This document shows, one piece after another, positions 1 through 25,892 of a stretch of DNA of 25,892 nucleotides (positions are counted from its first letter, which is position 1; every line of letters starts with the position of its first letter). Position numbers and translations under genes: made by a program. This DNA comes from a virus. The stretch covers positions 1 through 25,892 of the IMG/VR virus record IMGVR_UViG_3300046522_000596; one strand, 5' to 3'. The notes beneath the pieces were generated by a model that saw only the letters and a program-made list of their open reading frames with translations, did not search any database and was not told the origin of the DNA.

Positions 1-120
1 AAAGTTCGCCACATGGCTCAACGTTTTCACCGACAAGTCACCTTCGAGATTGCCATCAATGTAGGCGAGTACGGTGTTGAAGCGTTGTGTGTAAGCGAAG
101 TGGGTCGGCATGTCAGACAC
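1..120 (-). CDS. AraC-family transcriptional regulator, N-terminal part
   Basis: Only the first 40 codons are in the window; the gene runs off the left edge. Translation from the GTG at 118-120 gives an N-terminus containing RFNTVLAYIDGNLEGDLSV, the usual opening of the AraC helix-turn-helix domain in regulators that carry the DNA-binding domain first, often with a GyrI-like ligand domain after it. An AGGAG stands about 8 bases before the GTG; an internal ATG three codons on is a less likely start. Regulators of this type often sit beside LysE-type exporters, and one lies divergently about 350 bp away. The family call rests on about 40 residues, so the ligand domain is unknown. Confidence 0.65.
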   Translation of the reverse strand, partial: MSDMPTHFAYTQRFNTVLAYIDGNLEGDLSVKTLSHVANF

Positions 121-180
121 TGGGAAAAGCTCCTGGAAGTACGGTCGGCAATAGAGTCGACGATAGCGGCGTGAACGCGC

Positions 181-387
181 CTAGCCGCGTTTGCTCAAGG
201 CACGTTTTGGGTTAGCCAATTCGATCTCTTCCAAGGCGATGTAAAGGTCGAGGGCATTCCAGGTGTCACTTCTGGCCGATTGCTGCCAGTCGCGAAGGGC
301 TGCAATCGGACTGTGGGTGCCCCCAGGGGTCGCTGCATCTCTACGCCGTAGCTGCGGGTGTTGCTCTGCGATCGCTGCGCCGCGCAC
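181..387 (-). CDS. Small hypothetical protein (68 aa)
   Basis: A GTG-started ORF of 68 codons preceded by a strong GGAGG seven bases upstream, the main reason to accept it. The product is hydrophilic, rich in Ala and Arg in the first half, with a likely helix in the second half (around WNALDLYIALEEIELANPKR). No signal peptide, membrane segment or known domain is visible. It is divergent from the exporter gene on its right and downstream of the AraC-type regulator on the same strand. I do not recognise the family. A relic of a longer gene is an alternative, since the N-terminal third looks low in structure. Confidence 0.45.
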   Translation of the reverse strand: MRGAAIAEQHPQLRRRDAATPGGTHSPIAALRDWQQSARSDTWNALDLYIALEEIELANPKRALSKRG

Positions 388-470
388 AGGGTTGCCTCCG
401 CAAGAGAGGAAGGACTACAGTTTACGTTACGTGAGGTTGGATGCCTCGATCACGCTCAGGGATAAACGCC

Positions 471-1097
471 GTGTTTCCAATCGATATCTGGCTTGCCTAC
501 ACCGCAGCGTGTTTGCTTCTGGTACTCGCGCCAGGTCCGGACAATCTGTTGGCCGTGGGCCGCGGGCTCAGCCAAGGGAAAACAGCCGCGATATTATCGG
601 GACTGGCATCCGGCACAGGAATTTTCTTTCATGTGACGACCGCTTCGTTAGGACTGACGCTACTTATGCAAACCTCCACAGCAGCGTTCTGGATCGTCAA
701 GCTTATCGGTGCCGGCTACTTGCTCTGGCTAGGTATCAAGGTGTTGCGCTCTCGTAGCCTGCTTAGCTTTCATCCAGCAACTCGACAATCCCTGCCGAGT
801 ATTTTCCTGACAGGCTTCTTCTCCGCAGCACTGAACCCCAAGCCGGGCTTTTTCGTGTTGGCATTCATCCCGCAGTTTGTCGACCCGCACCGTGGCTCAG
901 TGAGTATCCAGATGCTGGTGTACGGCGTGTGGTTTGCCGTACTTACGGCAGTTGGATTCGCACTCATGGGGGTTTTCGCCACTGCACTCTCCGGTTTTTT
1001 ACGCCAGCGGCCACGACTCGTGAATGGTCTGAACGTGGGAGCAGGGCTGACGTTTGTGGCGTCGGGGGTATCAATCGCGGCGCTCAGCCAAAAGTAG
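471..1097 (+). CDS. LysE/RhtB-family amino-acid exporter
   Basis: The protein has the hallmark N-terminus of the LysE/RhtB translocators: a first membrane helix ending in LVLAPGPDNL, followed by a Gly-rich segment (GLSQGKTAAILSGLASGTG). About five to six hydrophobic segments cover most of the 208 residues, the normal size for the family, which exports amino acids or derivatives across the inner membrane. The GTG at 471 (MFPIDIWLAYTA) fits the family and has AGGGA eight bases upstream. An in-frame ATG at 441 with GAGG before it would add ten residues that look unlike a LysE start. The neighbouring AraC-type regulator is a plausible controller. Substrate cannot be told from sequence. Confidence 0.88.
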   Translation: MFPIDIWLAYTAACLLLVLAPGPDNLLAVGRGLSQGKTAAILSGLASGTGIFFHVTTASLGLTLLMQTSTAAFWIVKLIGAGYLLWLGIKVLRSRSLLSFHPATRQSLPSIFLTGFFSAALNPKPGFFVLAFIPQFVDPHRGSVSIQMLVYGVWFAVLTAVGFALMGVFATALSGFLRQRPRLVNGLNVGAGLTFVASGVSIAALSQK

Positions 1098-1101
1098 AAC
1101 A

Positions 1102-1140
1102 TGCTGCTCGGGGGGCAAGGGACTCGCCCCGCGAGCAGCA
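1102..1140 (+). terminator. Strong hairpin after the exporter gene
   Basis: TGCTGCTCG at 1102-1110 pairs with CGAGCAGCA at 1132-1140, with an inner GGGGC/GCCCC stem. It starts four bases after the exporter stop codon. There is no T-run after it on the plus strand, so it may be a weak terminator, an mRNA-stabilising hairpin or a REP-like element. Confidence 0.5.
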
Positions 1141-1540
1141 CGGTAAAAGTCCAACTTGTGAAATCAAGCTGATGAAACGTGGGGCCACTTGGGGCCGGTA
1201 ACTGCCGGTCATCAAGGGCTGCTATTGGCCGAACGCAGCCTGTCAGCTGAATTTAGATTGCCATCATTAGGATTACCGGCAATCACGCAGAAGCGACAGA
1301 TTCCAACACTGCTTGCTCTAATGAGTCGGGAGAGGTTTAGGGCAAAATTAGGGCATATTCAGGACCGCTAAGGACCGCATTACGCCATATTCGAAGGTAG
1401 AAAACGCCGCTTTGTATGGTCTGTAGCGGTCCTCAGGTAGACCTGAAGGAGTTCGAATCCCTATCTATTCCTAATTACAGACAATTTGGCGCCTGGAGGA
1501 ATGGGGGGCACGACTTCGGATCTGAATGCGGAAGTTGCCC
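1141..1540. other. 400 bp without a convincing gene
   Basis: No ORF here has a believable start and composition. The stretch contains AGGACCGCTA at 1361-1370, its exact inverse TAGCGGTCCT at 1424-1433, and a second direct AGGACCGC at 1371-1378. A T-arm-like string (GAGTTCGAATCCC) lies at about 1449-1461 but does not fold into a tRNA. It looks like decayed intergenic or old integration DNA. Confidence 0.5.
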
Positions 1541-1951
1541 TCAGATTTGCATCAGGGCACGCTGGTGCAGGAGAACAATAGCGATGGTTTTTTCTAACTG
1601 CTCCAACGTGTAAGGCTTATGTAGATAAGTCGCCGTCGTCGGGATCACCTGCTCATCTATGAGATATCCAGAGGTGAGGATCGAAGGAATATTTGGCCAT
1701 CGTTCTTTTGCCATGTGGATGAATTCAGCTCCTTGGACTCCTCCTGGCAGCCCTTGGTCCACGATGATCAGCGCGCAATCACCTTTTACATTGATGAGAT
1801 GGATGAGCGCTGCGGCAGCAGTGTCGAAAGTCGTCGATGAAAAGCCAATCTCAGCCAGCGTTTCTTCCAGAAGCATCCTAACCACTGGCTCATCCTCAAT
1901 GACGACGACTTGCCGAGTGGTGGGTATTAGCTCATCCCAATTCATGCTCAC
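1541..1951 (-). CDS. Single-domain response-regulator receiver protein
   Basis: A 136-residue CheY-like receiver with nothing after it. Visible marks are the acidic pair in VVVIEDEP (residues about 15-22), the phospho-acceptor Asp in IIVDQGLPGG, the switch Thr/Ser in ILTSGY, and the conserved Lys in LHKPY. With no output domain, it probably works by protein contact, as partner of a hybrid kinase or as a phosphate sink. The GTG at 1951 has AGGAG about nine bases upstream; an ATG two codons later is equally possible. There is no kinase gene next to it in the window, so the partner is unknown. Confidence 0.85.
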   Translation of the reverse strand: MSMNWDELIPTTRQVVVIEDEPVVRMLLEETLAEIGFSSTTFDTAAAALIHLINVKGDCALIIVDQGLPGGVQGAEFIHMAKERWPNIPSILTSGYLIDEQVIPTTATYLHKPYTLEQLEKTIAIVLLHQRALMQI

Positions 1952-2081
1952 TAAAGGGGACTCCTTTTCTGGATTAATCGTGGGTTTTGAAAATCCAGTG
2001 TAAGCGCTTTTTTAGGAACTGTAGGGCACAGGATAATTTTGGTAATGCGGGGCAAGAGGAGCGTTGGAGCTACTTTCGCTG

Positions 2082-2351
2082 CTACCTTTTGCCAGCGTGA
2101 TTTGCCGAGTAACAAGGAGCAGCAGCGCTGACACGTTCGAGGTCGTTTCGCAGATCCGCGATAAGGGTTTCGATGGCAAAGCCGTTGTTGAGCGGGGTAA
2201 TCGGGATCCCGGTGACCGTGAGGATTTCTTGATTCGAGGTGCCGTGATAAAAACGAACGGTCAGCGCTGCAGGGGGATCAACCGAACAGTCGCAGCGAGT
2301 CGGGAGGAAGCTTTGCTCTACGAGGTGGCGTAGTTCTAGAGTCGATAACAT
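2082..2351 (-). CDS. DUF1652 family protein
   Basis: The 89-residue product opens MLSTLELRHLVEQSFLP and has a Cys-x-Cys (RCDCSV) in the first third, then a beta-rich middle (LTVRFYHG) and a helix with IADLRNDLE. This is the pattern of DUF1652, a family of small cytosolic proteins seen mainly in Pseudomonas, with no known function. An AAGG lies about ten bases before the ATG. It runs codirectionally with the receiver gene to its left but about 130 bp away, so cotranscription is uncertain. Confidence 0.75.
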   Translation of the reverse strand: MLSTLELRHLVEQSFLPTRCDCSVDPPAALTVRFYHGTSNQEILTVTGIPITPLNNGFAIETLIADLRNDLERVSAAAPCYSANHAGKR

Positions 2352-2584
2352 GGCGACATACCTTGACGGGAGTCAGCCAAATGACTTTTGTCAGACGTGG
2401 GTGTGGAAGCTCCTGGAAAGTAGATGCTTGGTAGGCCCCCTAAACACATTTGGCCAGGAGCCCTCATTAAGTGTATTCCTGAACCCCCCGAGGGATTAGA
2501 CCGTTTTTCTCTGGCGGCCTGGAAAGGCAGCGCATTCATCGCGGTCGTTCAGCCGGGGCTTTTTCTGATGAAGGGGGGGCAGAC
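2352..2584. other. Intergenic stretch, no supported gene
   Basis: ORFs on both strands overlap each other here and have poor starts and unconvincing composition. No RNA gene or strong terminator is visible. Confidence 0.4.
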
Positions 2585-2752
2585 ATGCCCAAAGCGAACG
2601 CTGGACCAGGCGCGACAGATCCATGGATGTCGAAGGGAAAGCGACAAAAATACGTTCCGCAACCCAAAACCGGCCTCTTGAACGCCGTGGGATGCAGGCC
2701 GTTAAAAATCAGTAGCTTGCGGAACGGTAAAGCTGCTAACCTATTGAAATAG
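2585..2752 (+). CDS. Small basic hypothetical protein (55 aa)
   Basis: An ATG at 2585 follows AAGGGGG about nine bases upstream and opens 55 codons of a basic, Gly/Lys/Pro-rich product (starting MPKANAGPGATDPW). No domain, signal or membrane segment is seen. It ends 13 bases before the tRNA-Cys remnant, so if real it is the last gene of the element integrated there. A minus-strand ORF over the same DNA (2536-2781) is the alternative, but its start lies inside the tRNA remnant and it has no ribosome site. Confidence 0.35.
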   Translation: MPKANAGPGATDPWMSKGKRQKYVPQPKTGLLNAVGCRPLKISSLRNGKAANLLK

Positions 2753-2765
2753 CTTGTTTTGTGGA

Positions 2766-2813
2766 TGGATTGCAAATCCACCTACGCCGGTTCGATTCCG
2801 ACCTCGGCCTCCA
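2766..2813 (+). other. 3' half of a tRNA-Cys (att remnant)
   Basis: The sequence from the 5' strand of the anticodon stem onward is that of tRNA-Cys: anticodon loop TTGCAAA with anticodon GCA at 2772-2774, a full T arm around GGTTCGATTCC, and the acceptor 3' strand CTCGGCC followed by TCCA. The matching 5' acceptor strand GGCCGAG and the D arm are missing upstream, where AT-richer DNA takes over. This is the expected trace of an element that integrated into tRNA-Cys and duplicated its 3' end; the intact tRNA-Cys would lie beyond the left edge. It cannot fold as a functional tRNA. Confidence 0.8.
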
Positions 2814-2822
2814 CTTTAAACG

Positions 2823-2856
2823 AGCTCCGTAGATCTATGATTTACGGAGCTTTTTT
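2823..2856 (+). terminator. Rho-independent terminator after the tRNA-Cys remnant
   Basis: AGCTCCGTA (2823-2831) pairs perfectly with TACGGAGCT (2843-2851), followed by a run of six T. It sits ten bases after the tRNA-Cys CCA end and would stop transcripts before tRNA-Leu. Confidence 0.88.
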
Positions 2857-2904
2857 ATTTGCACTGTCCTGCAAGATTTAGTCTTGAAAAGGCCAGTCGC
2901 GAAC

Positions 2905-2933
2905 TTGCTTCACCGGAGCGGGATGTATATATT
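2905..2933 (+). promoter_or_regulatory. Candidate sigma-70 promoter for tRNA-Leu
   Basis: TTGCTT at 2905-2910 and TATATT at 2928-2933 are 17 bp apart, giving a start near 2940 and a leader of about 70 bases to the tRNA. The terminator at 2823-2856 makes an own promoter necessary. A TTGACA at 2976-2981 lies too close to the tRNA to serve. Confidence 0.4.
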
Positions 2934-3008
2934 TCCCCCTCTGCTGCACAGGCGTCAGAACTGCCAGATCGTTATTTGACAGTCTTCAGACTGCTTCACC
3001 GCGCTACC

Positions 3009-3094
3009 GCCCGAATGGCGAAACTGGTAGACGCATGGGACTTAAAATCCCCCGCTCGTAAGGGCGTGCCGGTTCGATTCCGGCTTCGGCACCA
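3009..3094 (+). tRNA. tRNA-Leu(TAA), prophage attachment site
   Basis: An 86-base class II tRNA: D arm with GGCGAAACTGGTAGACGC, anticodon loop CTTAAAA with TAA at 3043-3045, long variable arm around CGCTCGTAAGGGCG, T arm GCCGG-TTCGATT-CCGGC, and CCA at 3092-3094. The integrase gene reads toward it from 83 bp away, the usual arrangement when a prophage uses the 3' end of a tRNA as attB, so this copy is attL. Oddity: the 5' acceptor strand is GCCCGAA, but the 3' strand before ACCA is TTCGGC, one base short of the expected TTCGGGC. The acceptor stem would carry one bulged C. Confidence 0.85.
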
Positions 3095-3102
3095 TCTAAA
3101 AT

Positions 3103-3145
3103 CAAGGGTTTGCGGGCGAAAGCTGATGCAAACCCTTGTTTGTTT
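3103..3145 (+). terminator. Hairpin terminator between tRNA-Leu and integrase
   Basis: CAAGGGTTTGC (3103-3113) pairs perfectly over 11 bp with GCAAACCCTTG (3128-3138), followed by TTTGTTT. It can end the tRNA transcript and, on the other strand, lies just past the integrase stop codon. Confidence 0.75.
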
Positions 3146-3176
3146 CTGGTCCGCTATTTTAGAGTTGGTCCGCAAT

Positions 3177-4208
3177 TCACTTAGTTGGTGAGACTTTCTT
3201 GCCCTTGCGGTTGCGGATGTACTGCTCCGTCATAACAACGGTGGTATGCCCAAGTTGATCCTTGGCCTGCATGATGTCGCCACTGGATTCTGCTTTGTCT
3301 GTACCGGCCTTTGCGCGCAAATCACGCAATTGGAACTCCGGCTTGGATACTCCCGCGGCCTCCCTGGCCATGTCAAAACGCCTGCGCAACATCGCCACCG
3401 TCATCGGTGCGCCATCTTCTGACACGATCAGCCGCGTCGAGCGGACCTTGTGCCCGGACTTTCGGGACATGATTCGATCAATTAAAACCTTGAGTTCACC
3501 GGTAACCTCGATTCGCCGTTTGGCCTTTGTTTTTCCCTGAAGCACCCAAATTTGGCCGTCGCGGACATCCCGTTCGTCCATCAGTCGAGTGTCGGTCACT
3601 CGCTGTCCGGTCAAATAGGCAAGGTCCATGGCGTCTTGAAGGCCGATATCGGCTTTTTCGTGAACGCGCTTGAACAGTTCATCCTCGACGTATGTGTCCC
3701 GCCCAGTCTCTTTATTGCCCTTGATTCCAGCGCAGGGGTTGGCCAGAGACGTGTAGCCCTTGTCCCTGGCGTAGTTCCAAATTGCGCTGAGCAGTGCCTT
3801 TTCACGATTCGCCCTGACCGGAGCCGCCTTCCGCCAGGTGAGGTACTGCCTTACATGAAGCGGCTCGATCGTTTCCAGTGGCGCCGGCGGATCATCGAAG
3901 AACGCAATCAGGTTCTTCATTTCCCGTTTGTTGTCTAACTGGGTGGCTTTGCCTTTGGTGGGGACGATGTCGACCATGTACTTTTCGGCGACGTAACGGA
4001 AGGTGATCACCTTGGCGACCAAGTCGGTCGCGGTCCGATCACGCTCAAACTTTGCGTACTCCATGATCGCCAAGCCATAGTCGCTGCCCAGCGGAATCTC
4101 TTTGCGGTCCTTTCCGCCAGTGTCGTAGTAGTAGAAAACCCGGCCGCTGGCTTTCTTGCGCTCTCGCAGCCGGGCTATAGAACCGGGTTTACTTGGTCGT
4201 CTTCCCAT
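3177..4208 (-). CDS. int: Tyrosine-type phage integrase
   Basis: A 343-residue site-specific recombinase that would join phage and tRNA-Leu DNA. The catalytic domain fills the second half: Arg203 in YLTGQRVTD, basic strand KTKAKRRIEV near 226-235 for the Lys, Arg298 in FQLRDLRAKAG, His321 in QLGHTT, and the nucleophile Tyr330 in TEQYIR. The His usual in the second box (HxxR) is replaced by Arg295. The N-terminal 70 residues are a likely arm-binding domain and 70-165 a SAM-like core-binding domain. The gene ends 83 bp from the tRNA-Leu CCA end. Its ATG follows the DUF4224 stop with one base between, so the two are coupled. Confidence 0.95.
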   Translation of the reverse strand: MGRRPSKPGSIARLRERKKASGRVFYYYDTGGKDRKEIPLGSDYGLAIMEYAKFERDRTATDLVAKVITFRYVAEKYMVDIVPTKGKATQLDNKREMKNLIAFFDDPPAPLETIEPLHVRQYLTWRKAAPVRANREKALLSAIWNYARDKGYTSLANPCAGIKGNKETGRDTYVEDELFKRVHEKADIGLQDAMDLAYLTGQRVTDTRLMDERDVRDGQIWVLQGKTKAKRRIEVTGELKVLIDRIMSRKSGHKVRSTRLIVSEDGAPMTVAMLRRRFDMAREAAGVSKPEFQLRDLRAKAGTDKAESSGDIMQAKDQLGHTTVVMTEQYIRNRKGKKVSPTK

Positions 4209-4209
4209 T

Positions 4210-4416
4210 TCAGCTTGCCTTGCGTGATTTCCATGCGGGTTTTTCTGGCTCGAACATGCCGACGGCGGTTACGGCCATCACAGTCACGCTTGGCCAACCA
4301 TTCATCTTGATGGTGTGCCTGACTCCGTTCTTCTTGAGGTTCAGGATCTGTCCTGCTTTGGTGCGCGCGCCGGTCAGTTCGCAAACCTCTTCATGCGATA
4401 AAAATTGAATGCTCAT
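4210..4416 (-). CDS. DUF4224 protein, possible excisionase
   Basis: The product starts MSIQFLSHEEVCELTGARTK and carries GVRHTIKMNGWPSVT, the signature of DUF4224, small phage proteins found directly upstream of integrase genes. The position and HTH-like length (68 aa) suggest a recombination directionality factor, but that role is inferred. I start at the ATG at 4416, with GGA six bases upstream, rather than an in-frame GTG six codons earlier. The stop codon is followed after one base by the integrase ATG (TGAAATG), which implies translational coupling. Confidence 0.8.
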   Translation of the reverse strand: MSIQFLSHEEVCELTGARTKAGQILNLKKNGVRHTIKMNGWPSVTVMAVTAVGMFEPEKPAWKSRKAS

Positions 4417-4451
4417 GAGCTGTCCATGCCGCACGTGGCGGCAGAAGGTGG

Positions 4452-4679
4452 TTAAGGTTTGGTTGTGCCCACCATCGCCATTCCCTTAGCGATCAGTTCG
4501 GGGAGCGAAACGGTCAGGTAGATGCGTGGCTTGCCGGTCAGCTTTGCGGACGTAAGCGCAACCTCGATGTCTCCATTCTTTGAGAAATCCACGACCTCGA
4601 GCAGAACGGCTTCGTCGGCGATACAGTCTTCGCCCTCTGCTCGAAACACCATCAGCCGTGCAACGATTAATTCGGACAT
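4452..4679 (-). CDS. Hypothetical phage protein (75 aa)
   Basis: A well-started ORF with GAGGAA six bases before the ATG. The product is acidic and beta-rich (MSELIVARLMVFRAEGEDC, VEVALTS-like strands, IYLTVSLPELIAKG) with no signal, membrane segment or recognised domain. It is the gene upstream of DUF4224 and integrase in the leftward block. Its leader contains one copy of the 18-bp repeat that also occurs on the far side of the excalibur gene, so its original upstream neighbour was probably the cysteine-rich gene at 5106-5390. Confidence 0.65.
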   Translation of the reverse strand: MSELIVARLMVFRAEGEDCIADEAVLLEVVDFSKNGDIEVALTSAKLTGKPRIYLTVSLPELIAKGMAMVGTTKP

Positions 4680-4696
4680 GCAGAATTCCTCGCCCG

Positions 4697-4714
4697 CCGT
4701 TCACCGGCAGGCTG
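4697..4714 (+). repeat. 18-bp direct repeat, copy 1 (left of excalibur gene)
   Basis: CCGTTCACCGGCAGGCTG, identical to the copy at 5072-5089. The similarity continues a little to the right (TATGTGG versus GTAGGTGG). The two copies bracket the rightward excalibur gene. Confidence 0.9.
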
Positions 4715-4780
4715 TATGTGGATTAATGGGATACGCTGGAAAGCAGGCGACGTGAGAATGCAAACGATCTCTCATCACGG

Positions 4781-5071
4781 ATGAATCAAATGAAACTGAT
4801 TTGGTTAGTGCTTGTTGTTGGTCTGTTGGCTTGGAAGTTTTCCCCTGACGTACAGTCATGGACTGAGGCGAGGCTATCGAATCAACAGGTAACCTCCAAA
4901 GTCATGACTGCGCAGAAGCCCGTTGCGGCTCGATTCAAATGTGATGGTCGCAAGCGCTGTTCGCAGATGACCTCATGCGCAGAGGCCAAAAACTTTCTGC
5001 AGAATTGCCCGGGAATGGAAATGGACGGAGACGACGACGGGATACCGTGTGAGACGCAGTGGTGTCGATGA
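4781..5071 (+). CDS. Excalibur-domain secreted or membrane-anchored protein
   Basis: A 96-residue protein with a hydrophobic N-terminal segment (residues about 4-20, LIWLVLVVGLLAWKF) acting as signal anchor, a short linker, and a C-terminal excalibur domain: Cys pairs around CAEAKNFLQNCPG and the calcium-loop motif MDGDDDGIPCE. Excalibur domains are extracytoplasmic calcium-binding modules of unclear job. The gene is rightward, against all its neighbours, and lies between two copies of an 18-bp repeat, so it looks like an inserted accessory gene. No good ribosome site is seen before the ATG at 4781; a second in-frame ATG is at 4790. Confidence 0.85.
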   Translation: MNQMKLIWLVLVVGLLAWKFSPDVQSWTEARLSNQQVTSKVMTAQKPVAARFKCDGRKRCSQMTSCAEAKNFLQNCPGMEMDGDDDGIPCETQWCR

Positions 5072-5089
5072 CCGTTCACCGGCAGGCTG
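5072..5089 (+). repeat. 18-bp direct repeat, copy 2 (right of excalibur gene)
   Basis: Identical to 4697-4714. It starts immediately after the excalibur stop codon and lies 16 bp past the end of the leftward gene at 5106-5390. Confidence 0.9.
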
Positions 5090-5105
5090 GTAGGTGGAAG
5101 AGGGG

Positions 5106-5390
5106 TTAGGCGCCCTTGAACGGGACGACGTTTTCGAGCTCGTGCTTAACGCCGCCGGCATCGCGGAATGCTTTCCACTCGGCGTGGTGGGCGGGGCAGT
5201 AGTCGATGTCGATTCCGACCTTGGCCGAGTGGAAGCCGCAGATCGAGCGATCACAAGTTTTCCCGTTGCCAACCGGGAAGTCGCAAAGGTTCGCCCCGAC
5301 GTCGCCGCACTCAGCGCAATGAGGACCCAGCTTCCCGCACATGAAACCGATCTTTCGTCGGTCTTTGTCGTACATCGAATAACAGGTCAT
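5106..5390 (-). CDS. Cysteine/histidine-rich phage protein, likely zinc-binding
   Basis: The 94-residue product holds nine Cys and several His in spaced groups: C-G-K-L-G-P-H-C-A-E-C near residue 18, C-DFPVGNGKT-C, ICGFH, and YCPAHH near residue 67. These would make one or two zinc sites. No DNA-binding fold is recognised. Its ATG overlaps the stop of the 19-codon ORF upstream (ATGA), so it is read as part of a coupled string. A second ATG five codons in is possible. Function unknown. Confidence 0.7.
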   Translation of the reverse strand: MTCYSMYDKDRRKIGFMCGKLGPHCAECGDVGANLCDFPVGNGKTCDRSICGFHSAKVGIDIDYCPAHHAEWKAFRDAGGVKHELENVVPFKGA

Positions 5391-5446
5391 CGCCGTGGCC
5401 CCGAGTAGATGAGCCAGGCCATGTAGGCGAGGGCGGGGAGGATCAT
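5387..5446 (-). CDS. 19-residue hydrophobic micro-ORF, ATGA-coupled at both ends
   Basis: The reading frame MILPALAYMAWLIYSGPRR fits exactly between two larger genes. Its ATG overlaps the TGA of the gene at 5443-6009 (ATGA at 5443-5446) and its own TGA overlaps the ATG of the gene at 5106-5390 (ATGA at 5387-5390). Residues 2-15 are hydrophobic and could span or enter a membrane; the tail is Arg-Arg. Precise double coupling argues for real translation, though it may only serve to carry ribosomes to the next gene. Confidence 0.55.
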   Translation of the reverse strand: MILPALAYMAWLIYSGPRR

Positions 5447-6009
5447 GGCGTCACCTTTTGGCCGAGGAGCACGTCGGTGACAACCTCCAAGAGCCTGGCA
5501 GGCGACCACTGAAAGCGGTCGAAGTCCGTGTCAGGTTCGATACCGAACCGGCAGGTTGAGTGAGCGCCGGCAGGGTACTCGCCGCGCTTGGCCATGATCG
5601 TGGCCACCCGGCCGTCACCACCTGGCTCAGTACGGTGGTATTCGTAAGCCTGGGTGTTGTAGTCGTTGCCTGCGGTGATGCCGTAGGTTCCGCTTGGCAC
5701 CAGGTCGGCACGTCCGTCCGGAGTCCACGGCCGACCGCCACCAGCTGTCCGCGCGCCTTCGTGCAGGTACAGCACGAACTCGCCGGCGTTATGGCAGACA
5801 ATTTCGAACGAGTGGTTGAATTGCGTGCCGACAATCACCCGCGAGGTGAAGTTGAATCGGTGGTCGTGGATTGCTGAGTGTTCAAAGCAGGCGCGGCGCG
5901 GCAACTCCGGGTGCCAGACGTGCAGCCTCTGATTGCCCTGGAGCTGGACCTGCACAAAGCCGAGGCCGTGCAGGGTGATTTTGTCGGTCATCACGTCATC
6001 GATGATCAT
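5443..6009 (-). CDS. Hypothetical phage protein, possibly cupin-like (188 aa)
   Basis: The start is the ATG at 6007-6009 (MIIDDVMTDKITL), which overlaps the stop of the preceding gene as ATGA; a longer reading to 6117 is a frame extension inside that gene. The product is beta-rich with many His in a pattern like a metal-binding jelly roll (HSAIHDHRFNF, FNHSFEIVCHNAGEF, VLYLHEG), which suggests a cupin-type fold, but I cannot assign a known family. It lies in the middle of a string of ATGA-linked genes (6006-6329, this, 5387-5446, 5106-5390). Confidence 0.65.
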   Translation of the reverse strand: MIIDDVMTDKITLHGLGFVQVQLQGNQRLHVWHPELPRRACFEHSAIHDHRFNFTSRVIVGTQFNHSFEIVCHNAGEFVLYLHEGARTAGGGRPWTPDGRADLVPSGTYGITAGNDYNTQAYEYHRTEPGGDGRVATIMAKRGEYPAGAHSTCRFGIEPDTDFDRFQWSPARLLEVVTDVLLGQKVTP

Positions 6010-6329
6010 GGCGTCACCCGCCGTGCCCACCAGCAAGCCGGGCCGTTGTCGGTGTCGGAAATGGCCAGCACAAACCAACCTTCGCCATCGGGCTTGCTCG
6101 GTTCCCAGTGCGCACAAGAGCCCTCGCCCTGCTCAAAGTACGGGTCGTTGTCGGTATCGACCTCGTATTCCATTTCAGCGGTCACGATGGTCAGGCCCTG
6201 AGCCTTTACCCACTCCCTCGATTCTTCGCCTTGGTCCTCCTCGAACACCGGCAGATCGGGGTGATGCCACCAGCCATCTGCTTCGCGCACAACCGGGACA
6301 GGCTGGATCAAAACGATTTCTTCAGGCAT
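6006..6329 (-). CDS. Acidic hypothetical phage protein (107 aa)
   Basis: A good AAGGAA site stands seven bases before the ATG. The product is strongly acidic and Trp-rich (GWWHHPDLPVFEEDQGEE, EMEYEVDTDNDPYFEQGEG, GWFVLAIS, CWWARRVTP) with no membrane segment or recognised motif. It is first in a coupled string of four leftward genes. Acidic, Trp-rich small phage proteins can be DNA mimics or inhibitors, but nothing here proves that. Confidence 0.65.
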   Translation of the reverse strand: MPEEIVLIQPVPVVREADGWWHHPDLPVFEEDQGEESREWVKAQGLTIVTAEMEYEVDTDNDPYFEQGEGSCAHWEPSKPDGEGWFVLAISDTDNGPACWWARRVTP

Positions 6330-6341
6330 GACTGTTCCTTT

Positions 6342-6355
6342 GCCGCTATAGCGGC
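6342..6355. promoter_or_regulatory. 14-bp perfect palindrome
   Basis: GCCGCTATAGCGGC, just upstream of the ribosome site of the leftward gene at 6006-6329 and before the rightward gene at 6437. It could be an operator. GCTATAGC also occurs at 21215-21222. Confidence 0.35.
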
Positions 6356-6436
6356 TGAGTTTAAAGGGGGAGGGAGTTACAGCGGTGCTTTACTGGTGTA
6401 TTACATGTCGCATATCGCAGTGAAAGGACGCTCAGC

Positions 6437-6826
6437 TTGATCAGATATCTTTCTTTTCTACTTCTGTTCCCAGTCGGTTCGGCATCAGCATACGATCCTG
6501 AACGAGCATCGAATAACCTCGCGCACGAGTTTGCGGAGTGCGCCGCTTATTACTCGATATCCTCGGAGATAATTTCACGTACTAAGCCTGAAGTAGCGAA
6601 GCAAATCGACGATGCAGCTGATCGTGCTTATGTGGGATCCAGGACGCTGACGAGTAAGAAAGTGACCGAAGCAAGAGTCGAAATGGCGGTCAAATCAATG
6701 ACCAAGGAATTGGACAATGACATCGCAAACTTTTCAATTCTCATAAATAAGTACTCAGACAACTGTCAGGAGGCAGTCACTGATCCGGAAGCTCGAATGA
6801 ATTACTGGCTCAAGAAGGAGGGCTGA
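6437..6826 (+). CDS. Secreted hypothetical protein (129 aa), rightward accessory gene
   Basis: TTG start at 6437 with AAAGGA upstream. The N-terminus is a clear signal peptide (MIRYLSFLLLFPVGSASA, cleavage likely before Tyr-Asp), followed by about 110 mostly helical residues with two Cys (AECAAYY and DNCQEA) that could pair in the periplasm. No known domain is recognised. It is transcribed against the phage block, and its stop codon abuts the stop of the facing leftward ORF with no spacer (TGATCA at 6824-6829). Possible roles such as surface alteration or superinfection exclusion are guesses from context. Confidence 0.7.
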   Translation: MIRYLSFLLLFPVGSASAYDPERASNNLAHEFAECAAYYSISSEIISRTKPEVAKQIDDAADRAYVGSRTLTSKKVTEARVEMAVKSMTKELDNDIANFSILINKYSDNCQEAVTDPEARMNYWLKKEG

Positions 6827-6877
6827 TCAGCCAGCGATCTCCATCGACAACAGATCATGGGCATTCACAACCGTCAT
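6827..6877 (-). CDS. 16-residue ORF, ATGA-linked, possibly a truncated gene
   Basis: ATG at 6875-6877 overlaps the stop of the gene at 6874-7515 (ATGA). The product MTVVNAHDLLSMEIAG is soluble in character. Its stop codon directly abuts the stop of the rightward secreted gene. It may be the surviving start of a longer phage gene cut by insertion of that gene, or a real micro-ORF. Confidence 0.4.
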   Translation of the reverse strand: MTVVNAHDLLSMEIAG

Positions 6878-7515
6878 GCCGCCACCTGCAGCTGTTGCTG
6901 GCGCAGTGCTTGCTGAACCGCCTCTACAACGCGGCGCAGGTACGTGAATTCGTGGTTTTCTTCGACAGCCTTACCATCGAGCGGGTAATGCCATTCCTCG
7001 CCGAACAGCTCGGTCAGCAGCTTGCTGTGATGCCAGCATTCGTTTGGCGTCTCGATGTCGCTCAGAACGCCGATGTCATGCCAAAGCTCGCGGGCCTCGC
7101 TTTTGCTCAGCTCGCCAAGTTCCCAGTCGTGGCGCCCGGTCTGCTGGCGACGGCGCTGGACGATGCACTTTTTAGCGAAGGTATGGAGCGCGTCACCGCT
7201 GAATCGCGTGCTACTGATACCGCGATCCAAGCAGTTCAGAACGTAATCCCAGCCGCAATCGGCTACGAACTGCGCGACGGTACGCGGCCCCATGCCGCCC
7301 CAGTAGGCGTTCCAACTCTTGTCCCAGCAGTTGATGGTGATCTTGCCCTGGGCGGTCTGGTAGTTCGGGTTGGATTCGGTCGGGCAGTCACGCCGGCCAA
7401 AGTCTTCGAGGAACACGGTTATCGCGTCGAGCCGCGGGGCGCCGGTGATAACCAGCTTCGTCACTGTCGAGCGCTCAACCTTTAGCGGTTCAGCGATTTT
7501 GTTTTCTGTGGGCAC
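6874..7515 (-). CDS. Hypothetical phage protein (213 aa)
   Basis: GTG start at 7513-7515 preceded by GAGG. The product has a beta-type N-terminal part (VTKLVITGAPRLDAITVFLED) with Cys, then TAQGKITINCWDKSWNAYWG and a helical region with GPRTVAQFVADC, and a C-terminal helix rich in Gln (VVEAVQQALRQQQ). The pattern is that of a conserved soluble protein of lambdoid early regions, but I do not know its function. It follows the methyltransferase in the leftward order, although two rightward genes now separate them. Confidence 0.65.
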   Translation of the reverse strand: MPTENKIAEPLKVERSTVTKLVITGAPRLDAITVFLEDFGRRDCPTESNPNYQTAQGKITINCWDKSWNAYWGGMGPRTVAQFVADCGWDYVLNCLDRGISSTRFSGDALHTFAKKCIVQRRRQQTGRHDWELGELSKSEARELWHDIGVLSDIETPNECWHHSKLLTELFGEEWHYPLDGKAVEENHEFTYLRRVVEAVQQALRQQQLQVAA

Positions 7516-7563
7516 GGGGAAACCTCGGAGCTATAGTTCGCTTTTTTCGAAAGGAGTTCGGGC

Positions 7564-8265
7564 ATGGGTGTTGCGGAGGATAAAGTTGTTGAGGATCTCA
7601 AACAGGGCTACCGGAAGACTGCAAACCGGTATCTAAGGGGTTGCAAGACTCTTCTCTGCATTGCTTTTTTTGCGCCACTTATTGCGATTTTGGACATTCG
7701 CCCAAGCTTCGAAACTATTGAAGTTTGGTTTCAGCGAAGCGGGGCAATAACCACGGTTTATGCTCTTCTGAGCACAACGGTCGCCGATATGGGGCTGAGA
7801 AAGCTCCACCGACCCGGTGAGAACGGTGACTTATACAAGCTTCAAGTTCTCGATGAGTTTGCGAACTCATTCGAAAAAGCCCGTTGGATTGCCTTGGTCT
7901 TTACGGTAATTGGCACCCTGATTTGGGGTTATGGCGATACTGTTCTCAAGTACATCTTCCAATTGTGGGCGAGCTTCGGATTTCTGGCCAAGGGTGATTT
8001 CATGAAGGACTTTGTTCTATACGCTTCGTTGGCAACTGGTTTGCTTTCAGCCGTGTTCTGGATAATCTCGGCCTATGTGAAAGTAAAACCTGGCCCTGAA
8101 GTTCAAAATGAGAACGGCATGATTGATCATCGCCAGATTATCGATGGCGATGACACAAAACTTACGATGCGTAAGCAGTCGATCTGGAACAGTCGGGCTG
8201 CACTTGCTGCAGCTTTAACCGCCGTGTTGCAGGTGGCTTACAACGCTTGGCCGTCAGCGATGTGA
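7564..8265 (+). CDS. Multi-pass membrane protein (233 aa), rightward accessory gene
   Basis: ATG at 7564 with AAGGAG seven bases upstream, 48 bp from the divergent leftward gene. Four hydrophobic segments are visible: about residues 27-45 (TLLCIAFFAPLIAILDI), 105-122 (WIALVFTVIGTLIWGY), 150-170 (LYASLATGLLSAVFWIISAY) and 210-228 (ALAAALTAVLQVAYNAW). The N-terminus is a charged helix. I do not recognise the family; small membrane proteins in prophages are often superinfection-exclusion or effector proteins (SLATT-like is one idea). It sits against the phage operon direction. Confidence 0.7.
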   Translation: MGVAEDKVVEDLKQGYRKTANRYLRGCKTLLCIAFFAPLIAILDIRPSFETIEVWFQRSGAITTVYALLSTTVADMGLRKLHRPGENGDLYKLQVLDEFANSFEKARWIALVFTVIGTLIWGYGDTVLKYIFQLWASFGFLAKGDFMKDFVLYASLATGLLSAVFWIISAYVKVKPGPEVQNENGMIDHRQIIDGDDTKLTMRKQSIWNSRAALAAALTAVLQVAYNAWPSAM

Positions 8266-8310
8266 TGACTCGGTGTCACCGTCATAGCAGCTACATGGCA
8301 TGTTGGTCTG

Positions 8311-8383
8311 CTGGCGTGATTCGTTGAAGCGGAGTATTGGTGGATAGCCCGGCATGGGGCCGGTAAAAGGAGAATCGATATGG
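8311..8383 (+). repeat. Left flank of cassette A
   Basis: Matches 12199-12270. The first 19 bases (CTGGCGTGATTCGTTGAAG) are identical, the middle 18 are looser, then CCCGGCATGG-GCCGG (one difference in 16) and an AAGGAGA...ATGG that gives both cargo genes their ribosome site and start. The CCGGC...GCCGG part can form a small hairpin just before the ribosome site. Confidence 0.9.
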
Positions 8384-8622
8384 CTTCTTGGGATTCGTAC
8401 GGCTACCCAGAAAACGACCCAAAAGTGTGGATCACGTTCGGCCCGCAGAAGTATGGCCCGCCGCAGGTGGCGTTTCTCGGTCCTATTCGCCAGCCAGAAG
8501 GTGATAGCACGAAAGCGGTCGAGTATTACCAGGAGGTGGCAGGCCGCTGGTCCGATGAGATTGTGGCTCATGAAGAGCTGGACAAAATCGCTCAAGCACT
8601 CATCGAGCAGAAAGGCCTTTAG
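8380..8622 (+). CDS. Cassette A cargo: hypothetical protein (80 aa)
   Basis: ATG at 8380 with AAAAGGAGAA upstream. The product (starting MASWDSYGYPENDPKVWITF) looks like a small alpha/beta protein: a beta-rich first half with many Trp, Tyr and Pro, and a helical second half (AVEYYQEVAGRWSDEIV, ELDKIAQALIEQ). No signal or membrane segment is seen and no family is recognised. It lies between flanks shared with the gene at 12267-12521, yet the two proteins do not resemble each other. It faces the methyltransferase gene with 17 bp between stops. Confidence 0.65.
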   Translation: MASWDSYGYPENDPKVWITFGPQKYGPPQVAFLGPIRQPEGDSTKAVEYYQEVAGRWSDEIVAHEELDKIAQALIEQKGL

Positions 8623-8656
8623 CAATAGGTTGGGGCGGGTCAGGCGGCGAGCCGCT
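8622..8656 (+). repeat. Right flank of cassette A
   Basis: 35 bases that match 12536-12570 at 31 positions, both starting GCAATAGGTT. The repeat covers the stop and last codons of the facing methyltransferase gene. Confidence 0.9.
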
Positions 8657-10445
8657 GATAAAGCTCGATGATGTCGGCGGCATTGGCTCCCACCAAGGCT
8701 TCCGCCTCGTCCGGACAGACGCTGTTGCCGATCAGCCTGACCTGGTCCGTTTTGTTGATGTCGCGCCATTCTTCGGCGCCGGTGACCGGATCAACGAACA
8801 GCCCGCGATCGATGATGTAGTCCTTGTCGAAACCCTGCGCCGCCTTCAGCTCAGGCGGCTGCAACATGCGCAAGGTGATGTCCACCAACACATAGCCGCC
8901 AACCATCACCATCTCGGCCGGGACTTTGAAATGCTCCGGCAGGTGTTCGTGCATGAAGGCGGCACACCGGCGGGCGCCTTCCATCTGCTCAGGCGTGAGC
9001 GTGTCCGGCACCTGCACAATCTCGATCAGCGCAACCCGGTCCTTGGTCGGCAGGGTGTGCATAGGCTCGGCGAGCGAAATTCCGTCCTTCTCGTTGCCGT
9101 AGTACTTCACCAGGTAGGCGTTGACCAGCCGCTGATTGGCGCCGGACTGGCATATGGTTGAAATCGGGTCATAGGCCGATCGGCCGTCGCCTTTGTAGTA
9201 CCCGCCGTTCGCCTGTTCGAAGAATGCGGCCGATACAGCAGGGTGCCCAGTGCTGGTAGCGACCACGCCGAGTGGATTATCGACATCAGCACCAACCGAA
9301 CCTTTTCGCAGAGTGACCATGTTCGCCGCGGCCAGCGCGAAGTGCCCGCCCTTGACCTGGGCGACTTGCGTGCGCAGCGGCTCGACCGCGCTGAAGTTGC
9401 GCTGCGCTGAGCCATTGGCGCACTCAGTGAGGAATGGCGCTGCCACAGGCTGGACCAATGCGTGATGTGTGCCTCCAGCGCTGATGGTCGACAGCGCTTC
9501 GTCCACGCCGTGGGTGCTGGTGTGTGATTCCGAGGTACCTCGCATCGGGACAATGAACGGCTTCGCGCTGGTCAGCACATGACGCCAGCAGCCTTTGGCT
9601 ACGCGGCGCATTGTGTTCACTGCCATCGGCCTTTCACGGAAGATCGTCCGGCCCAGATTGCTCCAGTCGATGCACTCGGCAGCTGTGCGCCAAGGCTGCT
9701 GTTTCGCCGTCGGCTTTTTGTGGCGCTTGGGCTCCGGCCAGACGATCGCCTTCCCGTCACTGCGTGCTACCAGGTACAGGCGTTTGCGAATGGTTGGGGT
9801 GCCCGCATTTGCTGCAATCCGTTCGCGCCATTCGACGTTGTACCCAAGGCCGCGAACAAGTGCTTCCATCGGCACGAACTCGCCGATGGCCTGCATGATC
9901 TCCGGCATGTCCGGGTGATCGGCGGCAAGCCCCGTGCTGATCGCTGCAATGAATGCCTTGAAGGTGCGCCCGCGCTCGGCCTTGATCGGCTGGCCTTCGT
10001 CATCAATCGGCCCCCAGTCGCAGAACTCTTCGACGTTCTCCAAGAAGAGCAGCCGCGTCTTGGTGACGAAACACCAGCGAATCACTACCCACGCCAGCCC
10101 GCGAACGCCTCGGTCACGCGGCGCACCACCTTTGGCCTTGCTGTGGTGGCGGCAGTCGGGTGATGCCCAGATAATTGCAACAGGCTGGCCGCCCGTTGCT
10201 TTGCGAGGGCACACCTCGTACACGTCGGCGACATAGTGCTCTGTCTGTGGGTGGTTGGCGCGATGCACTGCCAAGGCGATTGGGTTGTGGTTTACCGCCA
10301 CATCCGGCTCCCGGTACGCCCGGGCTATACCGGTGCTGGCGCCACCACCGCCGGCGAACAGATCCACCACCAGCTCTTTTTCGAACGGCAGACCCATGCT
10401 TGGCTGGCCATGGATGAACTGAGGTAATTTCTGTTGTGCGGACAT
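8640..10445 (-). CDS. DNA C5-cytosine methyltransferase, phage type
   Basis: A 601-residue enzyme that would methylate cytosine in DNA using S-adenosylmethionine. Motif I is VDLFAGGGGASTGI at about 27-40, motif IV is ASPDCRHHSKAKGG with the catalytic Cys98, motif VI ENVEEF at 136-141, motif VIII TIRKRLYLVA, and motif X LIGNSVCPDEAEAL near the C-terminus. At 601 residues it is longer than typical solitary enzymes (300-450), the extra length lying mainly between motifs VIII and X, where target recognition is expected. No restriction gene is adjacent, so it probably protects phage DNA from host restriction. GAGGA precedes the ATG. Its last codons lie in the right flank of cassette A. Confidence 0.93.
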   Translation of the reverse strand: MSAQQKLPQFIHGQPSMGLPFEKELVVDLFAGGGGASTGIARAYREPDVAVNHNPIALAVHRANHPQTEHYVADVYEVCPRKATGGQPVAIIWASPDCRHHSKAKGGAPRDRGVRGLAWVVIRWCFVTKTRLLFLENVEEFCDWGPIDDEGQPIKAERGRTFKAFIAAISTGLAADHPDMPEIMQAIGEFVPMEALVRGLGYNVEWRERIAANAGTPTIRKRLYLVARSDGKAIVWPEPKRHKKPTAKQQPWRTAAECIDWSNLGRTIFRERPMAVNTMRRVAKGCWRHVLTSAKPFIVPMRGTSESHTSTHGVDEALSTISAGGTHHALVQPVAAPFLTECANGSAQRNFSAVEPLRTQVAQVKGGHFALAAANMVTLRKGSVGADVDNPLGVVATSTGHPAVSAAFFEQANGGYYKGDGRSAYDPISTICQSGANQRLVNAYLVKYYGNEKDGISLAEPMHTLPTKDRVALIEIVQVPDTLTPEQMEGARRCAAFMHEHLPEHFKVPAEMVMVGGYVLVDITLRMLQPPELKAAQGFDKDYIIDRGLFVDPVTGAEEWRDINKTDQVRLIGNSVCPDEAEALVGANAADIIELYQRLAA

Positions 10446-10518
10446 AGGGGATCCTCGCCGGGAGCACGCGGCTTCGGCATAATCGTTAATAGCGAAATTT
10501 TGGAGAGGTGAATCGAAG

Positions 10519-11301
10519 ATGGATCGGATGGTTTGGGCCGGATGTGCGTTGCTGTTCTTGGCCGGTGGAGTTTATTTCAATATTCTTCCGTTGTTTACTT
10601 GGAAGAAGGAAATGTCTGTTGCGGATATTGTGGGAGGGGTGTCCGCAATCGCTGCAGCATTTGCTGCATACGCATCTTGGAAGGCGGCAAACATATCAAA
10701 GCAGTCTGCTGAAGATAGTAAGTCATTTACTAGGGCTCAGCTATATATGAGTCATCGTCAAGATTTTGTTGAGTTAATTGACTATTTGTCCAGTGAGCTA
10801 GATATAGTATTTGTTCGCAAATACGAGCTATATCACAGATTGTTTCCGCGCAACCACTACTCTGGCAATTATTTCGACGCGGACGGAAGTCCAGTGGTTC
10901 TGGATGGTTGGGCTGAAAAGTATCAAGTTATTGTTGAGTTGACGGACCGCCAATTGAGTGAAGTGGAGTTGGATTTGTGGATTATGGCTTGTGGTAAGAT
11001 GGGCGAGGATTTGCAGTTTGAGTTTAAGCCGCAAAAAGGCTTGAAGATATTTTTATTTGGTGAAACGCCTTCCGATTCAATAAATACAGGGTTTACATCT
11101 GATCCTGCTCGCGAAGTGTTTTATTTTGGAGAGGTAATAAATCGAATATATGCATTTTGTGGGCGTCAACCAATTAGCCCATTGTTGATGGATGGACATG
11201 ATTTTCAGATAAGATTCAAAGAATACTTTTTAAAAATAAAGTCTGGCCAGACACGTCATCGGGTAGGTGATCCCGAGGCATTCTTTGAGGCTACGCGTTA
11301 A
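10519..11301 (+). CDS. Membrane-anchored protein (260 aa), candidate phage-exclusion gene
   Basis: ATG at 10519, GGAGAGG about ten bases upstream. Two hydrophobic segments at the N-terminus (residues about 5-22, WAGCALLFLAGGVYFNIL, and 34-52, SVADIVGGVSAIAAAFAAY) are followed by a coiled linker and a soluble domain of about 200 residues. The same layout occurs in putative abortive-infection proteins (the AbiC-like group), but no decisive motif is visible, so this is a suggestion only. The gene is clearly AT-richer than its neighbours (TTT, TAT, AAA codons), a sign of separate origin. Its TAA overlaps the TAA of the facing PP-loop gene (TTAA at 11298-11301). Confidence 0.75.
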   Translation: MDRMVWAGCALLFLAGGVYFNILPLFTWKKEMSVADIVGGVSAIAAAFAAYASWKAANISKQSAEDSKSFTRAQLYMSHRQDFVELIDYLSSELDIVFVRKYELYHRLFPRNHYSGNYFDADGSPVVLDGWAEKYQVIVELTDRQLSEVELDLWIMACGKMGEDLQFEFKPQKGLKIFLFGETPSDSINTGFTSDPAREVFYFGEVINRIYAFCGRQPISPLLMDGHDFQIRFKEYFLKIKSGQTRHRVGDPEAFFEATR

Positions 11302-12167
11302 TCACCACAAAAACAGTCGATGTCTTCGGCGTGATAGTCAAAGTCGAAGTCTGTCTGTCGGGATCGTTGCTCGGCAGACCAGCCCAAAGTCTTGTAGTCG
11401 GCGCGATCCTGCCGGAAGACCTGGCCAAAGCGCTCTTCCGTACCCGACCACCAGATCACCCTGGACGGGTCTTCCATAATGGTCTTGACCAGCTTCCCTT
11501 CGTTCTTCTTCCAGCACAGGTCGCAGTTCCCGAAATCAGAATCCATGCCGAGATCGAAGGGCTGAGCTGACCAGAACTCGGCCACGTCCTCCTTTGTGAT
11601 GCCGGCGGTGTAAGAAGGGCACATGTTGTCCCATCGGGTGCCGCCGCGATCATTGGCAGCCATCATGCGGTGATAACGTTTCGGTTCGTCATAGCGGATG
11701 CCAACGACGCAATCCCACTCGGTGTAGCCCAGGGCACGCATGTGCTTCTCGCCGATCTTCACCTTCAAGTACGCGGTACACATGTTGTTCGAGAAGTTCG
11801 GCAACACCGGTGGCAGGCTCTTTTCTGCCTTCCGGTACGCGGCGTAATACTCGAGCATTATGGTGAACGGTTCACCGTTGCGGCTGGCCGTTTCGAAGTC
11901 CACCGGCTTGTACCAGGGCGAATCGTCTCGCTGACCGTACACGCGGCACCACTCCATCCAGACAATGTTGACGTTCCAGCGCTTGGCGATTTGATCGATG
12001 AAGACCAGAGTCTCTTCGCGCTCCTTGCCGGTGTTCTGGAAGAAAAGGTGCACATCCGGCGGCAAGGTTCCGCCGTGGGCTTCGAGGATCTTGTAAACCA
12101 TGTGCCCGCTGGTGCGACCACCACTGATGCCGATCTGGGCCGGGCCCGTGATCAGGTAGGGATTCAT
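11298..12167 (-). CDS. PAPS-reductase-like PP-loop protein (phage type)
   Basis: A 289-residue member of the adenine-nucleotide alpha-hydrolase (PP-loop) superfamily. SGGRTS at residues 15-20 is the ATP-pyrophosphatase loop, followed by LFFQNTGKEREETLVFID, typical of phosphoadenosine-phosphosulfate-reductase family proteins. Cys residues occur in NNMCTAYLK, MCPSY, CDLCWKKNEGK and at the end in CFCGD, enough for a metal or Fe-S site. Phage copies near DNA-modifying genes are common and their substrate is unknown; nucleotide or RNA/DNA thiolation is possible. It lies one gene upstream of the methyltransferase in the leftward order. Confidence 0.85.
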   Translation of the reverse strand: MNPYLITGPAQIGISGGRTSGHMVYKILEAHGGTLPPDVHLFFQNTGKEREETLVFIDQIAKRWNVNIVWMEWCRVYGQRDDSPWYKPVDFETASRNGEPFTIMLEYYAAYRKAEKSLPPVLPNFSNNMCTAYLKVKIGEKHMRALGYTEWDCVVGIRYDEPKRYHRMMAANDRGGTRWDNMCPSYTAGITKEDVAEFWSAQPFDLGMDSDFGNCDLCWKKNEGKLVKTIMEDPSRVIWWSGTEERFGQVFRQDRADYKTLGWSAEQRSRQTDFDFDYHAEDIDCFCGD

Positions 12168-12198
12168 AACTGCTCCAGACAGCCGATTGCCTCGCCGG

Positions 12199-12270
12199 CT
12201 GGCGTGATTCGTTGAAGTGGGGTATTTGTGTTCGGCCCGGCATGGAGCCGGATCAAGGAGATCGAAATGG
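12199..12270 (+). repeat. Left flank of cassette B
   Basis: Second copy of the sequence at 8311-8383, including the CCGGC-n5-GCCGG hairpin and the AAGGAGA ribosome site. Its left edge is about 30 bp from the start of the PP-loop gene. Confidence 0.9.
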
Positions 12271-12521
12271 TGTTAGCGGATAGGCCGTACCCAGTTGTCT
12301 ATGAGCATCGAGGCGTTAAAGCGAAGATCGATTTCGAATGGGATAACGACAGTGATTCTGTGCCAACAGGACTTAGAATCGCTGTCGAGATCAAAGAAAG
12401 GCAGGTTGAAGCAATCCGTGAAAATGCCAAGTACAACAGCTTCAATGAGGCGTTAGCCCGCGGTAAAGCATTGGCGAGGCTAGACATCGATTTGACTCTT
12501 GGGCCTGATCTTTCGGCTTGA
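12267..12521 (+). CDS. Cassette B cargo: hypothetical protein (84 aa)
   Basis: The ATG at 12267 matches the position of the start codon in cassette A relative to the shared flank, which decides it over an upstream ATG at 12228. The product begins MVLADRPYPVVYEHRGVKAK, has a predicted beta half (VKAKIDFEWDND, GLRIAVEIKE) and a helix (NSFNEALARGKALARLDID). No signal, membrane segment or known domain is seen. It shares flanks but no clear sequence with the 80-residue cargo of cassette A. Confidence 0.65.
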   Translation: MVLADRPYPVVYEHRGVKAKIDFEWDNDSDSVPTGLRIAVEIKERQVEAIRENAKYNSFNEALARGKALARLDIDLTLGPDLSA

Positions 12522-12535
12522 AAACAGTACTCAGC

Positions 12536-12570
12536 GCAATAGGTTAGGGTGGGTCAGGCGGTGATCCGCT
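12536..12570 (+). repeat. Right flank of cassette B
   Basis: Copy of 8622-8656 (31 of 35 bases the same). It covers the stop and last codons of the facing zinc-ribbon gene, so the two phage genes facing the cassettes share their last few bases. Confidence 0.9.
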
Positions 12571-13150
12571 CGCCGATCACCGTGGTGGTGAAGCTCACCG
12601 AGTACTCGGTCACCAGTTCGAAACTGCCGCCGCAGGTATCGCACTCCATTTTTTTATCGCCGTAGTCCTCCGACTCAATGTGGATGACTGTGGCGCAGTG
12701 CGGGCACTTACACTCGTCTTGGCAGCGATAATCCCACTCGTCGTATTCGCCCTCGGCGACCTTTGCCAGCGCAGCGGCTTTGGCCTGGGCATCTTCCGCA
12801 TCTTGGCGGGGCTTGCAGGTCCAGCCATAAGGGTGCCCCCATGGCGTTTCTGTCAGCTTTGACCGATGAATGCTGCACAGCCGGCAAACGTCGTGCTTAT
12901 CGCAAACGCTGTAGCTCCACTGTTCGCCTGTGCCGTTGCACTTCGCGCAGCCAGAAACCCAGTACCAGGCGTCGTCGATACGCTCGGCGTACAGACCTAC
13001 CTCGGGCGGGGCGAGGCGCACTTCGGGAAGCCCGTTGCGATGTGGCTTGCCGTGCAACGCGTGATTCCAGATGTTGGTGCTGCCGGAGCGCAGGCGCTCC
13101 GTCCACTCGCCGGAGATTTCCGGAATCAGGATCTTCGTGTTCTTATCCAT
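12554..13150 (-). CDS. Zinc-ribbon-rich phage protein (198 aa)
   Basis: The ATG at 13148-13150 has GGAG eight bases upstream; a longer reading upstream has no ribosome site and is dropped. Four CxxC-type groups are visible: CAKCNGTG, CRLCSIH, CKCPHC and CDTCGGSF, the first and last resembling the DnaJ-type CxxCxG knuckle. This would bind two or more zinc ions, with roles in nucleic-acid or protein contact. The N-terminal 60 residues contain a Trp-rich region (TNIWNHALHGKPHRNG). It heads the leftward group with the PP-loop protein and methyltransferase. Exact family not known. Confidence 0.7.
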   Translation of the reverse strand: MDKNTKILIPEISGEWTERLRSGSTNIWNHALHGKPHRNGLPEVRLAPPEVGLYAERIDDAWYWVSGCAKCNGTGEQWSYSVCDKHDVCRLCSIHRSKLTETPWGHPYGWTCKPRQDAEDAQAKAAALAKVAEGEYDEWDYRCQDECKCPHCATVIHIESEDYGDKKMECDTCGGSFELVTEYSVSFTTTVIGERITA

Positions 13151-13193
13151 GGTGCTCTCCAATGCAGGGGCCGCACTCCTTGATCGGATGCGA

Positions 13194-13199
13194 TATAAT
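13194..13199 (+). promoter_or_regulatory. Candidate -10 box for the two-gene rightward module
   Basis: A perfect TATAAT, 60 bp upstream of the first gene of the module at 13261-14176. No good -35 box is at the proper distance. A TG lies three bases before the box, close to but not at the extended -10 position. Confidence 0.4.
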
Positions 13200-13260
13200 G
13201 GCATTTGGCCACGAAATCTGGCTAAATCAGGGAATGTTTTTAAATTTGCAGAGGTGAAAA

Positions 13261-13614
13261 TTGGAACTCGAACATCTAAATACTCGTAATGCAGATAACG
13301 ATAAATCATTAAGCGTATTTAAAGATCCAAAAGTTGTTCGCCAGTGGTTCAATGGAGAACATATACAGCTTGATGGCTGGCACTTCGTAGGGTGTCGGTT
13401 CGACAACTGCTCACTTACAGTGTCCTCCCCGATTATATTATTGGAACGCTGCTTGATTGACGTAAGCTGCAAGATATTTGTCAAACCTTCGGCTACTTCT
13501 CCAATAAAAATTTACAATTTGCGAACCATTGTCCTTGAAGGCTTTTCTGCTTTCTGGCCGACCTATCACGAAGATGGGACTATTTCGATAGGGGGCAATG
13601 AAAGTGGGATTTAA
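13261..13614 (+). CDS. Hypothetical protein (117 aa), first gene of two-gene module
   Basis: TTG start at 13261 with AGAGGTGA about four bases upstream; no ATG fits. The middle contains repeated short strands with Cys and Phe (WHFVGCRFDNCSLTV, LLERCLIDVSCKI), which resembles a small pentapeptide-repeat or beta-helix fragment, but the match is not good enough to name. The DNA is AT-richer than the flanking phage genes. Its 3' end overlaps the start of the membrane protein gene by 17 bases, so the two are surely made together. Confidence 0.65.
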   Translation: MELEHLNTRNADNDKSLSVFKDPKVVRQWFNGEHIQLDGWHFVGCRFDNCSLTVSSPIILLERCLIDVSCKIFVKPSATSPIKIYNLRTIVLEGFSAFWPTYHEDGTISIGGNESGI

Positions 13615-14176
13615 AGGAGAGGTTAGTGCCGCGCTGAAAATGGTAGCGTCAGGAAATCAAGTTTTCACCACTTTGTGCGGTTTTATGACTGCGGCTTCTG
13701 TAACTGGGGCATTTGCGCTTATTTGGGCAGAAAAGTCGAACTGGGAAGTATTTCTTTGGATCGCTGGAGTTTCCGGAACATTATCTGCGCTTAGTTGGTT
13801 TTTGTCTCGGCGAGATACGGATCTTGCCAATGGTCATGCCACTACTATTAAATGGGCGGACGGGAAGCTAACTTTGACCGCCGATCCAAGGCTTGGCCCA
13901 CCTGGAGAGTTGTTAGAAAAGGCAGCGAAATTTGCAACGACGTTGGCGCATCGTCAGCCATTACCCCCTTCCAGTGGGTTCGTAGATGAAAATTTCACTC
14001 CCATCGCAAACAGTGCAGCTGAAGCTAACAACAAAATTTCAGAGTTGAATGCATTAGCTAAATTGCTTTTAGATCAATATGCCGAAAAGCTAGGCATAAC
14101 GTCGCATTCTGAAAATTTAGTTTCTTGTGAGGTGCCTAGCTCGAATGATGATGCAATATCAAGGAAGCTGCCCTGA
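13598..14176 (+). CDS. Two-helix membrane protein (192 aa), second gene of module
   Basis: The ATG at 13598 lies inside the preceding gene. Two hydrophobic segments (about residues 25-43, TTLCGFMTAASVTGAFALIW, and 52-68, LWIAGVSGTLSALSWFL) form a hairpin in the membrane, followed by a soluble C-terminal domain of about 120 residues with a likely helix (AAEANNKISELNALAKLLLDQ). A short membrane hairpin plus a cytosolic domain is a common design of prophage effectors. Coupled to the upstream gene by overlap. No family recognised. Confidence 0.7.
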   Translation: MKVGFKGEVSAALKMVASGNQVFTTLCGFMTAASVTGAFALIWAEKSNWEVFLWIAGVSGTLSALSWFLSRRDTDLANGHATTIKWADGKLTLTADPRLGPPGELLEKAAKFATTLAHRQPLPPSSGFVDENFTPIANSAAEANNKISELNALAKLLLDQYAEKLGITSHSENLVSCEVPSSNDDAISRKLP

Positions 14177-14410
14177 GGATTTCGCAACCCTCTCCCGTCT
14201 CTCTTAGTTTTCAATCCTCAAAGATCGACGACCTGAAACGGTTTGGTCGGTGTCCACCTTTTCAATTCCCTGGGCCGGTAGATCCAGCCATGTCTGTCGT
14301 CGGCGCTTAGGTTCTTTAGTCAGGCGCCGCTCTCCGTGAACGGATATGGTGGCTTTTTAGTTTTGTTTGAGTTCCCATAAGAAAATGTCAATAAATCATG
14401 GGTGGGCTAA
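14177..14410. other. 234 bp intergenic stretch between accessory genes
   Basis: No gene is supported. An imperfect hairpin around CCGTGAACGG followed by a T-rich stretch (about 14335-14370) may end the two-gene module transcript. The right part is AT-rich and would hold the promoter of the next gene. Confidence 0.4.
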
Positions 14411-14737
14411 ATGGATTGGATGAGTGTGGTGGTGTCAGCCACTCTGGTTTCGGCAGTATCAATGTCAGCAGAGGCACGCCCCTTAGATGCTGAAGAGACA
14501 GCGATCTGCAACTGGGGCGGCGGTATGGCCAATCTCTCCCAAATGAACTTACTTCAAGGAAAGCGTCTGGCTCAGTTGAAGGCTGATCTCAAACAGGTCA
14601 ACTACCCAAAAGATTGGATGCCAGAAATGGCACAGGAAATCGCAGAGATAACCTACGAAGTGAAATCAAAATCCAACCCAGACAAGGTCGAAAAGGACTA
14701 TGTCCATGACTGCGTACAACATGTTTTAGCGAATTGA
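14411..14737 (+). CDS. Secreted hypothetical protein (108 aa), rightward accessory gene
   Basis: ATG at 14411. The first 22 residues form a signal peptide (MDWMSVVVSATLVSAVSMSA, cleavage likely before Arg-Pro). The mature part is helical with two Cys (AICNWGG and VHDCVQH) near its two ends that could form a disulfide. In size, signal and Cys spacing it is similar in style to the protein at 6437-6826, without clear sequence identity. Its stop is one base from the stop of the facing leftward gene (TGAGTCA at 14735-14741). Role unknown; location implies the periplasm. Confidence 0.7.
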   Translation: MDWMSVVVSATLVSAVSMSAEARPLDAEETAICNWGGGMANLSQMNLLQGKRLAQLKADLKQVNYPKDWMPEMAQEIAEITYEVKSKSNPDKVEKDYVHDCVQHVLAN

Positions 14738-14738
14738 G

Positions 14739-15065
14739 TCAGATTGGGGCGACGATCTCGTCGCCAGGGTCTCGCTTCAGCTCGGCCAAGCTCTCATCCC
14801 GAAACATCCGCGCCACGTTTTCGCTTATCTGCACTTTGTGGCGCGGACTGCCAATCGCTTGGTAGGAGAGGGTCGGCCCGAGTGCATGAGCGTTCAAGAT
14901 CAGGTTCTGCACCGCCTCGTTGATTTCCGAGATGCCGTTCCAGGCCATCAGCTCATCAAGCTTCTGTCGGGTGCCGAGCCGTAACCGGTGCCGCAATTCC
15001 TTCTCGTCGTACTCGATCCGCTTCTCGGCGGCCTTCGCTGATCGCTCTTGTCCAGTTTTGGCCAT
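14739..15065 (-). CDS. Hypothetical phage protein (108 aa), possible DNA-binding
   Basis: I choose the ATG at 15063-15065 (MAKTGQERSAKAAEKR) with AGAGG six bases upstream, rather than an in-frame TTG two codons earlier. The first 60 residues are highly charged helices with a pattern (RLRLGTRQKLDELMAWNGISEINEAVQNLI) like ribbon-helix-helix or HTH regulators; the rest is less regular. Such small basic proteins occur in phage early regions as regulators. The exact family is not recognised. Confidence 0.65.
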   Translation of the reverse strand: MAKTGQERSAKAAEKRIEYDEKELRHRLRLGTRQKLDELMAWNGISEINEAVQNLILNAHALGPTLSYQAIGSPRHKVQISENVARMFRDESLAELKRDPGDEIVAPI

Positions 15066-15140
15066 GGCCAACCTCTTCTATGGCACTGGCCGGCATCGCC
15101 AGCCAGGTTTGTCGTTTGCGTTGCTGTACGCGAGCCCGCC

Positions 15141-15515
15141 TCAAGTCAGTTTCCCGCCCTGCGCAAGTTCGATGCTATAACGCGCGGCAATCTGCTCGAC
15201 CTGCGGAGTCGTCAGCTTCTCGCCCAGGGCGCGCAGCTTGTTCCGCACCTCGATGGGCGTTCGCCGGACCGTGCCGAACTCAGTAGCGATGGCGGCGAAG
15301 TCGCGAATCATCTTCGCCAGTTCGCCTTCCTTCTTGGTGAACTCTCGGCGCGCATCCTTGCGACGGGTGATCGCCGAGTTCCACATGCTGATCGGCTTGG
15401 GCTGGGTTTCGCTGAGCCCGCACTGGCGAACCTGGCCGCCAGATGCAAGGAAGGCCGCTTTTGCGGCCTCGATGGGTGCCTGGCGTTCGTAGCCAAGCTG
15501 GATGAGTGTGTCCAT
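15141..15515 (-). CDS. Hypothetical phage protein (124 aa)
   Basis: The ATG at 15513-15515 follows the SSB stop by one base. The product is helical and basic, with a central stretch (SAITRRKDARREFTKKEGELAKMIRDFAAI, positions about 49-78) likely to be a long charged helix. No known domain is seen. Placed at the end of the recombination block (annealing protein, exonuclease, SSB), it may assist DNA handling, which is inference from position only. Confidence 0.65.
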   Translation of the reverse strand: MDTLIQLGYERQAPIEAAKAAFLASGGQVRQCGLSETQPKPISMWNSAITRRKDARREFTKKEGELAKMIRDFAAIATEFGTVRRTPIEVRNKLRALGEKLTTPQVEQIAARYSIELAQGGKLT

Positions 15516-15516
15516 G

Positions 15517-15996
15517 TCAGGCGCCGTTTAAGTGGTGGTGAGGGGCAAAGGGGATGTCATCGTCGAAGCTGTCGAAGTCCGGCCCGTTCGTGCCTTGTTG
15601 ATTTTGTGCTGGACGGGCGGCGGCCTGCTGCCGGGATTGCTGTGGTCTGGCCTGCTGTGCCGGCTGATTGGCCGCCTGAGGTGGTGAGCCCACAAATTTG
15701 ATCACGATGATCTTGCCGGTCAGCTTGAAACCCTCACCGCCGCCGGTCTTGGCGTAGGTTTCGATGTGGGTATCGTCCATGGTGAAGTAGATCTGCTGCC
15801 CTTTGAGCAGGTAAGGCGCCATGGCCTCGGCCTGCTTACCCCAGAGAGTGGCGTCAACCCATTGGGTTGGGCGCTTGCCGTCGACCTTACGACCGTAGTC
15901 GCAGGCCAGTGCCAGATTGATCACAGCGTCACCGCCCGGGGTGTAGCGCAGTTCAGCGTCACGGCCAATGCGGCCGACGTCGGTAAGTGTTGGCAT
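15517..15996 (-). CDS. ssb: Single-stranded DNA-binding protein
   Basis: The N-terminal 105 residues follow the SSB OB-fold (VGRIGRDAELRYTPGGDAV, then VDATLWGKQAEAMAPYLLKGQ and a lysine-rich strand). A Gln/Pro/Ala-rich linker follows, and an acidic tip with DSFDDDIPF. In bacterial SSBs that tip is the last thing in the protein and docks repair enzymes; here about ten more residues (APHHHLNGA) follow it. AAGGAA precedes the ATG and overlaps the exonuclease stop. It would coat single strands made by the phage recombination system. Confidence 0.92.
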   Translation of the reverse strand: MPTLTDVGRIGRDAELRYTPGGDAVINLALACDYGRKVDGKRPTQWVDATLWGKQAEAMAPYLLKGQQIYFTMDDTHIETYAKTGGGEGFKLTGKIIVIKFVGSPPQAANQPAQQARPQQSRQQAAARPAQNQQGTNGPDFDSFDDDIPFAPHHHLNGA

Positions 15997-16005
15997 TGGA
16001 TTTCC

Positions 16006-16623
16006 TTAAGCGGCGATGCCGAGCACGCGATTCATGCGCTCTTCGAGGATTTCGTAGAAGGTTTTGACCCGCTCGCTCATCTTGCGAATCATCACTTCGT
16101 CGCGGTAGGCGCGTTTCACGAACAGCTTCATGCCTGGCCAGTAGCTGACGAAGTCGATCCACTCGCGATCCGACACCCACAAGCCGCCCTGGCACTGCGC
16201 GACATGTTCTTTCGGGATATCACCGGAGAGGATCACTTCAACCTGAAACTTCGGCAGTTTGGTTTTGATTTCGCAGAGCCCGTCCTCGCCGATCAGTGAG
16301 TCAGGCGAGTAGCCGATCCCGTGGTTCAGGATGATCCCGACCTGATTCGTGGTGACGTCCACCTGAGATTGATACAGGCCGCGTGCAACACCTTCGTACT
16401 CATGGCCGCGCTCGGTGTGCCGGTTGCCTTGGAACGGGTCGGCAGCCTCACCGGTGATGCGCTCGCCGATCAGCGTATTCATGTAGGTGAACGCGCCAGC
16501 GCCGAAACCCGCTTCGCCCTTACCGTTTACCAGCAGGCTATCCAACTCCGAGCAGGTGACGATGCCCAAGCGCAGATCCAGCCATTCTTGAGTGCCTTGC
16601 TCTACATTACTGATGATTTGCAT
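16006..16623 (-). CDS. YqaJ/lambda-exonuclease-type recombinase nuclease
   Basis: I start at the ATG at 16621-16623 (MQIISNVEQGTQEWLDLRLG), the typical opening QGTxEWLxxRxG of the YqaJ family; a longer frame reads into the annealing-protein gene. The nuclease core is visible: the Asp in YSPDSLIG and the ELK/EIK-type pair in CEIKTKLPKF, with HVAQCQGGLWVS following. It would chew one strand of double-stranded ends and hand the single strand to the ERF protein encoded just upstream, whose 3' end overlaps this start by 17 bases. Confidence 0.9.
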   Translation of the reverse strand: MQIISNVEQGTQEWLDLRLGIVTCSELDSLLVNGKGEAGFGAGAFTYMNTLIGERITGEAADPFQGNRHTERGHEYEGVARGLYQSQVDVTTNQVGIILNHGIGYSPDSLIGEDGLCEIKTKLPKFQVEVILSGDIPKEHVAQCQGGLWVSDREWIDFVSYWPGMKLFVKRAYRDEVMIRKMSERVKTFYEILEERMNRVLGIAA

Positions 16624-17389
16624 CGTCCTTCCCCTCGGTGGTTTTGCTGTTTTGGGTTGCCGACTTGGTGAGCATTGCCAGTACCTGGTCAAACACTGCT
16701 TTCTCGACGGCGGTCGGTGTGCCGTGGATTCCGGCGAATGCGGCTTTCGCTTTGTCGCTGCACTTTTCCAGCAGCATGGCGATCTGCGCAGCCTGGGCGG
16801 ACGTGACTCGCGGCGTTACTTGTGCGCCCGGCCCGTTACCGTCGTCGTCTTCACCAGTCGTGGTGATGTTCAGCAGCAGGCCCGCGGTATACCGCTTGCC
16901 GTAACTGACGCTGGAGGCGACTGCCTGCACGCCGTTCTTGCTGCCGGATGCATCGACTGGCAAAACAATCGATGTCACTTCTCGGTGGCCGGCGCGGTGG
17001 CTCAACACGCCTTCGACCTCGATGCCTCGCTCGTTGCGCGGCGTCCGGAAGGTGATGGCAAAGCCATACTTGGCCATTACCGGCTTGATCATCTCGTTGA
17101 CGTCTTCCCAGAGTGCGTAGGTGCTCTGGATACGGCCGCTCTTGTCCTTGATCCCGCCACGCTCACCGATCACCGGCATTTCTTCCTGCAACTGGGCCAG
17201 GGCGTCGTCGTACTGCTGTTTTGCCTGCTGCGCCTGGAAGCGTTCGTGCATCGCCATCAAGCGTTCCATCTTGTCGATGTCAGCATCCGGCGACATGGCC
17301 ACTTGCTGGATGATCGACATGATGGTGGCTGATTCGGTTTGGATGGCCGGCAAGCGCTCGACCTTTTCTGTCACTGCAAGATTGCTCAT
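16607..17389 (-). CDS. ERF-family single-strand annealing protein
   Basis: The 260-residue product contains the ERF signature region (YALWEDVNEMIKPVMAKYGF, residues about 90-110), followed by a beta-rich part with GHREVTSIVLPVDASGSKN and SVSYGKRYTAGLLLNI. ERF proteins are ring-forming annealers that pair complementary strands during phage recombination. GAGG precedes the ATG. The C-terminal tail is hydrophilic, as usual. It works with the adjacent YqaJ nuclease and SSB as a phage-encoded recombination set. Confidence 0.92.
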   Translation of the reverse strand: MSNLAVTEKVERLPAIQTESATIMSIIQQVAMSPDADIDKMERLMAMHERFQAQQAKQQYDDALAQLQEEMPVIGERGGIKDKSGRIQSTYALWEDVNEMIKPVMAKYGFAITFRTPRNERGIEVEGVLSHRAGHREVTSIVLPVDASGSKNGVQAVASSVSYGKRYTAGLLLNITTTGEDDDGNGPGAQVTPRVTSAQAAQIAMLLEKCSDKAKAAFAGIHGTPTAVEKAVFDQVLAMLTKSATQNSKTTEGKDDANHQ

Positions 17390-17396
17390 GGCGACC

Positions 17397-18551
17397 TCAG
17401 TACTGAATGGATATGGCGGGGATTTTGCGTTGCGCGATCAGGGTGATTGCCTGCTTCGCGCATTCCTCGGTCATGCCACCGGTTACGAACGCTTCAAGCG
17501 CCTTCCGGTTGATGGCCTTCTTGTGCTCGATATCAGCTTCGCGCAAAGCGGCTTGGCGAATGATCTCGTCGGCGGCATCGTTCTGGCGCTTGATCTCGGC
17601 GAGGCGGGCATCTTCGGCGGCCTGTATGGCACGCTGTTCGGCAGCAACGCGAGCCTGCTCGGCGCGCTGTTCCGTCGCCAGGCGGTTGGCTTCGGCCTGT
17701 TCGGCAGCCAGTTGTGCCTGTTCAGCCTGAAGCTTGAGCTGGCGACGCTGAAGTTCGGCTGCCGCTTCAGCGTCTGCTGCGGCTTTATCAGCTGCGCGCT
17801 TGGCGTTGGCTGCGCTGTCGATCAACTCCTGCTCACGGCGGGCGGCGGCTTCTCGTTCGGTCTGGGCACGCTGTTCGGCTTCACGCAGGGCTCGCTCTTC
17901 GGCTTCCCGGGCGATACGAGCCTCACGCTCTTGCTGTTCGCGCAGTTCATCTTCAGCACGGCGGCGGGCAAGCTCTGCCTGATCGACTTCGTATTGCCGG
18001 CGGGCGGTGAGGGCGGCGCGCAAGATGACAAGGGCTTTATCCTTGGCGCGGGCGGCTTCCGCCTCAAACTCTTCCCATTCGTCGCCCAGGGCGATTGCCT
18101 CAAGCTGTGCGACTCGATCGGCCAGGTCTTCGGCGGTAATTCCGTCCAGGTCGATGGCCAGCGCCTTGATCCGCTTGATTGCATCGTTGTGCTTATCAAC
18201 CCGAGCATCTTCGGCGGCCTGCCATTCATTCAGCGGCCGGCGCACTTCTTCCTGCCAAGCTTCCAAGGTGTCCCGGACGCGCTTGCGCTCGGCGTCGATC
18301 TTCTTCGGCACTTCCTTCAGATCGGCGACCAGCTTCTTGCCGACGTCGTCTAGAGCAGTCTTGGAGCGGGCGACTGCATAGGCCATCGAAGCGATCGCGT
18401 CGCGACCTTTGCGGGTGCTGATGTCCGGCGTGAAGCCGTCGATCTTGGTCCGAATCTGCTGCAACCAAGGCTCAAGGCCTTTTTCCTTGCTGTAGACGAC
18501 GAGGGCGGTTTCTTGCGGCGGCACAACGGCCAATTCAGTAGTTGCGGACAC
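17397..18551 (-). CDS. Long coiled-coil phage protein of the recombination block (384 aa)
   Basis: GTG start at 18549-18551 with AAGGAA seven bases upstream. After a globular N-terminal region (about 1-170), residues about 180-340 are almost pure Ala/Glu/Arg/Gln and form a long alpha-helical coiled coil. The C-terminal 45 residues (KAINRKALEAFVTGGMTEECAKQAITLIA) form a separate helical end. Proteins like this often precede the annealing and exonuclease genes in Pseudomonas phages and are sometimes mislabelled TolA because of the helix. Role is unknown; a scaffold in recombination is plausible. The opposite strand shows a long open frame that is only a shadow. Confidence 0.75.
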   Translation of the reverse strand: MSATTELAVVPPQETALVVYSKEKGLEPWLQQIRTKIDGFTPDISTRKGRDAIASMAYAVARSKTALDDVGKKLVADLKEVPKKIDAERKRVRDTLEAWQEEVRRPLNEWQAAEDARVDKHNDAIKRIKALAIDLDGITAEDLADRVAQLEAIALGDEWEEFEAEAARAKDKALVILRAALTARRQYEVDQAELARRRAEDELREQQEREARIAREAEERALREAEQRAQTEREAAARREQELIDSAANAKRAADKAAADAEAAAELQRRQLKLQAEQAQLAAEQAEANRLATEQRAEQARVAAEQRAIQAAEDARLAEIKRQNDAADEIIRQAALREADIEHKKAINRKALEAFVTGGMTEECAKQAITLIAQRKIPAISIQY

Positions 18552-18593
18552 GGGGATTCCTTGCCGCGATGCACGCAGCGATGAAGTTGTGAG

Positions 18594-18710
18594 CTATTGA
18601 GTTATGCGGTCAGCGAGGGCGCTGAGCAGCATCAGGAAGGCAAAAACAGTGAGGGCGGGGAATGAGCCGCGCCACAGCAGCAGGCGGCGCGCCCGCTGGT
18701 GCCGGGTCAC
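18594..18710 (-). CDS. Small membrane protein (38 aa), GTGA-coupled
   Basis: GTG at 18708-18710 overlaps the TGA of the 40-codon ORF upstream. The product has a basic N-terminus (MTRHQRARRLLLWRG) and a hydrophobic segment (ALTVFAFLMLLSALA), fitting a single-span inner membrane protein with the N-terminus inside. It lies at the end of a chain of five overlapping genes. Function unknown. Confidence 0.5.
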   Translation of the reverse strand: MTRHQRARRLLLWRGSFPALTVFAFLMLLSALADRITQ

Positions 18711-18829
18711 GTCAGGACCCTGTGGGCGACCTGCGGCGGCTGGCAGGTGTTGGTGCGATCTTTCGAAGTGCTATAGGCCATCAGCACAAGCACCAAGCCG
18801 GCGGTGAGAATCCAGTAGAAGGTCTTCAC
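18707..18829 (-). CDS. Small membrane protein (40 aa), GTGA-coupled
   Basis: GTG at 18827-18829 overlaps the stop of the gene at 18826-19020, and its own stop overlaps the next start. The product opens MKTFYWILTAGLVLVLMAYS, a clear membrane segment or signal anchor, followed by a short polar tail with one Cys. With the next ORF it forms a pair of tiny membrane proteins in the early block. Nothing more can be said of its function. Confidence 0.55.
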   Translation of the reverse strand: MKTFYWILTAGLVLVLMAYSTSKDRTNTCQPPQVAHRVLT

Positions 18830-19020
18830 GGCCGAACCCTCACCGCGATCCGACCGCCTTTCATGGTGGCTGCCAAGCGGTGCGGCAGACTGGAGACCAG
18901 AACCTCGCGGGACTTGCCGATCACCTCGTTGAATGGGAGGCCGAAACCAAGCAGGACCAGCTTCGATTCAATCTCATCGAGTTGCTCATCGATCAGCGTT
19001 TTAACCGGTGCAGTACTCAA
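18826..19020 (-). CDS. Hypothetical phage protein (64 aa)
   Basis: TTG start overlapping the previous stop (TTGA), with AGGA about ten bases before. The product is helical in its first part (TLIDEQLDEIESKLVLLGFG) and ends in a basic beta-like stretch (MKGGRIAVRVRP). No known domain. It is the third member of the overlapping chain 19672 to 18594. Confidence 0.55.
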   Translation of the reverse strand: MSTAPVKTLIDEQLDEIESKLVLLGFGLPFNEVIGKSREVLVSSLPHRLAATMKGGRIAVRVRP

Positions 19021-19232
19021 GTGGAAGTCCTCTTCAAGAAGTCGTTGCGCTCGCAGAACTTCGCATCAAGCGCATCACGGAAACGGTTTGCCGTGGCGCG
19101 ATCGATAAGCTCGGCGATTTCGGCCAATTCGATCATGCCCATAACAAACGTTCGGTCCGGCACCGGGTTGAAAGAGCGCGAAAGTCTCGCTATTTCGAAC
19201 TCAATACAGGCAATAGCTTTCTGGGCGCTCAC
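19017..19232 (-). CDS. Hypothetical phage protein (71 aa)
   Basis: GTG start overlapping the stop of the polyhistidine gene (GTGA). The product is mostly helical (IACIEFEIARLSRSF, MIELAEIAELIDRATANRF) with two Cys. No recognised domain, signal or membrane span. Second member of the overlapping chain. Confidence 0.6.
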   Translation of the reverse strand: MSAQKAIACIEFEIARLSRSFNPVPDRTFVMGMIELAEIAELIDRATANRFRDALDAKFCERNDFLKRTST

Positions 19233-19672
19233 AGCTCGTTGTCCTCGGCTTGGGCGATCAGAGCTTCATCGGCCAGCGGCTCAAGTAGCGCCTCGGCGAT
19301 TTCGCCAAGCTTGCCCAGTGGGTGATCGCTGAGGCCTAGCAGTTCGGCTGTAGCGGTCTTGTCGGCCTGTCCTCGCTCGGCGGTGATGATCAGCCAGCCA
19401 AGCGCAGAGGTCTGAACCTTGCAATCAGCAAGGCGGTTGTTCACGTACTCATCAACCGCCAGGGCGAATTGGTCGGCGGTCACGCCAAGTGGCTTGCGCA
19501 TGCGGCGCTGGATGGCCACACCAGAGCCTCGCAGCAGGTCCTCGGCTGCGTTGTAGAGCCATTCAGAGCGGGCCGTATTAGGCGGGCTATCGCTAGCTGG
19601 AGGCGGCTTGTGGTGGTGGTGGTGGTGGTGGTGGTGGTGGTGTTTAAGCTGCGAACTATGCGGGGTGTTCAT
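19229..19672 (-). CDS. Hypothetical phage protein with natural polyhistidine tract (147 aa)
   Basis: ATG at 19670-19672 with GGAGG about five bases before it, one of the best starts in the window. Residues 11-21 are eleven consecutive His, followed by a Pro/Ser linker (KPPPASDSPPN) and a helical domain of about 120 residues ending in an acidic tail. The His tract would bind Ni/Zn/Co ions but may be only a low-complexity linker. It is the first gene of the overlapping chain and the first leftward gene after the candidate PL region, apart from the rightward cupin gene. Confidence 0.7.
   Translation of the reverse strand: MNTPHSSQLKHHHHHHHHHHHKPPPASDSPPNTARSEWLYNAAEDLLRGSGVAIQRRMRKPLGVTADQFALAVDEYVNNRLADCKVQTSALGWLIITAERGQADKTATAELLGLSDHPLGKLGEIAEALLEPLADEALIAQAEDNEL
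19610..19642. repeat. (GTG)11 trinucleotide repeat
   Basis: 33 bases of uninterrupted GTG on the plus strand, which code for eleven His (all CAC) on the minus strand. A perfect repeat of this length is prone to slippage in steps of three bases. Confidence 0.97.
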
Positions 19673-19898
19673 GATCGCCTCCAGATGGGCGAGGTGATTA
19701 GGGCGAGGGCAGCCCTGCATCCTTTTTAAACATATTGACCGCGGGCTATTCGGCGCGATCCATTGGCTATACGGGCCTTTCGTCAACAAAACTCGGCTGC
19801 ACTCATCCGTTCCGCTGGTTGCCGTTGGGCGCGGAGGGGAGTGCATGCGGGTGGTGTCGGAGGGTATAAATGAGGGCAGGATAAATAAGGAAATTTCT

Positions 19899-20195
19899 AT
19901 GTCACTGCTGGATCTTGATTTGATCTCGAAAGCTTTGCCTCAAGCCTGGAAGTCCACCGTGCTTGGGCGGGTAGGCAACTCGAACATCAAAGTTCTGCGC
20001 ATGGATGAAATGTCTTCTGCGGCAGAGGTGCATGACTACACCGAAGGCTTGTTAGTCATTTCAGGACAGCTACTGCTGGGCGTTGAAGGCGAAGCCATCA
20101 CCGTTGGGGAGGGGCAGATGTACTTGGCCGAAGCCGGCGTCCCGCACACGGTTTTGTCCGGAAGCCACGGGACATTAGTCATCATTGATATTTGA
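19899..20195 (+). CDS. Cupin-domain protein (98 aa), rightward
   Basis: ATG at 19899 with AAGGAA six bases upstream; an earlier in-frame ATG at 19845 has no such site. The second half is a compact cupin: VHDYTEGLLVISGQLLLGVEG followed by the second motif GQMYLAEAGVPHTVLSGSHG with the metal-type His. The first motif lacks the usual pair of His (only one in EVHDY). Small cupins of this type may be enzymes or binding proteins, and the substrate is unknown. The gene is rightward and lies between the leftward block and the candidate PL, so it is another accessory gene. Confidence 0.85.
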   Translation: MSLLDLDLISKALPQAWKSTVLGRVGNSNIKVLRMDEMSSAAEVHDYTEGLLVISGQLLLGVEGEAITVGEGQMYLAEAGVPHTVLSGSHGTLVIIDI

Positions 20196-20862
20196 GGGGC
20201 CGCAGGCGCCCGGCACTGCCCGGGATGTGTCGAGTCTGGCCAGCTATGCCCTCGGACTCGTCTGCGGTAATTCGCCCAGGCCCGCTACTGGCGACAGCCT
20301 GGACTTGCAGCATCAAGTTGTCTTCGTGCGCTGGGGTGGCCTACCGGAATTCCGGCCGATGCGCGGTGACATCGACGGCCTACTGTCCGCTGCCTGTATG
20401 GGTGTTGGGCGCAGCCTTCAGGCTTGCTGCGCCACGCGGGTGGATCGTTCAGCTACTTCATGGCGCATCCTCCGTGACGTGGGCAACTCCCGAGCAATCC
20501 TCGGTAGTTAGTTGAGATGCAGGTGGGCGGTTATAGGTCGCAGTTTCGTCCGCATCCCAAAGCCCACTCTACGAATGGACAGAGGTGATGCATTCGGCAG
20601 TGACCCGCTACTGGCGTCGATCACTGGCCTATCTCAAATTGTTCTTCCAGCCGCGGGCCTTTCGGCTTGTTCTCCCGCTGGATAACTGTTCTTGGCGTTT
20701 TACGCTGCACGCCCGGGTCAGTTGCCAACCCTCTGAACCGTTGAGGCCGGTTCATCGCTGCCTTTGAATCTGGGCCGGTGGTGATCCGGCAAGGTGAAGC
20801 GGTGGAGCTAAAGAGCTGCGCGGCTTTCGCTGCTGGGCCGGTGTTGCGTTGGCCTGGAACAA
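20196..20862. other. About 670 bp without a firm gene (possible 59-codon ORF at 20588-20767)
   Basis: Only one ORF is a fair candidate: a rightward frame from ATG 20588 to 20767 giving MHSAVTRYWRRSLAYLKLFF and more, with codon use like the phage genes, but the ribosome site (AGAGG) is only two bases from the ATG. Two overlapping open frames at 20185-20515 have no start signals. If the leftward PL is at about 20860-20890, this region is its untranslated leader and could hold antitermination signals. Confidence 0.35.
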
Positions 20863-20891
20863 ACATTACTAGCGATAATATTATTCGTCAA
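20863..20891 (-). promoter_or_regulatory. Candidate leftward early promoter (PL)
   Basis: On the minus strand TTGACG (20886-20891) and TAATGT (20863-20868) are 17 bp apart. The -35 abuts an operator-like repeat at 20891-20905 that matches one in the CI/Cro region, so a CI-repressed promoter for the leftward block is likely. The -10 is weak. Confidence 0.45.
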
Positions 20892-20928
20892 GACCGCAGG
20901 TAATAAAAATATCCGCAGGTAATAAAAA
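20891..20928. promoter_or_regulatory. Paired operator-like repeats (OL candidate)
   Basis: CCGCAGGTAATAAAAA occurs at 20894-20909 and again at 20913-20928, 19 bp apart. The first, with its left side (AGACCGCAGGTAATA), matches AGACCGCAAGTAATA at 24615-24629 in the CI/Cro gap at 14 of 15 bases. Confidence 0.65.
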
Positions 20929-20951
20929 GCCCGCTTCAGGGCGGGCTCTTT
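20924..20951 (-). terminator. Terminator after the DUF1654 gene
   Basis: AGCCCGC (20928-20934) and GCGGGCT (20941-20947) form a stem; T-runs lie on both sides, so it can work in both directions. It overlaps the last operator repeat. Confidence 0.85.
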
Positions 20952-21203
20952 TCACGCTTCGTAGTACTGTCGCCATCCGATCCTGACGGCGCCGCCGTCC
21001 AGGTGCTCAATGCGCACGCCGCTCGTTTCTTCGATTTCCTGGATTACCTGCCGCCAAGCCTCTGGGCTTTCATCGTCGTTGCGGGCGACGGTGACGACCT
21101 GGACCTTCTGAACGCCTGGCGCAGCTATCAGACGCTGGATGCGCCGACCAACCAATTCATATGAGTCTCTGGCTTGCGAAACGGGTGACGCGATTTTTGA
21201 CAT
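20952..21203 (-). CDS. DUF1654 family protein, SOS-controlled
   Basis: ATG at 21201-21203 with AAGGAG six bases upstream. The 83-residue product carries SYELVGRRIQRLIAAPGVQK, then VTVARNDDESPEAWRQVIQEI and RIEHLDGGAVRIGW, the pattern of DUF1654, a small cytosolic family of Pseudomonas and its phages. A near-consensus LexA box lies 20 bases upstream, so the gene should be induced by DNA damage, together with prophage induction. It is monocistronic, with its own terminator directly after the stop. Biochemical role unknown. Confidence 0.8.
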   Translation of the reverse strand: MSKIASPVSQARDSYELVGRRIQRLIAAPGVQKVQVVTVARNDDESPEAWRQVIQEIEETSGVRIEHLDGGAVRIGWRQYYEA

Positions 21204-21220
21204 GGAAAGCTCCTTGCTAT

Positions 21221-21240
21221 AGCTGTATGTATATACAGTA
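21221..21240 (-). promoter_or_regulatory. LexA (SOS) box and promoter of the DUF1654 gene
   Basis: Read on the minus strand, TACTGTATATACATACAGCT matches the LexA consensus TACTGTATATATATACAGTA at 17 of 20 positions and contains the CTGT-n8-ACAG core. TTGCCA-17-TACTGT upstream forms a promoter whose -10 overlaps the box, as expected for repression. Confidence 0.85.
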
Positions 21241-21320
21241 TTGTTCCTGCCATATTTTGGCAAGAGACATTGACCTATCTGTTTCGGTAGCAGGGGCTTG
21301 CAAGCACCTTTCTCCGGGCA

Positions 21321-21343
21321 CAAAAAAGCCCGCGTGGCGGGCT
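21321..21343 (-). terminator. Leftward terminator after the 72-aa gene
   Basis: AGCCCGC (21327-21333), loop GTG, GCGGGCT (21337-21343), with a run of six T on the minus strand. It stands 37 bp past the stop of the gene at 21381-21599. Confidence 0.88.
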
Positions 21344-21380
21344 CTATTTTGTTGCGCATATCTGGAGGAGGGTGCTGCGA

Positions 21381-21599
21381 TCAATTCGGCCCTTGAGTCT
21401 TTAGCCTGACCAGGCCTTGTTTGATGTGCCCTGTGTTCTCGCCGATCGTATGAAGGCCGCCGCGAATGTTGTCGCCAGTCTGGGCATGGCCTTGGCTCTC
21501 AATCAATAAGGTCAGCTCCATCAGCGCAGCCTCAAGGGCGAGCTGATTGTGATGCAGGCGTTCAAGAACATCAGGGAGAGAGTATTCGGGGGAGGGCAT
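21381..21599 (-). CDS. Hypothetical phage protein (72 aa)
   Basis: I start at the ATG at 21597-21599 (MPSPEYSLPDVLERLHHNQL), with GGAG eight bases upstream. The protein is helical: one helix with LERLHHNQLALEAALMELTLLIE, then a Gly/His-containing part with a second helix. The heptad-like spacing of Leu suggests a dimer. It lies between two leftward terminators, so it is a single-gene unit. The ribosome site is within a perfect 8-bp hairpin (21608-21627), which may limit translation. Family unknown. Confidence 0.65.
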   Translation of the reverse strand: MPSPEYSLPDVLERLHHNQLALEAALMELTLLIESQGHAQTGDNIRGGLHTIGENTGHIKQGLVRLKTQGPN

Positions 21600-21607
21600 A
21601 GCTTCGA

Positions 21608-21627
21608 CTCCATTCGAGGGAATGGAG
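21608..21627 (-). promoter_or_regulatory. Hairpin covering the ribosome site of the 72-aa gene
   Basis: On the minus strand CTCCATTC and GAATGGAG pair perfectly around a CCTC loop, and the second arm holds the GGAG ribosome site of the gene at 21381-21599. Confidence 0.5.
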
Positions 21628-21654
21628 AGCGTAGCTGTGGCAATGGCTGACAAC

Positions 21655-21893
21655 AAAAAGCCCGCGTATTGCGGGCTCTCTGTATGGGGTCAAATCCTTT
21701 TGTCTGCTCAATCTGCGCTGCGTTCTGTGAGCACTTCGTGAAAAGCATGTCACAGATACGAAAAAGCCCGGCGCTAGGCCGGGCTCTTTATGCACGTGGC
21801 CAAATCCCTTTGGCTGACTGCAGTGTGCTTGGTAGGTGTGACGAAGGCATGACAGGGCAGGACAGATACGAAAAGCCCGGCGCTGGGCCGGGC
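21655..21893 (-). repeat. Three tandem terminator units of about 107 bp
   Basis: Hairpins at 21659-21677 (AGCCCGC/GCGGGCT), 21765-21785 and 21874-21893 (both AGCCCGGC/GCCGGGC) each have T-runs on the minus strand. The spacers between them are also similar: TCAAATCCTTTTG-TCTGC at about 21690 versus CCAAATCCCTTTGGCTGAC at about 21800, and ACAGATACGAAAA at 21752 and 21862. No gene with a ribosome site is found inside; a long leftward open frame across them reflects the repeat. They end transcripts coming from the CI operon. Confidence 0.75.
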
Positions 21894-22009
21894 GGATATG
21901 TTCTGGGGCATCGAGCCCTTGTATTAGATCTGCCATCTATTCGACCGTCCTGGTTGTTGCGCCGGCTTTAATCTCGTCGGCATAACTCGCCAGCCGCGCT
22001 TCTCGATAA

Positions 22010-22333
22010 TCAGAGCGGACGTGGCGAGACTGGCGGGCTTGACCAGCGCCCCATATCTCGCGCGTCCATCTCCGCCTGAGTGCAGCCCAAACGCTTGGCC
22101 CTTTCTAGGGTCGACCAGATTTCGCCTCCCGAATCTACTGGCCTACCCTGTAGTTTGAGAACGAACTTTTGGCCTTCGACTACGTCAGTCGTCCCCGCGC
22201 ACTCCCAGACGCGCTGACTTTCAGATGTAGGCATAGGAGCATCCAGGCTGGTCTGAGCAAACGGGGACAGCTGTGGAGGCGTGCTGGCGCAACCTGCCAA
22301 GGCAAGCGCTAATAGGATTGGGGTGAAGCGCAT
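22010..22333 (-). CDS. Lipoprotein (107 aa)
   Basis: ATG at 22331-22333 with AGGGA about seven bases upstream. The N-terminus MRFTPILLALALAGCAS is a lipoprotein signal with lipobox LAGC (Cys15 the lipid site). The residue after Cys is Ala, so outer-membrane transport is expected. The mature part includes VWECAGTTDVVEGQKF and has two more Cys that could pair. It is the last gene of the leftward group starting at CI. Prophage lipoproteins made in lysogens often block receptors or DNA entry of related phages; that is a possibility only. Confidence 0.8.
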   Translation of the reverse strand: MRFTPILLALALAGCASTPPQLSPFAQTSLDAPMPTSESQRVWECAGTTDVVEGQKFVLKLQGRPVDSGGEIWSTLERAKRLGCTQAEMDARDMGRWSSPPVSPRPL

Positions 22334-22462
22334 TTAAATTCCCTGTATTTATTCGTTTCGCGTGCATTCGCAGCAATTTTTGTAGGCAATCTGGCCTCTG
22401 AGACAGACGTCCTGTTGCCAAGTCTCAGTCAACGGCATCTATTAATCATCAGGGGTCATTGT

Positions 22463-22942
22463 TCATTTGGCAGATTGAGACCTGAGCCGCTTCATCGACC
22501 ATCGCACTACATCCCTGCCAGCATCGTTACCAGAGGCCCAAACCGAGGCGTCAATGAACTCCATGACCAGCTCGTCGCCGTTAAAGCGCCCGTTAAAGGT
22601 CTGAGTGGTCGTGGCTTGAAGAATGCCCTCACTGCTTCTATCGACAATGCGCCGCTCGCCCTTTAATTGGTCCCCCTGGCGTGTGTAAATGGTCGGATTG
22701 TCTACCCCAGGATGATCGTGGGTGTAGTACGCCCATCGCTTCATGACAACGTCCTGAGTTTCCTTGGTCCGCCACCAGATGAAGTGACTATCATCCTTAA
22801 AGTAAACATAAACGTGATATCGATAGTGATCAGGATCTTCTTTTTCAGCGTACCAAAGCCCATCGGGCACCTGGTAGCTTGGGGCGGTGGCGCAACCTGA
22901 AAGAAGCAAGCCCATAAAGAGCGAGAGAAGTAGCTTTTTCAT
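22463..22942 (-). CDS. Lipoprotein (159 aa)
   Basis: I prefer the ATG at 22940-22942 (MKKLLLSLFMGLLLSGCAT), which has GGAA just upstream, to one three codons earlier. The lipobox is LSGC with Cys at residue 17. The mature domain is beta-rich with many aromatic residues (YRYHVYVYFKDDSHFIWW) and a basic end. No family recognised. It belongs with the second lipoprotein and the small membrane protein downstream of CI, a layout like lysogenic-conversion genes. Confidence 0.8.
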   Translation of the reverse strand: MKKLLLSLFMGLLLSGCATAPSYQVPDGLWYAEKEDPDHYRYHVYVYFKDDSHFIWWRTKETQDVVMKRWAYYTHDHPGVDNPTIYTRQGDQLKGERRIVDRSSEGILQATTTQTFNGRFNGDELVMEFIDASVWASGNDAGRDVVRWSMKRLRSQSAK

Positions 22943-22986
22943 AAATTCCATTTCAATTTATGTATTGGCGATCGGGTAGCTAGAAT

Positions 22987-23160
22987 TCAGCCGCGCGCGC
23001 CGTAGAGCTGGTTTAGCGCTATCAGCTCAAAAACAGCCACCAGCACGCAGAATGCAACAAAGCCGCGCGTGAAGACCCTGCGAGGCTTTTCGTAAGGCTG
23101 GAGATTAGCGAGACCACCGAGAAGGTCGGATAAAAATTCGAGCAACCCCATCTGGTTCAT
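22987..23160 (-). CDS. Small membrane protein (57 aa)
   Basis: Several in-frame starts exist; I choose the ATG at 23158-23160 because AGGA is five bases upstream. The first 30 residues are soluble (MNQMGLLEFLSDLLGGLANL), then a basic patch (KPRRVFTRG) and one membrane span (FVAFCVLVAVFELIAL), a positive-inside arrangement with a short outside tail. It lies between the lipoprotein genes and the 112-residue gene in the CI operon. Function unknown. Confidence 0.6.
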   Translation of the reverse strand: MNQMGLLEFLSDLLGGLANLQPYEKPRRVFTRGFVAFCVLVAVFELIALNQLYGARG

Positions 23161-23230
23161 CCTTGTCCTATTCATATGCTTCTGATCGCGACTGAGGGAG
23201 CAGCTGGACCAATAGTACCCAAAACTATTT

Positions 23231-23569
23231 CTACTCACTGTAGAGGTAGTAATCTTTCTGGCCTTCAGCAATCCATGCGTTCAACGCCCGATTCACCAAA
23301 GCAACGGACTTGCCCGGTCGGTAGCTGTGTTTGGCATCATAAAAAAACACGGTGGTATCCCAAATGTCCCCCTCGTGAGTTAGCGGCAACAGCAGGTTGA
23401 GAACCCCGTATCCGTCTTTCTTGTCTGCCCCCAAAGCTTTGCTGACCAGCGCTCGGAGCTCCGGTGCGCGAGTGCGCATGCATCCGATAACTGCTACTCC
23501 ACAAGACTTTAGAGCATGAACAATTTCGGGAATATCTTCCTCGCCATCCAGAAATGTAACTGATGTCAT
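23231..23569 (-). CDS. Hypothetical phage protein (112 aa)
   Basis: GGGAG five bases before the ATG at 23567-23569. The product looks like an alpha/beta soluble protein (MTSVTFLDGEEDIPEIVHAL, GVAVIGCMRTRAPEL, TTVFFYDAKHSYRPG, ALVNRALNAWIAEG). No known domain. Located 51 bp after the 65-residue gene in the CI operon, so probably expressed in the lysogen. Role unknown. Confidence 0.65.
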   Translation of the reverse strand: MTSVTFLDGEEDIPEIVHALKSCGVAVIGCMRTRAPELRALVSKALGADKKDGYGVLNLLLPLTHEGDIWDTTVFFYDAKHSYRPGKSVALVNRALNAWIAEGQKDYYLYSE

Positions 23570-23620
23570 CTCAACTCCCTTTGAGGCAATTAAAAATCCG
23601 CTCTCGAAATCAATGGAGAG

Positions 23621-23818
23621 TCACAAACCTGCGGCTTTCGCCAACCTGATCCGATCGAGCGCCCTGTTTAATGTATCTAAGGCATCAAGGAGGGTTTTCG
23701 CCTCGGTCTCTCGACCATCTCCCCAAAGGCGCTCAGCCATTTTGTTCAGCGCCTGGATAGATTTTTCAATGTCTGCAGCGTTTGCTGTAGTGGGTTCTAT
23801 CGGCCGTTTCTTTGGCAT
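23621..23818 (-). CDS. Small helical protein (65 aa) linked to CI
   Basis: The ATG follows the CI stop by two bases, with no other ribosome site than one inside the CI end (GAAG), so it depends on CI translation. The product is basic at the start (MPKKRPIEPTT) and then a long charged helix (IEKSIQALNKMAERLWGDGR, LLDALDTLNRALDRIRLAKA), probably a coiled coil. It is placed where lambda has rexA, but the sequence is not RexA-like. Confidence 0.65.
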   Translation of the reverse strand: MPKKRPIEPTTANAADIEKSIQALNKMAERLWGDGRETEAKTLLDALDTLNRALDRIRLAKAAGL

Positions 23819-23820
23819 TT

Positions 23821-24555
23821 TCAGAACTTCTGCAGCGCCCGCACGACGACGCCCACGATCCGGCAGCGTTCGTCAAACGGTTCAATCGGGTACCCAGGGT
23901 TCAGCGGCTTTAAGAACAGCCTTCCACCATCGCTGACGAGCTTCTTGAACGTTGCCTCATTGCTCTCTGGCAGTTTGGCGATCACAAGTTTTCCAGGCGC
24001 TGCCTCTGCTTCTGTGTCCACCAGGATCAGCGTGCCTTCGGTGATGCTTTGCCCGGCTGGGGATGTCATCGAGTCGCCTTTGACCTCCAGCCAAAACGCC
24101 GCACCCTTCGAGTCGTACTCGGAAAACTCATAGCGATCCGAGAAACCAGCCGGGTAGGGCTCCACTGCCTCAGCCCATGCGCCGGCAGCTACCCAACTGA
24201 TCACCGGGTAGCGGTAGGACTCAACAGGCTGGCGAGATTCGCCGACGTTGGATTCTGAAGAGCCAGAAATCCCTTTGATCTCTTTGGCCAGGCGCTCGCT
24301 GAAATCGGAAACCGGTACTTGGAGGTAGCGAGCGAACACTGCGGCGGCTTCAATATTTAGGGCGTTTCGCCCGGTCAAGTAATGGCTTGCAGCGCTCTGG
24401 CTGTTCGCCTTCAAGCCCTCGATCGCAATCTTCTCTTGGCTGATCCCAAGAGCCTTCTTTTTTGCCTTGTAAATGGCATTCAGCGCGGAGCACTCAGCCG
24501 CCTCTATCTCAGATAGCGGGCGTTTTTTGGCTGGCTTTTTTTCAGGAATTTTCAT
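23821..24555 (-). CDS. cI: CI-like phage repressor with S24 (LexA-type) peptidase domain
   Basis: A 244-residue lysogeny repressor. An HTH DNA-binding domain lies at about 20-90 (ALGISQEKIAIEGLKANSQS). The C-terminal domain holds the self-cleavage parts: Ala124-Gly125 in WVAAGAW, Ser162 in GDSM, and Lys204 in ATFKKLV, so it should be cleaved with RecA help in the SOS response. The first 15 residues are unusually Lys/Pro-rich. The ATG is only eight bases past the likely -10 box of PRM, so the message may be nearly leaderless, as for lambda cI. Divergent Cro-like gene to the right. Confidence 0.95.
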   Translation of the reverse strand: MKIPEKKPAKKRPLSEIEAAECSALNAIYKAKKKALGISQEKIAIEGLKANSQSAASHYLTGRNALNIEAAAVFARYLQVPVSDFSERLAKEIKGISGSSESNVGESRQPVESYRYPVISWVAAGAWAEAVEPYPAGFSDRYEFSEYDSKGAAFWLEVKGDSMTSPAGQSITEGTLILVDTEAEAAPGKLVIAKLPESNEATFKKLVSDGGRLFLKPLNPGYPIEPFDERCRIVGVVVRALQKF

Positions 24556-24563
24556 CGGCCAAC

Positions 24564-24630
24564 TGTATTACTTCGGGTATTAACATTCTAAGACCGCCGA
24601 TATTGACATAATAAAGACCGCAAGTAATAC
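24564..24630. promoter_or_regulatory. Immunity operators with PR and PRM
   Basis: Rightward PR: TTGACA (24603-24608) and TAATAC (24625-24630), 16 bp apart, start near 24637, leading to cro. Leftward PRM: TAATAC (minus strand, 24564-24569) near the CI start, no clear -35. Related operator-like sequences: GTATTACTTCGGGTATTA at 24564-24581, a partial AGACCGCCGATATT at 24591-24604, and AGACCGCAAGTAATAC at 24615-24630, the last inside PR. Repression by CI and Cro at these sites is inferred from the lambda layout. Confidence 0.75.
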
Positions 24631-24660
24631 TTTGGCGGGCATCGCGCAGGAGAATCCCGT

Positions 24661-24861
24661 ATGCAACGCACACCACTTAAAGAGTTCGTGACAAAGGTCG
24701 GGCAGATCAAGGCTGCCGCCGCTCTTGGGCTTACCCAAGGCGGAATCAGCAAAGCAATTCGTGCAGATCGGGTCGTCTACGTGATCGAGCTCGAAGACGG
24801 ATCTTTCAAGGCTGAAGAGATCAAGCCATTTCCCGGGCAAGTCCAGCGCCTTGCGAGCTAA
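24661..24861 (+). CDS. cro: Cro-like repressor
   Basis: The 66-residue product aligns by eye with lambda Cro: LKEFVTKVGQIKAAAALGLT, the recognition helix TQGGISKAIRADR, then VYVIELEDGSFKAEEIKPFP, which matches lambda Cro's C-terminal strand (GS-AEE-KPFP). It would bind the operators at 24564-24630 and favour lytic growth. AGGAG lies about eight bases before the ATG. Its TAA interlocks with the stop of the leftward ORF at 24858-25070 (CTAA). Confidence 0.93.
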   Translation: MQRTPLKEFVTKVGQIKAAAALGLTQGGISKAIRADRVVYVIELEDGSFKAEEIKPFPGQVQRLAS

Positions 24862-25070
24862 CCAACAACTCGCTGCGAGCTGATCGAGGCAGTAACCCGC
24901 TCAAAGCCGCGCAACTCTTCACGGTCAAGCCGCCTTCTAAGAGGGCTGGCAACTCGCTCAAACGCAGGCCAAAGCCTGAGCTGAGAAGACAGGGGGAGGG
25001 TGGAAGCAAGGGCGACCATCAAGCAACAAAGGGCGGATATCTCGCCTTGCAATTCGGAATTAGAGGTCAT
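24858..25070 (-). CDS. Small leftward protein (70 aa) between cro and cII
   Basis: ATG at 25068-25070 with AGGGA seven bases upstream. The product has a plausible amphipathic sequence (LQGEISALCCLMVALASTL, PLSSQLRLWPAFERV, LRRRLDREELRGFERV), helical and with a consistent charge pattern, which shadows rarely show. It faces cro and ends over cro's stop codon. It would be antisense to any rightward transcript from PR, like lambda's oop RNA in position but coding. No family identified. Confidence 0.5.
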   Translation of the reverse strand: MTSNSELQGEISALCCLMVALASTLPLSSQLRLWPAFERVASPLRRRLDREELRGFERVTASISSQRVVG

Positions 25071-25153
25071 GGATGCGTCCCTGATCAGTTGATGAACAGA
25101 TCATCGCTTTGTTGGCGTAACGCCACCACGGAAACAGAAACGAGGTTTTACGA

Positions 25154-25576
25154 ATGGACAAGTTCCTGCGGGCCTGCCACGACGCGGTCAAGGACAACGA
25201 AGCTAAATCGCTGAGCGCCAAGATGGGTGTTCCGCATGTGAGCCTGCTCCAGCGCGCAAACCCGGACAACGACGCTCACCACCTAACCATTGAACATCTG
25301 TACGGGATCTTGTTGCACACCGGCGACAAAGGCCCGCTGGCGGCCTTGGCCAACGAGTTCGGCTTTGATTTGTTGGAGCGTGAGCGCCCGGCACCGAAGC
25401 CGTTGATGGTCGCGCTGTGCCACCTGACCGCCGAGTGCGGAGACGTGGGCCGGCTGATCTTCGACGCCGCTTCTGACAAACACATCAGCCAGCACGAAAA
25501 AGCCCAGGGCGACAAAGCCATCCAGGAAGCCATTGACGCGCTGCACGTTCTGCGCGAGTCGCTGAAGGCTGCCTGA
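25154..25576 (+). CDS. CII-type regulatory protein (Phage_CP76 family)
   Basis: ATG at 25154 with GAGG eight bases upstream. The 140-residue product opens MDKFLRACHDAVKDNEAKSL and contains an HTH region (LSAKMGVPHVSLLQRANPDN, then LTIEHLYGILLHTGDKGPL), followed by a helical C-terminal half rich in Asp, His and Glu. This is the pattern of the phage regulatory CII family (CP76 group). Placed between cro and the replication gene, it would control the choice of lysogeny. Confidence 0.85.
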   Translation: MDKFLRACHDAVKDNEAKSLSAKMGVPHVSLLQRANPDNDAHHLTIEHLYGILLHTGDKGPLAALANEFGFDLLERERPAPKPLMVALCHLTAECGDVGRLIFDAASDKHISQHEKAQGDKAIQEAIDALHVLRESLKAA

Positions 25577-25587
25577 ATTTCAGACAC

Positions 25588-25613
25588 AAAAAAGCCGACG
25601 GAGAAGGTCGGCT
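25588..25613 (-). terminator. Leftward terminator after the CII-type gene
   Basis: AGCCGAC (25593-25599) pairs with GTCGGCT (25607-25613). The T-run is on the minus strand; the plus strand has an A-run before it and no T-run after. It would stop leftward transcripts entering from the replication side. Confidence 0.75.
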
Positions 25614-25640
25614 GATTCGCAAAACTAGAGAGCGCCGATT

Positions 25641-25751
25641 ATGCAGAGCCAACACAATTCAAGCAATACCCCGAACAATATCGCGACACGTTTTGTTAAT
25701 TCCGAAAACGTGTCGCGCCTCAAATCTCGTTCTCAGGGAGTCAAGCAATGA
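25641..25751 (+). CDS. Small ORF (36 aa) coupled to the replication gene
   Basis: ATG at 25641; its TGA overlaps the ATG of the next gene (ATGA at 25748-25751). The product is polar, rich in Asn and Ser (MQSQHNSSNTPNNIATRFVN), with no domain. It contains a 13-bp perfect inverted repeat, so it may act more as a translated regulatory leader than as a protein. The ribosome site is weak (AGAG about ten bases off). Confidence 0.5.
   Translation: MQSQHNSSNTPNNIATRFVNSENVSRLKSRSQGVKQ
25682..25717. promoter_or_regulatory. 13-bp perfect inverted repeat
   Basis: CGCGACACGTTTT (25682-25694) and AAAACGTGTCGCG (25705-25717), loop of ten bases. It is inside the 36-codon ORF, about 30 bp before the replication gene. 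It could be an RNA hairpin or a protein-binding site. Confidence 0.75.
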
Positions 25752-25892
25752 CCCCCGACAACATCATCCAGCTGAACAGCAGCAGGGGATTCACCCGTAT
25801 GGACAACAGCCTGATGGAGGCTTTGGCTACGGTTGACCTGCCAGCGCGCGAACTGCGCGTTCTCATGGCCATTGCACGGCAGACCATCGGCT
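25748..25892 (+). CDS. Phage replication protein O-like, N-terminal part
   Basis: 48 codons are in the window and the gene runs off the right edge. After a short polar start, the sequence FTRMDNSLMEALATVDLPAR and ELRVLMAIARQTIG follows the N-terminal domain of lambda O-type replication initiators, a winged-helix that binds the phage origin. The start overlaps the previous stop (ATGA). The position after cro and cII supports it. Confidence 0.85.
   Translation, partial: MTPDNIIQLNSSRGFTRMDNSLMEALATVDLPARELRVLMAIARQTIG

Follow-up and report, generated by a model that had tools for sequence, protein, structure and literature searches.

A doubly coupled hydrophobic micro-ORF in Pseudomonas temperate phages, probably a micro-gene and perhaps also a constant joint between exchangeable cassettes

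The window analysed here is a stretch of viral DNA of 25,892 nucleotides (IMG/VR record IMGVR_UViG_3300046522_000596, positions 1 to 25,892), in which a frame of only 19 codons fills the gap between two larger genes. It raises the question of whether so short a frame is a gene in its own right, or whether it is a by-product of the way in which its neighbours are joined. An earlier note proposed that the frame shares an ATGA with both neighbours, and this is confirmed on the minus strand, from 5446 to 5387. The strand was not stated there; the plus strand of 5387-5446 contains no such peptide. The features immediately around the frame are as follows.

5387..5446, minus strand: micro-ORF of 19 codons plus stop, MILPALAYMAWLIYSGPRR, from a reading of the minus-strand frame
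5443..5446, minus strand: ATGA, stop of the upstream gene and start of the micro-ORF, from the sequence
5387..5390, minus strand: ATGA, stop of the micro-ORF and start of the downstream gene, from the sequence
5451..5457, minus strand: AAGGTGA, a Shine-Dalgarno-like site of the micro-ORF that lies within the final codons of the upstream gene, from the sequence
5399..5402, minus strand: GGGG, Shine-Dalgarno-like, for the downstream gene, inside codons of the micro-ORF, from the sequence
5443..6009, minus strand: upstream coupled gene, 188 amino acids from the ATG at 6009, phrog_4784, function unknown (ORF and profile match)
5106..5390, minus strand: downstream coupled gene, 94 amino acids, Cys-rich, function unknown (ORF and profile searches)
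6006..6329, minus strand: gene preceding the upstream gene, 107 amino acids, phrog_1372, likewise joined to the next gene by ATGA (ORF and profile match)

In the list of open reading frames the frame of the upstream gene starts earlier, with a TTG at 6117. Phages of Pseudomonas aeruginosa contain distant relatives of this gene (5443-6009) at the DNA level, and it is covered by 36 of the 40 matches listed; some part of a 2.2-kb query around it is matched by 299 records. The 94-residue downstream protein (5106-5390) has a Cys-rich core, and shows a weak, below-cut-off likeness to GcrA.

ATGA overlaps are common in phage operons. An ORF of 14-23 codons that runs from ATGA to ATGA between two ORFs of at least 60 codons is found only once on the two strands of the window, against seven in 100 first-order Markov windows (about 0.07 per window). 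The loci fetched in this work, 3.10 Mb in all, contain 179 doubly coupled ORFs of this size, of which 146 match the family expression. Since these loci were chosen via the motif or its neighbourhood, only the 33 ORFs outside the family expression gauge the background, and one of them, MIALAYMAYLIARRPR, is plainly a family member. About 32 unrelated ORFs of this kind in 3.10 Mb are a point in favour of a frame left open by chance between overlapping genes. Against it stand the existence of a family, frame-specific selection, and persistence beside unrelated neighbours, all described below, and we regard chance as so improbable that it can practically be set aside. The idea of a linker present in many copies was ruled out, because a search of the window for a second copy at up to three mismatches gave one match in total.

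When the downstream 94-residue protein was used as the query, 23 viral loci and four genome loci were found, the latter in three Pseudomonas records and one Desulfobacteraceae metagenome bin. Of these 27 loci, 15 have a hydrophobic in-frame ORF of 16-21 codons whose end abuts the downstream gene's start or runs into it. Several of the 15 are of one contig lineage, yet the upstream gene is of several kinds. At a sixteenth locus, L008, the copy is frameshifted. The micro-ORFs found before relatives of the downstream gene differ by whole codons, for example MIIPVYALAYMASLIYSGPRR, MIALAYMAYLIYRGPR and MIATLWFAYVFIYRMPG. Five further relatives (L006, L007, L019, L021 and L031) have no micro-ORF, while L022-L027 are not informative on its presence, because the tblastn match starts inside the downstream gene.

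A scan with the back-translated core pattern returned 112 viral contig stretches, nearly all of them with a family ORF of 15-22 amino acids. The family peptide has the general form M-hydrophobic-aromatic-[RKST]-G-P-R, with a length of 15-22 residues. The genes that follow it vary between contigs, and conservation through linkage to the downstream gene, which the loci found with the downstream protein had suggested, was ruled out on the grounds that many unrelated downstream genes occur in these stretches. Deduplication and the inclusion of other loci gave 133 contexts, in 102 of which the micro-ORF overlaps a downstream ORF of at least 40 codons by four bases. The core pattern is present in 21 of 398 genomes of the genus of Pseudomonas lini, against none of 398 for a reversed-pattern control, and in one of 369 genomes of the class, this being the same P. 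lini genome.

The micro-ORF is also found in the named Pseudomonas phage records PseuP_224, PseuP_222, phiAH14a and SC_8_H2H8_2017. No gene is annotated at its position in the first three, and in SC_8_H2H8_2017 the stretch around it bears no annotation whatever. Gene callers tend to discard ORFs of this length. The window peptide plus one Ala gave no profile match in Pfam or PHROGs, and three longer family members gave none in PHROGs or NCBIfam, all of these being short queries of low power. A full-text literature search with six family peptide strings returned no match, and no title or abstract retrieved on the concept describes the micro-gene or the junction; both searches covered few subscription papers.

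In order to sample the region by neighbouring DNA, two other constant pieces of it were used as DNA probes, and at least 120 stretches were obtained from each. The loci counted are distinct, have at least 1.5 kb upstream, and were not fetched by the peptide pattern. The threshold for calling a copy intact was set from 200 reversed sequences, with a profile built from the mixed set of neighbour-DNA and pattern-fetched loci. Among the matches listed, the micro-ORF is intact in 128 of 172 loci, odd or broken in six, and absent in 38. If pattern-fetched loci that were also returned by the probes are added, the matches listed comprise 154 intact, seven odd and 38 without the micro-ORF out of 199, a count that leaves out nine pattern-fetched rows that could not be placed. 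The mixed set as a whole has 189 intact, seven odd and 38 without out of 234. The neighbour-DNA sample shows wider variation of the peptide, including MILPLMYMAYLIYRGPR, MIFAPLYMAYLIYKGPWR, MIALAWFAYVYCYKGPR, MILATLFMLQHIYRGPWR and VILPLMFVALHLYRWPR; AWFAYVYCY is one peptide type of the family.

The earlier note suggested checking whether the frame and its hydrophobic pattern are kept in related phages, and largely they are (128 of 172 intact among the matches listed), which supports its reading of a doubly coupled, putative membrane micropeptide. It also named stops or frameshifts in relatives as the refuting case. These do exist, but as a minority, with six odd or broken copies against 128 intact of 172. 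Premature stops are found in L230 and L310 and frameshifts in L364 and L008; the end of the micro-ORF is altered in L078 and L335, and the tail is altered in L143 as well. Given the 38 of 172 loci without it and the few broken copies among the matches listed, the micro-ORF is not essential everywhere. The broken or altered copies L008, L230, L310, L364, L078 and L335 could be of use as natural controls. If the peptide works, it would represent an overlooked family, present in roughly three in four of the loci sampled (128 of 172 among the matches listed).

Selection was assessed by pN/pS, calculated from equal-length pairs. For the 89 haplotypes free of motif selection, which come from the neighbour-DNA matches listed, the value is 0.55 in frame and rises to 1.03 and 1.12 when the frame is shifted (595, 595 and 581 pairs). 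Close pairs of the same haplotypes give 0.40 in frame against 0.78 and 1.57 (160, 154 and 150 pairs). The 103 haplotypes of the mixed set, which combine neighbour-DNA loci with loci fetched by the peptide pattern, give 0.46 against 1.05 and 1.29, and all close pairs of this set give 0.28 in frame. These mixed-set figures keep 152 of 156 loci, with hydrophobicity and coupling on both sides required and nine non-fitting peptides removed by hand. In distant pairs the value climbs to 0.62-0.70.

The pattern of residues is consistent from one haplotype to the next. Aromatic residues occupy three fixed columns in 82, 82 and 87 of the 89 haplotypes, and only seven of the 89 have D, E, K, R, N or Q in the body of the peptide. 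In the tail, two basic residues are present in 83 of 103 haplotypes; the Gly-Pro is retained in most, and the Arg is often replaced by Lys, Ser or Thr. Acidic residues are absent in 100 of 103. Single-nucleotide steps are few. In the body, 15 of 32 are synonymous against 26% expected, and 10 are conservative and seven radical, so that nonsynonymous steps show little preference for conservative changes. The in-frame pN/pS and the excess of synonymous steps, taken with steps that are not clearly conservative, imply that the protein is selected, but not tightly. By these comparisons, purifying selection on the micro-ORF is frame-specific and moderate.

The nucleotides are also constrained. In the motif-selected set the core codon GCC is found in 125 of 128 contexts against 47% usage, although these counts are conditioned on the search pattern at those very codons. 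The synonymous difference is 0.13 in the core of the micro-ORF and 0.32 in the neighbours (486 pairs). Synonymous sites of the core are therefore unusually conserved, to which DNA-level constraint or recent spread contributes. The Gly codon of the tail is GGG in 106 of 128 contexts against 11% usage. We read the nucleotide constraint as probably a ribosome-binding need at the 3' end, together with recent spread or homogenising exchange in the core. RNA structure was considered as the main driver and rejected, because a hairpin of the Y type, GGCC-CCTG/CAGG-GGCC, has no clear counterpart in the W type, and because the folding scores are small: the mean z against synonymous shuffles is -0.40 for 98 haplotypes with flanks, -0.62 for the 37 of Y type and -0.17 for the 51 of W type.

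Coupling is found with nearly all upstream neighbours and with most downstream ones. Among the neighbour-DNA matches listed, 140 of 154 have a coupled upstream frame (four- or one-base overlap) and 135 of 154 a coupled downstream one; of 258 contexts in which the sequence extends far enough, 229 have an ORF of at least 30 codons coupled on the downstream side. A duplex energy of -6 or lower is found before the start of the micro-ORF in 87% of 103 contexts. For the sites of the downstream gene in these contexts the figure is 53%, against 8% after synonymous shuffling. The overlaps on both sides, these downstream sites, and the preference for GGG in the tail, as expected for the ribosome-binding site of the next gene, would all be accounted for if the micro-ORF were mainly a translational bridge, over which the ribosome passes from the upstream gene to the following start, with a peptide of no importance. 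A bridge of this kind would leave unexplained why conservation of the amino acids is frame-specific, and why the aromatic columns are near-constant. In addition, 29 of the 258 contexts retain the micro-ORF, its tail altered in L143 and L353, although no downstream ORF of 30 codons or more is coupled to it, which argues against a role as a bridge alone. In L073 it is directly followed by what reads, by eye, as a terminator-like hairpin. We consider it unlikely that bridging is its main role.

Three features further from the micro-ORF are needed for what follows.

3177..4208, minus strand: integrase (phrog_1), downstream of the micro-ORF on the same strand (profile match)
16607-17389, minus strand: Erf-like annealing protein, same strand as the micro-ORF (profile match)
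6340..6357, minus strand: constant hairpin element CAGCCGCTATAGCGGCAA, a junction module, with a like module in other loci

An integrase is found in 136 of 261 micro-ORF contexts. It is downstream in all 136, on the same strand in 131, and at a median distance of 1.33 kb. The micro-ORF thus belongs to the integrase-side end of the operon, as the exo-xis region does in lambda.

Short constant junction modules are a feature of the region as a whole; there are at least six, and five of these can form a hairpin. Several are followed by a ribosome-binding site and a start codon. The genes after them fall into 10-28 clusters per module, and each module has its typical distance to the micro-ORF. A second family of doubly coupled hydrophobic micro-ORFs, of 25-26 codons (MITKCLLGCTLFFWLPLVLTIKAVIG and variants), lies upstream of the 18-codon type in L276, L286, L306, L317 and others, and has no trustworthy profile match in PHROGs or NCBIfam. 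A direct repeat, 4697-4722 and 5072-5098, 93% identical, is found around a gene of opposite orientation (4781-5071, plus strand); this plus-strand cassette looks as if inserted at a duplicated junction module. Finally, GGTGACGCCATGATC occurs exactly at two successive gene junctions, 6004-6018 and 5441-5455, and, with two mismatches allowed, the window has three matches to it where 0.06 would be expected. The junction context itself therefore recurs.

The neighbours of the micro-gene change between phages while the micro-gene stays, a point absent from the earlier note. In 257 contexts, an upstream frame of at least 50 codons ends in the four-base overlap in 231, representing 36 clusters, and there are 213 coupled downstream ORFs of at least 40 codons, in 42 clusters. 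Both neighbours are present in 194 contexts, which comprise 110 distinct upstream-downstream pairings. The clusters were obtained by single-linkage blastp, the largest upstream cluster having 102 of the 231 genes, and chaining means that the diversity of neighbours may be understated. The identities of the upstream and downstream genes are independent in a first set (mutual information z 0.9, n=72) and weakly associated when the set is larger (z 2.4, n=145). Whether a peptide is of Y or W type tracks the upstream cluster (z 16) more than the downstream cluster (z 6.5).

The limits of the conserved stretch are sharp. In 5729 pairs of the motif-selected set with unrelated genes on both sides, identity is at background from the first base past the stop and from about 15 bases before the start, the flanks being unrelated on both sides. 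The conserved unit is therefore the ORF and its ribosome-binding site, and little more. Because the neighbours are swapped on both sides while the micro-gene persists, it forms a constant piece at a cassette junction.

A constant piece of this kind could be a boundary sequence, that is, a short DNA homology kept by recombination for cassette exchange, and coding only in order to spare the operon. This would fit the sharp island between unrelated flanks, the nearly free pairing of partners, the very low synonymous variation in the core, the other short constant junction modules of the region, and the Erf-like annealing protein in the window. However, several of the peptide types clearly differ in DNA and yet keep their residue pattern, which a pure DNA-homology site does not need; the island stops at the stop codon, and selection is frame-specific. 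We therefore find it distinctly unlikely that the micro-ORF is a boundary sequence and nothing else.

The explanation that we favour, at slightly better than even chances, is that the micro-ORF is a real micro-gene of an integrase-proximal operon in Pseudomonas temperate phages, probably membrane-acting, which is also a constant cassette joint. Its basis lies in the sequences. They indicate that the peptides form a widespread family of 15-22 residues, whose body is hydrophobic and rich in aromatic residues and whose tail is short and basic, that most copies have a Shine-Dalgarno-like site before the start, and that the micro-ORF mostly has the four-base overlap with any gene upstream, and usually likewise downstream. 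The hydrophobic body, of about 12-17 residues, is short for a helix that spans the bilayer, so that a position on the membrane surface, or association with a larger membrane protein, would be likelier than a free-standing helix.

We hypothesise that translation is passed on by reinitiation, first from the end of the upstream gene to the micro-ORF and next from the micro-ORF to the downstream gene. The micro-ORF peptide would enter or lie on the inner membrane with its tail in the cytoplasm; during early lytic growth its target there would be a membrane protein of the host or of the phage. Since any partner that arrives at the ATGA would stay coupled, homologous exchange via the short constant stretch may have turned the micro-ORF into a joint. 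We also put forward a further proposal, more tentatively and with less than even confidence. The micro-ORF may be a coding joint, at once a selected micropeptide gene, a universal coupler and the recombination seam of a cassette array. A new gene on ATGA ends would be translated at once, and the role of the peptide, of membrane or nascent-chain kind, would be shared by hundreds of Pseudomonas prophages that are otherwise different. If it is also a joint, the micro-ORF would provide a concrete and testable case of phage gene swapping that does not break the translation of the operon.

It remains to compare this proposed micro-gene with known systems. In the exo-xis region of lambda, orf60a, orf61 and orf63 are described as small, conserved and non-essential, and as lying beside xis; deletions of orf60a and orf61 alter lysogenization and induction (PMC6213356). 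The micro-ORF resembles them in its position before the integrase (136 of 261 contexts, 131 on the same strand). The products of orf60a, orf61 and orf63 are about three times longer than the micro-ORF peptide. The peptide resembles small membrane proteins in having a hydrophobic segment with basic residues at one end, the segment being short for a full span. The Ibs toxins of E. coli have about 19 hydrophobic residues and are encoded by stand-alone genes under antisense control. The micro-ORF is like them in length and hydrophobicity, but differs in being coupled inside an operon.

The tail of the peptide suggests another comparison. The arrest peptides of RAPP/RGPP type (ApdA, ApdP, ApcA and SecM) have an Arg-Ala/Gly-Pro core, which tends to sit near the C-terminus of small secretory or membrane proteins whose genes precede various others (PMC12992588). 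By analogy, the Arg/Lys-Gly/Ala-Pro tail of the micro-ORF peptide might pause the ribosome at its end and so gate the next gene, as a nascent-chain arrest or leader peptide. The tail does resemble that core (PMC12992588), and 81 of the 141 distinct peptides contain [RK][AG]P. None of the 141 has R[AG]PP in full, the Arg being often Lys, Ser or Thr, and the family is therefore not classed as an arrest peptide; the window peptide itself has the tail S-G-P-R-R. Moreover, in 29 of 258 contexts there is no coupled ORF of 30 codons to gate. Arrest is in our view very unlikely to be the explanation.

Closer parallels to the favoured micro-gene are found elsewhere in phage genomes. The boundary (linker) sequences of mosaic lambdoid phages are short conserved stretches between non-homologous genes, proposed as exchange sites, an idea cited in PMC3029335. 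They are like the micro-ORF in that a short conserved element has unrelated sequence on both sides (5729 pairs). The micro-ORF differs in being protein-coding, with frame-specific selection and an island that ends at its own stop codon. The SAS/ESAS of cluster K mycobacteriophages are constant elements, some of them with inverted repeats, found at the translation starts of a variety of genes, and the SAS has 13 bp and 11-19 copies per genome (PMC3203893). They resemble the hairpin modules of the region, and differ from the micro-ORF, which is coding and occurs once in the window. The closest ideas are thus boundary sequences and start-associated sequences, from which the micro-ORF, judged by its pattern of conservation, is set apart as a selected coding gene.

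Follow-up and report, generated by a model that had tools for sequence, protein, structure and literature searches.

The two small rightward genes at 8380..8622 and 12267..12521 probably belong to a genus-wide set of single-gene accessory ('moron') cassettes of temperate Pseudomonas phages, each with a promoter-leader of its own and swapped by homologous recombination at shared ends. The window (the whole stretch of 25,892 nucleotides that was analysed) encodes integrase, exonuclease, Erf, CI-like and CII-like proteins. The features referred to below are listed by coordinates and strand.

8310..8329, +, 20-bp block of copy 1; identical in both copies and holding the crossover junction of a natural recombinant
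8312..8317, +, upstream promoter-like box TGGCGT of copy 1; the TGG starts exactly 23 nt before the TA in divergent copies
8335..8340, +, downstream promoter-like box TATTGG of copy 1
8349..8363, +, leader hairpin CCGGC-ATGGG-GCCGG of copy 1
8367..8372, +, ribosome-binding site AAGGAG of copy 1 (by sequence)
8380..8622, +, cargo gene 1, 80 aa; the same cargo stands behind the element in other phages, with varied left and right neighbours
8622..8642, +, cassette 3' tail of copy 1, GCAATAGGTTGGGGCGGGTCA; its last bases are the stop codon of the facing methyltransferase
8640..10445, −, gene facing copy 1; encodes a 601-aa C-5 cytosine DNA methyltransferase
10519..11301, +, gene of 260 aa, AT-rich and counter-oriented; the slot bears the element in other phages, and the upstream sequence differs here
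11298..12167, −, PAPS-reductase-like gene upstream of copy 2
12198..12217, +, 20-bp shared block of copy 2
12200..12205, +, upstream promoter-like box TGGCGT of copy 2
12223..12228, +, downstream promoter-like box TATTTG of copy 2
12237..12251, +, leader hairpin CCGGC-ATGGA-GCCGG of copy 2
12255..12260, +, ribosome-binding site AAGGAG of copy 2 (by sequence)
12267..12521, +, cargo gene 2, 84 aa; predicted to fold into four strands and one helix
12536..12556, +, cassette 3' tail of copy 2, GCAATAGGTTAGGGTGGGTCA; its last bases are the facing gene's stop codon
12554..13309, −, facing gene of copy 2 (phrog_27543)
16006..17389, −, phage recombination genes for a RecE-like exonuclease and an Erf-like annealing protein; candidates for the machinery of exchange at short homologies

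Two cassettes in one prophage

A preliminary description had proposed a pair of cassettes with the same flanks and different cargo, and this is borne out: both flanks recur within the window and the cargo proteins are dissimilar. The left flanks (8310-8373 and 12198-12261) are 83% identical across 64 nt and share a block of identical bases at their outer end, the length of which, previously given as 19, is corrected to 20 (GCTGGCGTGATTCGTTGAAG). The right flanks (8622-8656 and 12536-12570) agree at 31 of 35 bases (89%), as described. This agreement does extend into the last codons of the facing genes, but the shared end of the cassette goes no further than TCA, the codon that terminates the facing gene (8640-8642 and 12554-12556). 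Beyond TCA, the same cargo and tail in other phages run into unrelated gene ends, and the agreement past this point thus lies outside the cassette. A third copy of the left or the right flank is absent within the window (chance matches expected, 0.01 and 0.00). The cargo proteins (80 and 84 aa) had been described as unrelated-looking and show no BLASTP similarity; this holds at the sequence level, the predicted structure of the 80-aa protein being too poor for fold comparison or other use. The 84-aa protein gave a fair model, yet a fold search with it returned no significant match. An Rfam scan of 7500-13500 gave zero matches.

The plain alternative, that the segment was duplicated in tandem in this phage and its ORF then replaced, could explain two copies lying 3.9 kb apart in one phage. 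It is already refuted, and we give it almost no weight: the flanks also occur outside this prophage, each is closer to same-cargo flanks of other phages (up to 68/70 and 69/69) than to its partner in the window (57/70) and more than 100 cargo families stand behind such flanks across the genus.

Architecture of the left element

The element consists of a TGGC box, a TGGGSTA box, a CCGGC-AUGRR-GCCGG hairpin and AAGGAG, in this order before the start codon; the consensus of the aligned copies is GCCGGATCAAGGAG. Conservation ends after the ribosome site, and the start codon mostly lies 4-8 nt 3' of the element. Among 41 divergent hairpin-anchored copies with a TA 11-15 nt before the hairpin, the TGG begins exactly 23 nt upstream of the TA in 26, while any other distance occurs in five at most. 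The TA-to-hairpin spacing is 12-14 nt, which places the hairpin near the predicted +1. Pairing in the stem is found in 98.8% of cells and is preserved in three two-sided changes, in a sample that was partly fetched by a pattern including the stem; covariation is weak because the stem hardly varies. The loop is nearly as conserved as the stem, and the hairpin is followed by ATCAAGGAG, with no T-run.

For the left flank, we prefer a reading as promoter-leader with a ribosome site to one as recombinase site. The boxes match the sigma-70 consensus poorly, and a promoter scan leaves them unreported. A sigma-54 promoter was rejected by eye (the TGGC-to-TA distance misfits −24/−12), and the lambda CII pattern TTGC-N6-TTGC was not seen by eye. 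In LKA5, automatic promoter annotations lie near the element at another position; these were left out as support.

RsmA/CsrA targets combine an AUGGA loop with AAGGA. We consider it unlikely that the left flank is mainly a translational regulator, either SAS-like (see below) or an RsmA/CsrA target, with boxes that bind a phage regulator instead of RNA polymerase. Such a role would suit the conserved AUGRR loop, the end of conservation at the ribosome site and the ANGGA loop present in about half of the copies. In 84 of 193 aligned copies, however, G occupies the fifth loop position, which abolishes the GGA core, and an RsmA/CsrA site was rejected on this count. The fixed 23-nt box spacing over divergent spacers fits RNA polymerase, and in dozens of copies the upstream part is fused to other leaders.

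A cassette is made up of a promoter-like region, a short leader and a small ORF, in many cases followed by a 3' tail ending on the convergent stop; the leader probably starts with the hairpin and finishes with AAGGAG. Both cassettes here lie antisense within the leftward int-recombination region and would therefore need a promoter of their own. We infer that the boxes have such activity, together with a factor that reads them, and that cassettes could be transcribed while the leftward operon is repressed in the lysogen. The hairpin, near the 5' terminus, probably shields the mRNA or holds the ribosome site open.

Distribution, cargo and exchange

Among temperate Pseudomonas phages the left flank is widespread. 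We found 359 copies in 253 of 338 loci, most of which had been fetched by the hairpin/RBS or outer-block motif, and these counts are thus no census. In independent species samples the element is present in 74 of 199 Pseudomonas genomes, whereas all 184 other Gammaproteobacteria and all 194 others of the order that were sampled lack it; no match was obtained in E. coli genomes and plasmids. The copies are located mostly in prophages: neighbouring genes have homologues in viral loci in 269 of 449 cases, against 8 of 308 in control regions, the viral reference set of this comparison having itself been fetched by the element. Phage records carry 1-4 copies. A P. fluorescens-type consensus recovers few named phages, and two further subtypes were required. 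The core strings of the element are not printed in any paper of the literature searched.

Behind the element stand 325 ORFs in 129 families. For 262 of 276 distinct proteins the cargo has a lower GC than its locus (medians 0.505 and 0.570). Only a small fraction of the cargo consists of known or candidate defence proteins, among them a full-length PD-T7-5 and the candidates PDC-S31 and PDC-S15; PADLOC models matched a handful of 127 family representatives (PD-T7-5, for example, with E = 7.7e-115). Some copies are cargo-free, with the stop of the facing gene directly after the element, which can therefore persist empty.

The right flank recurs as well; its last bases are the convergent neighbour's stop codon, and it moves with the cargo to different neighbours. 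Its exact pattern has only one match in the viral collection because the 3' tail varies, and a mismatch scan of the loci recovered it. The inverted repeat CCGCGACACG...CGTGTCGCGG is conserved downstream of many cargos; it was rejected as a second cassette end, since it belongs to the 3' coding portion of a frequently occurring facing gene. Scanning 8200-12700 revealed no intrinsic terminator on the + strand after either cargo and no excess over shuffles.

One slot can hold up to seven cargo families, and one cargo family can face up to seven families of neighbour. The left junctions vary, falling after the leader, after the downstream box or within the outer block. In a prophage of Pseudomonas sp. 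GM41 the upstream side of copy 1 is fused to the leader and cargo of copy 2, and the junction falls within the 20 shared bases. The recombinant L409 has 90% identity to the upstream side of copy 1 and then matches the copy 2 leader at 53/53; L409, L055 and L261 look like the same prophage, and the recombinant thus comes from one lineage. The recombination-exchanged cassette of the preliminary description is supported both by this crossover and by the flanks matching same-cargo flanks elsewhere best. Exchange resembles homologous recombination more than autonomous mobility, and recombination at the shared ends is probably helped by the phage Erf and exonuclease.

If the flanks were instead sites of a dedicated site-specific recombinase, the cassettes would be autonomous mobile elements like those of integrons. 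Paired conserved ends around many cargos and among many neighbours, a near-precise junction at the facing stop codon and empty sites (e.g. L286) are what such an enzyme would leave. The cassettes, however, contain no recombinase gene, one end is not seen to repeat the other and expression signals account for the left one. The left junctions vary as homologous exchange would have them, and the same cargo occurs with several promoter subtypes. We therefore regard a dedicated recombinase as very unlikely.

Relation to known systems and significance

The closest parallels to these cassettes differ in several respects. The SAS/ESAS of cluster K mycobacteriophages, like the element described here, are short conserved non-coding sequences with a ribosome site directly 5' of the starts of unrelated genes; the 13-bp SAS (GGGATAGGAGCCC) occurs in 11-19 copies per genome in the non-structural part, has no assigned promoter and in about half of the cases has an inverted repeat further upstream (PMC3203893). 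The placement is similar, a few bases before the starts of 129 families, but GGGATAGGAGCCC is unmatched by the consensus GCCGGATCAAGGAG, and our element is ∼70 bp long with promoter-like boxes, is present in 1-4 copies per phage record, precedes counter-oriented genes and has a recurrent 3' tail. The PeSL of T4-type phages, which are virulent, are intergenic cassettes that combine an early promoter with a terminator hairpin; modular shuffling has been attributed to them. They too are small regulatory cassettes between genes, whereas the hairpin of our element is part of the leader, 5' of the ribosome site, lacks a T-run and belongs to temperate Pseudomonas phages.

Morons are described (PMC7067206) as extra, independently oriented, low-GC genes in phage operons that are thought to be expressed in lysogens. 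The cargo similarly differs from its neighbours in base composition (lower GC), but morons are usually described singly, whereas one promoter-leader and tail links more than 100 families here. The intrinsic terminator of the classical moron is missing at both cargos, where the facing stop follows at once; the cassettes therefore 'work like a moron' without being complete classical ones. Defence hotspots of P2-like phages and P4-like satellites are variable prophage slots too; they contain exchangeable anti-phage genes, for which recombination has been proposed as the route of exchange (PMC9122126). Those are fixed loci recognized by their neighbours, while here several slots per phage are set by a transferable control element, with only some known or candidate defence genes among the cargo.

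New anti-phage and lysogenic-conversion functions come in large part from the accessory genes of temperate phages, which are usually found by their similarity to those already known; Pseudomonas includes clinical, crop and soil species. A shared control element allows candidate genes to be listed by sequence, with no need to know their function, and these may benefit phage or host. An old question for phages, by what means one gene is cleanly exchanged for another in a compact operon, becomes testable with visible ends and a 20-bp crossover block. It is possible, although we hold it with some doubt, that the cassettes form a dedicated, genus-restricted expression-and-exchange system, with an unrecognized promoter class, a stabilizing 5' hairpin and matched recombining ends, that trades anti-phage or anti-host genes, most of them uncharacterized. 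If so, the element would be a direct sequence handle for new defence genes, reaching also ORFs that the GenBank records of phages such as H66 do not annotate.

The two cassettes and the left element

The 25.9 kb virus record comes from a lambdoid temperate phage; its leftward genes include those for an integrase, an SSB, a RecE-like exonuclease and an Erf-like annealing protein, and a CI-like repressor and a CII-like activator are also encoded. Both cassettes lie antisense within this leftward region. Left of the integrase is a gene for a LysE-type translocator (441-1094), which probably belongs either to the host or to the accessory genes of the left end.

8310-8373: left flank, copy 1
8380-8622 (+): cargo of copy 1, 80 aa
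8622-8656: right flank, copy 1
8640-10445 (-): C-5 cytosine DNA methyltransferase, the convergent (facing) gene of copy 1
12198-12261: left flank, copy 2
12267-12521 (+): cargo of copy 2, 84 aa
12536-12570: right flank, copy 2

The preliminary description of two rightward genes between matching flanks was borne out: the left flanks are 83% identical over 64 nt, including 20 identical outer bases, the right flanks agree at 31 of 35 bases, and the chance expectation of either within the window is approximately zero. That the cargos look unrelated held by BLASTP, which found no similarity between the 80-residue and 84-residue proteins; their dissimilarity is one of sequence, the predicted model of the 80-residue protein being too poor to show whether the folds are related.

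The left element comprises promoter-like boxes (TGGC and TGGGSTA), a hairpin (CCGGC-AUGRR-GCCGG), a ribosome site (AAGGAG) and the start codon, and its conservation begins at the outer block and does not extend past the ribosome site. In hairpin-anchored copies the TGG starts exactly 23 nt before the TA in 126 cases, the spacers of which fall into 20 clusters; among strongly divergent copies only, this distance is kept in 26 of 41, with any other distance occurring at most five times. Such spacing suggests promoter geometry (hexamer + 17 + hexamer), but the boxes do not form a sigma-70 consensus and go unreported by the promoter scan tool. With 12-14 nt between the TA and the hairpin, a transcript would have the hairpin close to its 5' end, at about +1 to +3. 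Bases of the stem are paired in 98.8% of cells and three two-sided changes preserve pairing, so that the covariation evidence is positive but thin; the loop AUGRR is more conserved than a stem requires. In dozens of copies the promoter-like part occurs alone, followed by other leaders, and an ORF was obtained for 52 of these.

Distribution of the element and its cargo

The occurrence of the flanks beyond this prophage was confirmed. Exact left-flank patterns were found in viral contigs (at least those among the matches listed), and a profile search of the 338 loci fetched gave 359 element copies, spread over 253 of them, a count of variety and not of frequency as most loci were chosen for holding a core motif; 281 of the copies are followed by a start codon and an ORF. 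As an independent measure, species genomes were surveyed with a model derived from 80 divergent copies: it hits 74 of the 199 from Pseudomonas, none of 184 from other Gammaproteobacteria and none of 194 from other members of the order. The number of copies per tested phage record is 1-4. Of the genes adjoining copies in 40 Pseudomonas genome stretches, 60% have homologues in the viral loci; the figure for control regions is 2.6%. This comparison is partly circular, since the viral loci had been retrieved by means of the element. One cassette in a Pseudomonas chromosome (L358, ~9922-9991) adjoins a yccA-like gene without viral homologues nearby; its cargo family is known from the phages, and it may be a remnant or a chromosomal landing.

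The 325 ORFs behind the element form 129 families, mostly of 50-250 aa, with gene calls made by simple rules and family counts that vary with BLAST thresholds. Cargo GC is below that of its own locus in 262 of 276. Few families can be named: PADLOC gave a match to PD-T7-5, an anti-phage protein, over its entire length (L134, 6399-7451), matches to PDC-S31 (L068) and PDC-S15 (L115) and a weak match to PD-T7-4 (L144), and Pfam and NCBIfam gave NYN, FRG, SUKH, HEAT, DhiT and SLATT. Neither window cargo has a match in Pfam or PHROGs; the fold predicted for the 84-residue protein, of four strands and one helix, is of fair quality (pLDDT 81) and gave no significant match in a fold search. In phage H66 (L404, 3001-3560) no gene is annotated from the element to the next feature; relatives annotate a 108-residue cargo at that position.

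The right end and exchange between slots

The final three bases of the right-flank motif GCGCAATAGGTGAGGGTGGGTCA read, on the opposite strand, as the stop codon of the facing gene. With five or fewer mismatches the motif has 45 distinct copies, and 32 of these follow the element at a distance of up to 1.5 kb in the same orientation; shuffled patterns gave 0-3 matches in 200 of the loci. At least six different gene ends follow the 84-residue cargo and its tail, and at least four follow the 80-residue cargo. The right flank is a cassette end, and the tail is absent from some cassettes. Of the 232 cargo genes for which a neighbour was called, 209 have a convergent gene next to them, often at a distance of a few nucleotides. 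Downstream of many cargos (for example in L041, L135 and L159) is an inverted repeat, CCGCGACACG...CGTGTCGCGG, which belongs to the 3' coding region of a common facing gene and occurs next to more than 20 families of cargo.

Between one and the same pair of neighbouring gene families lie up to seven cargo families, one cargo family adjoins up to seven facing families, and different promoter subtypes are found with the same cargo. Plain duplication had been put forward as the simple alternative. The copy 2 leader is identical to same-cargo leaders in other phages (69/69) and that of copy 1 reaches 68/70, against 57/70 between the two window leaders, which excludes a recent local duplication. 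Locus L409, which together with L055 and L261 probably represents a single prophage of Pseudomonas sp. GM41, shows 90% identity to the window on the upstream side of copy 1, continues through the 20 bp block and then carries the copy 2 leader (53/53) and the copy 2 cargo and facing gene (96%), the 3.9 kb separating the window's copies being missing. This switch places the crossover inside the shared block, regardless of which arrangement came first. Another locus, L286, is an empty form of the copy 2 site, in which the facing stop follows the hairpin at once.

Upstream of the methyltransferase (10446-10519) the shared boundary CATAGGGGATCCTCGCCGG is kept and is followed by a different upstream sequence leading into an AT-rich 260-residue gene; in other phages the element occupies this slot. 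Another start that recurs, TATAGTTCCGGGATC...GGGGAGTGGG(G)TTATG, follows GGATCCTCGCCGG in L048, L069, L073, L195 and L227; it has its left boundary in common with the element and is possibly a second promoter family for cassettes.

Mechanism and relation to known systems

The exchange fits homologous recombination by phage enzymes: the left junctions are variable, the cassettes contain no recombinase gene, and the phage has Erf and exonuclease genes. A site-specific recombinase is not needed and is the less probable agent. PMC3945230 links Rad52-like phage recombinases to homologous recombination of a relaxed kind, in which temperate phages and defective prophages are the partners.

No Rfam family matches in the region scanned (7500-13500), and the core strings of the element were not found printed in the literature searched. 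The idea of a mobile promoter/hairpin also belongs to the PeSL cassettes of T4. The closest of the published elements consulted, SAS/ESAS (PMC3203893), is alike in position and in its use by multiple families but differs in sequence, size and promoter boxes. The P2/P4 hotspots (PMC9122126) have variable defence slots in common with the cassettes. Accessory loci in general are reported (PMC7067206) to be transcribed in the lysogen. The cassettes could be too, because they oppose the int-recombination operon. The cassettes appear to work like morons on a common chassis, which would consist of a promoter, a hairpin near the 5' terminus, a ribosome site, a single gene and a compact end abutting the convergent gene next to it.
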